A DNA stretch of 64,000 nucleotides, taken from Pigmentiphaga aceris (lineage in GTDB: Bacteria; Pseudomonadota; Gammaproteobacteria; Burkholderiales; Burkholderiaceae_B). Numbering within the stretch: position 1 is the stretch's first letter; each line of letters starts with the position of its first letter. The stretch covers positions 1,302,001 to 1,366,000 of the forward strand of contig NZ_CP043046.1 in assembly GCF_008119665.1 (NCBI RefSeq). The letters are read 5' to 3'. The translations under genes and the position numbers were made by a program. The notes under the pieces are model-generated. The model saw only the letters and a program-made list of their open reading frames with translations, searched no databases and was not told the DNA's origin. Shown piece by piece: positions 1 through 64,000 of the stretch.

Positions 1-528
1 CGCAAAGCGGCCTGCCAGCACCAGTTCAGTCCGTGCCACGATATCTTCCGCACTGTAAGTTTTACCGTTTGCGTGTTGCATCGGGAAGGTCAGGGTAGCG
101 TCGCTGACAAAGCGCACTTTGAAGCCTACGTCCGAGGCATGGCGGGTGGTGGTTTCGCAGCATTGCTCGGTGCGAATACCGGTGATCAACAGTTCCGTCA
201 CGCCATGGCTGCGCAGCCAGGCTTCCAGGTCGCCACCGTCGTCTGCCTTGGCGAACAAGGCCGAATGCACGGTCTTATAAAAAACACCGGTGGGCTGTAC
301 ATCCAGGCCGGGCAGGGTGCTTACCTGGCCGGATTGGCGTGAGAATGCGCCCTCCGGGCCCTGGGCCTCGCTGACGTGGAACACCTGCAGCACGGGAATC
401 TGCTGCGCATGGGCCTGGTCGGCAAGCTTCTGGATACGTGCAAGGAATTCCGGCACGCCAGCGTCGTCCCAAAACGGACGTTGTTTGAAGGAGTTCTGGA
501 CGTCGATGACAAGCAGGGCGAGCGACAT
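1..528 (-). CDS. Isochorismatase-family cysteine hydrolase (partial, C-terminus outside window)
   Basis: The reverse strand reads an open frame from ATG at 528 to the window edge, 176 codons without a stop. The N-terminus MSLALLVIDVQNSF carries the family Asp in the LVIDVQN strand. Further on GIRTEQCCETTTR supplies the nucleophilic Cys in its usual place. Family members hydrolyse amide or vinyl-ether bonds (nicotinamidase, isochorismatase and similar); the substrate here cannot be read from sequence. The 3' end is missing because the gene runs off position 1. It is followed (in genome order) by a same-strand gene 180 bp away, so co-transcription is possible but not shown. Confidence 0.88.
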   Translation of the reverse strand, partial: MSLALLVIDVQNSFKQRPFWDDAGVPEFLARIQKLADQAHAQQIPVLQVFHVSEAQGPEGAFSRQSGQVSTLPGLDVQPTGVFYKTVHSALFAKADDGGDLEAWLRSHGVTELLITGIRTEQCCETTTRHASDVGFKVRFVSDATLTFPMQHANGKTYSAEDIVARTELVLAGRFA

Positions 529-709
529 GGTGTGATCCTGGAAGAAGCAGTACGGGCACTCATTGTGCGACGGACTGCCTGCATGCACGAGGCCTGGACA
601 CGACGGCGAGCGGACCGATTCGGACATCCATTGCTGATCCTTTGCTGACATCCCTTGCTGACATCAATGCGCACATCATCAAGCAGGTACGGACACTGAT
701 GCATGACGC
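529..709. other. Intergenic region with short direct repeats
   Basis: No gene seen. It contains a short tandem array at about 631-667: TTGCTGATCCT followed by TTGCTGACATCCC and TTGCTGACATCAA. The repeat is only about 13 bp and no function is apparent. Any promoter for the isochorismatase-like gene would lie here on the minus strand, but I cannot point to a convincing one. Confidence 0.4.
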
Positions 710-3472
710 TCAACTTGAGGCCGTATCCCCCGGGGCATTGTCGCCTTCCTGACCAGACAACTCGGGACGCAGATCCAGCCAGACCAGACGCATCGCTGGA
801 TCATCGGTATCCGGGTCATTGCGGAATCCCAGTCGCTTCATCAGCTTGTGCATGGGCGAATTGCTGGCCAGCACAAATCCTTCGATGCGTCGCAGCCCCT
901 GGTGTCTGGCGGCCGAAATGATGGTGCGCATCAGCTGTACACCCAGACCACGGCCCTGCCAGTCATCGCCCAGCACCAACGCGTACTCTGCACTTTCGCC
1001 ATCCGGGTTGCGCAGATAACGCGCAACGCCAATGATGATCTCGCGCAGTTGTTCAGGGTGCGCAGGGTCGGGTTGGCGCACTGTGGCCACCAGCGCAAGT
1101 TCGCGGTCGTAATCGATCTGCGTATAACGCGTCAGCATGCGGGGCGACAGCTCGCGCATCGCCGAAATGAAGCGCATGTAACGCGTGTGGGCAGACAACT
1201 GACGCGTGAAGTCCTGCAAGGGTTGCGCGTCTTCGGGCCGGATCGGGCGGATGGTGTAAGGCTGGCCATCAGGAAACACGGCATGGCTGACCAGCCGCGC
1301 CGGGTAGGGGTGAATCGCCATGTGCGCGAAGTCCTGACCCCGATCTGTGGTCGAGGGTTCTGGGCACACCGTGATGCGACAGTCGGCAGCAATCACGCCG
1401 TCTTCCGTCAGCATGATGGGATCGATCGACAGTGACTGGATGTCCGGCAATGCGCAGGCAATTTCCGATACTCGCAGCAGCAAGTCTTCCAACTGGGCCA
1501 GTGCCGCAGGGGTAACCATGGGCATTTCGGACTGCCGCCACGCGCGTGCCCGTTCGATCAGCCGATGGGCCAGGAACCCGTTCAAGGGCGGTAGTTCCAG
1601 ACCACGCTCCATGCCGACTTCGGCCTGACTGCCACCGCTGCCGAAACGAATCACCGGGCCGAACAAGGGGTCGCGCACGATGCCTGCCGATACCTTGACA
1701 GCCCCTGGCGCACCGGCCATGCCTTGCACCGTAATGCCCAGCATGCGCGCCGACGGTGCAGCTGCGCTGGCGGTCACCAACATGCGCTGGAATGCCGTGA
1801 CCAACTCATTGGTATTGCGGATGTCCAGGTGAACACCGCGCACCGACGACTTGCGCTCGATATCGGGCGAGGCAATCTTGATGGCGATCGGAAAGCCGAT
1901 CTGCTGCGCGGCAATTACCGCTTCCGAGGTGGTACGCGCCAGAATCGCCTGCACCACAGGAATGCGGAACGCGGCCAGCAAGGCTTTGCCTTCCGGTTCG
2001 GTCAAGGTGGTCCGGCCATCTGCGCGGGCGGATTCGATCATCAAGCGCGCCCCTTCTATATCAGGGGCGTCGTCGATCGATTCGGGCGGGGGCAGTTGTT
2101 GCAGCAACTGCTGGTTGTAGTGATACGCGGCTAAGCTGGCAAACGCATCGAGCGCCGATTCGGGCGTGCGGAACGACGGCGTGCCCACCTCGTCCAGAAT
2201 GCGACGCAGGGCACGCGTGGTGGCATCGCCCATGAAGCAGGTCAGGACCGGCTTGCGCGCACGCGGGGCGATGCGGGCCAGCGCGCGGGCAATTTCAGAC
2301 ATTTCTGCCGATGGGTCGGGCGCAATCAGGCTAAGGACGCCATCGACTTCCGGGTCATCGATCAGTGCCTCGACGGCTCGGGTGGTCTGATCGGCCGTGA
2401 GCGGTGCGAAGGTCACGACTGGATTGTCGGTCCAGGCAAGCGGGCCAAGAATTTCACGCAGCAAGATGCGCGTATTTTCCGTGGGCTGGGCGCGGGTTAC
2501 CGCGGCACCCTGGGTCATCAGGTCAAGCGCCAACTGTGCCGGGCCGCTGCCGTTGGCAAACAGCACCAGCCGCCGACCATTCGGCCGCTTGGGAAAACTG
2601 AGCGCCTTGACCGCCGAAAACAGCTGCACGAAAAAGCGCACACGTACCGCGCCTGCACGGCGCAAGGCGGTATCGAACACGGCATCGGCCGATACGCCAC
2701 CCATGGCAATGGGGGCAATCGGCGGACGAGCACCCATCGGATCGACGCTGCTGCGTCGCTCGCTGGCACGACCTGCCTTCAATATCACCACCGGCTTCAC
2801 ACTGGCGGCAGCGCGCAGCACGCTCATCAACGCACGGGCGTTGCGCACGTCTTCCAGATAGAGCGCGATGCTGTCGGTGCGCGGGTCCGACACCAGGAAG
2901 TCCAGCACGGTGGCGACGTCCAGGGTGGCCTCGCTGCCCAAAGAGATCACCGTGGAAAACGCCGTCCGGTTGTCATCGGCCCAATCCATCACGCTGGCCA
3001 TCAGCGTGCGCGATTGCGACACCAATGCAACCCGACCGGCACGCGCCAGTTGCGGATGCAGGCTGGCGTTCAGGCCGGCATAGGGGCGTTGCAAGCCATA
3101 GGAATGCGGGCCCAGGAAGGTGGTGTCATGTTCGCGCGCCCAGTGCCTGCACCATTCGGTCAGCGACGGGGAGGGCAGCGGTGACAACACAATCGTGGCG
3201 CGCGGGCGCAAGCTGCCCAGCGTGGTCAGCACACGTTCGGTGTCGCCTTGCTCAACGAATACCAGCGCCAGATCCGGGCGTTCCCCTGCTTTGACACCGG
3301 CCAGTTGCTCGGGCGGTGTGAACGTGCCGCCAGCAGCGACACGAAGCTCGGTAGTCGCATCGCGCAATGCCGCTGGCAGGCTGTCTGTAACGGGCAGAGC
3401 ACGGTCGCTGACGACAAGCAGCGAGCGGGGATCGAACAGCGGCGATAGGGCGTGGCGCATGAAGGACGGCAC
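710..3472 (-). CDS. Acyl-CoA ligase-like (NDP-forming) / GNAT acetyltransferase fusion, Pat-like
   Basis: A 920-residue protein with the layout of bacterial Pat/YfiQ-type protein lysine acetyltransferases. The N-terminal third is a CoA-binding Rossmann and succinyl-CoA-synthetase-like region (VALVSQSRTLMASVMDWA). An ATP-grasp-like domain lies around residues 480-690 (TLTEPEGKALLAAFRIPV). A GNAT domain lies around residues 740-900 with the acetyl-CoA loop WQGRGLGVQLM. In active NDP-forming ligases a phosphorylatable His precedes the segment equivalent to SADAVFDTALRRAG. Here the preceding residues are PIAPIAMGG with no His, so the ligase half is probably a ligand sensor rather than an enzyme. 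Start at 3472 (MPSFMRHALSPLFDP); Met5 is an alternative. Confidence 0.85.
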   Translation of the reverse strand: MPSFMRHALSPLFDPRSLLVVSDRALPVTDSLPAALRDATTELRVAAGGTFTPPEQLAGVKAGERPDLALVFVEQGDTERVLTTLGSLRPRATIVLSPLPSPSLTEWCRHWAREHDTTFLGPHSYGLQRPYAGLNASLHPQLARAGRVALVSQSRTLMASVMDWADDNRTAFSTVISLGSEATLDVATVLDFLVSDPRTDSIALYLEDVRNARALMSVLRAAASVKPVVILKAGRASERRSSVDPMGARPPIAPIAMGGVSADAVFDTALRRAGAVRVRFFVQLFSAVKALSFPKRPNGRRLVLFANGSGPAQLALDLMTQGAAVTRAQPTENTRILLREILGPLAWTDNPVVTFAPLTADQTTRAVEALIDDPEVDGVLSLIAPDPSAEMSEIARALARIAPRARKPVLTCFMGDATTRALRRILDEVGTPSFRTPESALDAFASLAAYHYNQQLLQQLPPPESIDDAPDIEGARLMIESARADGRTTLTEPEGKALLAAFRIPVVQAILARTTSEAVIAAQQIGFPIAIKIASPDIERKSSVRGVHLDIRNTNELVTAFQRMLVTASAAAPSARMLGITVQGMAGAPGAVKVSAGIVRDPLFGPVIRFGSGGSQAEVGMERGLELPPLNGFLAHRLIERARAWRQSEMPMVTPAALAQLEDLLLRVSEIACALPDIQSLSIDPIMLTEDGVIAADCRITVCPEPSTTDRGQDFAHMAIHPYPARLVSHAVFPDGQPYTIRPIRPEDAQPLQDFTRQLSAHTRYMRFISAMRELSPRMLTRYTQIDYDRELALVATVRQPDPAHPEQLREIIIGVARYLRNPDGESAEYALVLGDDWQGRGLGVQLMRTIISAARHQGLRRIEGFVLASNSPMHKLMKRLGFRNDPDTDDPAMRLVWLDLRPELSGQEGDNAPGDTASS

Positions 3473-3918
3473 CGGAAGAGTTGAAGGGCGTGGTCAAGGG
3501 TAGCGCCAAAGCGCGCTTGCGTCTGGCTTACTCGACCAGAGGCGGGGTGGCGGTGTCCGCTGGGGGCGGGAAGACTGCGGGAAGAGGGTGGAAAGCAAGC
3601 AGCAGAAAACACGGGTACGCAAGCAATGCCAAAGCTTACGCCAAGGCAAACAGTCAATGCTTGATGTTGCTCCACCTATGTCCACACAGTGGCGCTGACG
3701 ATTCGGTGCGCAGATTCTTTTGACCGGATTACTGGGGTGGCCTGATTCCTTGAGTGGCCTGACTTTCTGCCTGACCCGTTACTCGGCCTGACCGGCACCC
3801 TGCTTTACCCGGCACCCCCATTTCACCTCTATGCGCAGGATCGGCCAGTGCTTTCGTACAATGGCGGCTTCCCCGCTTCCATGCGCGTCTCCTCTGAGGC
3901 GCTGCCTTCACTGCCATC
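3473..3918. other. Divergent intergenic region upstream of gltX
   Basis: About 450 bp between the divergent Pat-like gene and gltX. No convincing ORF. Promoters for both genes must lie here. A TACAAT hexamer at 3857-3862 is a possible -10 for gltX but has no clear -35. The stretch 3738-3800 repeats the word GGCCTGA several times; significance unknown. Confidence 0.5.
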
Positions 3919-5337
3919 ATGACCCAAGCCATTCAACCGAATCCCGCCGTGCGTACGCGTTTTGCTCCGTCGCCGACCGGTTTCCTGCATCTCGGTGGCG
4001 CTCGCACCGCCTTGTTCTCGTGGGCATTTGCGCGCCATTTCGGTGGCAGCTTCGTGCTGCGCATTGAAGACACCGATGTGGAGCGTTCGACGCCCGAGGC
4101 CGTGGACGCCATCTTCGCGGGCATGCGCTGGCTGGATCTGATGCCCGATGAAACGCCTGTCTTCCAGATGGCACGTCATGCGCGTCATCGCGAAGTCATT
4201 GCGCAGATGCTTGAAGCCGGTACTGCCTATTACTGCTACAGCACTCCGGCAGAAGTCGAAGCCATGCGCGAACTGGCTCGTGCAGAAGGCCGCAAGCCCC
4301 GCTACGACGGCACCTGGCGTCCGGAACCCGGCAAGACCTTGCCGCCGGTGCCTGCCGACCGCGAACCGGTGGTGCGTTTCCGCAACCCGCTGGATGGCGA
4401 CACCACGTGGAACGACCTGGTCAAAGGCCCGATCAGCATCGGCAACGCCGAACTGGATGATCTGGTGATCGCGCGTACGGGTGGCGTGCCCACCTATAAC
4501 TTCTGCGTGGTGGTCGATGACTGGGACATGCGCATCACCCATGTGATCCGTGGCGACGACCACGTGAACAACACGCCGCGTCAGATCAACATCTTGCGTG
4601 CCCTGGGTGCCACTGTGCCCGAGTACGGTCACCTGCCGATGATTCTCGGCCCCGATGGCGACAAGTTGTCCAAGCGCCACGGTGCCGTCAGCGTCATGCA
4701 GTACGACGAGCAGGGTTATCTGCCCGAGGCAATGATCAACTACCTGGCCCGCCTGGGCTGGAGCCACGGTGACGACGAATTGTTCAGCCGCGCGCAGTTC
4801 GTGGAATGGTTCGACCCCAGCCACCTTTCGCGCTCGGCCGCGCAGTGGGACCCGAAGAAGCTGAACTGGGTCAACGCACAATATATAAAGCAGTCGTCTG
4901 GCGAGGATCTGGCTGCACGTGTCTCTTCGCGCATCGTGGCGCGTGGCGGCAATCCTGAATTGGCCAACCTGCCTGCAGTGATGGATCTGCTGAAAGAACG
5001 CGCCGAAACCCTGGAGCAGTTGGCTGACGACGCCATGCTGTTCTGCGTTGCATTCGATGCGTCGCAGATCCCGGCTGACCTGGCTGCACAGCATCTGACT
5101 GACGGTGCCCGCGCGATGCTGCGTGACTTTGCTGCGCAGGCTGCTGAAGGTGAGTGGACCAAACCCGCCCTGGCTGCCGTGATGAAAAGCGTGCTGGCCG
5201 CGCATGGTGCGAAGATGCCGCAATTGGGTATTCCGCTGCGTGTTGCCGTGACAGGCCGCCCGCAAACGCCTGCGGTGGATGCGGTGCTGGCCCTGCTCGG
5301 CAAGGAAGTTGTTTTGGCCCGCTTGCACGCGATCTGA
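3919..5337 (+). CDS. gltX: Glutamate--tRNA ligase
   Basis: Charges tRNA-Glu with glutamate in the cytoplasm (class I aminoacyl-tRNA synthetase). 472 residues, normal for the family. The ATP-binding HIGH motif appears as HLGG at residues 24-27 after FAPSPTGFL. The KMSKS equivalent is KLSKR at 249-253, preceded by [31 protein letters not shown] is the usual core between them, and the C-terminal anticodon-binding helical domain is complete. Start ATG 3919; the upstream ribosome-binding site is weak. It sits just ahead of a tRNA cluster that includes tRNA-Glu, its own substrate. Long reverse-strand frames over this gene are codon-bias shadows. Confidence 0.97.
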
Positions 5338-5613
5338 AAACTGTGCATAATCTCGTTTCTCCGCTGCCGAAACAAACGCAGCGGGAAAAGAAAGCCCTGA
5401 TGTGTAAAGACAAGTGATCGCCAAAAAGCTTTTTGAGAAGAGATTTTCGAAAAGCTCTCAGTAGAGAAATCGGCTGAAGCGAAAGTGGACTGAAGTGTCG
5501 GGGCTGGAAAATTCGAAGAAATCTCGAAGCTTCCGCCAGAAAGACTGTAAGAAATTACAGTATAATGACGGAATCGAAAGACAAATCGATAGTAGGAAAG
5601 CAGTACGGCCAGT
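5338..5613. other. gltX-tRNA spacer, leader of tRNA cluster
   Basis: Non-coding, A/G-rich with many GAAG/AAAG words, a composition common upstream of stable-RNA operons. It contains the tRNA promoter region described separately. No ORF with supporting signals. Confidence 0.5.
5545..5566 (+). promoter_or_regulatory. Putative tRNA promoter: dyad plus consensus -10
   Basis: A perfect inverted repeat CTGTAA-GAAA-TTACAG (5545-5560) is followed directly by a consensus TATAAT (5561-5566), 47 bp ahead of tRNA-Ala. No good TTGACA is seen at the right spacing. The dyad covers the -35/spacer region, so it may be a protein site or simply part of the promoter. The -10 call is firm as a match, the regulation is inferred. 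Confidence 0.5.
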
Positions 5614-5689
<76 letters not shown>

Positions 5690-5835
5690 CTCTCTTCGAT
5701 GTGAAGTCTGCGTCGGAAACAAAAGGCCGGTAAGAAAACGCTGCAAAACGAGATGAAGAAAATGATGTAAAATTCTTCAAGTAGTTAAGCGGTACGAAGA
5801 AAGCGACGTAAAAGTCGCCAAGCAGTAAGCAAGTC

Positions 5836-5855
5836 TAGCTAGTGTATACTAGCTA
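5836..5855. repeat. Perfect inverted repeat in tRNA-Ala/tRNA-Glu spacer
   Basis: TAGCTAGT-GTAT-ACTAGCTA, an 8-bp perfect dyad with a 4-nt centre, in the 244-bp spacer between tRNA-Ala and tRNA-Glu. There is no U-tract, so it is not a classical terminator. It could be an RNA processing stem in the precursor transcript or a protein site. The rest of the spacer (5690-5933) has no ORF. Confidence 0.55.
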
Positions 5856-5933
5856 AGTCGAAGAAATCGACGGTGTTAAAAGTTTTGCAGTGTTCCGCAA
5901 CCTGCAAACTTTGAGTGCTGAAATTTCACCTGT

Positions 5934-6009
5934 GTCCCCTTCGTCTAGAGGCCTAGGACATCACCCTTTCACGGTGAGTACAGGGGTTCGAATCCCCTAG
6001 GGGACGCCA
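5934..6009 (+). tRNA. tRNA-Glu (anticodon TTC)
   Basis: 76 nt including CCA. Acceptor GTCCCCT pairs perfectly with AGGGGAC. The anticodon stem-loop contains CCCTTTCACGG with anticodon TTC, and the T arm has GGTTCGAATCC. It decodes GAA/GAG, the substrate of the gltX product encoded about 600 bp upstream. Confidence 0.96.
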
Positions 6010-6016
6010 CCGCTGC

Positions 6017-6093
6017 GGAGCGGTAGTTCAGTTGGTTAGAATACCGGCCTGTCACGCCGGGGGTCGCGGGTTCGAGTCCCGTCCGCTCCGCCA
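6017..6093 (+). tRNA. tRNA-Asp (anticodon GTC)
   Basis: 77 nt including CCA. Acceptor GGAGCGG pairs with CCGCTCC. D arm TAGTTCAGTTGGTTAGA, anticodon loop CTGTCAC with GTC, T arm GGTTCGAGTCC. It begins 7 nt after tRNA-Glu, so the two are certainly one transcript. Confidence 0.96.
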
Positions 6094-6106
6094 AAAGATT
6101 CGTAAG

Positions 6107-6137
6107 AAATGCCCACTGCAAAGTGGGCATTTTTTTT
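6107..6137 (+). terminator. Rho-independent terminator of tRNA cluster
   Basis: Perfect 11-bp stem AAATGCCCACT / AGTGGGCATTT with GCAA loop, running into an uninterrupted T tract to 6137. It lies 14 nt after tRNA-Asp. Confidence 0.93.
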
Positions 6138-6357
6138 GCCTGTTTGATTTGTTCAGGCCTGCTAGTTCATCTCTGCTGGTTCATTTCTGTCTGTTCATAC
6201 ATGCTGGGTTTGCTCACGTTCGATCTGCTCAAGCTTGATCGCATACGTTGAACTCACCACCAGCGACCACATACCGTTGTCGCCAGGCATGTCCGTCGTG
6301 AGCAATTGAGTACTCTACGTCCGAGTGCGCTATGTCTGAGTCGCACCGATCAAAAAA
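6138..6357. other. Intergenic, no gene seen
   Basis: About 220 bp between the tRNA terminator and the insertion sequence target site. It contains several spaced copies of GTTCAT (for example near 6164-6200) but nothing I can interpret. No ORF with start and ribosome-binding support. Confidence 0.4.
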
Positions 6358-6379
6358 CGCCCGCTATCGAAGCGGGCTT
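6358..6379. repeat. Target-site duplication, left copy (22 bp)
   Basis: The 22 bp here are identical to 7977-7998 on the other side of the insertion sequence. The duplicated word is itself a hairpin, GCCCGCT-ATCGA-AGCGGGC. Before insertion the site was an A-tract, this hairpin and a T-tract, which is a textbook bidirectional terminator. The left copy keeps the flanking A-tract (6352-6357), so it can still terminate leftward transcripts. Confidence 0.9.
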
Positions 6380-6389
6380 CAGACTGCTG

Positions 6390-6419
6390 ACAAAGCCTCC
6401 CGTAAAACGGAGGCTTTGT
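6390..6419 (+). terminator. Hairpin at left end of the IS (read-in terminator)
   Basis: Perfect 11-bp stem ACAAAGCCTCC / GGAGGCTTTGT with loop CGTAAAAC. It lies between the left terminal repeat and the transposase start at 6430. A position like this would block transcription entering from the flanking chromosome, a common way for insertion sequences to limit transposase. The stem is seen; the role is inferred. Confidence 0.6.
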
Positions 6420-6429
6420 TCATAATTGG

Positions 6430-7923
6430 GTGATGTTAAGAGCACCGATCCCCCACCAGCACGAGCTGGAGATGGTGACGCTGGAGTCGTTGGTTCCGGC
6501 CGATCACCTGTTGCGCAAGATCGCGGCAGCGGTCGATTTTGAGTTCATCCGAGAGAAGGTTGCGCACCTGTACAGCATGAACAACGGCCGTCCGGCGCTG
6601 GATCCGGTGGTGATGTTCAAGCTGCTGTTCATTGGCTACCTGTTTGGGGTGCGCAGTGAACGGCAGTTGATGCGCGAGGTGCAGGTGAACGTGGCGTATC
6701 GGTGGTTCATCGGTTTCCGGCTGACCGACAAGGTGCCCGATGCATCGACGTTCTCGCAGAACCGCAGGCGACGCTATACGGACACCTCGGTGTACCAGGA
6801 GATTTTTGACGAGATCGTGCGTCAGGCGATCGGGCGGGGGATGGTGGATGGCCGGGTGCTGTACACGGACAGCACTCACTTGAAGGCCAACGCCAGCAAG
6901 AAGAAATTCGACGTGGTGACGGTCGCACAAACACCCTCGGCATACTTGGCTGAGCTGGATGCGGCGGTCGATGCGGATCGGGCGCTACATGGCAAGCGGC
7001 CGCTCAAGCGTGACAGCGGCGACGATGATGCGGGCGGCAGCGCTGCCCAGACCAAGGACGTCAAGATCAGTCGTACAGATCCGGACAGCGGGTTCATGGT
7101 GCGTGACGACAAGCCGGTGGGGTTCTTCTACCTGGACCATCGCACGGTCGATGCGAAGTTCGCGATCATCACCGACACACACGTGACGTCAGGCTCGGTG
7201 CACGACAGCCAACCTTACTTGGCGAGGCTGGATCGGCAGCGCGAGCGCTTCGGCTTCGGTGTGCGCAAGGTAGGCCTGGACGCGGGGTACTACACGCCGA
7301 TGATCTGCCACGGGCTGCATGCGCGCGATATCCAAGGAGTAATGGGCTACCGCACGCCGAACCACAAGCCTGGGCTGTTCTACAAACGACAGTACACGTT
7401 CAACCGCTACCGCAACGAATATGTCTGCCCGGCTGGGCAGCGGCTGCCGTACAGCACCACCAATCGGGCGGGCTACCGCGAATACAAGTCAGACCCGACG
7501 CAATGCCAGCAGTGCGAGGTACGCAGCCAGTGCACCAACAGCCAGAGCGCGATCAAGGTGGTCGTGCGCCACGTGTGGGAACGCGACAAGGAACTGGTTG
7601 ACGCACGCCGCCACACGGACTGGGGTAAGAAGATATACGCCCGTCGCAAGGAAACTGTGGAGCGCAGCTTCGCCGATGCCAAGCAACTGCATGGGCACCG
7701 CTACGCGCGCATGCGCGGGCTGCGCAAGGTCGCCGAGCAATGCTTGCTGGCGGCGGCGGCGCAGAACATCAAGAAGATCGCCCTGGTGCTTGCGCGCCTT
7801 TTATTGCGCCTGCAGTGGTCGATATCGGCCCCTGTTGCGCCCTGGTGGCGCGCCCTGACCGCCCGTGCCGACGGATGGCTCGATAGCTGGCTGTCTGCAC
7901 AACCCGCCGCGCTCGCTGCTTGA
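6430..7923 (+). CDS. IS1182-family transposase (DDE)
   Basis: 497 residues; GTG at 6430 or the adjacent ATG at 6433. The N-terminal DUF772-like region begins IPHQHELEMVTLESLVP, followed by GRPALDPVVMFKLLFIGYL. DDE catalytic candidates are Asp in VLYTDSTHLKANA, Asp in KVGLDAGYYTPMI and Glu in ETVERSFADAKQLHGHRY. A Cys cluster (CPAGQ, CQQCEVRSQC) is typical of the family. The frame is intact from end to end, so the protein should be functional. It is the only gene of the element. Confidence 0.95.
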   Translation: MMLRAPIPHQHELEMVTLESLVPADHLLRKIAAAVDFEFIREKVAHLYSMNNGRPALDPVVMFKLLFIGYLFGVRSERQLMREVQVNVAYRWFIGFRLTDKVPDASTFSQNRRRRYTDTSVYQEIFDEIVRQAIGRGMVDGRVLYTDSTHLKANASKKKFDVVTVAQTPSAYLAELDAAVDADRALHGKRPLKRDSGDDDAGGSAAQTKDVKISRTDPDSGFMVRDDKPVGFFYLDHRTVDAKFAIITDTHVTSGSVHDSQPYLARLDRQRERFGFGVRKVGLDAGYYTPMICHGLHARDIQGVMGYRTPNHKPGLFYKRQYTFNRYRNEYVCPAGQRLPYSTTNRAGYREYKSDPTQCQQCEVRSQCTNSQSAIKVVVRHVWERDKELVDARRHTDWGKKIYARRKETVERSFADAKQLHGHRYARMRGLRKVAEQCLLAAAAQNIKKIALVLARLLLRLQWSISAPVAPWWRALTARADGWLDSWLSAQPAALAA

Positions 7924-7976
7924 TCCCCAAAAAACAAAACCCCACGTCCGAAAACGGGGGGTTGGTCAGCAGTCTG

Positions 7977-7998
7977 CGCCCGCTATCGAAGCGGGCTT
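7977..7998. repeat. Target-site duplication, right copy (22 bp)
   Basis: Identical to 6358-6379. This copy keeps the T-tract (through 8002) on its right, so it is now a good terminator for rightward transcripts leaving the transposase gene. It has lost the A-tract that made it a terminator for the leftward lipoprotein gene ending at 8124. Confidence 0.9.
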
Positions 7999-8123
7999 TT
8001 TTGTTTGTGCGCAGGCAGTCGCGTTCAGTAGGCGATCTTGATCTGCTGAAGGACTGCCACCATCGCTGCTACATCCATCTCGTGCATCGGAAAAAAGCGT
8101 CCGAAGCTTGTTTGCGGCCAGCT

Positions 8124-9353
8124 TTACTGCAAGGCTGCAATGGCTCGGACTTGCGGCACACGCAAAATGGCTGCGGCAATTTGGCCTGGCACATGTCTGG
8201 CGAACATGCTTTCCAGTGATTCGTCGTTGCTGCAACGACGGCTCATGTCGGCGTTGGCGATAAAACCTGCCGCTTGTGCGCCGTATCCAGGAATCCATAA
8301 CTGATTGTTGTGGCAGCTGCGCTGATAGCTGGTGGCAATGCCGCTGACTTGTTCTTGGTGCACCAGGATGCCGTTGATCGTGGCGCGGATGTCATAAGCA
8401 AAATCCAGGCTGTTTTGCTGGCTGCTTGCCTGATAGGAAAACACGGCGTCGGAGGGCACGCTGTTGTCGATGTCTCCGCCTCCGTAGCTGATGATCTGAG
8501 ATTCCTGCGGCTTGTCACTGCGGCTGTAGCGCACTTCTTTCACGCTGACAACCGGGGAACCCGGGCCGTTCGAGTGCCACAGAATGCCATGACCTTCACC
8601 TACAGCGCTGACGATATCTCTGCTGAAGACAGAATTTGACTGCACGTTGAGTGCAATATGGGTGGTCAGCTGCTTTTCCCGCGCCACCGTGAAATTTCGC
8701 ATGGCGTCGGCTACCAGCGGTAGTTCGCGCCGTTTCAGATTCAAGCGCCACAGGCTCTCTTCCGCCAGCTTTCTGTCGTATGCCGGAATGTCTGGTCGGC
8801 TGGCGTAGGCAGAAAGCTCGGCCAGTGGTCTGATCGATGAGGGATTGCGCTTGATCTGAAGTACCGTGGCCGCAAAGATGTCTTGTTGAATCGGCAGGGG
8901 CTGCAGCATTGGGTGAGTGGCAATCTGATCGCCCAGCACCAGCTTCAGTGTCCCGTTTTGTTGTGCGGCCAGCAGGGTTTCGCCAAAGCGCTTTTCCAGC
9001 CTGTCGATTTCTGCGTCGGGGTATAGCTGTACCGCACGTAATACCGTCAGGTTTTCGCGCCGACGCTGCGCGGCGGCTGCGGTGCTCTGAATTTCCACTG
9101 CGTTGTTCAGATAAGCGCCGTAGCGCGCTAACCAATCAGGATGGCTGGCAAAAAATTCCTTCACCCTGGCTGCGCCGGCCTGCATCACGCTGGCTGCATC
9201 CACTTTGGCGCCGGCAGCCTGTATGTCATTCTGTGTGAAGGCGGTTTCAGCCTGCTGGATGAACAGGGCCGACTCGGTCTGATCATGACGAGGCACACCG
9301 CAGGCGCTCAATACCAGGACGGAGCAGAGCGCGGCAAGACGGACGAGTTTCAT
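8124..9353 (-). CDS. Predicted lipoprotein of unknown function
   Basis: 409 residues from ATG 9353. I chose this start because it opens a classical lipoprotein signal, MKLVRLAALCSVLVLSACG, with lipobox LSAC (Cys18); the longer upstream extension has no such sense. The mature protein is Q/A-rich and helical in its first half and more beta-like after about residue 230 (VSVKEVRYSRSDKP). It carries two late Cys (RSCHNN, RRCSND) that could form a periplasmic disulfide. I do not recognise the family. It is transcribed away from the helicase gene and towards the insertion sequence, whose entry has split its likely terminator. Confidence 0.75.
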   Translation of the reverse strand: MKLVRLAALCSVLVLSACGVPRHDQTESALFIQQAETAFTQNDIQAAGAKVDAASVMQAGAARVKEFFASHPDWLARYGAYLNNAVEIQSTAAAAQRRRENLTVLRAVQLYPDAEIDRLEKRFGETLLAAQQNGTLKLVLGDQIATHPMLQPLPIQQDIFAATVLQIKRNPSSIRPLAELSAYASRPDIPAYDRKLAEESLWRLNLKRRELPLVADAMRNFTVAREKQLTTHIALNVQSNSVFSRDIVSAVGEGHGILWHSNGPGSPVVSVKEVRYSRSDKPQESQIISYGGGDIDNSVPSDAVFSYQASSQQNSLDFAYDIRATINGILVHQEQVSGIATSYQRSCHNNQLWIPGYGAQAAGFIANADMSRRCSNDESLESMFARHVPGQIAAAILRVPQVRAIAALQ

Positions 9354-9596
9354 GGTGGGTGCTCGGCAGAAAGCGCGGGGTGGCGCGCAACTGTGGATGG
9401 GTGGGCAGATGGCATCCATCCTAAGATCGCCGCAAGCTTGCAAGCTGGGAGAAAGCATGGAGAGTTGTGACGCAGGGGCGCTTCGTGAAGACTTTGTGCA
9501 GTGGCCTGGCCTTACTTGCCAGCGGCCTTCGCGACGTCACCCAGCTTTTGCCGCGCAAAATACGTTGTCCTGCAATCCGGTGTGTAATCGGGGCAC

Positions 9597-11744
9597 ATGA
9601 CTTTCACATCGCCTACTTCTACTCAGCTCACCCCCGAACAACGTGCAATCGTCACGCATCGGGCACGCTCCATTCTGATCGGAGCCGTTGCGGGCTCGGG
9701 GAAAACCACCACGCTTGCCCAGTGTGTCGCCCACCGCGAACGCGGTGGTGTGCAGGGACGCGACATTCTGGTGTTGGTGTTCACACCCGCTGCAGAACAG
9801 GTATTTCGTGAACGTCTTGCGCAGGCGGGGGCCTCGCGTCATGTGCGGGTGCAAACCTATGCCGCATTTGCGCGCGCGCTGCTGGAAGGCTGGGCAGCGG
9901 CGGGAATCATCGACGGTACCGAGGCCCACTTGCCTGATGCGCAAGCCATGCGGCCGCATCTGTATGAAGCCATCGAAGATGCGTCCGAGCGGCAGCCCGA
10001 TTACGACTATCGCTACGACCTGACGAGCGAACACGCCGAAAGCCTGGTGAATCATCTGTCGCGGCTCAAGGGCACGCTCGATCTACGCAGGTTCGAGCAT
10101 GGCGATGACGCAGAACTTGCCGACGAGCTGGATCTGCCGCGCGGTCTGATCGGCATCTGCCGACAGTACGAAAGCCTGCGCAATATCGACGTTGGCACCT
10201 ATGCGTTCGAAAGTGAATCGGACTATGTGTACGACGTGTTGCAGTTGGCAGAGCAACTGCAAGACCAGCTCGACTGGCCGCGTTACGGCTTGATCGTTGC
10301 CGATGAATGGCACGATGCGAACGCCGGTCATATCCAGCTGCTGCGCAAACTGGCCCATGACAATACGCAGGTGATTGCAGCGGGCGACCGCGAGCAGGTG
10401 GTGCACAGCTGGAATGGTGCCGATCCGCGTTTCATGGGCGAGGCTTACTTGGCCTTGTTTCCGGGCACGCAGCGTCTGCCACTGAGCCTGTCTTTCCGCT
10501 GCGGCCCGACGCTGAGTGCCTGCGCACAACATCTGTCTGGTCAGCGCTTTGGCTCGGCCCGCATTCAGGATACCGAGGTGTCGGTGCTTGGATATCAGGG
10601 CGACGATATGTCGGACGGTGCCCGCCAGACAATCGATGCGGTGCTGGCGCTTGGCCGCAATGCGGGTGATGTAACCCTGTCGGACGTGGCCATCTTGCTG
10701 CGTGACCCGCATCAAAGCATTCCTATCGAAAATGCCTTGATCGCGGCGGGCATTGCCTATCAGGTCGAAGGCTTTGCGAGCTATTTCAATCGCATTGAAG
10801 TGCGCATGCTGCGCGGCATCCTGCACATTGTCATGGGCACGATTGCATCGGTAGGCGACAAGACCGAGATCAAGCCGATCATCCGTGCCTTGGGCGTGTT
10901 TGCCAGTGTGCAATTGTCGGCAAAAGAGTGGACGCAGGCGGCGCGCGTCATTGCTGAACATCCGACCGATATCGCCGAATTCTATCGAGGGCAACTGACC
11001 CGGGTACACGAGGGGCGTGAGGAACTGGATGCCTCGGCGCGGCGCTGGCGTGAACGTTTTGCGAACGTCTGCGAGTTTCTGATCGGCAAGGCGCAAGCGT
11101 GGTCTGCCGGGGATCTATTGGCGTACGCTGCGCGTGAATTGCAGATCGCCGACACCACCCGCCGCTTGTTCGTGCATCGGGTTGAAGCGCAGGCCATTGC
11201 CAAGTCGATCGACGGGTTCGTGGCGCATGCACGTGACACCGGCCTGTCTGTGAGTGATTTTCTGGCCATGCTGGAGCAGGCGCAACGACGCGCCACGCAG
11301 CTGAAGAAAAATCAGCACGCGCTGACCTTGGCCACGGCACGAGACGCCAAGGGCAAGGAGTGGAAACACGTGCTGCTGCCTTTCCTGGCAAATGGCGAGT
11401 TTCCCGATACCCGTAATGAGCCGGGTGAAGAACGGCGCTTGTTCTACGTGGCGATCACCCGCGCTAGTGAGCGATTGCTGTTGTTCGTGCCGCATGGTCA
11501 GCACAACCATTTTGTGGATTTCCTGCGGCTTGAAGAATCCCGCCTGATCGGGGCCGACAGCTTGCGCGAGAACCTGGCCTCGGCTGCGGCACCGGCACCT
11601 GCGCGCATTTATCTGGCGGTGCCTTTTGGCGAGAAAGACGCTGCCAAGGCACTGGGCGCGCAGTGGGATGGGGTGGCGCGTAAGTGGTGGATCGGGCCTG
11701 CTGTGCCAACGCGCCCGTTCAAGCGCTGGATGGGGGGAAGCTGA
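9597..11744 (+). CDS. UvrD/Rep-like superfamily 1 helicase with C-terminal DUF5710-like segment
   Basis: 715 residues. Superfamily 1 motifs occur in order: Walker A AGSGKTT (Lys36), motif II LIVADEWHD, motif III AAGDREQVVHSWNGAD, motif IV SLSFRCGP, motif V ARDAKGKEWKHV, motif VI FYVAITRASERLLL. Motif II is DEWHD rather than the usual DExQD. The last 50 residues (YLAVPFGEKDAAKALGAQWDGVARKWWI) match the small DUF5710 module, often attached to DNA-processing proteins. It probably unwinds DNA or removes proteins from it in an ATP-dependent way. Three bases separate it from the next gene, so the two are likely translated together. Confidence 0.88.
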   Translation: MTFTSPTSTQLTPEQRAIVTHRARSILIGAVAGSGKTTTLAQCVAHRERGGVQGRDILVLVFTPAAEQVFRERLAQAGASRHVRVQTYAAFARALLEGWAAAGIIDGTEAHLPDAQAMRPHLYEAIEDASERQPDYDYRYDLTSEHAESLVNHLSRLKGTLDLRRFEHGDDAELADELDLPRGLIGICRQYESLRNIDVGTYAFESESDYVYDVLQLAEQLQDQLDWPRYGLIVADEWHDANAGHIQLLRKLAHDNTQVIAAGDREQVVHSWNGADPRFMGEAYLALFPGTQRLPLSLSFRCGPTLSACAQHLSGQRFGSARIQDTEVSVLGYQGDDMSDGARQTIDAVLALGRNAGDVTLSDVAILLRDPHQSIPIENALIAAGIAYQVEGFASYFNRIEVRMLRGILHIVMGTIASVGDKTEIKPIIRALGVFASVQLSAKEWTQAARVIAEHPTDIAEFYRGQLTRVHEGREELDASARRWRERFANVCEFLIGKAQAWSAGDLLAYAARELQIADTTRRLFVHRVEAQAIAKSIDGFVAHARDTGLSVSDFLAMLEQAQRRATQLKKNQHALTLATARDAKGKEWKHVLLPFLANGEFPDTRNEPGEERRLFYVAITRASERLLLFVPHGQHNHFVDFLRLEESRLIGADSLRENLASAAAPAPARIYLAVPFGEKDAAKALGAQWDGVARKWWIGPAVPTRPFKRWMGGS

Positions 11745-11747
11745 TCG

Positions 11748-12947
11748 ATGGTGCTGCCAACGCCGCTGCTGGATCGCTTGTGGGCGGATGCCGTCATCTT
11801 GCCCGCGCATCACGAGGCGGCAATCGCACGCCTGCAGGGCAGCGGGGCCGGCAGCGAACCCTATGCAAATCTGGGCGAAGCCTTGTTCTGGCTGCTGGAA
11901 CAGGGAATCCTGAGCAACGGCGACATCGAGGTGATGGGGAATCTTGCGCAGCCACAGGCTGCGTTTCCCACCAACGCCACGCGCAGACAGGCGCTGGTCG
12001 AATTCGATTCCATGCTTCAGCGGCTGGCCACGTCCTATGACAAGGCGCATCGCCGTGCATTCTGGCAGGCGGTGCTGCCCGGGCCCAAGTGGCTGTGGGC
12101 GGTGCTTGGCGTGGCGATTGTTGCGGGCGGACTTTGGTATGTGCTGCCGCCATCGCAGCCGCCTGCCTGCAATGATGCTGCTGTTGCCAAGCAGTTGAAG
12201 GTGGGATTGTTCCAGGCAACGATCAGGCAGCAGACGGCAAACCCCTTGTTGTCCGCCCAGACACCTGCACCCAACATGCTGCTGGCGGAATTGCGCGACG
12301 TGCGCGAGCTTGGGTACATCGTGGCAGAGCGCGCTCGGGCGTGCGAGGCGAGCGTGCAGATGGGTTCACAAAGCAGGTCGATGGCCTATGTGGTGAGCCT
12401 GACGGAATCAGGTGCCACCCAGCTGTCAGCGGGCGATGATCGGCTGACCCGGGCACGTTTCGGCTTGGTCAAGGATGGCAAGCTGCCAGAGCTTGGCATG
12501 CCGATCGGGCAGGCTGATTTGCAGCGGGCATTGTCAGATGGCGTGAAGAAAATCCAGGCCCAGGCAGGGCTGCGTGGCCCCAGAAGCGCTGCGCGTGTGC
12601 AAGAGCGGGAAGGGCAACACAAGAACGCCCAGAACGCGGGCGAACGCGCAGACACGGTGATTCAGGTCTTGCCGCTGGGAAATTGCGAAGCCGGGCAGGG
12701 CGGACATTACCGTTGCCCGGTAATGATGCAGTATCGAGACCATCTGCTGGCGGCGATCGGGCGATCGGAAAGGCAGATTTTGGAAGGTGATTTCGACTTT
12801 GTGCGTGAAGGCGATGCGTGGCGGGTTGCCGATGTGTTTCCTCAGCAATACCGAGACGCGACCATGCGCGGTCGGGTAGGAGAAATAGCAGGGGATGAGG
12901 CAGCAGAAAAGCTGAAGCAGATTCAGGACAGGCGGACTACACCTTAA
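11748..12947 (+). CDS. Hypothetical single-pass membrane protein coupled to helicase gene
   Basis: 399 residues, ATG 3 nt after the helicase stop. The first 105 residues look cytoplasmic. A single membrane segment follows at about 108-128 (WLWAVLGVAIVAGGLWYVL), then a large presumably periplasmic domain. The outer domain is rich in A, Q and R, has a few Cys (PACNDAA, ARACEAS, GNCEAG, YRCPVM), and ends with a segment (ILEGDFDFVREGDAWRV) reminiscent of NTF2-like or lipoprotein assembly folds. I do not recognise the family. The coupling to a helicase is the only clue to function. Confidence 0.65.
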   Translation: MVLPTPLLDRLWADAVILPAHHEAAIARLQGSGAGSEPYANLGEALFWLLEQGILSNGDIEVMGNLAQPQAAFPTNATRRQALVEFDSMLQRLATSYDKAHRRAFWQAVLPGPKWLWAVLGVAIVAGGLWYVLPPSQPPACNDAAVAKQLKVGLFQATIRQQTANPLLSAQTPAPNMLLAELRDVRELGYIVAERARACEASVQMGSQSRSMAYVVSLTESGATQLSAGDDRLTRARFGLVKDGKLPELGMPIGQADLQRALSDGVKKIQAQAGLRGPRSAARVQEREGQHKNAQNAGERADTVIQVLPLGNCEAGQGGHYRCPVMMQYRDHLLAAIGRSERQILEGDFDFVREGDAWRVADVFPQQYRDATMRGRVGEIAGDEAAEKLKQIQDRRTTP

Positions 12948-12994
12948 AATCGCGTATCCGAAGGAACACGCACTGCGCGGGTCCTTATCAAACA

Positions 12995-13019
12995 CGAGAA
13001 CGTGGCACTGACGTTCTCG
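12995..13019 (-). terminator. Hairpin between convergent genes
   Basis: Perfect 9-bp stem CGAGAACGT / ACGTTCTCG with 7-nt loop. It lies between the end of the membrane protein gene (+) and the end of the DUF5666-like gene (-). On the minus strand it is followed by TGTTTGAT, a weak U-rich tail, so it is a possible terminator. Confidence 0.4.
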
Positions 13020-13084
13020 GCTGACAAACGTGTCGCGGTCTGCATGGGTGTGCCGCTCTCGTCCTCCGCCCCTGCTGCGCGCAT

Positions 13085-13699
13085 CTACATTGGCGGTGCA
13101 ACGCCATCCTTCTCGACCACGACCCGGTTCGCGCGGAAGTTGTCATCGCGGCCTGTCGGCGTGCCCACCACAAACACCTTTTTGCCGGCGACCAGGTCTG
13201 CCTTGGTGGCGGGAATGATGGTGACCACCGGTGCATCTTCCGGCACGGTGATTTCCTGTGTTCCACCCTTGTAGGACAAGGTCAGCGTGCGGCCGTTGAC
13301 ACCTTGCACGGCGGTATCGACGTTGGCGTTGGTCATCATGCTGTTGTTGCCCAAGTCCCAGTCGAAGTGGCCTTCACCGGTGCCGCGCCCGGCTTCCGGG
13401 AACACCAGCACTTCAATTGCGGTGCGCTTGTTGCCTTCGCCCGCCATCGAGGCCACCCCCACGTAGGTGTTCGGCTTGACCTCGGCGAGTGGGACATTCT
13501 TCACGGCGCTGACGGTCAGCTCAGGGTTAAGTGTCACCACCACCGTGTCTCCGCTGCGGCGTTTGACGGTCAGCGAGTCGGCGGTGACGGCTGCGATCTC
13601 ACCGCGAATGCGTACCGGCTTGGCCGGAGACTGGGCGGCAACCACGCCACCGAGACCGACGACCAGCAGGGCAATACCGAGCTTCATGCGATAGGTCAT
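13085..13699 (-). CDS. Secreted DUF5666-like protein
   Basis: 204 residues from ATG 13699, which has GGAG seven bases upstream; Met5 is a second option. A hydrophobic signal segment (KLGIALLVVGLGGVVAAQ) is followed by the mature start SPAKPVRIRGEIAAV. The mature part consists of short beta-rich stretches (VRIRGEIAAVTADSLTVKRRSGDTVVV and later GKKVFVVGTPT) that resemble tandem DUF5666/OB-like folds. Such proteins are periplasmic with no fixed function. Single-gene transcript between the helicase pair and the divergent PAP2 gene. Confidence 0.7.
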   Translation of the reverse strand: MTYRMKLGIALLVVGLGGVVAAQSPAKPVRIRGEIAAVTADSLTVKRRSGDTVVVTLNPELTVSAVKNVPLAEVKPNTYVGVASMAGEGNKRTAIEVLVFPEAGRGTGEGHFDWDLGNNSMMTNANVDTAVQGVNGRTLTLSYKGGTQEITVPEDAPVVTIIPATKADLVAGKKVFVVGTPTGRDDNFRANRVVVEKDGVAPPM

Positions 13700-13978
13700 G
13701 GGAACTCCAGGGAGAATTCGTTGGCTCCCAAGCCTGGGAGCAATGCGAACTCTACGGACGGCAAGCTGAATCGGACCTAAAGCCATGTCGAATTTTTGTA
13801 AGGTTTCACCATCTTCCAAACCGGCAGACCCACGGCGTCGCGGCCGAGCCACAGGCGGCTGCCTGCGCACGTTGACACCCTGGTGCGCGTGGTCCACATC
13901 CCTATAATTTCAGTTCGATTACCGTTATTTTGCCCTGTGCGTTTGCCGACGCATGGAGCCGCCTCTTGCAGGTTCGTC

Positions 13979-14575
13979 ATGCTGAAAGAAACCCTGTATG
14001 ACTGGTTCGGCCTGAATCAGACGCTTTTCCTGCTGATCAACGGCGTGCACAACGCCTTTGTCGATCCGCTGATGTTGGTGGGTACCGCCTTGGCCGATTA
14101 CCGCAACATGCCAGTGATCTTGCTGTTCCTGGCGCTGATGGCCTGGTGGGGGCATCGCTACGCACGTCCCGACACCATGCAGCAGGGCTTGCGCCTGCTG
14201 GTGCTGGCCGTGGCCAGCTATGGCGTGGCCGTGGTGCTGACAGCCACCGGAAAATATCTGTTCGACTTCCCGCGACCGTTGGCGGTGCTGGCCGATCATG
14301 TCGTGGTGTTGGGGCAAGAGAAGATTGTTCGCAGTTTCCCCAGCGGGCATGCAATGTTCTCGATGCTGGTGGCGGCCTTGTTCTGGCGTGGTGCCAATCT
14401 GCCCGGTCGAATTGCGCTGGCGCTGTTTGTATTGTGGGCGGGTGTTTCGCGCATGGTGGTCGGTGCCCATTTCCCCGCCGATGTGCTGGCAGGGTATGCG
14501 GTGGGCCTGGCGAGTGTGCCGGTAGCGCGGCTGGCGCTGGCACGAAGTGCCGAGCTGCTGCGGCAACGCGCCTGA
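13979..14575 (+). CDS. PAP2-family phosphatase (membrane)
   Basis: 198 residues. Start ATG 13979 (MLKETLYDWFGLNQ). The three PAP2 signature blocks are present: KYLFDFPRPL (K-x6-RP), FPSGHAMF (PSGH) and SRMVVGAHFPADVLAG (SR-x5-H-x3-D). Five or six membrane segments surround them. Members dephosphorylate lipid phosphates such as undecaprenyl pyrophosphate or phosphatidic acid at the outer face of the inner membrane. The exact substrate is not readable here. It stands alone upstream of the Sia-like operon with about 210 bp between. Confidence 0.9.
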   Translation: MLKETLYDWFGLNQTLFLLINGVHNAFVDPLMLVGTALADYRNMPVILLFLALMAWWGHRYARPDTMQQGLRLLVLAVASYGVAVVLTATGKYLFDFPRPLAVLADHVVVLGQEKIVRSFPSGHAMFSMLVAALFWRGANLPGRIALALFVLWAGVSRMVVGAHFPADVLAGYAVGLASVPVARLALARSAELLRQRA

Positions 14576-14786
14576 ATCGACAGGACTGAACGTCAAGACT
14601 GAATCGACACCAACCACAGGCACGCAATACGTGCAGTGACTGCGTAGCGATCCCGGTAATTCATCCCGGCATAACCCCGACAGCAACTCGCAGGTCTTGC
14701 TGCCGGGGGGCTGCATGAATTGTCATATTCAATACATATACAAGGCATAACATCCAGCGTCTCGTTCGGGTGGATGATTCCTTCGT
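14576..14786. other. Intergenic, probable promoter region of Sia-like operon
   Basis: About 210 bp. The stretch TTGTCATATTCAATACATAT (starting near 14717) is the only AT-rich part and could hold the promoter, but hexamer spacing is not ideal. No ORF or hairpin of note. Confidence 0.3.
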
Positions 14787-16028
14787 ATGCACGCTGCGTT
14801 TTCGCCTTTCCGCCGTCCGGGCACGCCTGGCGAGCATCGTTGCGCCGGTGATCTTTGTCAGGACGTGCCGGCAATCGACGCGGCAGATGCCAATTCTCTG
14901 GTCATGGAGATCTTTACGCTGCGTCGCGACATGGCAAGCCTTGCCGTGCTCGAAGACGAGCGTCCGATCGGGCTGATCAATCGCAATATTTTCCTGTCGC
15001 AGATGAGCAAGCCGTTTCATCGCGAGCTTTACGACAAGAAAAGCTGCATCGCCTTCATGGACAAGGAGCCCTTGATCGTCGATGCAGGCATGAGCATCGA
15101 AGCCCTGACCTTCAAGACCGTGGAAGTTGGCGAGAAAGCACTGGCTGACGGCTTCATCGTCACGCGCGACGGGCGCTTTGCGGGCCTGGGCAACGGTCTG
15201 CAATTGATGGGCGTGGTCGCCGCGATGCAGGAAGAGAAAAATCGCCAGATCATGCAGAGCATTGAATACGCCAGCGTGATTCAGCGCGCCATGCTGCGTG
15301 CATCGCGCGATGCGCTGGTGTCGACTCTGCGCGATGCGTCGCTGGTGTGGGAACCGCGCGATGTGGTGGGGGGAGACTTCTACCACTTCGTGGCGCATGA
15401 AGATGGCTGGTTTGGCGCGGTGGCCGATTGCACCGGCCACGGTGTGCCCGGTGCGTTCATGACGCTGATCGCGTCTTCTTCGTTGTCGAAGGCGCTGGAG
15501 CAAATCGGTCCGCGCGATCCTGCGGCCTTGTTGTCGGCGGTGAATCGCAGCGTCAAGGCCTTGCTTGGGCAGGTCAATGGCGCAGACGATACGCCGGAAT
15601 CCGACGACGGCCTGGATGCCGCGTTCTTCTGGTTCGACACCGCACGCAGTGAACTGCGGTTTGCCGGGGCGCGTATTGCACTGCATGTACTGCGGCCGGA
15701 GCAAGATGCTTTCGAGAGCATCGCCGGGCAGCGCATGGGCGTGGGCTACGTCGACAGCGATGCCGACTACGTGTGGACGGAAAACGTGGTGGCCTTGACG
15801 CCCGGCAGTCTGTTGTTCATTACCACCGACGGCCTGATCGACCAGATTGGCGGGCCGCGCCGCATTGCATTTGGCAAGCGTCGTGCGTGCGACGCGATCC
15901 TGGCACACCGCAACGACACCGCCGCTGCGATCTGCGATCACTTGCGACAGGCACTTGCAGATTGGCAGGGGCCACAGACCCGCCGCGACGATCTGACCTT
16001 GTTCTGTGCCCGACTTCAGGAATGTTGA
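14787..16028 (+). CDS. SpoIIE/PP2C-type Ser/Thr phosphatase with N-terminal CBS-like domain (SiaA-like)
   Basis: 413 residues. Residues about 25-145 resemble the CBS-pair sensor found before GGDEF domains in proteobacteria (ASLAVLEDERPIGLINRNIF, SKPFHRELYDKKSC, DGFIVTRDGRF). The C-terminal PP2C/SpoIIE domain has the metal-binding signatures WEPRDVVGGDFYHF, VADCTGHGVPGAF, FITTDGLIDQ and RRDDLTLF. In Pseudomonas aeruginosa SiaA dephosphorylates SiaC; that protein is membrane-bound with HAMP, whereas this one has no membrane segment. It overlaps the kinase gene by one base (TGATG). Confidence 0.85.
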   Translation: MHAAFSPFRRPGTPGEHRCAGDLCQDVPAIDAADANSLVMEIFTLRRDMASLAVLEDERPIGLINRNIFLSQMSKPFHRELYDKKSCIAFMDKEPLIVDAGMSIEALTFKTVEVGEKALADGFIVTRDGRFAGLGNGLQLMGVVAAMQEEKNRQIMQSIEYASVIQRAMLRASRDALVSTLRDASLVWEPRDVVGGDFYHFVAHEDGWFGAVADCTGHGVPGAFMTLIASSSLSKALEQIGPRDPAALLSAVNRSVKALLGQVNGADDTPESDDGLDAAFFWFDTARSELRFAGARIALHVLRPEQDAFESIAGQRMGVGYVDSDADYVWTENVVALTPGSLLFITTDGLIDQIGGPRRIAFGKRRACDAILAHRNDTAAAICDHLRQALADWQGPQTRRDDLTLFCARLQEC

Positions 16029-16597
16029 TGAGCCCTTCGCCTCTGTCCCGCCAGGACGACAATTTCTTCGATCTGGCCCAGCACCGCAACGTGATTTTCT
16101 ATCACATGGGCTACTTCTCCCACAGCATCGTCGCCACGATGGCCGAGGTGGTGAAGTTGCAGCTGGAAGTCTCCGGCGTCAGTGGCCCCACGCGCCGCAA
16201 ACTGTTCTCGTCATTTGTTGAACTGTCGCAGAACATCATCCATTATTCGTCCGATGCGCTTGGCGCGGACGGCCCGGATACGGCCTCGCTGCGCCAGGGA
16301 GCCGTGTGCATCACCACAGCCGAAGACCACTTCGTGATGTGGTGCGCCAACCCGATCGCCGTAAGCGACGCCGAGGGCTTGCGTGACAAGCTGGAACCCT
16401 TGCGCAATATGTCGATCGAACAGATCAAGCAAGCCTACAAAGCATCTTTGCGCGCCGAGACACCTGCCGACAGCAAGGGTGCAGGGCTGGGCTTTTTGAC
16501 CATGGCACGCGACGCCAGCGCACCGCTGGAATTCGCTTTCCACCCGCGTGTGGACGAGCCGGGGACCACCCTGTTCTGCCTGAAAGCAACCATTTGA
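16028..16597 (+). CDS. SiaB-family protein kinase (DUF6272)
   Basis: 189 residues from ATG 16028, chosen because it overlaps the phosphatase stop as TGATG; an in-frame ATG at 16022 is possible. GHKL-like features are the helix LFSSFVELSQNIIHYS (N-box position, Glu/Asn) and GAGLGFLTMARDA (G-box). In the described Sia pathway SiaB phosphorylates SiaC, opposing SiaA. The gene order phosphatase, kinase, SiaC, cyclase is the same here. Function by homology and synteny; not proven. Confidence 0.8.
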   Translation: MSPSPLSRQDDNFFDLAQHRNVIFYHMGYFSHSIVATMAEVVKLQLEVSGVSGPTRRKLFSSFVELSQNIIHYSSDALGADGPDTASLRQGAVCITTAEDHFVMWCANPIAVSDAEGLRDKLEPLRNMSIEQIKQAYKASLRAETPADSKGAGLGFLTMARDASAPLEFAFHPRVDEPGTTLFCLKATI

Positions 16598-16614
16598 CGA
16601 CGTCGACACTAGCC

Positions 16615-17004
16615 ATGGACAACTTGTATATCGCTGCAACGGCAACGTCTCCCGAAGTGGATTTCCGCTTCGACGAGCATCTTTTGTCGCTTACCGGTGA
16701 GTCGTACCCGGAAAACGCAGCGGCCTTCTACACCCCGATCATTCAGCAGTTGCGCGCCTATCTGGCCACGTGCGACGGTGCGGAGATCACCGCCAATGTG
16801 GCGCTGGCCTACTTCAACAGCTCCAGCACCAAAATGCTGTTCAGCATGTTCGACGCACTGGATCAGGCCGCGCAGGCGGGCAACCCGGTGAAGATGAACT
16901 GGTATCACGACGAGGAAGACGACACGATCCTCGAATTCGGTGAAGAATTGCAGGCTGATTTCCAGGCCATCGACTTCACCGATCATCCGGTGCCTGCACA
17001 GTGA
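16615..17004 (+). CDS. SiaC-family regulatory protein (DUF1987)
   Basis: 129 residues from ATG 16615 (MDNLYIAATATSPEV). A TTG at 16594 overlapping the kinase gene is an alternative start. The family core LAYFNSSSTKMLFSMFD is clear. The known SiaC is switched by phosphorylation on a Thr in this segment; here the equivalent stretch is Asn68-Ser-Ser-Ser-Thr72, so the phosphoacceptor is probably Ser69 or a neighbour (inference). Unphosphorylated SiaC binds and activates the SiaD cyclase. Its stop overlaps the cyclase start. Confidence 0.82.
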   Translation: MDNLYIAATATSPEVDFRFDEHLLSLTGESYPENAAAFYTPIIQQLRAYLATCDGAEITANVALAYFNSSSTKMLFSMFDALDQAAQAGNPVKMNWYHDEEDDTILEFGEELQADFQAIDFTDHPVPAQ

Positions 17005-17795
17005 TGCCCCGGCGCGAGGGCCGCGTGACGCCCATCTCTGCCGAGCCGCGAACCGAAGAAGTCCCTGACTTGTTCGAAAGCGAAAAGCTTGCGCTTGATC
17101 GTGCGCGCGAGGCGCTTGCCGACGAGCAGGCAGACAGCACAGCCACGCGTCAATCATTGGCTGAACTGACGCAGCATTTCGAGCGACTGATGCGCGAGAC
17201 GCGTCGCCTGATTGGTCGCAGCGACCGCGCAGAGCGTGAAATGAACGCACTCAATCTGCAATTGCAGACCCTGGCGCACGAACTTGAGCACCGCGCCACG
17301 CACGACGCGCTGACGGGCGTACTCAATCGCGGTGCCGTCATCGACCTGGCGGGTCGCGCTTTGCGTGACGGCAGTGCGGTGATGATCGTGCTCGACATCG
17401 ACTACTTCAAACGCATCAACGATGACTTCGGTCATCCGGCGGGTGACGCGGTGATCCAGGGCATCGTGACCTGCCTGCGCAGCATCGTGGCCGACGCGGG
17501 CATCATCGGCCGGGTCGGCGGTGAGGAATTCACCGTGTTGCTGCCTGCCCACACGCTGGACGAAGCGCTGAGCCTGGCCGAATCGATGCGCGAAGCCATC
17601 GCCAATCACGTGTTCGCCGCACCGGTAGACCGTGGCATCACCGCCAGTTTCGGTGTCAGCCTGAGCCCTGGCGGTACCGATTTCGACACCGCCTACGCAC
17701 TGGCCGACGAGGCGCTTTACTGCGCCAAGCGGGCAGGGCGCAACCGGGTTGAAGTCGCTGTACAGCCTTCTGTCGCGACCCTGCGTCTGGCTTGA
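17004..17795 (+). CDS. Diguanylate cyclase (SiaD-like, GGDEF)
   Basis: 263 residues from ATG 17004 (TGATG overlap with the SiaC-like gene). Residues about 20-90 form a long charged helix likely to be a coiled coil, the region by which SiaD binds SiaC. The GGDEF domain follows: THDALTGVLNRGA, LDIDYFKRINDDFGH, active site GRVGGEEF. The positions of the inhibitory RxxD site, nine to six residues before GGEEF, read ADAG, so product feedback through the I-site is probably absent. It makes cyclic di-GMP from two GTP. The stop codon lies inside an FNR box for the next operon. Confidence 0.87.
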   Translation: MPRREGRVTPISAEPRTEEVPDLFESEKLALDRAREALADEQADSTATRQSLAELTQHFERLMRETRRLIGRSDRAEREMNALNLQLQTLAHELEHRATHDALTGVLNRGAVIDLAGRALRDGSAVMIVLDIDYFKRINDDFGHPAGDAVIQGIVTCLRSIVADAGIIGRVGGEEFTVLLPAHTLDEALSLAESMREAIANHVFAAPVDRGITASFGVSLSPGGTDFDTAYALADEALYCAKRAGRNRVEVAVQPSVATLRLA

Positions 17796-17805
17796 TCTGC
17801 ATCAA
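17792..17805 (+). promoter_or_regulatory. FNR/ANR box upstream of ccoI
   Basis: TTGATCTGCATCAA, a perfect match to TTGAT-N4-ATCAA. It overlaps the siaD-like stop codon and lies 55 bp before the ccoI start. The same 14 bp recur at 20373-20386. It should bring the copper ATPase gene under oxygen control by the FNR encoded at 32057-32809. Confidence 0.88.
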
Positions 17806-17859
17806 GGTGCTGGCCCGCCCGGGCAGCTATGGTAAGTCTGGCCTTCATCGCCTGACCCC

Positions 17860-20157
17860 ATGGACATCACCCTTCCGGCCACTGCCGCCGCCTCTTTTTC
17901 TGCGTTCGACGATACCGCCGCTGCGCGGGAATTCTCGCGTCCGCTTGCCGACGGCCGCTGGGAATCCTGGATCGCCGTGGAGGGCATGGACTGCGCCGCG
18001 TGCGGCCAGACCATCGAACAGTCGCTGACCCAACTCCCTGGGGTAGACCTGGCGGAAGTGTCTTTGCTGACCACCCGCGCCAGAGTGATCTGGCAGGCCG
18101 GGCAGGTGGCTCCGTCAAGTCTGTTTCAGACGATTGCGCGTCTGGGCTACCAACCATTCCCGGCGGGCTCGGCCGAACAGGAACACGCCATCCGTCGTCA
18201 TGGCCGCATGTTGCTGTGGCGTCTGATGGTGGCGGCCTTCTGCATGATGCAGGTCATGATGTATTCGACCGTGGAATACGTGGCCACCCCGGGCGAGATT
18301 CCGCCCGATCAACTGGTGTTGTTGCGCTGGGGCCAGTGGATGCTGTGCATTCCGGTGATGCTGTTTGCGGCGTGGCCGATATTGCACGGTGCCTGGCGCA
18401 GTCTGCGCAGCCGCAGGCTGGGCATGGATGTGCCGGCAGCGCTTGGGCTGGTGCTGGCTTTTGCCGCCAGTTCATCGGCGACCTTCGATGGCGGTGGCGA
18501 GGTCTGGTTCGACTCGGTCAGCATGTTCGTGTTCTTCCTGCTGCTGTCGCGCTGGGTCGAGGCCTGGGCGCGGCGTCGTGCCACCGGGCAGCTTGAAGCC
18601 TTGGATCGTCGTCTGCCCGCCGTGGTGATGCGCGCGGAAGGCGCGAGCTTTGTTCAAGTCCCAGCCACGCAGCTGCGCCAAGGCGACCGTATTCGCGTCG
18701 CACCCGGCGAAACTTTCCCCGCAGACGGCACCTTGCTGGAAGGCCAGACCACGGTTGATGAAGCCATCTTGACGGGCGAAAGTCTGCCGGCGGCCAAAGG
18801 GGTGGGCGCATCGGTAGTGGCTGGCAGTCAGAACGTGTCTGAGACCGTCGATGTGCTGGTTACCCGACCGCCTGCCGACTCTACTGTGGCGCGCATTCGG
18901 CAGCTGATTTCAGCGGCTGCACAGACCCGGCCCGATTGGGTGCGTCTTGCCGACAAGTGGGCGGCTGCCTTCCTGGCCTGTGTGCTGGTGTTGTCGGTAG
19001 CGGCCTGGATCGGCTGGCAGTTCATCGACCCGACTCGGGCAATGGGCGTGGCGATTGCGATTCTGATCGTCACCTGTCCCTGTGCCTTGTCGCTGGCGGC
19101 ACCGGCCGCCATGCTGTCTGCCACGGCAGGCCTGGCGCGACACGGCATCTGGTTGCGCGAACCTGCTGCGCTGGAGCGCTTGCTGGGCGTGCGCCATGTG
19201 GCTTTCGACAAGACCGGAACGCTGACTGAGGCAACGCTGGCACTGACTCGCATCGAGGTATTGCGCCCGGGCTTCAACGAGGCCACCGCACTCGCTTACG
19301 CCAGCGCATTGGCTGGTTCGTCGCGCCACCCTTTGTCGCGCGCATTGGCGGCAACGGCTACTGCCACGCTGGCACCTACGCAATGGCGAGAGTGGGCGGG
19401 CGAAGGCATTCAGGCCAGTCTGGCTGGCGTAGCGCACCACCTTGGCAGCCTGCCGTTTGCGATGGCGAGAATCAACAGTACCGATGCATCCACAGACGAC
19501 ATGTCTGGCGCGGGATCGGCCAAGTCTGCCGACGCCGCATCACCCCGGCACAACGAAACCGACACATCCCCTGTGGTCTGGCTGTCCGACCCGGCTGGTT
19601 TGATCGCCTGTTTCCACTTTGCCGACACGCCCCGCAAGGACGCGGCCAAGACGGTTGCCGGGTTGCACGCGGCCGGGCTGAACACGGCGCTGCTGTCAGG
19701 CGACCGACCAGCAGCGGTGGAAGAACTTGCCGCCACCGTGGGCATCCGCAATCCGCTGGCGTCCATGTCGCCCGAAGAAAAGCTGCAGGCGATTCTGCAT
19801 TGGCAGGCAAACGATCAACCGGTGTTGATGGTGGGCGACGGCATCAATGACGGGCCGGCGCTCGCACGTGCCGATGTGTCTGCCACCTTGGGTGGCGCAG
19901 CGGCCTTGGCGCAGGGGCAGGCCGACATCGTGCTGGCCAGCGGCCGGCTCAGCGACCTGCTGCAAGTACGTCGCACCGCCTTGGCTGCACGTCGCATCAC
20001 CCGCCAGAATCTTGTGTGGGCGGCCAGCTGGAACGCGGCCAGCGTACCGCTTGCGCTGGTCGGCTGGATGCCACCCTGGGTAGCGGGTATCGGCATGGCG
20101 GCAAGCTCTTTATTGGTGATCGGCAATGGCCTGCGGCTGCTGCGGATCAAAGGCTGA
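17860..20157 (+). CDS. ccoI: cbb3-oxidase copper P-type ATPase CcoI/FixI
   Basis: 765 residues. Copper-exporting P1B ATPase that supplies Cu to the haem-copper centre of cbb3 oxidase. Heavy-metal domain GMDCAAC (Cys45, Cys48), eight predicted membrane helices, transmembrane CPC (406-408, TCPCALSL), phosphorylation site DKTGT (Asp450), SRHPLSRAL and MVGDGINDGPAL. CcoI rather than a general CopA is supported by the neighbours ccoS and ccoNOQP directly downstream. FNR box upstream. The start MDITLPATAA at 17860 gives a short N-terminal tail before the metal domain. Confidence 0.93.
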   Translation: MDITLPATAAASFSAFDDTAAAREFSRPLADGRWESWIAVEGMDCAACGQTIEQSLTQLPGVDLAEVSLLTTRARVIWQAGQVAPSSLFQTIARLGYQPFPAGSAEQEHAIRRHGRMLLWRLMVAAFCMMQVMMYSTVEYVATPGEIPPDQLVLLRWGQWMLCIPVMLFAAWPILHGAWRSLRSRRLGMDVPAALGLVLAFAASSSATFDGGGEVWFDSVSMFVFFLLLSRWVEAWARRRATGQLEALDRRLPAVVMRAEGASFVQVPATQLRQGDRIRVAPGETFPADGTLLEGQTTVDEAILTGESLPAAKGVGASVVAGSQNVSETVDVLVTRPPADSTVARIRQLISAAAQTRPDWVRLADKWAAAFLACVLVLSVAAWIGWQFIDPTRAMGVAIAILIVTCPCALSLAAPAAMLSATAGLARHGIWLREPAALERLLGVRHVAFDKTGTLTEATLALTRIEVLRPGFNEATALAYASALAGSSRHPLSRALAATATATLAPTQWREWAGEGIQASLAGVAHHLGSLPFAMARINSTDASTDDMSGAGSAKSADAASPRHNETDTSPVVWLSDPAGLIACFHFADTPRKDAAKTVAGLHAAGLNTALLSGDRPAAVEELAATVGIRNPLASMSPEEKLQAILHWQANDQPVLMVGDGINDGPALARADVSATLGGAAALAQGQADIVLASGRLSDLLQVRRTALAARRITRQNLVWAASWNAASVPLALVGWMPPWVAGIGMAASSLLVIGNGLRLLRIKG

Positions 20158-20158
20158 C

Positions 20159-20341
20159 ATGGACATCCTCTATCTATTGATACCGCTGTCGACGGTGCTG
20201 GCATTGCTGATCATCGGCACGCTTGCCTGGGCCTTGTCGGGCGGCCAATTCGACGATCTTGAGCAACAAGGCGAACTGGTGTTCGAACCCGGTGAAGTCG
20301 ATGCTGCAGGTGTACCAATCCGGCCACGGACTACGCGTTGA
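20159..20341 (+). CDS. ccoS: cbb3 oxidase maturation protein CcoS
   Basis: 60 residues, starting one base after the ccoI stop codon. One membrane segment (ILYLLIPLSTVLALLIIG), then the typical FixS tail ALSGGQFDDLEQQGE. CcoS is needed for cofactor insertion into cbb3 oxidase. The upstream in-frame extension inside ccoI is not used, since family members begin exactly at MDILY. Confidence 0.92.
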   Translation: MDILYLLIPLSTVLALLIIGTLAWALSGGQFDDLEQQGELVFEPGEVDAAGVPIRPRTTR

Positions 20342-20372
20342 AACGCGAGTTCCGCACATGCCCGGACCTCGC

Positions 20373-20386
20373 TTGATCTGCATCAA
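20373..20386 (+). promoter_or_regulatory. FNR/ANR box upstream of ccoN
   Basis: TTGATCTGCATCAA, identical to the site before ccoI. Centre about 62 bp upstream of the ccoN ATG, a spacing that fits a class II activation site at -41.5 with a short leader. Confidence 0.9.
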
Positions 20387-20441
20387 TACGTAACTCGACC
20401 CCCTGACTCACAGTGGATAGGTGAGAAACCAGGGAGTCAAC

Positions 20442-21923
20442 ATGTCAGCCGAAAGCAGACCGCACGACGCGGTCCTCAATCAACCGGTCTACCACGACAA
20501 GGTCGTGCGGCAGTTCAGCATCATGGCAGTGGTCTGGGGCGTGGTGGGCATGCTGGTCGGCGTGATCATCGCCGCCCAACTGACCTGGCCCGCACTCAAT
20601 TTCGATATCCCGTGGTTGTCCTTCGGACGGTTGCGCCCGCTGCACACCAACGCCGTGATCTTCGCCTTCGGTGGCTGTGCGTTGATGGGCAGTTCATTCT
20701 GGGTGGTGCAGCGTACCTGTCAGGCACCGCTGTTCGCCCCCAAGCTGGCTTCCTTCATGTTCTGGTGCTGGCAGGCGGTCATCGTCTCTGCCGCAATCTC
20801 GCTGCCGCTGGGCTATACCCGTGGCAAGGAATACGCAGAGCTGGAATGGCCGATTGCGATCCTGATCACCATCGCCTGGGTCTGCTATGCCATCGTGTTC
20901 TTCGGCACGATCGCCAAGCGCCGCGTGCGCCACATCTATGTCGCCAACTGGTTCTACGGCGGTTTCATTCTGGCTGTGGCTTTGCTGCACATCGTCAATG
21001 GCTTGTCGATGCCGGCCAGCTGGATGAAGTCGTACTCGGTCTACGCCGGTGTGCAAGACGCGATGGTGCAGTGGTGGTACGGCCATAACGCCGTGGGCTT
21101 CTTCCTGACCGCAGGCTTCCTGGGCATGATGTATTACTTCGTGCCGAAGCAGGCCGGTCGCCCGGTGTACTCGTATCGCCTGTCGATCGTGCACTTCTGG
21201 GCCCTGATCTTCACCTACATGTGGGCGGGTCCGCACCACCTGCACTACACCGCCTTGCCTGATTGGGCACAGTCGGTCGGCATGCTGTTCTCGCTGATTC
21301 TGCTGGCACCGTCGTGGGGCGGCATGATCAACGGCATCATGACCTTGTCGGGTGCCTGGGACAAGCTGCGCACCGATCCGATCCTGCGCTTCCTGATCGT
21401 GTCCCTGTCCTTCTACGGCATGGCCACCTTCGAAGGCCCGCTGATGGCCATCAAGACGGTCAACGCCCTGTCGCACTACACCGACTGGACCATCGGCCAC
21501 GTGCACGCCGGTGCGCTCGGCTGGGTCGGCATGATCACCATGGGTTCGCTGTACTACCTGATCCCGCGTCTGTACGGCCAGACCAAGATGTACTCGGTGG
21601 CTGCCATTGAATTGCACTTCTGGATCTGCACGCTGGGCGTGGTGTTCTACATCGCCGCCATGTGGGTGGCCGGTGTGATGCAGGGAATGATGTGGCGCGA
21701 GGTCAACCCCGACGGCACGCTTGCCTACACCTTCGTCGAATCGGTCAAGGCCACCTTCCCGTTCTACGTGGTGCGCCTGGTGGGTGGCCTGATGTACCTG
21801 GCCGGCATGCTGATCATGGCTTGGAACACGGTAATGACCGCACGTCAGCGTCCGCAGCCCATCGCGGCTGCTGCTCCGCTGGTCAAGCCTGCTGTCACCG
21901 CGCCTGCCGTGGCGACGGTCTGA
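20442..21923 (+). CDS. ccoN: cbb3 cytochrome c oxidase subunit I CcoN
   Basis: 493 residues from ATG 20442, with GGGAG seven bases upstream; the GTG at 20421 lacks this. The catalytic subunit of the high-affinity terminal oxidase in the inner membrane reduces O2 to water and pumps protons. Family features: [17 protein letters not shown] (haem b His), [32 protein letters not shown] (CuB His pair) and [15 protein letters not shown] (haem ligands). Twelve membrane helices. First gene of ccoNOQP. Confidence 0.97.
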
Positions 21924-21938
21924 GCGAAAGGAATCGAC

Positions 21939-22544
21939 ATGGCATTCACACACGAAAAAATCGAGACCAACAGCTGGCTGATGGTCGTCCTGATTCTGCT
22001 GGTGGTCGCCGTCGGCGGCCTGGTGGAAATCGTTCCGCTGTTCTTCCAGCGTTCCACCACGCAGGCCATCGAGGGCGTGAAGCCCTTGACGGTGCTGCAA
22101 CTGGCCGGCCGCGACATCTATCTGCGTGAAGGTTGCTACAACTGCCACTCGCAGATGATCCGCCCGTTCCGTGCAGAAACGCTGCGCTACGGCCCGTACT
22201 CAGTCGCTGGCGAATTCGTCTTCGACCACCCCTTCCAGTGGGGCAGCAAGCGTACCGGTCCTGACCTGCATCGCGTCGGTGGTCGCTACAGCGACGAGTG
22301 GCACCGCCTGCACATGAACAACCCGCGTGACGTGGTGCCCGAGTCGAACATGCCGGGTTATCCGTGGCTGCAAAAGACCGCGATATTCGCTGACGAAATG
22401 CCGGCGCGCATGCGTGCACTGCGCCGCGTGGGTGTGCCGTACAGCGATGAAGAAATCAACGGCGCTGCGGATGCCATCCGTGGCAAGACCGAACTCGACG
22501 CCTTGATTGCCTATCTGCAGAGCCTGGGCCTGGCCCGGAAGTGA
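21939..22544 (+). CDS. ccoO: cbb3 oxidase subunit II CcoO (monohaem cytochrome c)
   Basis: 201 residues. N-terminal membrane anchor ([23 protein letters not shown]). One haem c attachment motif CYNCH (Cys66, Cys69, His70), followed by [18 protein letters not shown] and the later MPGYPWL region with the axial Met. It passes electrons to CcoN. Starts 15 bp after ccoN. Confidence 0.96.
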
Positions 22545-22554
22545 GCACCCCATC

Positions 22555-22755
22555 ATGGAAATCGATCTGAACACCCTGCGTTCCACCGTCACGGTGCTGG
22601 CATTTGCCTGCTTCATCGGGATTTTCCTGTGGGCCTGGTCCGGCCGCAATCGCGCGAGTTTCGACGAAGCGGGGCGGCTGCCTTTCGCCGACGACACGCG
22701 CCCCGCGCCGGACGCGGGCAATGTGCCTAACCTCAGGAACAGCAATCATGTCTGA
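22555..22755 (+). CDS. ccoQ: cbb3 oxidase subunit CcoQ
   Basis: 66 residues, ATG 22555. One membrane helix (VTVLAFACFIGIFLWAWSG) followed by the characteristic RNRASFDEAGRLPFADD. It stabilises the assembled complex. It overlaps ccoP by 8 bases. Confidence 0.93.
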   Translation: MEIDLNTLRSTVTVLAFACFIGIFLWAWSGRNRASFDEAGRLPFADDTRPAPDAGNVPNLRNSNHV

Positions 22756-23695
22756 CGCCGATTTTTTCAACGAGTTGTGGACGTACTTCATCGCCATCAT
22801 CACGGTGGTGGGCATGTTGGCCTGTGCCCTGTTGCTGTGGCAGCAAGGCCGCCAGAAAGTGGCTGCACCGGGCGATGCCGACAACACCACCGGCCATGTC
22901 TGGGATGGTGACCTGCGTGAACTGAACAACCCGCTGCCGCGCTGGTGGATGTGGATGTTCTACCTGACCGTGGTCTTCAGCCTGGGTTACCTGGTTGTGT
23001 ATCCGGGCCTGACGACTTACCGCGGCAGCTTTGGCTGGACCTCTGCCGGTGCCTATGAGCTGGAACGCGCTGCGCTGGAAAAGCAGATTGCACCGCTGTA
23101 TGCAGGCTTCACGGCGAAGTCGGCTGAACAGCTGGGCCAGGACCCGGAAGCCATGGCCGTCGGTGGTCGCCTGTTCCTGAACAACTGCGCGCAATGCCAC
23201 GGTTCGGACGCACGAGGCAGCAAGGGCTTCCCCAACCTGACCGACAGTGACTGGTTGTACGGCGGCAGCGCCGAGGCGATCCGCACGTCGATCACCGATG
23301 GTCGCAACGGCTTCATGCCGCCGATGGGCGATGCCATTGGTGGTGAAGACGCTGCACGCAACGTGGCGCAATACGTGCTGTCGCTGTCAGGCCGCGAGAA
23401 CGATCCGGTACGTGCCAATCTTGGCCGGTCCAAGTTCTCTGCCTGCGCTGCCTGCCACGGTGCTGACGGCAAAGGCAATCCGCTGCTGGGTGCGCCCAAC
23501 CTGACTGACCGCATCTGGCTGCATGGCGGGCGCGAAGCCGACATTGTCCAGACCATCATGCAAGGTCGCTCGGGCACCATGCCGGTTCACAAAGACCGCC
23601 TGACCGAAGCACAGATCCACGTGCTGACGGGTTATCTGATGAAAATTTCGGGCGCGTCTGAAGCGGCGACACCGGTCGCGAGCACCAAGCCATGA
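22748..23695 (+). CDS. ccoP: cbb3 oxidase subunit III CcoP (dihaem cytochrome c)
   Basis: 315 residues from ATG 22748, which overlaps the ccoQ end; the longer frame upstream is only overlap with ccoQ. Two membrane helices near the N-terminus (YFIAIITVVGMLACALLLW; WWMWMFYLTVVFSLGYLVV). Two haem c motifs follow, NNCAQCHG and SACAACHG, each with a downstream Met region (FMPPMGD; GTMPVHKD). It accepts electrons from the bc1 complex or soluble cytochrome c. The stop overlaps ccoG as ATGA. Confidence 0.96.
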   Translation: MSDADFFNELWTYFIAIITVVGMLACALLLWQQGRQKVAAPGDADNTTGHVWDGDLRELNNPLPRWWMWMFYLTVVFSLGYLVVYPGLTTYRGSFGWTSAGAYELERAALEKQIAPLYAGFTAKSAEQLGQDPEAMAVGGRLFLNNCAQCHGSDARGSKGFPNLTDSDWLYGGSAEAIRTSITDGRNGFMPPMGDAIGGEDAARNVAQYVLSLSGRENDPVRANLGRSKFSACAACHGADGKGNPLLGAPNLTDRIWLHGGREADIVQTIMQGRSGTMPVHKDRLTEAQIHVLTGYLMKISGASEAATPVASTKP

Positions 23696-25212
23696 AACCA
23701 CCCGATGGACCGACAGAATCGCGCTTGGGTCGAGTGATTCCGATCGTCGAAGCCAGGCGCGAAGCTCAATCAGATGACACGCGTGAAAAATCGCGTGGCA
23801 AGGGTGGGGACAAGGCAAGCGAGCCCGAACTGGTCTCGCTTTACGAGAAGCACCGCAAGATCCACCCGCGCTCGGTCAGCGGCTTGTTCGCGACCTGGCG
23901 CTGGGCGATGGTCTGGGCGACGCAGATCTTTTTCTACGGTCTGCCCTGGCTGACCTGGAACGGTCGCCAGGCCGTGCTGTTCGAGCTTGAGACGCGACGC
24001 TTTTATCTGTTCGAACTGGTGTTCTACCCGCAGGACTTTGTGTACCTGGCGGGCTTGCTGGTGATCAGTGCGCTGGCCTTGTTCCTGTTCACGGCGGTGG
24101 CTGGTCGGGTGTGGTGCGGCTACGCTTGTCCACAGACGGTCTACACCGAGTTGTTCATGTGGATCGAGCGCCGCGTCGAAGGCGAGCGCCATCACCGCAT
24201 GCGCCGCGACGCCGGACGCATCAACGCCGATTACGTGTGGCGCAAGACCCTGAAGCACATCATCTGGGGCTTGCTGGCCTTGTGGACCGGTTTCACCTTC
24301 GTGGGCTACTTCGTGCCCATCCAGGTACTGGGCTTCGACCTGCTGTCCTTGCGCATGGGGCCGTGGGAAGGCTTCTGGGTGCTGTTCTATGCGTTCGCCA
24401 CTTACGGCAACGCCGGCTGGCTGCGCGAACAGGTCTGCAAGTACATGTGCCCGTATGCGCGCTTCCAGAGCGCGATGTTCGACAGCGGCACCCTGATCGT
24501 CGGCTACGACACCAAACGCGGCGAACCGCGCGGTGCGCGCTCGCGCAAGCAAGACCCGGCCACGCTGGGCCTGGGCTCGTGTGTGGACTGCACCTTGTGC
24601 GTGCAGGTCTGTCCGGTCGGCATCGACATCCGCGACGGGCTGCAGTACGAGTGCATCAGTTGCGCCGCCTGTATCGACGCCTGCGACACCGTGATGAAAC
24701 GCGTGGGTTATGCCCCTGGCCTGATCCGTTATGCAACCGAAGACACACTGGCCAACCCGGGTGGCAATCGCAGCCTGCGCAAGACCTTGCTGCGGCCGCG
24801 CGTGCTGATCTACAGCGGCTTGCTTGCTGCCATCTGCCTGGCCTTTGTACTGAGCATGTGGCTGCGTGTACCGCTGAAGGTCGACGTGATCCGGGATCGT
24901 GCCACGCTCAGTCGCGTGATCGAAGATGGCGTGATCGAAAACGTGTATCGCCTGCACTTGATGAACGCATCAGAGAAAGCACAGCGTCTGCGTATCGACG
25001 TGTCGGGCTTGCCCGGACTGTCCGTGCCCGAGGCTGAACGTCTGTCTCCGTTGCTGGCACCGGCACAGGCCGTCAACGTGGTGATCCACGTGCATTTGTC
25101 CCCCGATGAAGTGCTGGCCGCTGGCTCGCACCCCATCCAGTTCACCATTCAGGAGATTGACGCTCATGACATCCGCGTCCTCGAAAAATCCGTCTTCCTC
25201 GTCCCCCGCTGA
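23692..25212 (+). CDS. ccoG: cbb3 oxidase accessory protein CcoG (FixG/RdxA)
   Basis: 506 residues, ATG overlapping the ccoP stop. Polyferredoxin of the inner membrane that reduces Cu(II) for the oxidase assembly line. Features: the signature WCGYACPQTVYTELFMWIE, membrane helices, two 4Fe-4S clusters (CVDCTLCVQVCP and CISCAACIDACD), another helix near residue 370, and a C-terminal immunoglobulin-like periplasmic domain ending IRVLEKSVFLVPR. The last 47 bases overlap the next gene. Confidence 0.94.
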   Translation: MKPPDGPTESRLGRVIPIVEARREAQSDDTREKSRGKGGDKASEPELVSLYEKHRKIHPRSVSGLFATWRWAMVWATQIFFYGLPWLTWNGRQAVLFELETRRFYLFELVFYPQDFVYLAGLLVISALALFLFTAVAGRVWCGYACPQTVYTELFMWIERRVEGERHHRMRRDAGRINADYVWRKTLKHIIWGLLALWTGFTFVGYFVPIQVLGFDLLSLRMGPWEGFWVLFYAFATYGNAGWLREQVCKYMCPYARFQSAMFDSGTLIVGYDTKRGEPRGARSRKQDPATLGLGSCVDCTLCVQVCPVGIDIRDGLQYECISCAACIDACDTVMKRVGYAPGLIRYATEDTLANPGGNRSLRKTLLRPRVLIYSGLLAAICLAFVLSMWLRVPLKVDVIRDRATLSRVIEDGVIENVYRLHLMNASEKAQRLRIDVSGLPGLSVPEAERLSPLLAPAQAVNVVIHVHLSPDEVLAAGSHPIQFTIQEIDAHDIRVLEKSVFLVPR

Positions 25213-25390
25213 GACCTTGTCGGCAGGGTGGTGGCGCACGCCGTGGATGTGGCTGGTGGTAGGCGGCCCGGCGGTGGTGATCGTGGCCAGTTTCATCACG
25301 CTGGCGATTGCGATTGCAGGTGCTGATCCGGTGGTGGGCGGCTCGTCGGTGCAACCGGCGCATCTGCGTCAGGCCACCGGCAACCAGTGA
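25166..25390 (+). CDS. Short FixH-like protein
   Basis: 74 residues from ATG 25166, with AGGAG ten bases upstream. It overlaps the 3' end of ccoG by 47 bases in another frame. Only one membrane helix is present (WMWLVVGGPAVVIVASFITL), preceded by GWWRTP and followed by IAIAGADPVVGG, the opening of FixH/CcoH proteins. The usual FixH has a further periplasmic domain of roughly 100 residues that is missing here, so this is either a short lineage variant or a degenerate remnant. CcoH-type proteins help assemble cbb3 oxidase. Confidence 0.72.
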   Translation: MTSASSKNPSSSSPAETLSAGWWRTPWMWLVVGGPAVVIVASFITLAIAIAGADPVVGGSSVQPAHLRQATGNQ

Positions 25391-25454
25391 CGCGAGTGAT
25401 CTGACCCGGTTGGCGCGTGTCTTGGCGCGTATCCCCTGGTGCTTGGTGTCATGC

Positions 25455-25473
25455 AATAATGGGTATCATTATC
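25455..25473 (+). promoter_or_regulatory. Fur box upstream of ECF sigma gene
   Basis: AATAATGGGTATCATTATC matches the 19-bp Fur consensus GATAATGATAATCATTATC at 15 of 19 positions, with a perfect right half. It lies 20 bp before the GTG start, where Fur-Fe would block transcription. This fits iron control of a FecI-type system. Confidence 0.85.
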
Positions 25474-25492
25474 ATTTCTGAGATGCATCACC

Positions 25493-26065
25493 GTGAGCGA
25501 CCCGGGGTACGCCTTCACCGACTCGGTGCGGAGTCTCTATAGCGATCATTTCCGCTGGTTGCAGGCTTGGTTGCATCGTCGTCTCGACGATACGCATCAA
25601 GCTGCCGATCTCGCGCAGGACACCTTCGTCAAAGTACTGGCACGCCGGGGCTTTGCTGCGCCGGTGTCCGAGCCGCGCGCGTTTCTCAGCACCGTTGCGC
25701 GGGGCTTGTTGATCGATTTCTGGCGTCACCGCGACATCGAGCAGGCATGGTCAGACACGCTTGCCATGTACCCCGAGGCCTTGCATCCATCTCCTGAAGA
25801 TCAGGCGCTGGTCCTTGAGGCGTTGGTTGCGATTGATCGCAAGCTTGCCCGCCTGGGCACGCGCACCCGGCACGCCTTTTTGCTGCACAAGATTCACGGC
25901 ATGACGCACCCGGCAATCGCCGCCGAGTTGGGCGTGTCGGAGCGGATGGTACGCAAGTATGTCGCGCAGGCGATGCTGGCTTTTCTGGTGGATGACGCAT
26001 CGTCTACTGACAGGGTTGGTTCGTCAGCTTCCCCACTTGCTGTCGGGGCAGACTTCCAGCAATGA
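25493..26065 (+). CDS. ECF sigma factor, FecI type
   Basis: 190 residues, start GTG 25493. Sigma-70 region 2 (LQAWLHRRLDDTHQAADLAQDTFVKVL, then FLSTVARGLLIDFWRH) and region 4 (RHAFLLHKIHGMTHPAIAAELGVSERMVRKYVAQAM) are both complete. FecI-type sigma factors are released by FecR when an outer-membrane receptor binds its siderophore, and then transcribe the receptor gene. Sigma, anti-sigma and receptor are adjacent here in that order. Its stop overlaps the FecR-like start (ATGA). Confidence 0.93.
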   Translation: MSDPGYAFTDSVRSLYSDHFRWLQAWLHRRLDDTHQAADLAQDTFVKVLARRGFAAPVSEPRAFLSTVARGLLIDFWRHRDIEQAWSDTLAMYPEALHPSPEDQALVLEALVAIDRKLARLGTRTRHAFLLHKIHGMTHPAIAAELGVSERMVRKYVAQAMLAFLVDDASSTDRVGSSASPLAVGADFQQ

Positions 26066-27066
26066 GCCTCGCTCACGACAGCGTGCCGCTCGACCACAAA
26101 GTGCTGGCAGCCGCGGCAGAATGGTATGCGCTGCTTAGCTCGGGGCAGGTCACCGAGCGTGATCGGTCGGACTGGCAGCAGTGGTTCGAACGCAGTGCGG
26201 CGCACCGTGCCGCCTGGCAGCGGGTAGAAGCCGTCAGCCAACAATTCGAGCCGGTAGTCGCTGGACGCATCGAACGCATGGCAAGTGTGGCGGGGCTGGA
26301 TACCGCCGCCAGGCAGCGCCGGCAACGACGCACCGTGCTGCGGTCGTTTGCGTTGCTGGGCACGACCGGCGCATTGGTCTGGGGCGGCGCGCAAACCGCG
26401 CCGGGGCAGCGTTTGCTGGCGGCTGCGCGTGCCGATCATGCCACTGGCGTAGGTGGCTTCCTGGCGCTGCGCCTGGAAGACGGCACGCAAGTGTGGCTCA
26501 ACACCGATACCGCCTTGCGTGTCGATTACCGCAGCGACCTTCGCCAGCTTGTCTTGTTGCGCGGAGAAGTCTCGATTGCCACGGCTGCCGATGCGGCGCG
26601 GCCGTTTGTTGTGCTGACTACCGAGGGGCATTTTCAGGCATTGGGCACGCGCTTCAATGTGTCGTCGTCGGCCGACGAAACCAGTTTGTCGGTGTTTGAA
26701 GGGCTGGTGCGGGCGCGCTTTGCGCCTGCTGGCGAAGCCGCTGCACCGGCCTACGACGTGGCCGCAGGCATGCAATTGCGTGGCAATCGGCGGCAGGTGT
26801 CTGCAATGACTGCGGTGACAAACGATGCCGGTGCCTGGACCCGTCGCATCCTGCAGGTGCAAGAGGCACCGCTGGCCTCTGTGGTGGCCCACCTGGCGCG
26901 CTATCGGCCCGGCCATCTTGGTTATTCCGATGACATCGCTGCCTTGAGTGTGACCGGAACCTTCCCGCTCGATGACATCGATCGTGCGCTGCATATGCTG
27001 ACGCTGGTGTTGCCGGTGCAGGTGCGATCACCGCTGCCTTGGTGGACGACGATTCAAGCGCGTTGA
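26062..27066 (+). CDS. FecR-family anti-sigma / signal transducer
   Basis: 334 residues. The N-terminal DUF4880-like cytoplasmic part (AAAEWYALLSSGQVTERDRSDWQQW) binds the sigma factor. A single membrane segment lies near residues 92-110 (VLRSFALLGTTGALVWGGA). The periplasmic FecR domain follows (LRLEDGTQVWLNTDTALRVDY, VLTTEGHFQALGTRFNVSSS), with a C-terminal part that contacts the receptor signalling domain. It transmits the signal from the TonB receptor to the sigma factor. Confidence 0.92.
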   Translation: MSLAHDSVPLDHKVLAAAAEWYALLSSGQVTERDRSDWQQWFERSAAHRAAWQRVEAVSQQFEPVVAGRIERMASVAGLDTAARQRRQRRTVLRSFALLGTTGALVWGGAQTAPGQRLLAAARADHATGVGGFLALRLEDGTQVWLNTDTALRVDYRSDLRQLVLLRGEVSIATAADAARPFVVLTTEGHFQALGTRFNVSSSADETSLSVFEGLVRARFAPAGEAAAPAYDVAAGMQLRGNRRQVSAMTAVTNDAGAWTRRILQVQEAPLASVVAHLARYRPGHLGYSDDIAALSVTGTFPLDDIDRALHMLTLVLPVQVRSPLPWWTTIQAR

Positions 27067-27142
27067 TTGTGCGTAGGGCAGGCTGAGCATTCATCGTTGT
27101 CCGTGAATCCTCGCCACTGTTACAAATTCGTGTTCCGGTTTT

Positions 27143-27173
27143 GGGAATCCCATCCGGCCTATGGGTAGTTCCC
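27143..27173 (+). promoter_or_regulatory. Leader hairpin before receptor gene
   Basis: Nested inverted repeat: outer GGGAA / TTCCC and inner CCCAT / ATGGG around loop CCGGCCT. It ends 21 bp before the receptor ATG. It may affect translation or be an operator; no experimental analogue is known to me. Confidence 0.35.
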
Positions 27174-27194
27174 CATCCACGAGATCCCGCGTCC

Positions 27195-29630
27195 ATGTCT
27201 TCTCTCTTTCCCGCCCGGTCTTCGCGATTCCGGCTTTCGTCGCGCCTGTTGTGGGTCGCAGGCTTGGCCATCGCCGCGCCGGTATCTGCACAAAATGCGG
27301 CCGATGCACGCAGTTTCTCGATTGGCCCCGGCCCGCTTGCACAGGTGTTGAATCAGTTCTCGGCTGAAGCGGGTGTGTTTGTCGCCAGTTCTGGCGAGCT
27401 GACACAGGGCAAGCTCAGCGCGGGCTTGGTGGGACGGTATGGCGTGGAGCAGGGGCTGGAAACCTTGCTGCGCGGCACGGGATTGCACGCGGTGACGCGG
27501 TCGCAGGGGGCGTATGTATTGCAACCCATTCTGCAACCCGCACAACAGCCCGCCGTATCGGGCGCAGCCAACGGCGTAACCCGCCTGACCCCGGTAGCCG
27601 TGACCGCCTCCCAAGAGCGCCCCGACGGGCCGTTGCTGGGGCTGGTCGCCACGCGCAGCGCCACGGCAACGAAAACCGACACGCCCATCATTGAGACACC
27701 GCAGTCGATCTCGGTGGTGGGGGCCAGCCAGATCCGCGACCAGAAAGCGCAGTCTCTGCAAGAAGCACTGGGCTACACCTCGGGCCTGATGTCGGGCATC
27801 GTCGCCAAAAGCTCGATGTTCGAAGACACCATGAGCATTCGTGGCTTCGAGGCCAATCCGCAGACGGGCAGCTACTACCGCGACGGCATGCGTTACATGA
27901 TCAACCAGTACAACGGCAAACAAGAGCCGTATGGGCTGGAACGCATCGAAGTGCTCAAAGGACCATCGTCGGTGTTGTACGGCGCGGCCGCACCGGGCGG
28001 CATCGTGAACACCGTCAGCAAGCGTCCGACCTCTGAGCGCCTGCGCGAAATCAACGTCGATGCGGGCAGTTTTTCGCGCCGCCAATTGTCTGCGGATTTC
28101 GGCGGGCCGCTGGATGACGAAGGTGTGTGGTCGTACCGGTTGACAGGCCTGGTTCGGGACGCCAGGCAGTTTGTCGACCACAGCCGCGACGACCGGACCT
28201 ATCTGGCACCGGCCTTGACCTGGCGACCGTCGGCCGCAACGTCCTTGACCTTGTTGGCAGCGTATCAGCGCAGCGAAAGTGTGTACCCCACTGCGGTGCC
28301 CGTGACGGGTTCCCTGCGGTCCAATCCGAACGGCCAGATTGCCCGCGAACGTTTTCTGGGCGAGCCCAATCACAACACCTTCGAGCTGGAATCGACCTCG
28401 GCATCTTTGCTGTTCGAGCACGCGTTTTCCGACAGCCTGAAAATCCGCCAGTCGGTACGCCAGTACAACGCGGATCTGAATCTTCGGTATGTGCTGCTGC
28501 AAGGTGACGTGGATCGCGCAACGCAGCGTCGGGTGGCACGATCGGCGCGTGGTTTCGACGACACCACGGGCGTGTTCACCAGCGACACCAATATCGAAAA
28601 ACGATTCCAGACCGGTCGGGTAACGCAGACGGTGCTGGCCGGCATGGACTACACACGCTCGACCTATGACAGCGACCGGCTGCGTGGCAACTTGCCTGCC
28701 ATCGACATCTACAACCCGGTCTATCAAAACGGCACGGTCACGGCCTTGCCGTGGCAACAGCGCCGCAACAAGGAAGCGCGCCTGGGCTTTTATCTGCAGG
28801 ACCAGATCAAGATCGACGACAAGCTCGTGATTCTGGTGGGCGGCCGCCGCGATCAGGTCCGTGCTGAAAATCGGGCGTTGCATGCACCGTCCACCGACAG
28901 CAATGAAAAGGATTCGGCATTCACCGGTCGTGCCGGCGTGGTGTACTTGGCCGACAACGGCTTTGCACCCTATGCAAGCTTCAGCCAGTCGTTCGAACCC
29001 ACGTCTGGCCGTGACCGCAATGAAACCCGCTTCGATCCCAGCCGGGGTCAGCAGGTCGAAGTCGGTGTGCGCTACCAGCCAAAGGAATCCGACACCTTGC
29101 TGAGCGCCAGCGTGTTCGACCTGACGCGCAAGAACGTACTAAGCCCGGACGCGGTAGACCCGACCTTCCTGGTGCAGACCGGCAAGGTGCGCTCACGCGG
29201 CGCGGAATTCGAAGCACGTGCACGCGTGACACGCGAACTGGATGTCATCGCCGCCTATACCTACACCGATGCCAAAGTGCGTGCCAGCAACGTGCCGGGC
29301 GAAGTCGGTGAACGCTTCAACACGCCGCGCCACATGGCGTCGCTGTGGGCCGATGTGAACCTGTCGTCGGCCGGATTGCCGGGCTGGCGCACCGGCATGG
29401 GCATCCGCTACGTGGCCGCACGACCCGACCGCCCCGCCAGCGGCTCGTTCGGCGGCCCGGGTTACACCTTGCTCGATGCCCGACTGGAATACGAAAACGG
29501 TCCGTGGAGCTATGCACTGAACATCAGCAACCTGACCGACAAGACCTACATTCCGTCCATTTGCTACAACAACGTGTGCGACTACGGCGAGCCGCGACGC
29601 ATCATCGGGACCGTCAGCTACCGCTGGTAA
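27195..29630 (+). CDS. TonB-dependent ferric-siderophore receptor with N-terminal signalling (STN) domain
   Basis: 811 residues from ATG 27195. Signal peptide ends near APVSAQN. The STN domain (FSIGPGPLAQVLNQFSAEAGVFV ... LLRGTGLHAVTRSQGAYVL) is the part that touches FecR. The plug follows (IIETPQSISVVGASQIRDQ, ERIEVLKGPSSVLYGAAAPGGIVNTVSKRP) and a 22-strand barrel ends in YGEPRRIIGTVSYRW. The CYNNVCDYGEPR ending resembles FhuA-type ferrichrome/hydroxamate receptors; the actual ligand is unknown. Part of the sigma-FecR-receptor transducing system. Confidence 0.93.
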   Translation: MSSLFPARSSRFRLSSRLLWVAGLAIAAPVSAQNAADARSFSIGPGPLAQVLNQFSAEAGVFVASSGELTQGKLSAGLVGRYGVEQGLETLLRGTGLHAVTRSQGAYVLQPILQPAQQPAVSGAANGVTRLTPVAVTASQERPDGPLLGLVATRSATATKTDTPIIETPQSISVVGASQIRDQKAQSLQEALGYTSGLMSGIVAKSSMFEDTMSIRGFEANPQTGSYYRDGMRYMINQYNGKQEPYGLERIEVLKGPSSVLYGAAAPGGIVNTVSKRPTSERLREINVDAGSFSRRQLSADFGGPLDDEGVWSYRLTGLVRDARQFVDHSRDDRTYLAPALTWRPSAATSLTLLAAYQRSESVYPTAVPVTGSLRSNPNGQIARERFLGEPNHNTFELESTSASLLFEHAFSDSLKIRQSVRQYNADLNLRYVLLQGDVDRATQRRVARSARGFDDTTGVFTSDTNIEKRFQTGRVTQTVLAGMDYTRSTYDSDRLRGNLPAIDIYNPVYQNGTVTALPWQQRRNKEARLGFYLQDQIKIDDKLVILVGGRRDQVRAENRALHAPSTDSNEKDSAFTGRAGVVYLADNGFAPYASFSQSFEPTSGRDRNETRFDPSRGQQVEVGVRYQPKESDTLLSASVFDLTRKNVLSPDAVDPTFLVQTGKVRSRGAEFEARARVTRELDVIAAYTYTDAKVRASNVPGEVGERFNTPRHMASLWADVNLSSAGLPGWRTGMGIRYVAARPDRPASGSFGGPGYTLLDARLEYENGPWSYALNISNLTDKTYIPSICYNNVCDYGEPRRIIGTVSYRW

Positions 29631-29633
29631 ATC

Positions 29634-30869
29634 GTGCGCGCACGACTTGTCCTGCTGCACCGATGGCTGGGTCTGGCCACGCTGGCATTTTTGATTCTGG
29701 CATCTGCCACCGGGTCGATACTGGCGTGGCATGACGAACTCGATGCCTGGGTTGCGCCGGAACTGCTGCGCACACCCGCCACATCAGTAGCATTGGCACC
29801 GATGGTGCCGGCCGTGCTGCGCGACATCGTGGTTGCCGCGTATCCGCAGGGGCGGGTGCTGGCCATCCCGCTTGCGCGGCATCCCGGCAAGACCGTGGCC
29901 TTTCCGGTCTGGCTGACCGACCCCGGGTCAGCATCGCCGGTGTTGCTGGAAGTGTTCATCGACCCGGCGACCGGCCTGATACAAGGTGACCGTCGCTGGG
30001 GTGACCCCACCGATGGGCTGAAAAATCTGCTGCCTGTGATCCACCGGCTGCACACCTCGTTATTGGCCGGCTCGACCGGTGAATGGGTGCTGGGCGTGGT
30101 GGCCTTGCTCTGGACGCTGGACTGTTTCATTGGCGCATTTCTGACCTTCCCCGCGCGGGCAGCAAAACGGCGCGCGGGTGGCCCGGCCAAGTCGTGGTTG
30201 GCGCGATGGCGCGCTGCGTGGGCATTGCGCGTCAGCAGCCGTGGCTACAAGCTGGGCTTCGATCTGCACCGGGCGTCCGGCCTGTGGTTGTGGGTGTTGC
30301 TGCTGGGCATGGCCTGGAGCAGTGTCGCCTTCAACCTGCCAGCGGTATACCGACCGGTGATGGGGGTCTGGTTGGATCAGCAGCCCGACCTTCGCCGCGC
30401 GCTCAGGCAGTCTGCGTCTGGATCAAAGACGAGCATGGACTGGGAGCAAGCCCTGACGCAAGGGCGTCGTCACATGGCGACCATGACGGAGGAAAAGCAG
30501 CTTGGGATCGTTGGCGAACATTGGCTGGCTTTCGATCCGCGCGCCAATCTCTATCGTTACACCGTGCGCAGCACGCAGGACATCCGCGACAAGACGGGTA
30601 GCACCCACGTGTTCTTCGATGCCGCAGACGGAAAGCTGCGCGGTGTTCAGTTACCCACCGGTGGCGTGGCGGGCGACACCGCGACCCTGTGGCTGACCAG
30701 CCTGCACATGGCGGCGCTATGGGGATGGCCGTTGCAATTGGCGGTGTCGATACTGGGGATCGTGGTCGTTGTCTTGAGCGTGACCGGGTGGATCATCTGG
30801 CGTCGAAAACGGCAGGCGCGCACCACGCGTCCGGTGCACGCTGCCCCTCGTGCTCAAGCTGCGCGGTGA
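29634..30869 (+). CDS. PepSY-TM family inner-membrane protein (ferric reductase-like)
   Basis: 411 residues, GTG start 3 bp after the receptor stop, so same operon. Four membrane segments: residues about 10-32, 140-162, 205-228 and 365-388. PepSY-associated signatures are LHRWLGLATLAFLILASATGSILAWHDEL near the start and LTSLHMAALWGWPLQLAVSILGIVVVVLSVTGWIIW near the end, with several His (HRW, HRLHTS, LHMAALWG) that can bind haem. Proteins of this type next to siderophore receptors are thought to reduce ferric siderophores in the periplasm. It overlaps the convergent next gene by 16 bp. Confidence 0.85.
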   Translation: MRARLVLLHRWLGLATLAFLILASATGSILAWHDELDAWVAPELLRTPATSVALAPMVPAVLRDIVVAAYPQGRVLAIPLARHPGKTVAFPVWLTDPGSASPVLLEVFIDPATGLIQGDRRWGDPTDGLKNLLPVIHRLHTSLLAGSTGEWVLGVVALLWTLDCFIGAFLTFPARAAKRRAGGPAKSWLARWRAAWALRVSSRGYKLGFDLHRASGLWLWVLLLGMAWSSVAFNLPAVYRPVMGVWLDQQPDLRRALRQSASGSKTSMDWEQALTQGRRHMATMTEEKQLGIVGEHWLAFDPRANLYRYTVRSTQDIRDKTGSTHVFFDAADGKLRGVQLPTGGVAGDTATLWLTSLHMAALWGWPLQLAVSILGIVVVVLSVTGWIIWRRKRQARTTRPVHAAPRAQAAR

Positions 30870-31222
30870 GCCTCGGCAGCTTGCATTGCCTCTGCCGGTT
30901 CAACCGCGCCTGTGGACGCGATGGCCCGTCGCCAGACCTCGCGCCCATCCATGCTGGCATCGGCTTTCAATGCCATGTACCGCAGGCAGCTGACCCGCAG
31001 GAACGACGTGAAATTGGTGGTCTCGCCGCGGAACGCGTAGACCTCTTCAAACAGCTTGGCGATCAGCTGGTTGGTGGTCATGCCGTTCTCATTGGCCAGC
31101 TCGGTGAGCGTCTGCCAGAACAGGTTTTCCAGCTTGATGCTGGTGACCGCCTTCATGATGCGGATCGAACGCGTGCGCGATTCGTAAAGAATCGGGTCGG
31201 TGTGCGAGTAGATGCTGCACAT
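30854..31222 (-). CDS. Ribbon-helix-helix domain protein
   Basis: 122 residues from ATG 31222, with AAGGAG ten bases upstream. The RHH core is TSIKLENLFWQTLTELANENGMTTNQLIAKL. A conserved tail follows (NFTSFLRVSCLRYMAL) that is usual for RHH_4-type proteins. Probably a DNA-binding regulator; its target is not known. Convergent with, and overlapping by 16 bp, the PepSY gene. Confidence 0.82.
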   Translation of the reverse strand: MCSIYSHTDPILYESRTRSIRIMKAVTSIKLENLFWQTLTELANENGMTTNQLIAKLFEEVYAFRGETTNFTSFLRVSCLRYMALKADASMDGREVWRRAIASTGAVEPAEAMQAAEAHRAA

Positions 31223-31250
31223 GGGAAGCCATCTCCTTGAGCGTCACACC

Positions 31251-31274
31251 CGCCGCCGGAACAGTCCGGCGGCG
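31251..31274. terminator. GC-rich hairpin between PfpI-like and RHH genes
   Basis: Perfect 10-bp stem CGCCGCCGGA / TCCGGCGGCG with ACAG loop. There is no U-tract, so it may only attenuate or stabilise the 3' end of the upstream minus-strand gene. Confidence 0.4.
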
Positions 31275-31293
31275 CGGCGGCGCACGCTGAGTT

Positions 31294-31875
31294 TTACAGC
31301 GTGATCTTGGTGCCCAGCAAGGCCAGGAATTGTCCGATCCATGCCGGGTGTGCCGGCCATGCGGGCGCGGTCACCAGGTTGCCGTCGGTGTAGGCACCGT
31401 CGATCGGCACGTCAACGAATTCACCGCCCGACAGACGCACTTCCGGCGCGCAAGCCGGGTAGGCCGAGCTTTTGCGACCCTTCAGCACGCCGGCTGCGGC
31501 CAGCAGTTGCGGGCCGTGGCAGACGGCTGCGATGGGCTTGTTGGCATCGGCAAAGTGTTTGACGATTTCCAGCACGCGCGGGTTCAGGCGAATGTACTCG
31601 GGGGCGCGGCCGCCCGGGATCAGCAGCGCGTCATACGAAGCCGGATCGACATCGGCGAAGCTGGCATTGAGCGTGAAGTTGTGGCCGCGCTTTTCGCTGT
31701 AGGTCTGGTCGCCTTCGAAGTCGTGGATGGCGGTGCGGATCTGATCGCCCTTGGCCTTTTCCGGGGCCACGACATCGCACTGGTGGCCTACGGCGGCGAG
31801 CGCCTGGAACGGGACCATCAGTTCGTAGTCTTCGACGTAATCGCCGGCCAGGAAAAGAATGCGTTTGGCTGCCAT
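31294..31875 (-). CDS. DJ-1/PfpI family protein
   Basis: 193 residues from ATG 31875, with GGAG seven bases upstream (TTG at 31881 rejected). The nucleophile elbow AVCHGPQLL holds the reactive Cys with His next to it. The acidic partner lies early in [19 protein letters not shown], and [13 protein letters not shown] is the usual turn. Homologues such as YhbO/PfpI are linked to glyoxal/protein-glycation repair or stress tolerance. Which activity applies here cannot be told from sequence. Confidence 0.9.
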
Positions 31876-31992
31876 GTCCAATCTCCAGAATGCGCCCGCT
31901 TGAGGCGGACGTCAGGGTGGAGGCGCAAGAGCCTGCGCCTCGGGGGCGTGTCCCCCCGGCAGGAAGTATCCGCCCGCTGTGGGGGCGGGCGG

Positions 31993-32010
31993 GTAGCACC
32001 GGGGTGCTAC
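31993..32010. repeat. Perfect inverted repeat downstream of fnr
   Basis: GTAGCACC-GG-GGTGCTAC, 46 bp after the fnr stop (minus strand). There is no T-tract, so terminator function is uncertain. The surrounding 31876-32056 has no gene. Confidence 0.4.
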
Positions 32011-32056
32011 ATGCGCATGCAGACGGCTAGTGTTTTCCGCAATGCAAACCGCTGGC

Positions 32057-32809
32057 TCAAGCGTGCGTGCCGACCATCTGGCGCAACTTCTCTGGCTGCT
32101 CGATACGGATGTGGCGCTGGTTCACCGAGATCAGTCCTTCCTCGGCAAACTTCGAGAAGGTGCGGCTGACGGTCTCAAGCTTGAGGCCCAGATAGCTGCC
32201 GATTTCTTCGCGTGTCATGCGCAGCACCAGTTCGCTGCCCGAGAATCCGCGTGCCCGCATGCGGGTCACCAGGTTGAGCAGGAAAGCGGCCAGACGTTCC
32301 TCGGCGCGCATGCTGCCCAGCAGCAGCATCACGCCGTGGTCGCGCACGATTTCGCGGCTCATCAGGCGGTGGAAGTGCTGTTGCAGGGTGGTGCACTCGC
32401 GCGACAGCTCTTCAAGGCGGTCGTACGGAATCACGCAGACTTCGGAATCTTCCAGCGCCATCGCGTCGCAGGCGTGTTGTTCACCGCCCATGCCGTCGAG
32501 GCCGACGATTTCGCCGGAGATATGGAAACCCGTCACCTGATCACGGCCATCGGCCGTGTTGATGCGTGTTTTGAAGGTGCCGGAGCGAATGGCATAGATC
32601 GCGCCGAACTTGTCGCCGTTGCTGAACAGAGGTTTGCCGCGCGGCACGCGTTTGCGATTGGCGATCAGGCGATCGAGGACATCGAGTTCGTCCTCGCGCA
32701 AACGGACCGGCATGCAAAGCTCGCGCAGATTGCATTTGGAACAACTGACCTGGACTTCTTTCAAAGCGGGCGGGTCGTGACGCAGGGGTGACGTGGTGGC
32801 ATCTGACAT
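32057..32809 (-). CDS. fnr: FNR-type oxygen-sensing transcription regulator
   Basis: 250 residues. Four cluster cysteines are in place: Cys23, Cys26 and Cys32 in CSKCNLRELC, and Cys114 in GGEQHACDAM. They hold an O2-labile 4Fe-4S cluster. A cyclic-nucleotide-type beta roll (FGAIYAIRSGTFKTR), a dimer helix and a helix-turn-helix follow. The recognition helix GLKLETVSRTFSKF has the E-x2-SR residues that read TTGAT. It is expected to act on the boxes before ccoI, ccoN and hemN in this window. Divergent from hemN with 93 bp between. Confidence 0.95.
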   Translation of the reverse strand: MSDATTSPLRHDPPALKEVQVSCSKCNLRELCMPVRLREDELDVLDRLIANRKRVPRGKPLFSNGDKFGAIYAIRSGTFKTRINTADGRDQVTGFHISGEIVGLDGMGGEQHACDAMALEDSEVCVIPYDRLEELSRECTTLQQHFHRLMSREIVRDHGVMLLLGSMRAEERLAAFLLNLVTRMRARGFSGSELVLRMTREEIGSYLGLKLETVSRTFSKFAEEGLISVNQRHIRIEQPEKLRQMVGTHA

Positions 32810-32854
32810 GTGTTCTCCTGACGCAAGTGTACGGTGTAACGACCTGCAAGCGGG

Positions 32855-32868
32855 TTGACCTGGATCAA
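32855..32868. promoter_or_regulatory. FNR-like box between fnr and hemN
   Basis: TTGACCTGGATCAA, one mismatch to TTGAT-N4-ATCAA. It is 46 bp from the fnr start and 35 bp from the hemN start, so it could serve hemN activation, fnr autoregulation, or both. Confidence 0.75.
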
Positions 32869-32902
32869 ATCACACCTGTAGCCAGTGGGGCAAAGTTGCT
32901 GC

Positions 32903-34336
32903 ATGGAACCGATCAGCAATCCCGATCCCACCCGCCAGACGTCCGCGCATCGGGGCGCGGGATTCGTCCCCGACACCGCGCTGCTGGCGCGGCTTGACGC
33001 CCCTGGCCCTCGCTATACATCCTACCCCACGGCCGATCGCTTCACGGAAGCCCACGATCTGGACGCCCACCGCCACGCGCTCGCCGTGCGCGGCATCGGT
33101 GGTCTTGCCCGGCCGCTGTCGCTGTACGTGCATGTGCCGTTCTGTGAGTCGATCTGCTATTACTGCGCCTGCAACAAGGTTGTCACACGCGACAAGACCA
33201 AGGCACGCCGTTACCTGGCCGCCTTGTTCCGCGAGGCCGAACTGACGCGCCAGGCCATGTCGCACACCTCGCCAGTCACCCAGCTGCATCTGGGGGGCGG
33301 CACGCCGACTTTTCTGGACGACGATCAGCTTCAGTCGCTGGTCTACAAGCTTGAAAGCCTGCTCCCGTTCGCCGCAAATGCCGAACGTTCGATCGAGGTC
33401 GATCCGCGTACGGTCGATGCTGAACGCCTGCATGCGCTGCGCCGCATGGGCTTCAATCGCCTGAGTTTCGGCATTCAGGATTTCGACCGCGATGTGCAGG
33501 CAGCGGTGCACCGTGTGCAGTCCGAAGATGAGGTATTCAGCCTGATGGCAGCGGCGCGTGCCGAAGGCTTCGAGTCGATCAACGTAGACCTGATCTACGG
33601 TCTGCCCAAGCAGACCCCCGACTCGTTCGTTCGCACGCTGGACACGCTTGCCCGGCTGGCACCCGATCGTGTGGCGGTCTATGCCTACGCGCACCTGCCG
33701 GATCGCTTCAAGCCGCAGCGCCGCATTCATGATTACGATCTGCCCAGCGCCAGTGCACGGGTCGCCATGTTGCACAGCGCGATCACCCGTCTGGGCGATG
33801 CGGGTTGGGATTACATCGGCATGGACCACTTTGCACGCCCCGATGACGCGCTGGCGATTGCCAAGCGGCAGGGTCGCATGCACCGCAACTTCCAGGGTTA
33901 CACCACGCAGCCGGACTGTGACCTGATTGCGCTGGGCGTGTCGGCCATCAGCCGCGTGGGCGCCACCTATGCGCAGAATGTGCGCACGCTGGACGAGTAT
34001 TACGACGCCATCGAAGGCGGCCGCCTGCCGGTGTTCCGTGGCCATGCCATGAGCGCGGACGACCTGCTGCGCCACGCCGTCATCATGGCAATCATGTGCC
34101 AGGGCGTGCTGAATTTCGAGGTCATGGACATCTCGTATCTGATCGACTCGCGCCGGCATTTCGCCGAAGAGCTGGCGATGATGGATACCTTCGTGTCCCA
34201 GGGTCTGGTCGAAATCGATGAGGAAGGTTTGCGTGTCACGGAAGCCGGCTGGTTCCTGGTGCGCGCGATTGCGCGGGTGTTCGACCGCTATGCACAACGT
34301 GCCAGCGCACAGGTGCAATTTTCGCGGATCTTGTAA
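32903..34336 (+). CDS. hemN: Oxygen-independent coproporphyrinogen III dehydrogenase
   Basis: 477 residues from ATG 32903 (GTG at 32885 is an alternative). Radical-SAM enzyme that converts coproporphyrinogen III to protoporphyrinogen IX without oxygen. The cluster motif CESICYYCACNK gives Cys81, Cys85 and Cys88. Also typical are RYTSYPTADRF, HLGGGTPTFL, RLSFGIQDFD and GMDHFARPDD. The length and C-terminal domain match true HemN rather than HemW. It supplies haem for the cbb3 oxidase at low oxygen. The stop overlaps the next start (TAATG). Confidence 0.95.
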   Translation: MEPISNPDPTRQTSAHRGAGFVPDTALLARLDAPGPRYTSYPTADRFTEAHDLDAHRHALAVRGIGGLARPLSLYVHVPFCESICYYCACNKVVTRDKTKARRYLAALFREAELTRQAMSHTSPVTQLHLGGGTPTFLDDDQLQSLVYKLESLLPFAANAERSIEVDPRTVDAERLHALRRMGFNRLSFGIQDFDRDVQAAVHRVQSEDEVFSLMAAARAEGFESINVDLIYGLPKQTPDSFVRTLDTLARLAPDRVAVYAYAHLPDRFKPQRRIHDYDLPSASARVAMLHSAITRLGDAGWDYIGMDHFARPDDALAIAKRQGRMHRNFQGYTTQPDCDLIALGVSAISRVGATYAQNVRTLDEYYDAIEGGRLPVFRGHAMSADDLLRHAVIMAIMCQGVLNFEVMDISYLIDSRRHFAEELAMMDTFVSQGLVEIDEEGLRVTEAGWFLVRAIARVFDRYAQRASAQVQFSRIL

Positions 34337-35136
34337 TGCTTAACCTGTCGGTGGTGACGGCGACTGCCTTGCTCGGACTGGCCGGCGGTGTCCACTGTGT
34401 CGCCATGTGCGGCCCGGCTTCCGTGGCGATAGCGCGTACGCCTGCCGACGCTGCCTGGTTTCACCTGGGGCGTTTCCTCGGGTATGGGGTATTGGGCGGG
34501 CTGGCTTCGGCTGGTGCGGTGGGCATGGCGCATGTGGCCGGCGCGGCCGCGTGGCTGCATCCGATCTGGTTGCTTAGCCATGTGTTGCTGGCCATGCTGG
34601 GTGGCTGGATGTTGCTTACCGGTCGTCATCCACGCTGGGTACAGGAAGGCTTGCTGCGCGCGGCGCGCAGCGTGTTGAGGGCCAGCAGTGGGCCAGCGTA
34701 CGCCGGCAGCGGTGTTACGCAGCGCGTGATGACGCCGGCTGCCGCCGGCGCTGGCATGGGGCAAACAGTGGAAGTGCGTGTCCCGGTGGCGGGCATTGGC
34801 CGAAACACCAGCCCGGGCAAGGCTCCCACACGCTCTACTTTCCTGATTGGCATTGCATGGGCGCTGTGGCCCTGTGGCATTCTGTATTCGGCGATTGCCA
34901 TTGCCTGGCTGACGCAGGACGTGCTTACCGGCACGGTAGCCATGATGGCGTTTGCTGCTGGCTCTGGCGTACAGCTATGGCTGGGTCAACGCGGATTGAT
35001 GGCCTTGATGCGAGCAGGCAAGGAATCGCTTGGCATCCGTCTGGCCGGCGCACTGACTTTCAGCTTTGCACTGGCATTGATCGTGTGGGTTGCCATGGGC
35101 AACCTGCCGTCGGATTTCTGTCTGCCGGGCAGCTGA
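34336..35136 (+). CDS. TauE/SafE-like membrane protein (cbb3 cluster type)
   Basis: 266 residues, start overlapping the hemN stop by one base. About six membrane segments. The N-terminal signature GLAGGVHCVAMCGP has paired Cys and a His inside the first helix and is repeated in style by WALWPCGILYSAI in the second half. Proteins of this kind often accompany cbb3 genes and are named sulfite exporter TauE/SafE by similarity. The Cys/Met-rich helices suggest a role in copper or assembly rather than sulfite export (inference). Confidence 0.75.
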   Translation: MLNLSVVTATALLGLAGGVHCVAMCGPASVAIARTPADAAWFHLGRFLGYGVLGGLASAGAVGMAHVAGAAAWLHPIWLLSHVLLAMLGGWMLLTGRHPRWVQEGLLRAARSVLRASSGPAYAGSGVTQRVMTPAAAGAGMGQTVEVRVPVAGIGRNTSPGKAPTRSTFLIGIAWALWPCGILYSAIAIAWLTQDVLTGTVAMMAFAAGSGVQLWLGQRGLMALMRAGKESLGIRLAGALTFSFALALIVWVAMGNLPSDFCLPGS

Positions 35137-35230
35137 CACTGCCTTGCATCGCGGCATAGATCCGGTCGGCGACAGCGCCGCTGGACTCATGCCGTGTACG
35201 AGGTTCAGTGTTGAGGCTCAGCGGCAAAAC

Positions 35231-35737
35231 TCAGTGCATTGCAACCGTATCAGGCTCGGTTGCCACCGCGTTCGGCGACACATTGATCACGCCAGGCAGT
35301 GCCTGATAACGAGCCACCGCTTCCGGCACACTCATGCCAGCCGGCAGCGCCACCAGCGCACCACGCATCACCGGAAACGCCTGGATCACTTTCGCGCCGA
35401 TCTGCTGATTGGCAGCACGGGCGGCGGCAGAGCGGTGACCATCCTGGTACATGACAATCAACTGGCCGTCGACGTAATGACGCCACGGTGTCATCAGCGG
35501 ATCGCCGGCTGGCGTCTGCGCAGCGGTCTCCACTGCAGGCGCAACTTCGATCTTCACGATCTGGGTCGGCTGCGAGGGCGGGGCGGGTGGGGCATTGGTG
35601 GACTGCGCCACCAGAATGTCGTTATTTGTACCCGATGCCAGGGGTTCGTCCGGCATCGCGGTGCAAGCGGTACACGCAATCGCCAGCGAGGCAGCGATCA
35701 GCGGAAATGACGTGCGGAGGTGGGGATGCAGGTGCAT
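35231..35737 (-). CDS. Lipoprotein with peptidase-inhibitor I9/S8-propeptide-like domain
   Basis: 168 residues from ATG 35737 with GGAG eight bases upstream. The signal segment FPLIAASLAIACTACTAM has a likely lipobox around IACTAC. A low-complexity Pro/Ala linker (APPAPPSQPTQ) leads to the C-terminal domain from about residue 95: GQLIVMYQDG, IGAKVIQAFPVMRGALVALPAG, AVARYQALPGVINVSPN. This is the pattern of subtilisin propeptides, which fold and inhibit proteases. No protease follows, so it is a stand-alone inhibitor-like domain. Confidence 0.7.
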   Translation of the reverse strand: MHLHPHLRTSFPLIAASLAIACTACTAMPDEPLASGTNNDILVAQSTNAPPAPPSQPTQIVKIEVAPAVETAAQTPAGDPLMTPWRHYVDGQLIVMYQDGHRSAAARAANQQIGAKVIQAFPVMRGALVALPAGMSVPEAVARYQALPGVINVSPNAVATEPDTVAMH

Positions 35738-36058
35738 GGAAGTCTCCGTCGAAAGATGGAAAGCATTCAGCAATCAGCGTGCCCAAGCATTGCGACCGCA
35801 TTATTGCGGCAGCACGGAAATGGCGATATATCGGGGTTTCAAGAGGATGGGTGAGGCTTGGTGCCTGGTTGCTCGGGCAGAACGCCGTTGCGGTGTTGCT
35901 GCGCCGCCGCGTGGGCGGGGGCGCAGCAAAAAGTGCCATATTCAGTTGCGCACCTTTAAACGCTCAGATTGAGCGCCGGTGTTGAACGCTCAGTTTCAAT
36001 GCTCAGTTTCAACGCTCAATTGCAACGTTAAGGCTCAACACTCACTGTGCACACTGAC
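35738..36058. other. Intergenic region containing a 13-bp minisatellite
   Basis: About 320 bp without a convincing gene; a plus-strand frame across it and the neighbouring lipoprotein gene has no start signal and overlaps real coding sequence. The right third consists of tandem repeats, listed separately. Confidence 0.5.
35959..36049. repeat. Seven-unit imperfect tandem repeat, 13-bp period
   Basis: In-phase units are AACGCTCAGATTG, AGCGCCGGTGTTG, AACGCTCAGTTTC, AATGCTCAGTTTC, AACGCTCAATTGC, AACGTTAAGGCTC and AACACTCACTGTG. Units 3-5 are near-identical and the others are progressively diverged. Located just after the universal stress protein stop (minus strand) and upstream of the lipoprotein gene. 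Confidence 0.75.
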
Positions 36059-36520
36059 TTATTTTTCTTCGCGCACGCGGTAGACCAGCACGCCGATGGT
36101 CGCAAGCGACAACACCTTGGCCGTCACGCTGCCCAACAGCAAACGCGACAGGCCGCTGCGGCCGTGGCTGCCGATGAAGATCAGGTCTGCACCGGTTTCT
36201 TCAGCCGCCTGGACGATGCCATCGGCTACGTTGAAGTTCGATACCGTCAGTGATGTTGCAGTAACGCCAGCCGTGTGCGCACGGTCGATCACGCCAGTCA
36301 GGAAGCGCTTTGCCTGGTCGGCAGAAGCTTCTTCGTAGGCTTCGTCGGTGATTGCATAGGCCGCTGCCATGCCATCGAAACCGATGGTGGCGGCAAAGGG
36401 TTGAGTGACATGCAAGGCGACGACTTCAGCGCCGATCGAGCGCGCGAAGGTGACACCGGCATTGGCGGCTTGGGCTGATAGCGGGGAGCCATCCGTGGGA
36501 AGCAGGATCTTCTTGAACAT
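36059..36520 (-). CDS. Universal stress protein (UspA family)
   Basis: 153 residues. N-terminal strand MFKKILLPTDGSPLSAQAANAG with the ATP-site Asp, and the C-terminal nucleotide motif GSHGRSGLSRLLLGSVTAKVL (G-x2-G-x9-G-S type), so it likely binds ATP. Small cytosolic stress protein. A candidate FNR site lies 66-79 bp upstream. Single gene. Confidence 0.92.
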   Translation of the reverse strand: MFKKILLPTDGSPLSAQAANAGVTFARSIGAEVVALHVTQPFAATIGFDGMAAAYAITDEAYEEASADQAKRFLTGVIDRAHTAGVTATSLTVSNFNVADGIVQAAEETGADLIFIGSHGRSGLSRLLLGSVTAKVLSLATIGVLVYRVREEK

Positions 36521-36585
36521 GGTGTTGGTTCCTCCTCGGGTAGGGCATGCCCAGGCAGGATAGCCGAGTTCTTCATGGCAACGCC

Positions 36586-36599
36586 ATGACCCGGATCAA
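36586..36599 (-). promoter_or_regulatory. Possible FNR site upstream of universal stress gene
   Basis: ATGACCCGGATCAA matches 8 of the 10 fixed positions of TTGAT-N4-ATCAA. It is centred about 72 bp upstream of the usp start. It also lies between usp and the end of the esterase gene. Weak on sequence alone. Confidence 0.35.
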
Positions 36600-36652
36600 C
36601 GGAAACACCTGGGCAGAAGAATCTGCCCAGATGCCGAGGCCAACGGCCTGCG

Positions 36653-37327
36653 TCAGGCCAGTGTGCGGCGCAGGAACTCGGCCACGTCGGCAAGCTCTGC
36701 GGGTGAAACCGAATGCGGGATCTGATAGGTATGCCATTCAACCGGCTGCCCCACGCCTTGCAGCAGCTTGTGCGTGTGTTCGGCGCGGGCGAACGGCACC
36801 ACCGGGTCATGCACGCCATGCGCCAGGAATACCGGCGTCTTGGCGTTGACGGCAGCGCGTTCCGACGCGAAGTCGGCCGGCAGGACCACGTAGCCAGACA
36901 AGCCGACGATTCCTGCCAGGCGGCGGGGGTGGCGCAAGCCGGTGTACAGCGCCATCGCACAACCCTGCGAGAAGCCACCCAGCACGATGTTCTCGCTGGG
37001 AATGCCGCGCGCGTTTTCACGGGCGATCAGGGCTTCGATCATGCCCTGCGATTCGCGGATGCCGTCGGCGTCTTCCTGGCGCACCAGATCCATCACCCTG
37101 ATGTCGTACCAGGCGCGCATCTTCATGCCGTTGTTCACGGTGACCGAACGCACCGGGCCGTGCGGAAACACGAAACGCGTGGCGGGCACGCCTTTCAAAT
37201 CCAGCGCCGGAACGATGGGTGCGAAGTCGTGACCATCGGCACCCAGACCATGAATCCAGATGACGGCGCGGGTGGGATTGGGGGCGGTTTCGATCTCGAC
37301 GCAGTCGAGCAGGGCAGGAGTGCTCAT
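36653..37327 (-). CDS. Alpha/beta-hydrolase carboxylesterase (phospholipase/carboxylesterase family)
   Basis: 224 residues from ATG 37327, which overlaps the mogA stop (ATGA). Family features: VIWIHGLGADGHDFAP, nucleophile GGFSQGCAMAL (Ser), acid in AHGVHDPVVPF (Asp) and base in QIPHSVSPAEL (His). It hydrolyses short-chain esters in the cytoplasm; the physiological substrate is unknown. Co-transcribed with mogA. Confidence 0.92.
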   Translation of the reverse strand: MSTPALLDCVEIETAPNPTRAVIWIHGLGADGHDFAPIVPALDLKGVPATRFVFPHGPVRSVTVNNGMKMRAWYDIRVMDLVRQEDADGIRESQGMIEALIARENARGIPSENIVLGGFSQGCAMALYTGLRHPRRLAGIVGLSGYVVLPADFASERAAVNAKTPVFLAHGVHDPVVPFARAEHTHKLLQGVGQPVEWHTYQIPHSVSPAELADVAEFLRRTLA

Positions 37328-37962
37328 GCTTGGGCCTTGGCGCGCAGCGCAGTTTTTGGACGGAACGCCGCACACACGGCAGGGTCGGTTTCGATGTAGG
37401 GGCCAGCGATCAACTGGATGCAATAGGGCACGGCGGCGAAGATGCCGGGCACTTGCAAGGTGCCGTCAGCCGCGCGCAAGCCTTCCAGCGTTTCGCGGAT
37501 GGCCTTGGGCTGGCCGGGCAGGTTGAGGATCAGCGTGGCGCTGTCCGCCTGTTCACGGATCACACCCACCTGGCGCGACAGAATGCCCGTGGGCACGAAG
37601 CGCAGGGATATCTGGCGCATCTGTTCGCCAAAGCCAGGCATTTCCTTGGTCGCCACTGCCAGCGTGGCCTCGGGCGTCACATCGCGACGCGCGGGGCCGG
37701 TGCCGCCAGTGGTCAGGATCAGATCGCAACCGACCTGATCGGCAAGCTCGATCAAGGTGGCGGAAATGCCTGCCTGTTCGTCCGGGATCAGACGCTCGAC
37801 AAAACGCACCGGAGTGGTCAGCGCTTTCGCCAGCCATTCACGCAGTGCGGGAATGCCGGCGTCGTCGTAGACGCCTTGCGAGGCACGATCACTGATCGAC
37901 ACCAGGCCGCACACCAGTTCATCGGGATGGCTGCGTGCAATACGCAGGTCGGCAGCGGTCAT
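37324..37962 (-). CDS. mogA: Molybdopterin adenylyltransferase
   Basis: 212 residues. Activates molybdopterin by adenylation for Mo insertion. MoCF fold signatures are VSISDRASQGVYDDAGIPAL, LILTTGGTGPARRDVTPEAT and LNLPGQPKAIRETL. A MoaC gene lies about 5.5 kb downstream in the same window. It heads the two-gene unit with the esterase. Confidence 0.92.
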   Translation of the reverse strand: MTAADLRIARSHPDELVCGLVSISDRASQGVYDDAGIPALREWLAKALTTPVRFVERLIPDEQAGISATLIELADQVGCDLILTTGGTGPARRDVTPEATLAVATKEMPGFGEQMRQISLRFVPTGILSRQVGVIREQADSATLILNLPGQPKAIRETLEGLRAADGTLQVPGIFAAVPYCIQLIAGPYIETDPAVCAAFRPKTALRAKAQA

Positions 37963-37995
37963 CCGCGAATCTCCTGGCTGGTGTCAGTGCTGGTG

Positions 37996-38613
37996 TCAGT
38001 CTTGATCGTCGTTGTCCCGGGCCGAGCCGGGTTCCTCGTAATCATCGCCTTCCACCAGGCGCTTGATCTCCTGGAACAAGGAACGATAGGCCTTGCGTTG
38101 CGGCTCATTGCCCTGGGGCAGGTCGCGATTGAAAGCCTGTTCCTTGCGCGCCGAGCGGATCAGCGCGCGCAGTTGCTGCGCATCGCCTGCCGGGTTGGCG
38201 TTCATGAAGGCGGTGAAGTGCTCGTCACTGTCGATCAGACGATCGCGCCAGCGCTCAAGGCGGTGATAGGCATCGACCGAGGTCTGTGTCTCGCCGTCCC
38301 ACTCGGCCATCTTGGCGCGAATGGGCTCGGCGTGCACGTGGCGCATCAGCTTGCCGACGTATTGCAGTTGGCGGCGCTTGCCTTCGTGCGCAGTGATGCG
38401 CTGCGCCTCCAGGATTGCCTCGAAAAGCAATTCCGGCAGGGGCAGTTGCACAAGTTTGCCGCGCGACAGTTTTATCAACCGTTCGCCTAGCTCTTGGAGT
38501 TCCGTCGCTTCGCGTTTTACCTGCGATTTGCTGGGCGGCATGCCCGAGTAATCAATTTTCTCGGGGGTCTCGCCGTTGACGACGTATTGGGAGGACCGCT
38601 TGGATCTGGGCAT
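37996..38613 (-). CDS. yjgA: Ribosome-associated protein YjgA (DarP, DUF615)
   Basis: 205 residues from ATG 38613 (MPRSKRSSQYV); ATG 38622 is equally possible, and neither has a strong ribosome-binding site. Core features: PPSKSQVKREATELQELGERLI, HEGKRRQLQYVGKLMRHV, and a basic C-terminal half. YjgA binds late 50S assembly intermediates. Divergent from pmbA, a pairing conserved in many betaproteobacteria and gammaproteobacteria. Confidence 0.93.
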   Translation of the reverse strand: MPRSKRSSQYVVNGETPEKIDYSGMPPSKSQVKREATELQELGERLIKLSRGKLVQLPLPELLFEAILEAQRITAHEGKRRQLQYVGKLMRHVHAEPIRAKMAEWDGETQTSVDAYHRLERWRDRLIDSDEHFTAFMNANPAGDAQQLRALIRSARKEQAFNRDLPQGNEPQRKAYRSLFQEIKRLVEGDDYEEPGSARDNDDQD

Positions 38614-38760
38614 GGAAACCATACATACTGGGGGTTGGCTATGATAACCGCCCCGGCGCAGTGGGTGGCGCAGCCCCCCGCATTGCGCGCATGAAACGCG
38701 CACAAAACGTTGTACGCAGGTCGGCATCAGGGCCGGTTTGCACGAACCCCTTGGAACACG

Positions 38761-40146
38761 ATGGTCAAGAAGTCCTCCTCTGCAAAGTCCTCTTCTGCTC
38801 GTCCCGCGATTCTCGCGAACCAGGACCAGTTCCGTGAACTGGTCACCCGTGTCCTGGAGGAATCCCGCCGGGTCGGTGCCTCGGACGCGGCAGCCGAAGT
38901 GTCGGAAAGCCAGGGTTTGTCGGTCAATGCGCGTGGTGGCGACGTGGAAACCGTCGAGCAGACGCGCGATCGCTCGCTTGATGTCACGGTTTATCTAGGT
39001 CGCCGTCGCGGCTCGGCCTCGACCTCGGATTTCTCCGATCAGGCGTTGCGCGACACCGTGAAAGCAGCATTCCACATCGCCAATCACACGGCAGAAGACC
39101 CGTGCGCGGAATTGCCGGATGCATCGTTGCTGGCGACCGATGTGCAGGATCTGAAGCTGCATTACGAATGGGACATCGACGCGGAACGCGCCACGCAACT
39201 GGCCATCCGCGCCGAGCGCGCCGCCTACGACACTGACAAGCGCATTCGCAATTCGGACGGCGCGTCGGTATCGAGCTTCGAAGGCCACTTCATGATGGGC
39301 AATACGCGGGGCTTTTTGAACGGCTACCCGTATTCCCGTCACAGCCTGTCGGTGGCACCGATTGCCGGTCGTGGCAATGGCATGCAACGCGACGACTGGT
39401 ACACCAGTGCGCGTGACCCGAAAAAGCTGGCCGACCCGGAAGCCGTGGGCCGCTACGCAGCAGAACGCGCCTTGTCGCGCCTGTCGGCCAAGCGCGTGCG
39501 CACCGGCAAGTTCCCGGTGCTGTTCGAGGCCCCGCTGGCCGCTGGCCTGCTGGGTGCCTTCACGCAAGCCGTCAGTGGCGGCGCGCTGTATCGCAAATCC
39601 AGCTTCCTGATGGACAGCCTGGGCACCCAGGTCTTCCCGGACCACATCGACATCGGCGAAGACCCGCACGTGATCGGCGGATTGGGCAGCTCGCCCTTCG
39701 ACGATGAAGGCGTGCGCACGCAGGCCCGCAAAGTGGTTGAAGCCGGCGTGGTCGAAGGTTACTTCCTGTCGTCGTACACGGCGCGCAAGCTGGGCATGCA
39801 AACCACCGGCAATGCAGGCGGTTCGCACAACCTGACACTGCGCTCGCGTCTGACGCAAGACACCGACGACTTCCGCGAAATGCTGCGCAAGCTTGGCACC
39901 GGGTTGCTGGTAACCGAGCTGATCGGCCAGGGCGTGAACTACGTGACTGGCGACTATTCACGTGGTGCCTTCGGCTACTGGGTGAAAAACGGTGAAATTC
40001 AGCACGCCGTGCAGGAAATCACCATCGCAGGCAACCTGCGCGACATGTTCCGCGAGCTGGCTGCCATTGGCGCAGACCGTATCGTGCGTGGCACCAAGTC
40101 CACAGGGTCGATTCTGATCCCTGAGATGTCGATTGCCGGGCAATAA
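38761..40146 (+). CDS. pmbA: Metalloprotease subunit TldE/PmbA
   Basis: 461 residues from ATG 38761. The TldD/TldE heterodimer unfolds and cuts peptides such as microcin precursors and CcdA antitoxin. Signatures: DVTVYLGRRRGSASTSDFS, SDGASVSSFEGHF, GVVEGYFLSSYTARKLGMQTTGNAGG, and GAFGYWVKNGEIQHAVQEITIAGNL. TldE lacks the catalytic HExxxH of TldD, as expected. The TldD partner is not in the window. Confidence 0.95.
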   Translation: MVKKSSSAKSSSARPAILANQDQFRELVTRVLEESRRVGASDAAAEVSESQGLSVNARGGDVETVEQTRDRSLDVTVYLGRRRGSASTSDFSDQALRDTVKAAFHIANHTAEDPCAELPDASLLATDVQDLKLHYEWDIDAERATQLAIRAERAAYDTDKRIRNSDGASVSSFEGHFMMGNTRGFLNGYPYSRHSLSVAPIAGRGNGMQRDDWYTSARDPKKLADPEAVGRYAAERALSRLSAKRVRTGKFPVLFEAPLAAGLLGAFTQAVSGGALYRKSSFLMDSLGTQVFPDHIDIGEDPHVIGGLGSSPFDDEGVRTQARKVVEAGVVEGYFLSSYTARKLGMQTTGNAGGSHNLTLRSRLTQDTDDFREMLRKLGTGLLVTELIGQGVNYVTGDYSRGAFGYWVKNGEIQHAVQEITIAGNLRDMFRELAAIGADRIVRGTKSTGSILIPEMSIAGQ

Positions 40147-40164
40147 GCGGCTGCTGTCAGTGAC

Positions 40165-40193
40165 CGCGCTTGCCGCACCACGCGGCAAGCGCG
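40165..40193 (+). terminator. Hairpin downstream of pmbA
   Basis: Perfect 12-bp stem CGCGCTTGCCGC / GCGGCAAGCGCG with ACCAC loop, 18 bp after the pmbA stop. It is followed by ATGTATT rather than a T-run, so termination is likely but not classical. Confidence 0.55.
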
Positions 40194-40342
40194 ATGTATT
40201 CGGCGCACCTGCATCGAAGCACTAGCGCTTCCGGGCATGGTGTGTGCTTGTTCGTGACATGGGAATTTCAGCAAGCTTCGGGTAGTATCTAAGGGTAAAC
40301 CCTGTGGTGTGTAGCTGCCGGGAGCAAGCCTAAAGGAGATAC

Positions 40343-41686
40343 ATGAACACAGCTCAATCGCATCGCGTGGTGATCGTCGGCGGCGGTGCCGGTGGCCTGG
40401 AACTGGCCGCCCGCCTGGGCAGCCGCTTTGGTCCCAGTCACATCACCCTGGTTGACGCCAATCCCTTCCACGTCTGGAAGCCGTCCTTGCACGAAGTGGC
40501 CGCAGGCACCCTCGATATTCACCAGGAAGGCCTGTCGTACCCGATGCTGGCACGCGATCGCGGTTTCCGTTTCGTGATGGGCGCATTGCGCGGCCTGGAC
40601 CGCGAAGCACGCGTGATTCACATTGCCCCAGTGGTTGCACCCGATGGCGAAGAAGTGCTGCCGGCACGCCAGCTGCATTACGACACGCTGGTGATGGCGG
40701 TAGGCTGTGGTGCCAACTTCTTCAACACCCCTGGCGCTGCCGAAAACGCGATTGCGCTGGATTCCACTGCAGCCGCTGAGCGTTTCCGCCTGTCGCTGCT
40801 GAAGCTGATTGCACGTCGTGAACTGAGTTCAGCAGGCGAAGCTGTCGATATGACTGCCGAAGAACGTGACGCTGCCGCACGTGCGCTGCACATCGTCATC
40901 GTGGGCGGTGGCGCAACCGGTGTCGAGCTGGCCGCAGAGCTGCACGAGTCGACCCAGAGCATTTATTCCTACGGTCGCGCACCCGAATCGCTGAGTTCAC
41001 AGGCGCAGATTGCCGTGATCGAAGGCGGGCCGCGCCTGTTGGTGCCGCTGCCCGATTCCGTCGGTGAAGCTGCCCGTCAGTTGTTGATCGAACGCGGTGT
41101 GAAAGTGCACCTGAGCACCCGGGTCGCCGATGTGTCGGAAGAGGGCGTGCGCGATTCCAATGGCAACTTCTATCCGGCTGATCTGGTGGTGTGGGCGGCG
41201 GGTATCAAGGCATCGCCGTTATTGGCGACGCTGGGTTTGGCGGTGAACAAGCTGAACCAGATCGAAGTCGACAAGCGCCTGCGTACCGAGGACACGAACA
41301 TCTACGCCTTGGGTGACTGCGCGGCAGCACCGTGGGGCAACGAAGGCAAGACTTTGCCCGCACGTGCCCAGGTGGCAAACCAGCAGGCATCTTGGCTGGC
41401 CAAGCTGATTGGTGCGCGCATCGAAAACAAGCCCGAACCGGGCGGCGAGTTTGTCTATCGTGACCACGGTTCGCTGGTGTCGATCGGGCAGGGCGGTGGG
41501 GTCGGGTCGCTGATGGGCGGCTTGGCTGGCCGCAATATGTTCGTGCGGGGCATCATTGCCCGCATGATGTACATGAGCCTGCATTTGATGCACCACGCGG
41601 CTGTACTGGGTATTTTCCGTACTGGGACGCTGGCGCTGGGGCGATTTTTGACCAAGCGGTCGCGGCCGTTGGTGAAGCTGCATTAA
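40343..41686 (+). CDS. NAD(P)/FAD-dependent oxidoreductase, type II NADH dehydrogenase-like
   Basis: 447 residues; AAAGGAG lies 6 bases before ATG 40343. Two dinucleotide folds: HRVVIVGGGAGGLELAAR for FAD at residues 7-24 and LHIVIVGGGATGVELAAEL for NADH near 184. Also ADLVVWAAGIKASPLL and IYALGDCAAAPW. The C-terminal about 60 residues include hydrophobic stretches (FVRGIIARMMYMSLHLM) for membrane attachment. It should pass electrons from NADH to quinone without proton pumping. Monocistronic, ending in a strong terminator. Confidence 0.92.
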   Translation: MNTAQSHRVVIVGGGAGGLELAARLGSRFGPSHITLVDANPFHVWKPSLHEVAAGTLDIHQEGLSYPMLARDRGFRFVMGALRGLDREARVIHIAPVVAPDGEEVLPARQLHYDTLVMAVGCGANFFNTPGAAENAIALDSTAAAERFRLSLLKLIARRELSSAGEAVDMTAEERDAAARALHIVIVGGGATGVELAAELHESTQSIYSYGRAPESLSSQAQIAVIEGGPRLLVPLPDSVGEAARQLLIERGVKVHLSTRVADVSEEGVRDSNGNFYPADLVVWAAGIKASPLLATLGLAVNKLNQIEVDKRLRTEDTNIYALGDCAAAPWGNEGKTLPARAQVANQQASWLAKLIGARIENKPEPGGEFVYRDHGSLVSIGQGGGVGSLMGGLAGRNMFVRGIIARMMYMSLHLMHHAAVLGIFRTGTLALGRFLTKRSRPLVKLH

Positions 41687-41722
41687 GTTCAGTCCTCATT
41701 GAGGGACTGGTCTGGCAGTAAG

Positions 41723-41770
41723 AAAAGCGGGCATGCAAGCGGTGGATCACCGTTTGCATGCCCGCTTTTT
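41723..41770. terminator. Bidirectional terminator between NDH-2-like gene and oxidoreductase
   Basis: Perfect 16-bp stem AAAAGCGGGCATGCAA / TTGCATGCCCGCTTTT with 15-nt loop. T-tract on the plus strand and A-tract on the other side, so it works in both directions for the convergent genes. Confidence 0.93.
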
Positions 41771-41845
41771 CGTCTGACAATTCGGTTTGCGCTGCCTTGC
41801 CCGACCCGTAGGCTACGGATCAGATCAGGTGATCACAACGCTGAC

Positions 41846-42940
41846 TCAGCCGAACAGATTGCGATAACGCGAAGGCTGCGAGCGCAGGTACTGCGGCGGA
41901 GCTTTCACGGTGGCACCCAACTGGGCAGCCGCGTGCCAGGGCCAGCGCGGGTCGTACAGAATGCCGCGTGCCAAGCCGATCATGTCGGCGTCGCCAGTGG
42001 CGACAATCGCCTCGGCCTGCTCGGCTTCGGTGATCAGGCCCACGGCAATCGTCGGCACACCCGTCGCTTCCTTGACTGCGCGGGCAAATGGCACCTGGTA
42101 GTTCGGGCCGACCGGAATCGATTGGTTGGACGCCAATCCGCCCGTCGACACGTGAATGAACGACACGCCACGTGCCTTCAATGCCTGTGAGAAGGCAACC
42201 GTGCCTTCCAGATCCCAGCCGCCTTCGGCCCAGTCAGTGGCCGACACACGAATGCCCACCGGACGACCCGCCGGCGTGACGGCGCGCACGGCGTCGAACA
42301 CTTCCAGCGGAAAACGCATGCGGTTTTCCAGGCTGCCGCCGTATTCGTCGGTACGCTGGTTCGACAGCGGCGACAGGAACTGGTGCAGCAGGTAGCCGTG
42401 AGCACCGTGCAGCTCGATCACATCGATGCCCAAACGGGCAGCGCGCACGGCAGCATCGGCAAACGCCTTGCGGACGCGGTCAAGACCGGCCTTGTCCAGG
42501 GCGGTGGGCTTGCGTTGGTCGTTGGTGAAAGGAATGTCAGACGGGGCAACGGTCTGCCAGCCGCGATTGTCCAGCGCCAACTGCTTGCCACCGCGCCAGG
42601 GCGCGTCGCTGGATGCCTTGCGGCCTGCGTGGCCGAGCTGCATGCCGATCGGCATGTCGGAATACTTGCGCACTGCCGCCAGCACACGGGCAAGCGCCTG
42701 TTCGTTTTCGTCGTTCCACAGACCCAGGTCATCGGCACTGATGCGGCCTTCGGGTTCGACGGCGGTGGCTTCGAGAATCAGCAGCGCCGCGCCCGACAAG
42801 GCCAACTGGCCCAGGTGCATGACATGCCAGTCGGTGGCCGAGCCGTTGTCGGCCGAGTACTGGCACATCGGCGCGATCACGATGCGGTTATGAAGCGTGA
42901 GGTCGTCTAGCTGGAAGGGCTGGAAAAGCTGGCTTGTCAT
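41846..42940 (-). CDS. namA: Old-yellow-enzyme NADPH dehydrogenase (YqjM/NamA type)
   Basis: 364 residues. FMN-containing TIM barrel that reduces activated C=C bonds. YqjM-class markers: NRIVIAPMCQYSA with the FMN-tuning Cys near residue 26, GMQLGHAGRKAS (His/Arg), IELHGAHGYLLHQFLSP (His pair for substrate carbonyl), NQRTDEYGGSLENRMRF and GLITEAEQAE. Single gene, convergent with the NDH-2-like gene. Confidence 0.92.
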   Translation of the reverse strand: MTSQLFQPFQLDDLTLHNRIVIAPMCQYSADNGSATDWHVMHLGQLALSGAALLILEATAVEPEGRISADDLGLWNDENEQALARVLAAVRKYSDMPIGMQLGHAGRKASSDAPWRGGKQLALDNRGWQTVAPSDIPFTNDQRKPTALDKAGLDRVRKAFADAAVRAARLGIDVIELHGAHGYLLHQFLSPLSNQRTDEYGGSLENRMRFPLEVFDAVRAVTPAGRPVGIRVSATDWAEGGWDLEGTVAFSQALKARGVSFIHVSTGGLASNQSIPVGPNYQVPFARAVKEATGVPTIAVGLITEAEQAEAIVATGDADMIGLARGILYDPRWPWHAAAQLGATVKAPPQYLRSQPSRYRNLFG

Positions 42941-43109
42941 GGGAACCTAGTGAAAGTGAGACGCGCCGGAACGAGACCGGGCAGCGGAATAAGGAACGCG
43001 ATAGCGGGAAGAGTAACAACGCGGCGGCCTGCATGGCACATCGATCATGCCCGGCGTCGCTGTCGCAATAGCCGGGGTACTCAGGCGCTGGAAGGAGGAT
43101 TGCGGTCGA

Positions 43110-43592
43110 TCAGGCTTCCGGCGCAATCCACACGCCCGACTTGCCGCCCCGTTTCTCGCGCAGGGACACATCGGTGATGGTCATGCCGCGATCCACTGCC
43201 TTGCACATGTCGTAGATCGTCAGCAGGCCGACTTGCACGGCGGTCAGCGCTTCCATTTCCACCCCGGTACCGCCCACAGTTTCGGCGCGCACGGTGCAGT
43301 GCACGGCGTTTGCCTGCTCATCGATGGCGAAGTCGCAGGCCACGTGGGTCAGCGGGATCGGATGACAGAGCGGGATCAGCTCAGACGTGCGCTTGGACGC
43401 CATGATGGCGGCGATGCGGGCAATGCCCAGCACGTCGCCCTTGCTGGCATTACCGTCGCGGATCAGCGCCAGGGTGGTGGCTTGCATGCGGATGCTGCCG
43501 CGGGCAATGGCCACGCGTGAGGTAGGGGCTTTGGTGCCGACATCGACCATGTGGGCTTGGCCCGCCTGGTCGAAATGGGTGAGTCCGGACAT
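43110..43592 (-). CDS. moaC: Cyclic pyranopterin monophosphate synthase MoaC
   Basis: 160 residues. Second enzyme of molybdopterin synthesis, acting on the MoaA product. Conserved blocks are [44 protein letters not shown], and the catalytic MCKAVDRGM with [10 protein letters not shown]. Divergent from the M48 gene with about 140 bp between. Confidence 0.95.
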
Positions 43593-43731
43593 GGAATTCC
43601 TGCAAAAACGGGCAGGCAGGCAAGCGGTCGGCGGGCAAAAAAGGCGGTCGCCGCAGGCTGCCGGAGAACGATTCCGGGCGTTGGCGCAGATGATGCGGGA
43701 ACCCGGAGGCCAGGCTGGCTATCATACCTGT

Positions 43732-45234
43732 ATGCCCAGCCGCCAAACGCCCTCGCTTCGCCTGCGCCGAACTGTTGCCGCAGCCCTCATCCCGCTTCTG
43801 CTGGCGACGCCGCTTGCGCCGGCTTTTGCCCAGCCTGCCGGCTTGCCGGACCTGGGTGAAATGTCTGCCCAGGACTTGTCTCCCCTGCTGGAACAGCGTC
43901 TTGGCCGCGCCATCATGGTGGAGTCGCGGCGTGATCCGGCCTATATCGACGACCTGGACCTGCGTGCCTACCTGAACCGAATCGCCCAGAAACTGGTGGC
44001 TTACGCCCCGGGGGGCGGTATCGATATCGAGGTGTTCCCGGTACGTGACGGCTCGGTGAACGCATTTGCGATGCCGGGCGGTTTCATCGGTGTCAACGCC
44101 GGCCTGGTGACCAGCACACGGACCGAATCGGAACTGGCCGGGGTGGTGGCGCACGAAATCGGCCACGTGGTGCAGCGTCACATTGCGCGGGGCCTGTCGG
44201 CGCAGAAGGACACCATGGTCATCATGCTGGCCAGTCTGCTGGCAGCGCTGGCCGCATCGCAGGCGGGCGGGCAGGGGCCAGAAGCTGCGCTGGTGATCGG
44301 GCAGGCCATGGCAGTGGATTCGCAGATGACTTTCTCGCGCGCGGCAGAACGCGAGGCCGACCGCACCGGCTTTTCAATGCTTCAGGGCGCAGGTTTCGAC
44401 CCGGCCGGCATGGTGAGCTTCTTCGGGCGCATGGCGCAGATGTCGAGCCTGAATGAAGGCACGGGCCAAGTGTTCGCGCGCAGTCACCCCTTGTCGCTGG
44501 AGCGCATGTCCGACATGCAGAATCGGGCACGTGAACTGAGTGCATCACACTACGTCGACAGCATCGATTATCTGTACGTGCGCGCCAAGCTGCGGGTGCT
44601 GCAGGCCGATGGGGTGAATGCGCTGTTGGAAGCAATTCGGGCGCTGGGCTACCAGGCCGAGGAAAGCAAGGGCACGGCGCGCAGTGCGGCGTTTTATGGC
44701 GCTGCGGTTGGCTGGGTGTTGCGCAAAGACGCGGCGCAGGCGCAGGCTGCGTATGCCAAGGCGACGGCGGGTGGCGTGGAGCACCCGATGTTGGCGCGCT
44801 TGGGGGTGGAAATTGCGTTGCTGGAAAATCGGCCTGACGATGCGGTGAAACTTGCGCAAGCTGCGCATGCGCGTTGGCCGGATCAACATAGTTTGGGTTT
44901 GGCGGTGGCGCAGTCTTTGCAGCGTGCCAATCGGCATGAGGAGGCGATTGTCGAGCTGAATAAGCTGGCGTCGGCGTGGAGTGATGAGCCGAGGATTTAT
45001 CAGATGCTGGCGGATAGTCACGCAAAGCTCAGGCATCTGATTCCGGAGAAGCGGAATCTGGCCGAATACTACCGTCGGGTGGGGGCGTTGCCTGCGGCGG
45101 TCGAGGTGTTGCAGCAGGCGAGAATCGCGTCGAAGGATTTCTATGAGCAGTCTTCGATTGATGCGGCGTTGACGGATGTGAAGCGTGAAGTCGATGACGA
45201 GCGGGAGTTGTTGCAGCAGTTCAGGAAGAATTGA
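43732..45234 (+). CDS. M48-family periplasmic metalloprotease with TPR-like tail (BepA type)
   Basis: 500 residues from ATG 43732; the longer upstream frame runs antisense to moaC and is rejected. A signal peptide ends at APAFAQ. Zinc site HEIGH at 141-145 (VAHEIGHVVQRH), with the third ligand Glu in AAEREADRTGFSML. A C-terminal helical repeat region from about 300 looks like TPRs (AQAAYAKATAGG, VKLAQAAHARWP). BepA-type proteins degrade stalled outer-membrane proteins such as LptD. Followed 16 bp later by a repeat element. Confidence 0.92.
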   Translation: MPSRQTPSLRLRRTVAAALIPLLLATPLAPAFAQPAGLPDLGEMSAQDLSPLLEQRLGRAIMVESRRDPAYIDDLDLRAYLNRIAQKLVAYAPGGGIDIEVFPVRDGSVNAFAMPGGFIGVNAGLVTSTRTESELAGVVAHEIGHVVQRHIARGLSAQKDTMVIMLASLLAALAASQAGGQGPEAALVIGQAMAVDSQMTFSRAAEREADRTGFSMLQGAGFDPAGMVSFFGRMAQMSSLNEGTGQVFARSHPLSLERMSDMQNRARELSASHYVDSIDYLYVRAKLRVLQADGVNALLEAIRALGYQAEESKGTARSAAFYGAAVGWVLRKDAAQAQAAYAKATAGGVEHPMLARLGVEIALLENRPDDAVKLAQAAHARWPDQHSLGLAVAQSLQRANRHEEAIVELNKLASAWSDEPRIYQMLADSHAKLRHLIPEKRNLAEYYRRVGALPAAVEVLQQARIASKDFYEQSSIDAALTDVKREVDDERELLQQFRKN

Positions 45235-45304
45235 TAACGGGTTCTCGATTTGAATTTGCTGTTTAGCCGGTTGCGGTATCGATTCGAACGTCGCTATGTA
45301 GCCA

Positions 45305-45411
45305 GGCGCGGGTGTCGGGGGCGCGTCGCCTGCCCCGCTTGACTTAGGCGTCGGGTCTTCGCCCTCCACCTCGTCCAGAAGGGCAGTCGCCCCGCCCCCG
45401 ACACCCGCGCC
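45305..45411. repeat. Left-type terminal hairpin of element A
   Basis: Perfect 19-bp stem, 45305-45323 with 45393-45411. A 5-bp inner stem TGCCC/GGGCA closes the apical part, and the loop carries the constant sequence shared by all four arms. Outer stem word: GGTGTCGGGGGCG. Confidence 0.85.
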
Positions 45412-46288
45412 TTCAAGGTCGTTTGGTTAAAAGCTGATCCCGCCTTTGGGCGTTTGCCGTTTTTTCGGCTGCTTGGTGCTGCAAGCGGTTCTCGGCATTC
45501 CGTGGTCACCATTCTTGATCGCCACGCGGCTGGCCTTGGGGATTGGCTGGCCAGGTCGCCACGAAGCGACTCAACGGCTCACGCGTCTGGCCGTATATCA
45601 GTGGCCTTTTACGGCATTTCCACTTAAGGAAATTTGCACTTCTGCTTGATGGTGGGGTGACATCGAAGCGGGTGGCCGCACGGCAATGGCTTGCGGAGAA
45701 TGGCTGTGATGCAGGCGGTCGCTGGCTAGATGTGCTTGGCTTGAACGTTTGTTGAGTCAATCGGGCGCATTGTTGAGTGCTAAAGCCGACGCGCGTGCCA
45801 CGGCAGAACGTTTCAGCCGCACCAATAAGACCGTTCATTGCTGCTCCACTTCTGCACCAATGCGTTCTCTCAACGTTCGCGGTGCTTCAACTTTTTTAGC
45901 GACGAAGAAGCGCCTTCCTAACGCTGCTTGGTCTACGACGTATATGACGCGCCGCGCAATGGATAGCTGCTTAAAGCCGTCAGCGCCCCAGCCTTTCTCC
46001 CGCAAGCCGTTTAAGTGCGGCCACCCGCTTCGGTGTCACCCCACCATCAAGCAGAAGTGCAAATTTTCTTGAGTGGCGTTGCCGTAAAAGGCTATTGAAG
46101 AACCCACCGAATCGTGAGCCGCAAAAACCGCTTCGTGGCGACCTGGCCAGCCGATCCCCAAGGCCAGCCGCGTGGCATTAAAGGACGGTGGCCACCAAAT
46201 GCCGAGAACCAAGTCCAGCACCTAGCAGCCAGAAAAACAAACGCCGCCCAAAGGCGGCATACGTTTTTAACCAAGAAAGCTTGAAGGC

Positions 46289-46389
46289 GTGGGTGGTGGG
46301 GCCGTGGCGGCTGCCCTTCTGGACAAGGTGGAGGGCGGAGACCCGACGCCTAAGTCAAGCGGGGCAGCCGCCACGGCCCCACCACCCAC
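46289..46389. repeat. Right-type terminal hairpin of element A
   Basis: Perfect 28-bp stem, 46289-46316 with 46362-46389, around a 45-nt loop. The stem sequence (GGTGGTGGGGCCG within it) is unlike the left-type stem, while the loop (GGTGGAGGGCGGAGACCCG...) is the same. Confidence 0.9.
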
Positions 46390-46440
46390 GACTGGCTACG
46401 CAGCAACAACACCGCCACATCCAAGCCAGTCCAAACAAAC

Positions 46441-48411
46441 TCAATCGATCCGCATAGGCAACACCATCATCTGCTGCCCATTCAAATGCAACCTCTGCTG
46501 CAACGACGTCACCGCCTGGTTATGCAGCAACTTCGTCACGAAATTTTCCCGCTTGAACACCAACTTGCTGACAAAGAAAATCGCATTCGGAAACTCCTCC
46601 TGCACCTCCGCCGACAAAGTTTCCAAGACATCAATCGCATCCGTCCCAAAGCCCAGCTTGCTCGTCGCCGCCAAGCCATAACTGTTGCAGAAACGCTCAA
46701 AGTACTTCAGCGAAACGGTAGCCTGCATCTTCAAGGTCTCAAGCGCCTCCTGCCCACCGTACACCCGGGCATCCACCGTACGCGCATTGATAAACACGAA
46801 ATTCTTGAAATGATCCGGGAACATGCGCTGCACCCACAGCAAAGCATGCAAACCACCGCCACGACTCGAACCGACCACAAACACCGCCGTCGGCGCCATC
46901 GGCTCCAGCTTCGGCGGATTGCTTTCTGATCCGAACGCCTGATCCGCAAAGATATCGTCCACTTCCGCAATACGCCTGCGCGTATCCCGGTAGTGACTGT
47001 TGATACCCAGACACGCAAAAATCAGCACACCCGTGATCAGCAAGGTCGCCCAGCCACCTTCAAAGAATTTTTCCACCACCGTCACCACCAGAATCGAACT
47101 GGTGATGAACAAGCCCAACAAAGACAACGCCACGCGACGCTTCCAGTGTGGCTTGTGCAGCGGGCTGCGACGGTTCTTGATCCAGTAGCGAGTCAGGCCC
47201 GCCAGGGACAAGGTGAAGGTCAGGAACACGTTGATCGAATACAGCACCACCAGCAGCGACACATCGCCGCCGGTCAGCAGCACGATGAACAGCGCCGAAA
47301 TCCCCATCAGCAAAATGCCGTTCTCGGTAACCAGCCGGCTCGACAGATAACGGAAGCGGTGCGGCACCCAGGAGTCGGCGGCCATGTTGGCCAGCACCGA
47401 CGGGCCGCCCAGGAAGCCCGTGTTGGCCGCCACGAACAGCAGGCCGGCCTCAGTCGCCAAGGTCAGAGTCAGGCCGATGGTCAGCCAATGGCCGGTGAAG
47501 CCCATTTCCGACAGCACGCTGCCGAACACCACGGCGTTCAGCGTCTGCCCTTCGACCGGGGCGGCGTCCCACAACAGGTACAGCAAGATGATGCCGGCCG
47601 CGGTGAAGGCCAGGCTGGCGGCCATCATCATCATGGTGGCCTTGCCGGTTTTCACGACAGGCTCGGCCAGACGCTCGACGTTGTTCGATACCGCCTCGAT
47701 CCCGGTGTAGGTTCCGCCACCCAGCGAGTAGGCTTTCAGGAACAGCGCCACCACGAAGATCCAGCCGGTTTCGGCCGACAGGGTCTGCACTTCCTTGATG
47801 GTGTCCGGGAACAGCGCGGGCAGGCCTTGCGCGTGGGCAAAGATGCCCCACACGATCAAGATGAAGTGGGTGACCACAAAGCCCAGGAAGATCGGCAGCA
47901 GGAAACGGATGCTCTCCTTTGCGCCGCGCAGATTCATCCATAACAGCAGCATCACGATCGCACACGCGGCCCAGAGCTTGTAGGGCAGCCAGCTGACCGG
48001 CAGCAGCGAGAACACCGCGTCGGCCCCGCTGGCCACCGAGATCGCAATGGTCAGCACGTAATCGACAATCAGCGCCGACCCGGCCACCAGCCCGGCGCGT
48101 GGCCCAAGCAGGGCCGTCGACACCCGGTAACCGCCGCCGCCGGTTGGGAACAGTTCGATGACCTGGTTGTAGGCCAGCGCGACGATGAACACCGTGATTG
48201 CGGTAGCAATCGCCAGGAACAAGGCCAGATGAGTATGGGTCCCCAGCGCGTTGAACGCTTCTTCCGGTCCGTAGGACGACGAGGACAGGCCGTCGGCACC
48301 CAAGCCCACCCAGGCAAGGAAGGCGGCCAGAGCAAGAGAGTGCTTGGTGTCCGGCGACAGGGGGTCGCGGGCTTTGCCAAGCAGGCGTTCGCGCCAGGAT
48401 GAATTTTTCAT
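46441..48411 (-). CDS. APC-superfamily permease, KimA/YdaO-like
   Basis: 656 residues from ATG 48411 (MKNSSWRERLLGKARDPLS). About twelve membrane helices occupy residues 20-470. The opening GADGLSSSSYGPEEAF matches the KimA-type potassium/amino-acid permeases. A hydrophilic C-terminal domain of about 170 residues follows (TAVFVVGSSRGGGLHALLWVQRMFP), similar to a universal-stress-like regulatory domain. Probably a K+ or amino-acid proton symporter. Its 3' end lies 43 bp from repeat element A. Confidence 0.85.
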   Translation of the reverse strand: MKNSSWRERLLGKARDPLSPDTKHSLALAAFLAWVGLGADGLSSSSYGPEEAFNALGTHTHLALFLAIATAITVFIVALAYNQVIELFPTGGGGYRVSTALLGPRAGLVAGSALIVDYVLTIAISVASGADAVFSLLPVSWLPYKLWAACAIVMLLLWMNLRGAKESIRFLLPIFLGFVVTHFILIVWGIFAHAQGLPALFPDTIKEVQTLSAETGWIFVVALFLKAYSLGGGTYTGIEAVSNNVERLAEPVVKTGKATMMMMAASLAFTAAGIILLYLLWDAAPVEGQTLNAVVFGSVLSEMGFTGHWLTIGLTLTLATEAGLLFVAANTGFLGGPSVLANMAADSWVPHRFRYLSSRLVTENGILLMGISALFIVLLTGGDVSLLVVLYSINVFLTFTLSLAGLTRYWIKNRRSPLHKPHWKRRVALSLLGLFITSSILVVTVVEKFFEGGWATLLITGVLIFACLGINSHYRDTRRRIAEVDDIFADQAFGSESNPPKLEPMAPTAVFVVGSSRGGGLHALLWVQRMFPDHFKNFVFINARTVDARVYGGQEALETLKMQATVSLKYFERFCNSYGLAATSKLGFGTDAIDVLETLSAEVQEEFPNAIFFVSKLVFKRENFVTKLLHNQAVTSLQQRLHLNGQQMMVLPMRID

Positions 48412-48692
48412 GCTATTCCAAGCAAGTTGGTGCGCGAGCGTACGCCCGCCGTCAGGCAAACGGAACTCTTTCCGATATCCTCACGGTGATTTTTGGTGTT
48501 TTCCCCACGCGCGTGCAAGACTATTAATATTGGCAGGTCGATAGTTCGGTATCTGTCGCACGCCTGTCGTGAATCTGGCATGCAGATGGCGCTGTCTTCC
48601 AACACTGTGTGTGCGCTTACATGGTGCTTAAAAAACCGCCGCATCTGGCCAATATTCGTATCCGCTCAACCACTTTAAAACGGACTTCCGCG
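48412..48692. other. Divergent promoter region, permease / ridA
   Basis: 281 bp without a gene. An AT-rich patch, CTATTAATATTGG near 48521-48533, is the best promoter candidate. No hairpin or binding site that I can name. Confidence 0.35.
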
Positions 48693-49082
48693 ATGCCCAA
48701 GCAAATCATCAGCACCGAATCGGCACCCGCCGCCATCGGCCCTTATTCGCAAGCGGTGTCGGTGGATGCCGGTGGCAAGACGGTCTACCTGTCTGGCCAG
48801 ATCGGCCTGGTGCCGGGGACCGGCGAACTGGTGTCCGCCGAGTTCGAGCCGCAAGTGCGCCAGGCATTCGCCAACCTGACGGCAGTGACCGAAGCCGCTG
48901 GCGGCAGCCTGGCCAACGTCGTGAAGTTCACCCTGTTCCTGACCGACCTGAGCGAGTTCGCCGTGGTCAACGGAATCCTGGCTGAACTGGTGCCGCAACC
49001 CTTCCCGGCGCGTTCCACCGTGGGCGTGTCCAGCCTGCCCAAGGGTGCGAAGTTCGAAGTCGAAGCCATTCTGGTGATTTGA
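48693..49082 (+). CDS. ridA: RidA-family enamine/imine deaminase
   Basis: 129 residues from ATG 48693. Removes reactive enamines formed by PLP enzymes such as threonine dehydratase. Family signatures: APAAIGPYSQAVSV, VYLSGQIGLVPGTGEL, QAFANLTAVTEAAGGSLANVVK, and the catalytic Arg in PFPARSTVGVSSLPKGA. The stop abuts the TTG start of recG. Confidence 0.95.
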   Translation: MPKQIISTESAPAAIGPYSQAVSVDAGGKTVYLSGQIGLVPGTGELVSAEFEPQVRQAFANLTAVTEAAGGSLANVVKFTLFLTDLSEFAVVNGILAELVPQPFPARSTVGVSSLPKGAKFEVEAILVI

Positions 49083-51221
49083 TTGTCCAAGCCGCTTGAC
49101 GCATCTTCCTCGGCCGCAGTGAAATCCGCAGCCAAACCAGCGGTACAACGCGCAGCGGGTCGTCCCGCTGCCCGGGCCGCTGGCAGCAAAGGTGCGTCTG
49201 CGGCCGATCACGCCAAGCGGTTCGAGCGCCTGGGCTTGCGCCGCCCGGAAGATTTCGTTCTGCACTTGCCCATGCGTTATGAAGACGAAACGCAAGTCAC
49301 CCAGATCGGCAACCTGTTGCCCGGCCAGTGGGCGATGGTCGAGGGTGAAGTGCTGCGCTGCGAACTCGCGTTTCGTCCGCGCCGCCAGTTGCTGGCCGCC
49401 ATCTCGGATGGCAGTGGTGAACTGGCGCTGCGTTATCTGAATTTCTATCCCAGTCAGCAAAAGCAGCTGGCGGTGGGCAAACGTATGCGGGTACGCGGCG
49501 ACGTGCGCGGCGGCTTCTTCGGGATCGAGATGGTGCACCCCCGCGCCACCTCGGCCGACGTGCCGCTGCCCAATGCGCTTACCCCTGTCTACCCGACTAC
49601 GGACGGCTTGCCGCAGCCTGTATTGCGTCGCGCCATCGGCGAAGCGCTGTCGCAAGTCAGCCTGAGCGACACCTTGCCCGACGCGCTGCGCGAGCGGCTG
49701 CACCTGATGCCCTTCGACGCGGCTGTGCGCATTCTGCATGCGCCACCACCCGATGTGGTGGTGCACACGCTGGTCGAACGCGCCCACCCGGCGTGGATGC
49801 GCATCAAGTTTGATGAGCTGCTGGCCCAGCAGTTGTCGCTTGCCTTGGCACGTGCCGGTCGACTGGAAAAACAATCGCCACGTCTGCCGCGCAAGGCTGG
49901 CAAACAGACGGTCAGTGCGCGCTTGTTGGCCGCGCTGCCGTTCGGTTTGACAGGCGCGCAGGGCAGGGTGGTCGACGAGATCGCCACCGACCTGGCGCGA
50001 CCGCATCCGATGCAGCGATTGCTGCAAGGTGATGTGGGCAGCGGCAAGACCGTGGTGGCCGCGCTGGCTGCTGCACAGGCCATCGACAACGGCTATCAGG
50101 CCGCGTTGATGGCCCCAACCGAAATCTTGGCCGAACAGCATTTTCGCAAGCTGGCCGGGTGGCTTGAACCGCTGGGCATCTCGATCGCATGGCTGACGGG
50201 CAGCCTGAGCGCCAAGGCCAAACGTGAAGCTACCGCGCGGGTGGAAGACGGTTCTGCCCAGTTGGTGATCGGCACCCAGGCACTGATCCAGCAGAACATC
50301 CAGTTCGCGCGGCTGGGCCTGGCGATCGTGGACGAGCAGCACCGTTTCGGCGTGGGCCAGCGCCTGGCCTTGCGCAGCAAGGGGGACAAGGATCAGGCCG
50401 TGCCGCATCAACTGATGATGACGGCCACGCCGATTCCCCGAACCCTGGCCATGACCTTCTTTGCCGATCTGGACGTGTCTGTGATCGACGAATTGCCACC
50501 GGGCCGCACGCCGGTGGTTACCAAGCTGTTGTCCGATGCGCGCCGCGACGAGGTGATCGTCCGGGTGCACGAAGCCGCGCGTGCCGGCCGGCAGATCTAC
50601 TGGGTCTGCCCCCTGGTGGAAGAAAGCGAAGCGCTGGAATTGCAGACCGCCGTTGATACCTGTGAAGCCTTGCGGGTGGCGCTGCCCGACTTGAACATCG
50701 GCCTGGTGCACGGGCGTTTGCCGACTGCCGAGAAGGCAGCGGTAATGTCGTCGTTCACCAAGGGCGAAATGGAAGTGCTGGTGGCCACGACCGTCATCGA
50801 GGTGGGGGTGGATGTGCCCAACGCATCGCTGATGGTGATTGAACACGCCGAGCGCTTTGGCCTGGCGCAGTTGCACCAGCTGCGTGGCCGGGTAGGACGT
50901 GGTGCCAACGAATCGGTCTGCGTGCTGCTGTACCAGACTCCCTTGTCGATGATCGCCAAGCAACGCCTGCGCACCATGCATGAAACCACCGACGGTTTCG
51001 AGATCGCGCAGCGCGATCTGAGTTTGCGCGGCCCCGGAGAATTCCTGGGTGCGCGTCAGTCCGGGCTGGCCCTGATGCGGTTTGCCGATCTGGACGCCGA
51101 CATCGAACTGGCCGAGCATGCCCACGAGGCTGCTGCCTGGTTGCAAGCCCATCATCCCGACGCCGTCGACGCGCATTTGGCGCGCTGGATGCACGGGCGC
51201 GAAGATTTCCTCAAAGCCTGA
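49083..51221 (+). CDS. recG: ATP-dependent DNA helicase RecG
   Basis: 712 residues. Regresses stalled forks and branch-migrates Holliday junctions. An N-terminal wedge/OB domain is followed by helicase motifs: LLQGDVGSGKTVVA (Lys322), DEQH at 417-420 with HRFGVGQR, MTATPIPRTLAMT, ATTVIEVGVDVPNA and QLRGRVGRG. The start is TTG 49083, directly after the ridA stop; the first in-frame ATG would remove part of the wedge. The N-terminal 45 residues are Ala/Ser-rich. Coupled to ridA and followed 26 bp later by oxyR. Confidence 0.95.
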   Translation: MSKPLDASSSAAVKSAAKPAVQRAAGRPAARAAGSKGASAADHAKRFERLGLRRPEDFVLHLPMRYEDETQVTQIGNLLPGQWAMVEGEVLRCELAFRPRRQLLAAISDGSGELALRYLNFYPSQQKQLAVGKRMRVRGDVRGGFFGIEMVHPRATSADVPLPNALTPVYPTTDGLPQPVLRRAIGEALSQVSLSDTLPDALRERLHLMPFDAAVRILHAPPPDVVVHTLVERAHPAWMRIKFDELLAQQLSLALARAGRLEKQSPRLPRKAGKQTVSARLLAALPFGLTGAQGRVVDEIATDLARPHPMQRLLQGDVGSGKTVVAALAAAQAIDNGYQAALMAPTEILAEQHFRKLAGWLEPLGISIAWLTGSLSAKAKREATARVEDGSAQLVIGTQALIQQNIQFARLGLAIVDEQHRFGVGQRLALRSKGDKDQAVPHQLMMTATPIPRTLAMTFFADLDVSVIDELPPGRTPVVTKLLSDARRDEVIVRVHEAARAGRQIYWVCPLVEESEALELQTAVDTCEALRVALPDLNIGLVHGRLPTAEKAAVMSSFTKGEMEVLVATTVIEVGVDVPNASLMVIEHAERFGLAQLHQLRGRVGRGANESVCVLLYQTPLSMIAKQRLRTMHETTDGFEIAQRDLSLRGPGEFLGARQSGLALMRFADLDADIELAEHAHEAAAWLQAHHPDAVDAHLARWMHGREDFLKA

Positions 51222-51247
51222 CCCGCTTTCCTGCAAAGGCCGTCGCC

Positions 51248-52192
51248 ATGACCTTGACCGAGTTGAAGTACATCGTTGCCGTTGCCCGCGAACGCCACTT
51301 CGGCCACGCCGCCGAAGCCTGTTTCGTCAGCCAGCCAACCCTGTCCGTTGCCATCCGCAAGCTGGAAGAAGAATTGGGTGTGACCTTGTTCGAACGGGGC
51401 GGCAATGAAGTGGGTGTCACGCCCATCGGTCAGCGCATCGTGACCCAGGCGCAGAAGGTGCTTGAGGAAAGCGCCAACATCAAGGAAATCGCCAAGCAAG
51501 GTCGTGACCCGCTGGCTGGCCCGCTGCGCGTGGGCGTCATCCACACCATCGGCCCGTACCTGCTGCCGCGCCTGATCCCGTCGGTGATCGAAAACACGCC
51601 GCAGATGCCCTTGCTGTTGCAAGAGAACTTCACGGTGCGCCTGCTGGAATTGCTGCGCCAGGGCGAGATCGACTGCGCAATTATGGCGCTGCCCCTGCCG
51701 GATTCCGGCCTGATGATCCGCCCGCTGTACGACGAAGACTTCGTGGTGGCCGTGCCCAAGCGTCATGCATGGGCCACGCGCAGCTCGGTGGCGGCGTCCG
51801 AACTCAAGACCGAGACCATGTTGCTGCTCGGTTCCGGGCATTGCTTCCGTGACCAAGTGCTTGAAGTGTGTCCCGAGATGTCGCGATTCTCTGCCGCCAG
51901 TGACGGCATTCAGCGCACTTTCGAAGGCTCGTCGCTGGAAACCATCCGCCATATGGTCGCGTCGGGAATCGGCGTGACCGTGTTGCCACGCAGCTCGGTA
52001 CCGGTGGATGGAAGCGGTGGTGGGCTGACTGTTTACGTACCCTTCGAAGCCCCGGTTCCCGACCGGAGAGTGGTGCTCGCATGGCGCAAGAGTTTCCCGC
52101 GTCTGCCTGCCATCGATGCCTTGATCGACGCCGTGCGCGGAGCGGAATTGAGTAGCGTTCGCATGCTTGATCTGCCCGCACAGTCGAGCTGA
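51248..52192 (+). CDS. oxyR: Peroxide-sensing LysR regulator OxyR
   Basis: 314 residues. The LysR helix-turn-helix is ARERHFGHAAEACFVSQPTLSVAIRKLEEELG. The redox pair is plain in GSGHCFRDQVLEVC, two Cys nine residues apart as in the classic Cys199-Cys208 switch. It activates peroxide-defence genes when oxidised; dps immediately downstream is a standard target. The gene follows recG by 26 bp and is probably read with it. Confidence 0.95.
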   Translation: MTLTELKYIVAVARERHFGHAAEACFVSQPTLSVAIRKLEEELGVTLFERGGNEVGVTPIGQRIVTQAQKVLEESANIKEIAKQGRDPLAGPLRVGVIHTIGPYLLPRLIPSVIENTPQMPLLLQENFTVRLLELLRQGEIDCAIMALPLPDSGLMIRPLYDEDFVVAVPKRHAWATRSSVAASELKTETMLLLGSGHCFRDQVLEVCPEMSRFSAASDGIQRTFEGSSLETIRHMVASGIGVTVLPRSSVPVDGSGGGLTVYVPFEAPVPDRRVVLAWRKSFPRLPAIDALIDAVRGAELSSVRMLDLPAQSS

Positions 52193-52345
52193 GCTGACAG
52201 CCGTCTGACGGCCGTATGGACTAGTTCCAATGGCCTGTCCGGTAACCCTTTGACATTCGGATTGTCGTCCTCATCTAGTATTGTGGAACGCATCCGATTA
52301 CCCGCGTGAACACCCACAGAATTGCGCATACTGAAGGAGTCAGGC

Positions 52346-52909
52346 ATGTCCAAGAAATCCAAGCTGCTCGCCCTCGAACCTCTCCCCACCGATGTCTCCA
52401 CCCCGCCCACGCAGACTGCGCCCGTGCAGAACTCCGGCGCACCGCGTATCGACATCGGCATCTCCGACAAGGACCGCGCAGCTGTCGCTGCCGGCCTGTC
52501 CAAGGTACTGGCCGACAGCTTCACGCTGTATCTGAACACCCACCGCTTCCACTGGAACGTGACCGGTCCGCTGTTCAACACGCTGCACCTGATGTTCGAA
52601 ACGCAATACACCGAACTCTGGGCCGCCATCGACCCGCTGGCCGAACGTATTCGCGCCCTGGGCCACTACGCCCCCGGCACCTACGCCGAATACACCGCGC
52701 TGTCGTCCATCGCCCAGCCGGAAGCCATTCCGGAAGCGCTGGAAATGGTGCGCCTGCTGGTCAAGGGCCACGAAGCCGTTGCCAAGACGGGCCGCGAGAT
52801 CATCGCCGTGGCCGACAAGGCCGATGACCAGCCGACTGCTGACCTGTTGACCGAACGCCTGAACTACCACGAGAAGACCGCGTGGATGCTGCGCAGCCTG
52901 CTGCAGTGA
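52346..52909 (+). CDS. dps: Dps ferritin-like DNA-protection protein
   Basis: 187 residues from ATG 52346 with AAGGAG seven bases upstream. Dodecameric iron-storage protein that uses H2O2 to oxidise Fe(II). Ferroxidase ligands sit in NTHRFHWNVTGPLF (His) and the following FETQYTELWAAIDPLAERI (Asp/Glu). A longer-than-usual N-terminal tail (about 45 residues, rich in Pro/Thr with KKSK at the start) may contact DNA. It lies after oxyR, its probable activator. Confidence 0.94.
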   Translation: MSKKSKLLALEPLPTDVSTPPTQTAPVQNSGAPRIDIGISDKDRAAVAAGLSKVLADSFTLYLNTHRFHWNVTGPLFNTLHLMFETQYTELWAAIDPLAERIRALGHYAPGTYAEYTALSSIAQPEAIPEALEMVRLLVKGHEAVAKTGREIIAVADKADDQPTADLLTERLNYHEKTAWMLRSLLQ

Positions 52910-52950
52910 TCTGCTGTCACCGGCTCCTTTGATGGAGCCTGTGCCGCATC

Positions 52951-52980
52951 AATGCCCCGCTTTGTGCGGGGCATTTTTTT
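52951..52980 (+). terminator. Rho-independent terminator of dps
   Basis: Perfect 10-bp stem AATGCCCCGC / GCGGGGCATT around TTTGT, then a T-tract to 52980. It separates dps from the convergent MarR gene. Confidence 0.93.
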
Positions 52981-52998
52981 GGGCGCTGCGGCTTAGTT

Positions 52999-53541
52999 TT
53001 ATTCCGGCAGCCCGAATGCTGCACTGTCCGCGGGGCCTTCAAGCGTTTGCAGCAGCGCGGAAAGATTCGCATCGAGGCTGGCCAGTGCATCAGCAGACAG
53101 GCTCGACAGCAAGTTGTGCTCGTTCTCGACATGCGCCTCGACCGCACGATCGATCAGCACCAGGCCAGCGTCCGTCAACTGCACCAACAGGCTGCGCGCA
53201 TCCTGTTCGTTCGATACGCGCGCGATCAGGCCCCGCATTTCCAGGCGCTTGAGCCGATGCGTCATGGTCCCCGAGGTGACCATCAGCGTCGAGAACAACG
53301 CAGTCGGGCTGAGACAGTGCGGCGCACCGGCGCGGCGCAGCGTTGCCAACATGTCGAACTCCCACATGCTCAGGTCGAACTGGGCGAAGCCCGACTCCAG
53401 GCGCTGATCAAGCAAGGCCGCACATCGCTTGATGCGTCCGATCGGCCCCATGGGGCTGGCATCCAGGTCGGGGCGCTCGCGCTGCCACTGTTCCAGGATG
53501 AGGTCCACCGCATCGCGCGGCTTGCTGGCTGTTTTTTTCAT
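52999..53541 (-). CDS. MarR-family transcription regulator
   Basis: 180 residues from ATG 53541 (TTG at 53574 would run through the operator and is rejected). Winged helix: SMWEFDMLATLRRAGAPHCLSPTALFSTLMVTSGTMTHRLKRLEMRGLIARVSNEQDARSLLVQLTDAG gives the helix-turn-helix and wing. It is divergent from an EamA transporter, and two matching palindromes lie between them, so it most likely represses itself and the transporter until an effector binds. Confidence 0.9.
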   Translation of the reverse strand: MKKTASKPRDAVDLILEQWQRERPDLDASPMGPIGRIKRCAALLDQRLESGFAQFDLSMWEFDMLATLRRAGAPHCLSPTALFSTLMVTSGTMTHRLKRLEMRGLIARVSNEQDARSLLVQLTDAGLVLIDRAVEAHVENEHNLLSSLSADALASLDANLSALLQTLEGPADSAAFGLPE

Positions 53542-53542
53542 T

Positions 53543-53560
53543 TGTCTTGATGTCAAGATA
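53543..53560. promoter_or_regulatory. MarR operator 1
   Basis: TGTCTTGATGTCAAGATA, with perfect core TCTTGA-TG-TCAAGA, next to the MarR start. It shares the half-site TATCTTGA with operator 2. Confidence 0.75.
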
Positions 53561-53578
53561 ATTCGTGTGCACAATCAT

Positions 53579-53600
53579 ATTATCTTGAATTGAAGATAAT
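53579..53600. promoter_or_regulatory. MarR operator 2
   Basis: Perfect inverted repeat ATTATCTT-N6-AAGATAAT, ending 3 bp before the transporter ATG, so a bound protein would block the ribosome-binding/start region or the promoter of the transporter. Confidence 0.75.
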
Positions 53601-53603
53601 TAC

Positions 53604-54476
53604 ATGCACTCCGCACCCGCACCGCGCCAATGGCGCGACATTCTGCTCACGGCCTTGGCCCCCGCCATCTGGGGATCCACCTACATCGTGACATCGGAAA
53701 TACTGCCGCCTGATCGGCCATTCACTGCCGCACTGATTCGAACCCTTCCTGCAGGCTTGTTGCTGTTGATGTTCACGCGACGCATGCCCGCCGGGCAGGA
53801 CTGGTGGCGCGTGCTGGTGCTTGGCGCGTTGAACATCGGCGTCTTCCAGGCCTTGCTGTTCGTGGCGGCCTATCGCCTGCCGGGTGGTCTGGCGGCAGTG
53901 CTCGGCGCGATCCAGCCGCTGCTGGTCATGGTGTTGGCCTGGGCGGTGGACCACCGCGCTCCCGCACAGACAACGCTGTGGTCGGCGGTGGCGGGCGTGG
54001 CTGGCATGGCCATCTTGCTGCTGTCGCCGCAGACGACCTTCGAGCCGATCGGCGTGGCGGCGGCGCTGATCGGTGCGGCATGCATGGCAACCGGGGTCTG
54101 GCTGACCCGCCGCTGGAAAATCGATCTTCCCGTACTGCCGCTGACTGGCTGGCAATTGCTGATGGGCGGTGCCATGCTCGCACCGGTGGCTTGGCTGGTC
54201 GATGCGCCGCTGCCCACCCTGAGCCTGTCGCAATGGGCTGCCTACGCGTATCTCTGCCTGGCGGGCGCGCTGCTCGCCTATGCGCTCTGGTTCCGGGGCG
54301 TGGCCCGGCTGCCCATTGTGGCCGTTGCCTCGCTGGGCCTCTTGAGCCCGCTGTCGGCGGTGCTGCTGGGTTGGGTCTTGTTGTCGCAATCGATCACCGG
54401 CACCGCTCTCGTGGGATTGGTGATCGTTCTGGTAAGCGTCTTCGCCGTGCAATGGACCACGACGCGTGGTCGCTGA
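53604..54476 (+). CDS. EamA/DMT-family transporter
   Basis: 290 residues with ten predicted membrane helices in two EamA repeats (first opens ILLTALAPAIWGSTYIVTSEILPPDRPF, second about residue 150). Such proteins export amino acids, purines or drugs; the substrate is unknown. Control by the divergent MarR suggests efflux of a toxic or aromatic compound (inference). Confidence 0.9.
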   Translation: MHSAPAPRQWRDILLTALAPAIWGSTYIVTSEILPPDRPFTAALIRTLPAGLLLLMFTRRMPAGQDWWRVLVLGALNIGVFQALLFVAAYRLPGGLAAVLGAIQPLLVMVLAWAVDHRAPAQTTLWSAVAGVAGMAILLLSPQTTFEPIGVAAALIGAACMATGVWLTRRWKIDLPVLPLTGWQLLMGGAMLAPVAWLVDAPLPTLSLSQWAAYAYLCLAGALLAYALWFRGVARLPIVAVASLGLLSPLSAVLLGWVLLSQSITGTALVGLVIVLVSVFAVQWTTTRGR

Positions 54477-54824
54477 CGGGCAGGCCTCCTCACACTTTGG
54501 TCGCGGTCGATCATTCGGAAGCCGTCAACTGGCTGCAGAAGCCACGCAAAATCTTGACGGAAGTGCAGGGCATCGCCTGGGCTTGGGGGTGTCTGTGAGG
54601 CTGTGCCGGCTGCGGTCGATACGCTGGATGGATTCTGAAGAACGTGTGCCACGTCGCGAGCACGACCGGGAATTTCCCCTGGCGCAGACTGGTCGGGCAG
54701 GAGGATGATGGGCCGCCCGTCTGTTTGCCCGTCTGTTTGCCCGTCTGGTCTCCCCGACCTATCTGCCCGTCTGTCCGCTGGTCCGCGTGTGGGGTTTCCC
54801 TGCCGTCTCTTCTGCGAGCTGTTC
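54477..54824. other. Intergenic region with 12-bp tandem repeats
   Basis: About 350 bp without a supported gene. The only structure is the repeat listed next. The upstream extension of the lrgA-like frame through this region translates the repeat and is not believed. Confidence 0.5.
54715..54776. repeat. 12-bp tandem repeats
   Basis: GCCCGTCTGTTT (54715), GCCCGTCTGTTT (54727), GCCCGTCTGGTC (54739), and after a 14-bp gap GCCCGTCTGTCC (54765). The array ends 49 bp before the lrgA-like start, so length changes could affect its promoter or leader. Confidence 0.7.
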
Positions 54825-55187
54825 ATGTTTCCGGTGCTTCTTGCCTTCGCCACCTTGGTCTTGTTTCAACTGGCCGGTGAGTTCCTCGCGCGTTGGCTGG
54901 ATCTGCCGCTGCCCGGTGCGGTGGTCGGCATGATCCTGCTGTTCGTCGCGCTGGTCATCCGGGGGCAGGCACCGGCCCCGCTGCGTCGAGTGGCCAGCGG
55001 GTTGTTGCAACATCTGATGCTGCTGCTGATTCCCATCGTGTCGGGCGTGGTCATGCACACCGAGCGTGTGATGCGCGAGTGGTGGCCGTTCCTGGTGTCC
55101 AACGCGGTGGGCGGGGCCATCACGCTTGCGGTAACAGCCATCGTGCTGCGCGCCATGCTCGGTCGCAAGGGGACGGACAATGTCTGA
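54825..55187 (+). CDS. CidA/LrgA-family holin-like protein
   Basis: 120 residues from ATG 54825 (MFPVLLAFATLVLFQLAG). Four membrane segments; typical LPLPGAVVGMILLFVALV and LLLIPIVSGVVMHTERV. It pairs with the LrgB-type protein whose gene overlaps by 8 bp. CidA/LrgA proteins influence murein hydrolase activity and, in some bacteria, pyruvate or other organic acid movement. Confidence 0.9.
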   Translation: MFPVLLAFATLVLFQLAGEFLARWLDLPLPGAVVGMILLFVALVIRGQAPAPLRRVASGLLQHLMLLLIPIVSGVVMHTERVMREWWPFLVSNAVGGAITLAVTAIVLRAMLGRKGTDNV

Positions 55188-55908
55188 GTTCATCCCGAGC
55201 CTCGGCGCGATCTGGTCTGCAGTCCTTGCCATCGGGTTGACCGCCGTGGTCTACCTGGCCGCGCGCGCGGTCTATCGCAAAGCCCGGTATGCGCCGGTCT
55301 TGATTCCGGTGCTGACCGGTTCGGCCGTGGTGGTGGCCGTGCTGATGCTTTCGGGCACCCCGTATCCCGATTACTTCGAGGCCACCGGGCCTTTGCGTCT
55401 GTTCCTGGGTCCAGCCATCGTGGCCTTGGCTGTGCCCTTGTATGGGCAACTGCCCCGACTGCGCAAGATGTGGCTGCCGTTGTGTGTGGCGGTGTTGGTG
55501 GGTTCGGTGGTGGCGATTGTGTCCGGGGTGGTGCTGGCGGGTATGTTCGGCGCATCGCGCGAGATGATGCTGTCACTGGCTCCCAAGTCGGCCACCATGC
55601 CGATTGCGATGATTGCTGCCGAGCGCATTGGTGGGGTGGCGTCGTTGGCGGGCGTGTCGGTGGCGGTGACGGGCATTCTGGTGCTGATTTTTGCCAATCC
55701 GTTGCTGAATCTGTTGCGGGTGCGTGATCCCATCGTGCGTGCTTTTGCGTTGGGCACTGCGGCGCATGCGTTGGGAACGGCTCGTTCGTTGCAGGTCAGT
55801 GAGGCTGCTGGAGCGTTTGCTGCGATGGCGATGGGGTTGAATGGGATTCTGACGGCGTTGCTGTTGCCGATGCTGGCGCATGCGATGCATGTGATGGGCG
55901 TGGGCTGA
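55180..55908 (+). CDS. LrgB-family membrane protein
   Basis: 242 residues. Hydrophobic with about seven helices; family blocks are LFLGPAIVALAVPLYGQLPRLR, LAPKSATMPIAM, and ALGTAAHALGTARSLQVSEAAGAFAAMAMGLNG. Partner of the preceding gene. Its stop lies 42 bp before repeat element B. Confidence 0.93.
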   Translation: MSEFIPSLGAIWSAVLAIGLTAVVYLAARAVYRKARYAPVLIPVLTGSAVVVAVLMLSGTPYPDYFEATGPLRLFLGPAIVALAVPLYGQLPRLRKMWLPLCVAVLVGSVVAIVSGVVLAGMFGASREMMLSLAPKSATMPIAMIAAERIGGVASLAGVSVAVTGILVLIFANPLLNLLRVRDPIVRAFALGTAAHALGTARSLQVSEAAGAFAAMAMGLNGILTALLLPMLAHAMHVMGVG

Positions 55909-56008
55909 CGTTCCCAGCGTTGACTGTTCTTTAGTCGGTCGCGAACGAGTTGAAATTCGCTGTTTGGCCAGTTGCTGGTATCGATTCGAACGTCGCTTTG
56001 TAGCCAGT

Positions 56009-56111
56009 CGCGGGTGCCGGGGGCGCGTCGCCTGCCCCGCTTGACCTAGGCGTCGGGTCTCCGCCCTCCACCTCGTCCAGAAGGGCAGTCGTCACGCCCC
56101 CGACACCCGCG
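56009..56111. repeat. Left-type terminal hairpin of element B
   Basis: 17-bp stem, 56009-56025 with 56095-56111, with a single mismatch (GGTGCCGGGGGCG against the GGTGTCGGGGGCG expected). Same stem class as the left hairpin of element A. Confidence 0.8.
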
Positions 56112-56816
56112 CCTTCAAGATCGTTTGGTTAAAAGCTGATCCCGCCTTTGGGCGTTTGCTGTTCTGCTGGCTGCTTGGTGCTGGACACGGTTCTCGGCAT
56201 TCGATGATCACCATTTTTGATCGCTACGCGGCTGGCCTTGGGGATTGGCTGACCAGGTCGTCACGAAGCGACTCAACGGCTCACCTATCTGGGCGTCCTT
56301 TAGTGGCCTTTTAAATTTCGGCAGTTCGGTACATCACCAATCCTTTGACGGGTGGGGTGACATCGAAGCGGGTGGCCGCACGGCAATAGCATGCGGAGAA
56401 TGGGCGGGGCGCAGGCGGTCGCTGGCTGATTTGGCTTAGATCGAATGTTGCCAAAACACTGTTGAATTGGAAACGCTGCGTCGCGCGATGAATAGCGTCA
56501 TGAAGCCACCTGCCTCTCAGCCCTTCTCCCGCAAGCCTTTTACGTGCGGCCACCCGCTTCGGTGTCACCCCACCACCAAGCAGGCGCGCAAGTTTTCTTG
56601 AGTGGCGTTGCGGTAAAAGGCCGCTTAAAAATCGGCCGAAACGTGAGCCGGAGAAATCGCTTCGTGGCGACCTGACCAGCCAATCCCCAAGGACAGCCAC
56701 GTGGCGCTCAAGAACGGTAGCCATCGAATGCCGAGAACCGCGTCCAGCACCAAGCAGCCAGCAAAACGGCAAACGCCCAAAGGCGGGATCTGCTTTTAAC
56801 CAAACGTCTTTGAAGG

Positions 56817-56919
56817 CGTGGGTGGTGGGGCCGTGGCGGCTGCCCTTCTGGACGAGGTGGAGGGCGGAGACCCGACGCCTAAGTCAAGCGGGGCAGACGA
56901 CGCGGCCCCACCACCCGCG
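56817..56919. repeat. Right-type terminal hairpin of element B
   Basis: 17-bp stem, 56817-56833 with 56903-56919, perfect except one G-T wobble. Same stem class as the right hairpin of element A (GGTGGTGGGGCCG). Confidence 0.8.
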
Positions 56920-56952
56920 ACTGGCTCCAATTACCAAGCTGCCGCCTAATAA

Positions 56953-56991
56953 AATACGGCCCGTCGTGCTGACGCATCGACGGGCCGTATT
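56953..56991 (-). terminator. Terminator of peptide-binding protein gene
   Basis: Perfect 14-bp stem AATACGGCCCGTCG / CGACGGGCCGTATT with 11-nt loop, 32 bp after the stop of the minus-strand gene. On that strand it is followed by TTATTA. Confidence 0.88.
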
Positions 56992-57023
56992 GGCAAACAA
57001 TAGCCTGGTAATTAAGCGCGTTC

Positions 57024-58622
57024 TTACTTCGCCGGCTTGATATCCATCGCCAGCGTATCCTCATCCACACGCGGATTCTGCAAGGTCACCTTGCTCTTCT
57101 GCATTGCCCAGGCCGACATGATCGACGCCACCGGAATCGACGGACGATCCTTCGCCAGAATGGCCGCCGCCTCCTCAAGCTGCTTGCCACGCTTGGCCTC
57201 ATCCATCTCCTGCCCAGCCTCCTGAATCAGCTTATCCACCGCCGGATTCCCATAGCCACTGACATTGAACGAACCCAGTTTCAGCTTCGGATCATTACTG
57301 TGGAACATGCCCGACAAGGTGTAATTAGCTTCACCCGTCAGTGTGCCCCAGCCGGCCATCGCCAACGCATAATCCCCACGCGTGCGTGCCGGGAAGAACA
57401 CCGCGCTGGGCGTAGCAGCAGCCTGCACCTCGATGCCGATGGCCGCCAACATCTGCGTGATCGACGTGCCTACCGCTGCATCACCCGGCAGGCGGTCGTT
57501 GGTGAAACTGAACACCACCTTGAAGCCTTGCGGGTAGCCGGCTTCAGCCAACAGCGCCTTGGCGCGTTTCACGTCAGGCTGCGTCACCTTCAGCGATTTG
57601 TTGTAGCCAAAGATAGTCGGCGTCACGAACTGCGACACCGGCTTGCCCATACCCTCCATGGCCACATCGACCAGCGCTTCGCGGTCCAGGGCCAAATCGA
57701 AAGCTTCACGAACTTTCGGGTCGGCCAGCGGGTTCTTCGGCAGGGCGCTGCCATCCCGCGCCGTCACTTGCGCCACCTTGTCGCGAATGTCGAAAGCCAC
57801 GTAGAACAAATACACGCTTTCGGACTTCACCACCGCAAGTTTGCTGTCGCGCTCCAGCGTGGGCACGTCCGAAGAAGGCACGCGCGAGATCAGGTCAACC
57901 TGGCCGGCCTTCAGGCGCGCAACGCGTGCGGCATCGTTCGGGATCTCTTTGCGAACCACCTTGGCCCAGGGTTCCTTGCCGCCCCAATAGCCATCGAAGC
58001 GTTCCAGCACCAGTTCTTCTTTCGGCGTCCAGGACACGAATTTGTACGGGCCGGTGCCGATGGTTGCCTTGCCTGAATTGAAGCCCTGGCCAGCAGTGTC
58101 GGCGGTGGAAAAGTCCTTCGCGGCGGTATGCGACACCACGAACAGACGGACAAAATCGTTGGGCAGATTCGGGGCCGGGCCGTCGGTCTTGATCTGAAGC
58201 GTCAGCGGATTGACGATCACGACCTCTTTCACGCGACGCACGTAGGTGGTGGTCGGGTTCGGGCCGGTGACCGCCGGAATGCGCTCGATCGAGAACTTCA
58301 CGTCCTCAGCAGTGAAGTCGGAACCGTCATGGAATTTCACGTTCGGGCGCAGCTTGAATTCCCAGGTGGTGGCGTCCACCGAGCGCCAGCTTTCGGCCAA
58401 GCCGGGTTCCAGCTGCAACTGGTTGCCCGACTTCACCAAGGTGTCGAACACATGCTTCACCGCTTCAGCATGGGTACCCACCGCAGTGAAATGCGGGTCC
58501 ATCGACAGCGGGCCGGCCCGCACGCCGATGTTCAAGGTCTGCGCCGACACACCGCCGCACAAGGACAGGGTCAATACGGCGGCGTAGGAAAGCTTGCGCA
58601 CGATCTGGGAAATTTCCATCAT
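57024..58622 (-). CDS. Periplasmic peptide/nickel-type ABC substrate-binding protein (SBP family 5)
   Basis: 532 residues. Signal peptide to about residue 27 (LTLSLCGGVSAQ), mature start TLNIGVRAGPLSMDPHF. Family 5 signatures: HVFDTLVKSGNQLQLEPGLAESW, WEFKLRPNVKFHDGSDFTAEDVKFSIER, and FDLALDREALVDVAMEGMGKP. Binds an oligopeptide-like or opine-like solute for the permease encoded divergently at 59524-63507. Start ATG 58622 with AGGA six bases upstream. Confidence 0.92.
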   Translation of the reverse strand: MMEISQIVRKLSYAAVLTLSLCGGVSAQTLNIGVRAGPLSMDPHFTAVGTHAEAVKHVFDTLVKSGNQLQLEPGLAESWRSVDATTWEFKLRPNVKFHDGSDFTAEDVKFSIERIPAVTGPNPTTTYVRRVKEVVIVNPLTLQIKTDGPAPNLPNDFVRLFVVSHTAAKDFSTADTAGQGFNSGKATIGTGPYKFVSWTPKEELVLERFDGYWGGKEPWAKVVRKEIPNDAARVARLKAGQVDLISRVPSSDVPTLERDSKLAVVKSESVYLFYVAFDIRDKVAQVTARDGSALPKNPLADPKVREAFDLALDREALVDVAMEGMGKPVSQFVTPTIFGYNKSLKVTQPDVKRAKALLAEAGYPQGFKVVFSFTNDRLPGDAAVGTSITQMLAAIGIEVQAAATPSAVFFPARTRGDYALAMAGWGTLTGEANYTLSGMFHSNDPKLKLGSFNVSGYGNPAVDKLIQEAGQEMDEAKRGKQLEEAAAILAKDRPSIPVASIMSAWAMQKSKVTLQNPRVDEDTLAMDIKPAK

Positions 58623-58645
58623 GAAAAATCCTTGCGGTAGGTGGA

Positions 58646-59179
58646 CTAGCGAGAGGGCGTCTGGATGGTTTCCGGCCAGTTCGGCGAATCGACGATCGCC
58701 TTGGCCAGCAATTCATAAAGCATGTGTTGCTCGCCAGGGGTAAGCGTCCCCAGCATCAGTTCTTCGCGTTCGCACATGATCACCATGGCGTCGTCATAAA
58801 TCTTTCTGCCCGCGTCGGTCAGGCGCAGCACATAACTGCGGCCGTCGTGCGGATCGAGATCGCGGCGGATCAGTTGCCGTTCGAACAGCTTCTGGGTGGC
58901 ACGGCTCAGGGTATTGCGGGGAAAACCAGAGCTGCGCGCGATATTGGTGGCGGCAGTGCCGTCTTGCAGGCCAACCGAATACAACACCACAAATTCAGGC
59001 CGGAGCAGCCCGTACTGTTCCTCGATCCAGCCATACACCGCACTGTTGAACTGCAAGGCCAGGTTGTTGATACGGAACGAAAACCAGCAGGGATTTCGCC
59101 ACAGCTTGGTGGCCAGCAGCGTGTCGAGCTTGTCGGCCCCAGGCATTGGCACATGGTCGGAAACAGCGGGAAAACGCAT
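58646..59179 (-). CDS. MarR-type winged-helix regulator
   Basis: 177 residues. Winged helix around PEFVVLYSVGLQDGTAATNIARSSGFPRNTLSRATQKLFERQLIRRDLDPHDGRSYVLRLTDAG. The N-terminal extension (KLWRNPCWFSFRINNLALQFN) is shared by MarR proteins of transporter loci. It lies between the binding protein gene and the divergent permease operon, so local control of peptide uptake is likely. Confidence 0.9.
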   Translation of the reverse strand: MRFPAVSDHVPMPGADKLDTLLATKLWRNPCWFSFRINNLALQFNSAVYGWIEEQYGLLRPEFVVLYSVGLQDGTAATNIARSSGFPRNTLSRATQKLFERQLIRRDLDPHDGRSYVLRLTDAGRKIYDDAMVIMCEREELMLGTLTPGEQHMLYELLAKAIVDSPNWPETIQTPSR

Positions 59180-59523
59180 GGCAGTACCTATGTCGAGACG
59201 GCTCGGTACACCGCTTTTTCGCGAAGCAAAGCAGGGAATGTCACTGAGCTAACTTGTTCCAAATGGATATTGACTAGTCGGTTTGAAGCTGTCAAATTTT
59301 AATTAATAGTTCCATCCGGGAGTATATTTAAATTCCCAAAAAGCATATGGGCGCACCGTTTCAGGACATTTTCCATGCCGACGTCTTTCATTTGCACCAT
59401 GGCTGAGCATTTGATGTCGCCCATATCTGAAAAGGCGCGGGCTGCGCACCGAGTGGGCGCACCGCTGCGCTCAGCTACGGTGTGTTCCTGTTCACAGACA
59501 ATGCCGCGCATGGGTAATGCGCG
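59180..59523. other. Divergent control region of ABC operon
   Basis: 344 bp without a supported gene. It includes an AT-rich core (59294-59345). Within it are an imperfect palindrome, GGGAGTATATTTAAATTCCC at about 59320-59339, and TTGAC ... GTCAA half-sites around 59270-59296. These are candidate promoter and MarR sites; none is certain. Confidence 0.4.
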
Positions 59524-60495
59524 ATGATCGGTTTCCTGATCAGCCGGGTGCTGCAGGCTGCCTGTGTCATTCTGGCCATGTCGGTGCTGGTGTTTCTGGG
59601 TGTCTACGCCATCGGCAATCCGGTTGATGTGCTGATCGCGCCCGATGCCACGCAGGAACAGCGCGCCATCGCCATTGCGCACCTGGGCCTCGACAAACCG
59701 CTGTGGCATCAGCTGGGCACTTTCCTGTGGCGGGCGCTGCACGGCGACTTCGGCAGTTCTTTTGTCTACGACATGCCGGTGGCCGACCTGATCCTGTCGC
59801 GCCTGCCGGCCACGTTCGAACTGACGGTGCTGGCGGTGGTATGCGCCACCTGTCTGGGGGTGCCGCTGGGCATGTACGCCGGCTATCGGCCGCAGGCTGC
59901 GCTATCCCGATTGATCATGGCGGTATCGATTGTCGGATTCTCGGTGCCCACGTTCTGGATCGGCCTGGTGCTGATCCTGGTGTTTGCAGTGCAGTTCGGT
60001 GTGCTGCCGGCCGGTGGCCGTGGTGAAACGGTCGAGGTCTTTGGTGTGCCCTGGAGCTTCCTGACCGCCGATGGTCTGATGCATTTGCTGCTGCCGGCTT
60101 TGAATCTGGCCTTGTTCAAGTTTTCGATGATGGTGCGCCTGGCGCGTGCTGGCACGCGTGAACTGATGTTGACCGACACCGTGAAATTCGCGCGGGCAGC
60201 TGGGCTGTCGGAATTCACGATTCTGGTTCGCCACGTGTTGCGCCTGATCTCCATTCCAATCGCCACGGTGTTCGGGCTGGAATTCGCGTCCACGCTGGCT
60301 TTTGCCGTGGTCACTGAAACCATCTTTTCCTGGCCCGGTCTGGGCAAGCTGGTGATCGATTCGATCACCTCGCTGGACCGTCCGGTGATGGTTGCCTATC
60401 TGATGCTGGTGGCCTTGCTGTTCATCGTGATCAACCTGATGGTGGACGTGGTGTATGCCTTGCTCGATCCCCGACTTCGCAAGGGGCGCGCATGA
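59524..60495 (+). CDS. ABC transporter permease, DppB/OppB type
   Basis: 323 residues with six membrane helices. Opening MIGFLISRVLQAACVILAMS and the EAA loop RAAGLSEFTILVRHVLRLISIPIATVFGLEF are typical of first permeases in peptide ABC systems. GDFGSSFVYDMPVADLI is another family block. The next gene overlaps by 4 bases. Confidence 0.93.
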   Translation: MIGFLISRVLQAACVILAMSVLVFLGVYAIGNPVDVLIAPDATQEQRAIAIAHLGLDKPLWHQLGTFLWRALHGDFGSSFVYDMPVADLILSRLPATFELTVLAVVCATCLGVPLGMYAGYRPQAALSRLIMAVSIVGFSVPTFWIGLVLILVFAVQFGVLPAGGRGETVEVFGVPWSFLTADGLMHLLLPALNLALFKFSMMVRLARAGTRELMLTDTVKFARAAGLSEFTILVRHVLRLISIPIATVFGLEFASTLAFAVVTETIFSWPGLGKLVIDSITSLDRPVMVAYLMLVALLFIVINLMVDVVYALLDPRLRKGRA

Positions 60496-61427
60496 TGTTC
60501 CGTCGTTGGTCCAAGGAACGCTCGGAGGGCAAGCCTGTTGAACAGGCTTCACACGGACAGTCGCCGTTTGCGCGTTTCATTGCCGAGTTCGCCGAGAACA
60601 AAGTGGCGATGGTTGCGTTGCTGGTGGTGCTGGCGATTGTGCTGGTGGCGGTGTTTGCGCCCTTGATTGCGCCGCAGAACCCCTACGACTTGGGGCAACT
60701 GACCTTGCGTGATGCACGCAAGCCGCCCGGTTTTGTTGGCACGGCAGGCTACACCCATTGGCTGGGCACCGACGCACAGGGGCGGGACCTGCTGTCGGCA
60801 ATTCTGTACGGTCTGCGCATCTCGCTGCAGATGGGTCTGCTGGCCGGCAGCATTGCGCTGGTGCTGGGCTCGGTGGTGGGCACGACCGCTGCCTATGTAG
60901 GCGGCTGGGTCGAATCCGTGATCATGCGGGTGATCGACCTGCAACTGTCTTTCCCCGCCGTCTTGCTGGCCTTCGTGATTGCAGCCGTGCTGGGGCAGGG
61001 CGTATGGCAACTGGTGATTGCGCTGGTGGCTGCGCAATATGCGTACTTTGCGCGCACTGCACACGGCGCGGCCTCGGCCGAGCGGCGCAAGGATTACATC
61101 GAGGCCTCGCTGTCGGTGCCCTTGTCGACCGCGCGGGTGGTCTTGCGCCACATCCTGCCCAATTCGCTGCCGCCGCTGATCGTGGTGGCCACTGTGCAGA
61201 TCGCCAGCGCCATCTCGCTTGAGGCCACCTTGTCCTTCCTGGGCGTGGGGCTGCCGCCCACCGAGCCGTCATTGGGCATGCTGATTTCCAACGGCTTCCA
61301 ATACATGCTGTCCGGGCGCTACTGGATCTCGATCTACCCTGGCGTCATCCTGATCGTGCTGATCACGGCCATCAATCTGGTGGGTGACCAGGTGCGCGAT
61401 CAGCTCAACCCGAGGTTGAAGCGATGA
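60492..61427 (+). CDS. ABC transporter permease, DppC/OppC type
   Basis: 311 residues. An N-terminal soluble stretch, then helices; signatures ENKVAMVALLVVLAIVLVAVFAPLIAPQNPY, WLGTDAQGRDLLSAILYGLRISLQMGLL and the EAA loop EASLSVPLSTARVVLRHILPNSLPPLIV. Pairs with the preceding permease. Four-base overlaps on both sides. Confidence 0.93.
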   Translation: MMFRRWSKERSEGKPVEQASHGQSPFARFIAEFAENKVAMVALLVVLAIVLVAVFAPLIAPQNPYDLGQLTLRDARKPPGFVGTAGYTHWLGTDAQGRDLLSAILYGLRISLQMGLLAGSIALVLGSVVGTTAAYVGGWVESVIMRVIDLQLSFPAVLLAFVIAAVLGQGVWQLVIALVAAQYAYFARTAHGAASAERRKDYIEASLSVPLSTARVVLRHILPNSLPPLIVVATVQIASAISLEATLSFLGVGLPPTEPSLGMLISNGFQYMLSGRYWISIYPGVILIVLITAINLVGDQVRDQLNPRLKR

Positions 61428-62419
61428 GCCAGCCACAGACCGGCCACGCGCTGTTGGAAGTTCAGGATCTCGCCACCCATTTTGCAACGCGCGCCGGGGT
61501 GGTCAAGGCGGTTGATGGCGTGTCCTTCAAGGTGGATCGCGGCGAGGTGCTGGGCCTGGTCGGAGAGTCCGGGTCGGGCAAGACCATCACCGGATTTTCC
61601 TTGATTGGACTGCTTGAGCTGCCTGGGCGCATCGTGGGTGGATCGGTGCGCTTCGATGGCCGAGAGTTGGTCGGGCTGGCGCCGGCTGCGCTGCGTGCCT
61701 TGCGCGGCCGTGCCATCTCGATGGTGTTTCAAGACCCGATGGCCACGCTCAACCCGGTGTTGACGGTGGGCGCGCAAATGCTGCTGGCCTTGCGGGCGCA
61801 TGAACGTATCGGCACGGCGCAAGCACGAGAGCGCGCTGCGGCTGCGTTGGGCAAGGTGGGCATCCCTGACCCGACAGCACGGCTTGATGCTTATCCACAC
61901 CAATTTTCTGGCGGCATGCGGCAGCGGGTGGCCATTGCGATTGCCTTGTTGCATCGCCCCGCGCTGATCATTGCGGATGAGCCGACCACGGCACTGGACG
62001 TATCCATCCAGGCGCAGATCCTGGTCGAGATGAAATCGCTGGTGGCCGAAAGCGGCACGGCCATGATCTGGATCAGTCACGACTTGGCCACCGTGTCGTC
62101 GTTGTCGGACCGCATTGCGGTGATGTACGCCGGGCGTATCGTGGAGTCGGGCAAAACTGCTGCGGTCTTGCGCAGCCCGCGCCATCCGTACACGCGTGGT
62201 CTGCTGGATTCCTTGCCCGCGCGTGCGGTGCCTGGGCAAGAGCTTGCCCAGATTCCTGGCACCACGCCGTCCTTGCTGCGCCTGCCGCCGGGCTGTGCGT
62301 TCGCCAGTCGCTGCGCAAATGCCCAGGCTGATTGCCTGGCCGCACAGCCGCCTGTCACCGCCATCGACGGGCGTACCTATCGCTGCTTCCATGCACTGCA
62401 ACCGGAGCTTGCCTCGTGA
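61424..62419 (+). CDS. Peptide ABC transporter ATPase, DppD/OppD type
   Basis: 331 residues. Walker [10 protein letters not shown]-loop [16 protein letters not shown], signature [15 protein letters not shown], Walker [16 protein letters not shown]-loop WISHDL. The C-terminal oligopeptide domain has the Cys cluster [17 protein letters not shown] that binds an Fe-S cluster or metal in relatives. Overlaps the next gene by 4 bases. Confidence 0.94.
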
Positions 62420-63507
62420 ATGCCACGGTGATTGGTCGAGCGGGTGATTCTTCGAACGGTGTACCGAGCGATTCCACCCGCAGCTTCGTCCGCATCGACC
62501 AGATCGATCGGCAGTTCGCGCCCAGTATCTCGATCGGTGATCGGATTGCTGCCAAGCTGGGCAGCAAGCTGGAGAAGCGCAGCGTGCATGCCGTCAACCG
62601 TGTCAGTCTGGACATTGCGCGCGGGCAGGCCGTGGGGCTGGTGGGTGAATCTGGCTGCGGCAAATCGACACTGGGGCGCATTGTTGCGGGCATCCTTCCG
62701 CCCAGCAGCGGTACGGTCAGCATCGACGGTGAGCCCGTGATGTCTGCGCAGCGCACGCCGGTGAAAACCACACGCCGCGTGCAACTGGTTTTTCAAGACC
62801 CGTTCGCCTCGCTGGACCCGCGCATGAAAGTGCGCGACATCATTGCCGAGGGGCCGATTGCGCACGGTCTGACGACCAAAGCTGATGCGGAGACTTACGT
62901 TCGGCGCTGGCTTGGCCTGGTGGGCCTGGACCCCGATCTGGGTTCACGTTATCCACACCAGTTTTCAGGCGGACAACGCCAGCGTGTAGCGATTGCCCGG
63001 GCGCTGGCGATGCAACCTGACATGCTGGTCTGCGACGAACCGGTGGCTTCGCTGGACGTGTCGATCCAGGCGCAGATCATCAACCTGTTGCTGAAGCTGC
63101 GACGTGAACTGGACCTGACGCTGCTGTTCATCTCGCACGATCTGTCGGTAGTGCATCACCTGTGCGAACGCGTGGCCGTCATGTACCTGGGCCGCATCGT
63201 TGAAGAGGGGCCGACCGAACAGGTCTATGCCGCGCCCGCCCACCCCTATACGCGTGCCTTGCTCGACAGCGTGCCAAAGCTGGTGATTGCGGACGACGTG
63301 AGCGTCACGTTCAAACCGATTCAAGGCGAATTGCCCTCGCCAATGAACCCGCCGCCAGGCTGCCATTTTCATGGCCGTTGTCCACACGCGGTAGAACGTT
63401 GTCGCGCAGAGGTACCGCCCCTGCGACAGATTGGCAACGCGCGTCTTGCCGCCTGTCATTTTGCCGAAGCCGTGCTGGCCGAGACACAGGCCGCTGCGGT
63501 GACGTGA
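62416..63507 (+). CDS. Peptide ABC transporter ATPase, DppF/OppF type
   Basis: 363 residues from GTG 62416, which overlaps the previous stop and has GGAG eight bases upstream; no nearer ATG fits. Walker A GESGCGKSTLG, Q-loop VFQDPFASLDPRMKV, signature FSGGQRQRVAIARAL, Walker B LVCDEPVASLD, H-loop FISHDLSVVHHL. C-terminal motif GCHFHGRCPHAVERC. Second ATPase of the importer. Confidence 0.94.
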   Translation: MNATVIGRAGDSSNGVPSDSTRSFVRIDQIDRQFAPSISIGDRIAAKLGSKLEKRSVHAVNRVSLDIARGQAVGLVGESGCGKSTLGRIVAGILPPSSGTVSIDGEPVMSAQRTPVKTTRRVQLVFQDPFASLDPRMKVRDIIAEGPIAHGLTTKADAETYVRRWLGLVGLDPDLGSRYPHQFSGGQRQRVAIARALAMQPDMLVCDEPVASLDVSIQAQIINLLLKLRRELDLTLLFISHDLSVVHHLCERVAVMYLGRIVEEGPTEQVYAAPAHPYTRALLDSVPKLVIADDVSVTFKPIQGELPSPMNPPPGCHFHGRCPHAVERCRAEVPPLRQIGNARLAACHFAEAVLAETQAAAVT

Positions 63508-63590
63508 ATGACCTTACAGGCCGTTAGTCGCAAGCATGCCGACGCCTGCCTATTTCGATTTCATTGTGATCATCCACTTGGAGCAAGACC

Positions 63591-64000
63591 ATGGAACCCT
63601 GGCAGTGGCCCGAAGAAAAATGGCGCGGCATTGTCGACAAAGTGCGTGCCGGTCGTAGCCTGAAGCCTGCGCAATGGAAAAACGGCGCGCGTTGCGCCGT
63701 GGCCCTGTCTTTCGATAGTGACCACGAAACCGGTGAACTGCGCGATGGCGGCGAGTCTCCCGGGCGCTTGTCGCAAGGCCAGTATGGCAATCGGGTCGGT
63801 ATTCCGCGCATTTTGGCCACGCTGAAAAAACACGACGTGCCAGCCAGCTTCTTTGTGCCTGCGGTGGTGGCGCTGCTGTACCCGGACGAGCAACGCGAGG
63901 TAGTGAGCCGTGGTCATGAAATCGGCCTGCACGGCTGGATTCACGAACTGAACACCAAGGTGCCGGCGGCCGACGAGCGCGACCTGCATTTCCGTTCCGC
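63591..64000 (+). CDS. Polysaccharide-deacetylase (NodB-fold) family protein (partial)
   Basis: ATG 63591 with GGAG eight bases upstream; 136 codons before the window ends. NodB motifs present so far are ALSFDSDHETG (metal Asp and catalytic Asp) and HEIGLHGWIHE (metal His pair). Members remove acyl groups from chitin, peptidoglycan or related sugars, or act on allantoin-like amides; the missing C-terminus prevents a choice. It follows the ABC operon by 83 bp and could process its substrate. Confidence 0.85.
   Translation, partial: MEPWQWPEEKWRGIVDKVRAGRSLKPAQWKNGARCAVALSFDSDHETGELRDGGESPGRLSQGQYGNRVGIPRILATLKKHDVPASFFVPAVVALLYPDEQREVVSRGHEIGLHGWIHELNTKVPAADERDLHFRS

Follow-up and report, generated by a model that had tools for sequence, protein, structure and literature searches.

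A family of 1.1-kb inverted-repeat elements with unlike arms and terminal hairpins at gene 3′ ends of Pigmentiphaga aceris, probably a mobile repeat

A non-coding element of about 1.1 kb (copy A) was found between an M48 peptidase gene on the forward strand and an amino-acid permease gene on the reverse strand in the window, the stretch of 64,000 nt of P. aceris DNA that was analyzed. It turned out to belong to a family that is spread across the whole 6.165-Mb genome, as a DNA search showed, and that has been found in this one bacterial genome only among the genomes and collections searched. The family is probably a lineage-specific, non-autonomous, foldback/MITE-like mobile repeat that has settled at gene 3′ ends. 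This reading is supported by the strict order of the arms, the pairing of unlike arms, the occurrence of both orientations, mosaic sisters of whole elements, and one site filled by a solo arm, with three empty counterparts.

Results

Two copies in the window

The inverted-repeat search of copy A yielded two pairs of inverted arms, 45290–45568/46129–46407 with 82% complementarity and 45575–45696/46000–46121 with 83%. The arm profile placed the left arm at 45294–45695 (minus strand, read outward, E 1.5e-122) and the right arm at 46001–46399 (plus strand, read outward, E 6.1e-123), leaving a centre of 305 bp at 45696–46000. Copy B is flanked by an LrgB gene (plus) and a gene for a family-5 solute-binding protein (minus). 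Its inverted arms, 55998–56271/56657–56930, are 89% complementary, and the profile assigned its left arm to 55996–56395 (minus, E 2.2e-110), its right arm to 56530–56929 (plus, E 9.5e-126), and a centre of 134 bp to 56396–56529. Neither centre matched any other centre of the 41 paired elements described below when both strands were compared. Outside its left arm, copy A has a tail (45253–45293, minus strand) that is common to copy B, where it starts at about 55954; the match of the copy A query to copy B begins at query position 3. The first-pass annotation, which was made from the letters of this DNA, had described the gap as one inverted-repeat element with homologous arms and had noticed a second copy at 55951–56926, and both statements agree with the inverted-repeat and profile searches. 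Its arm length of 405 bp and centre of 282 bp for copy A were close to the profile values.

Nested hairpins within the arms are an addition to that description. Each arm contains a hairpin with arms of 40 nt and 29 nt between them. In copy A, the left terminal hairpin spans 45299–45414 (minus strand; nested inverted repeat 45304–45343/45373–45412, 85%) and the right one 46283–46398 (plus strand; nested inverted repeat), and both are present in the model alignment. Folding of 46283–46400 gave −98.7 kcal/mol (z −10.7), and −91 for the complement. The terminal hairpins of copy B lie at 56001–56116 (minus strand; model alignment and folding) and at 56812–56927 (plus strand; nested inverted repeat with 40-nt arms, 80%, and model alignment). 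A terminator scan also detected a small stem-loop at 46243–46258 of copy A (plus strand), which has T-tracts on both sides and is weakly terminator-like. Just outside copy B, at 56953–56991, there is a perfect 14-bp inverted repeat, perhaps the neighbouring gene's own terminator.

Size and build of the family

A pattern for the hairpin core, with up to three mismatches allowed, matched the genome 87 times (44 plus, 43 minus), and the reversed control pattern matched it not once, so the repeat is not a chance occurrence. The arm profile resolved 87 arms at 46 loci, namely 41 pairs and 5 solo arms. The full arm count rests on the hairpin-core search, as the DNA search of the genome scored 40 of 78 candidates, and arms without the core were detectable only within the stretches fetched around the loci. 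The copy count that the first-pass annotation had proposed as a check thus went far beyond the two window copies, and its view that the repeat is a family of its own held. All arms except one were complete on the profile (86 of 87); the remaining arm, at locus L113, starts at profile position 22, without the first 21, and adjoins an IS3-like gene pair. The 41 pairs all had the identical inverted order, minus then plus, with the hairpins outermost, and the median length of the paired elements was 1096 bp. The centre measured 101–481 bp in 37 pairs and 1028–3058 bp in the other four. Comparison of the centres on both strands placed 26 in one group and further ones in groups of 6, 3 and 2, and left four alone, both window copies among them.

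A coding origin of the arms was considered and rejected. Variation by codon position was 0.145, 0.140 and 0.132 (257 columns) without consistent periodicity, short sub-stretches varying more than the whole, and every one of the six frames had a stop in at least 58 of 74 units. The arms thus show no consistent coding signal and do not look like remnants of a coding family, and the absence of an own transposase frame, which had been noticed at first pass, was confirmed. A described transposon was not recovered either, as the databases compared (Rfam, plasmids, phages) gave no match.

Two unlike arms and multiplication of the whole element

Two arm types, X and Y, were distinguished, and 35 pairs consisted of one X and one Y arm each, with the orientations YX in 18 and XY in 17 cases. 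The other six pairs, the two window copies among them, were typed by eye as a second subfamily; their two arms are again unlike, and one arm is interrupted by an IS-like insert. Over the 35 elements, the identities of X arms and of Y arms correlated (Mantel r 0.24; reached by 30 of 2000 permutations), which is a weak correlation. The likeness of elements 2750133 and 2833440 takes in both hairpins and everything between them, and stops no more than about 10 nt outside the arms; for elements 3915064 and 3977391 it extends about 25 and 60 nt into the tails. In both sister pairs, blocks of near identity alternate with divergent blocks. Resolution of the arm tree was poor, with stars on 12 of its 84 inner branches, and in it 3915064 and 3977391 pair together at both arms. 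The multiplying unit is the whole element of about 1.1 kb, and gene conversion among the copies probably follows multiplication.

A giant hairpin formed between the two arms was also considered. Arm identity was 0.805 within one element and 0.809 between elements, so belonging to one element does not make two arms more similar. The arms thus do not co-evolve for pairing, and this structure was rejected.

By eye, the centres at L077 and L076 contain, near the Y arm, a repeated unit of about 19 bp that includes the palindrome GAACGTTC, and the number of these repeats is unequal between the sisters 3915064 and 3977391. Tandem arrays occur at element ends at L058:4297–4442 (39-bp unit, 3.8 copies) and L070:3521–3693 (18-bp unit, 9.6 copies); both contain the terminal GACTGGC or its complement and have 99% matches. 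At L060:5538–5615, inside the centre that carries an IS256-like insert (see below), there is a partial second copy of the inner-arm boundary, about 106 bp ahead of the right arm.

Cargo in four centres

The long centres of four of the 41 pairs contain inserts, IS-type genes in two cases and ordinary genes in two, and the arms are without such cargo. The centre at L060 carries two pieces of a Mutator-type (IS256-like) transposase (Pfam), and that at L113 an IS3-like gene pair, the name of which was read from the sequence. The IS-type genes in both of these centres appear to have been inserted later. IS3-like genes that agree in their first 40 residues occur at L110:4086–4934, next to the solo arm 1583002, and at L113:3386–4530, within the centre of element 2649937. 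Deletion by an IS may have produced the solo arm 1583002.

The ordinary genes are a GFA-like gene at L065 (name read from the sequence) and, at 939–3642 of L072, a LysR-type gene, an SDR gene and a GST gene, the latter two assigned by Pfam and the first read from the sequence. In 10 congeners, no match was obtained for the SDR protein at E 1e-80 or for the GFA protein at E 1e-20. Their second relatives in the genome were 57% (SDR) and 40% (GFA) identical.

Position at gene 3′ ends and terminator-like stems

The distribution of the 46 loci was strongly skewed: 30 had convergent neighbouring genes, 16 co-directional ones, and none divergent ones, compared with 21 convergent, 162 co-directional and 43 divergent cases among 226 element-free neighbouring gene pairs, which were taken from the same fetched stretches and are no random genome sample. 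The convergent enrichment was highly significant (Fisher p 3e-15; 1e-9 against the 118 gaps of at least 80 bp). Genes around the loci were predicted with a codon-usage caller. The median distance to a gene 3′ end was 71 bp (76 distances) and that to a gene 5′ end near 207 bp (16 distances), with two 5′ distances, of 1 and 3 bp, that look like frames running up to the masked element and are probable artefacts. At first pass, a role at 3′ ends or an insertion preference for terminators had been suggested from copy A. Mapping showed a strong 3′-end association, so that part of the suggestion stands; function or targeting does not follow from it, because tolerance explains the association equally well. 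In the available text of PMC3049150, the pneumococcal BOX, RUP and SPRITE repeats and IS elements are biased likewise, and this bias is read as a sign of mobile parasites; an excerpt of PMC1525189 describes REP sequences as likewise frequent between convergent genes. Position alone is therefore no proof of function.

The position of the loci would also suit a domesticated two-way 3′-end insulator, the hairpins and terminator-like stems of which would stop or trim read-through and protect mRNA 3′ ends. We regard this as rather unlikely, though it has the best chance among the alternatives. In its favour, a small stem-loop with T-tracts on both strands is located about 40 nt ahead of the hairpin, and the hairpin region folds with a mean of about −92 kcal/mol outward and −75 inward. 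Under a strict criterion (a GC stem with a T-tract immediately after it; the T-tract profile covers 67 of the 87 units), terminator-like sites were present outward in 19 of the 87 units at a shuffled rate of 0.5%, and inward in 14 at a shuffled rate of 7.6%. However, the majority of units failed this strict test, and copy A had three terminator-like sites versus 1.8 expected. Some flanking genes, moreover, seem to own a terminator-like stem outside the element, as at 56953–56991 and, by eye, on both sides at L061, and the convergent bias is equally expected of a tolerated parasite, as reported for other repeats and IS (PMC3049150, in excerpt). Such a role and a mobile origin are compatible and do not exclude each other.

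The terminal hairpin and its strand bias

The outer end of every arm is a hairpin of about 115 nt in which compensatory changes occur. Covariation was analyzed in an alignment of 74 of the 87 arms, and a covariance model was built from 32 arms. The paired fraction of the hairpin pair cells was 99.5%, versus 37–50% in slid controls, and 122 cells were double-changed, versus 38.6 in shuffles. Two of five covariation measures hardly exceeded the shuffles, namely double-change pairs (7 versus 5.0) and further pair types (26 versus 23.9). The wobble pairs were one-sided: the hairpin predicted on the outward strand contains 358 G-U and 2 A-C cells (consensus energy −135.4), and the inward prediction has 1 G-U and 52 A-C cells (−111.1). 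This asymmetry favours an outward strand that acts as RNA or as single-stranded DNA. Template-switch correction of quasi-palindromes can also give covariation and could partly account for the hairpin signal, but the strand bias of the wobble pairs makes it unlikely as the sole cause.

The same wobble bias would be expected if each element were a pair of outward-facing structured ncRNA genes, with each RNA ending in the hairpin, and the low folding energy of a 421-nt stretch with the right arm (RNA folding z −9.4) is also in agreement with this possibility, which we nevertheless consider quite improbable. The whole arm showed no outward preference (consensus energy −227.4 outward versus −234.3 inward, with 13 covarying pairs on each strand), and the first 275 nt of the arm folded better inward in all 87 units. 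For promoters of the sigma-70 type, the only type searched, copy A had 0 sites versus 0.3 expected. At the Rfam gathering threshold, the window contained three tRNAs only and no family for the element; below the threshold, up to E 5, there were 13 matches, mostly to microRNA hairpins.

An empty site and the search in other genomes

The solo arm at 4980956 sits between a plus-strand gene and a convergent gene that we take to be rsmA. In three of 10 congeners, the fetched flanks retained this convergent pair, with stop-to-stop gaps of 19, 7 and 16 bp, versus a gap of 476 bp here, of which 402 bp are the solo arm. At the M48 locus and at 4061026 and 2102513, synteny was lost within the fetched flanks in the 10 congeners, so these loci gave no empty site. 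The comparison of empty and filled sites that the first-pass annotation had proposed was therefore informative at one of four loci, and there for a solo arm and not for a full element. The M48 loci of the congeners held short inverted repeats only (25–41 nt, up to 83%). The congeners are distant (M48 54–59% identical, rsmA 74–78%), and unsampled closer relatives may thus carry the element.

The BLASTN comparison with relatives, also proposed at first pass, was run with the family on 60 genomes, the 10 congeners and 50 others, with at most 11 candidates scored per genome. It returned one 38-bp match only (L032 in genome G023); the surroundings of the match hold only short inverted pairs, and it was taken as chance. 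The hairpin-core motif was absent from 398 other genomes of the order, none of them congeners. The covariance model, applied with stricter filters and at most 60 candidates per genome, found nothing in 60 other genomes of the family, one of them a congener (G009). The viral contigs, plasmids and phages searched yielded nothing convincing. The sole exact motif match in the GTDB collection, L108 in a Rhodobacteraceae MAG, was taken as chance because the surrounding 701 bases contain no inverted repeat. The GTDB and viral-contig scans may leave out the window's own genome and very near ones.

Discussion

A mobile repeat as the best explanation

If the family is a mobile repeat, as we think probable, its multiplying unit is the whole element, made of unlike left and right arms in inverted orientation that flank a centre under loose constraint and carry hairpins of about 115 nt at their outer ends. 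We infer that an enzyme encoded elsewhere would act on one strand, where it would recognize the hairpin ends in the form of folded single-stranded DNA or RNA, and would copy the element into new sites. Copies would persist chiefly where they disrupt neither a promoter nor an operon, which means between convergent genes, and later gene conversion between copies would have generated the mosaics. The hairpin core is confined to the 87 arms in this genome, and thus no autonomous copy is visible; an autonomous partner may have diverged ends. A target-site duplication was not apparent, as direct matches between an element's own flanks were 5–8 bp long, once 10 bp, versus 4–9 bp for swapped flanks. 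With an identity of about 80% among copies, target duplications may have decayed.

More tentatively, and as an unlikely extension of the mobile-repeat reading, the elements might represent a bacterial foldback transposon class characterized by unlike arms, a strand-specific hairpin signal, an enzyme acting in trans, 3′-end sites and gene cargo (L072, L065). Mobilization in trans would then perhaps proceed through an RNA intermediate.

Inverted doublets, a strand-specific hairpin, a variable spacer, an extragenic location and the lack of a visible target duplication are also what a giant REPIN would show, i.e., a pair of inverted hairpins that a RAYT (Y1 tyrosine transposase) mobilizes. However, no match to the Y1 domain (Y1_Tnp, PF01797) was found at E 0.01 in this 98.8% complete genome, while 6 of 14 control genomes had one, and this largely refutes the REPIN/RAYT reading. 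A hairpin of about 115 nt in a 400-bp arm also differs from REPs, which are 20–40 bp long according to the available part of PMC3733652. We therefore consider this reading very improbable.

It appears equally doubtful that the family is a chromosome-organization site, with protein-binding loci distributed along the chromosome. Of the 46 loci, 31 fall into the middle half of the contig (p 0.026), which would be the terminus region if the ends of the contig hold the origin, a placement on which what is presumably an mnmG-like gene near 6.12 Mb bears. This bias is weak, however, both orientations are about equally frequent, and the element has a length of 1 kb, whereas chromosome-organization sites are short. 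Segmental duplication of a single intergenic region, for which the distance of 11 kb between the window copies and their common subfamily might speak, is refuted by the number of loci (46), and the flanking proteins differ as judged by their first residues and the flanks are unshared in the one compared pair that ends at the arms.

Comparison with known systems

MITEs are small, with a few hundred bp. The family has MITE traits, as it is non-coding, multi-copy and built of inverted repeats, but the median of its paired elements far exceeds that size. Nor does it conform to insertion sequences, since the arms have no coding signal and IS-type ORFs are present only in two of the four long centres. 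The bacterial MITEs RUP, ERIC/RU-1 and Correia/NEMIS are, in the accessible text of PMC2229807, likewise intergenic inverted repeats with many copies and RNA structure; they measure about 100–155 bp, in contrast to about 1.1 kb, unlike 400-bp arms and nested terminal hairpins here, where in addition no target duplication was seen and no related IS was found. REPINs (PMC3116915, in excerpt) are likewise extragenic inverted hairpin doublets with a spacer, and the doublet is the proposed moving unit. The 41 inverted pairs resemble such doublets, but the conserved arms are far longer than REPs, and no Y1 gene was found.

The pneumococcal SPRITE, as described in part of PMC3049150, is found near gene 3′ ends, in 15 of 30 cases between convergent genes, and has a terminator-like structure, as is the case here; it is short with AAAA/TTTT ends and does not have long unlike arms. 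The Caulobacter CIR (PMC2229807, in excerpt) likewise has two long inverted-repeat arms and a linker in its RNA structure, and is set apart, by description, by a GANTC motif at the terminal loop. A survey of stem-loop repeats, compared by description from an excerpt, comprises 92 family models, 67 of them of 31–200 bp and two above 1 kb (PMC2267715). Well-known kinds of repeats are tied to IS or RAYT (PMC3116915 and PMC2229807, both in excerpt).

No title or abstract opening found in the open literature described such an element, and this family of 1,000-letter repeats is apparently undescribed. A 1.1-kb family with unlike structured arms, covarying strand-specific hairpins, no visible mover and a position nearly always directly behind genes points to an unknown route of mobilization or to a large RNA "punctuation" module. 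Eukaryotic foldback elements have very long inverted repeats on either side of a variable centre, a build that the family described here shares, but in a bacterial host. Galileo is an example of such elements (PMC2775673, in excerpt).
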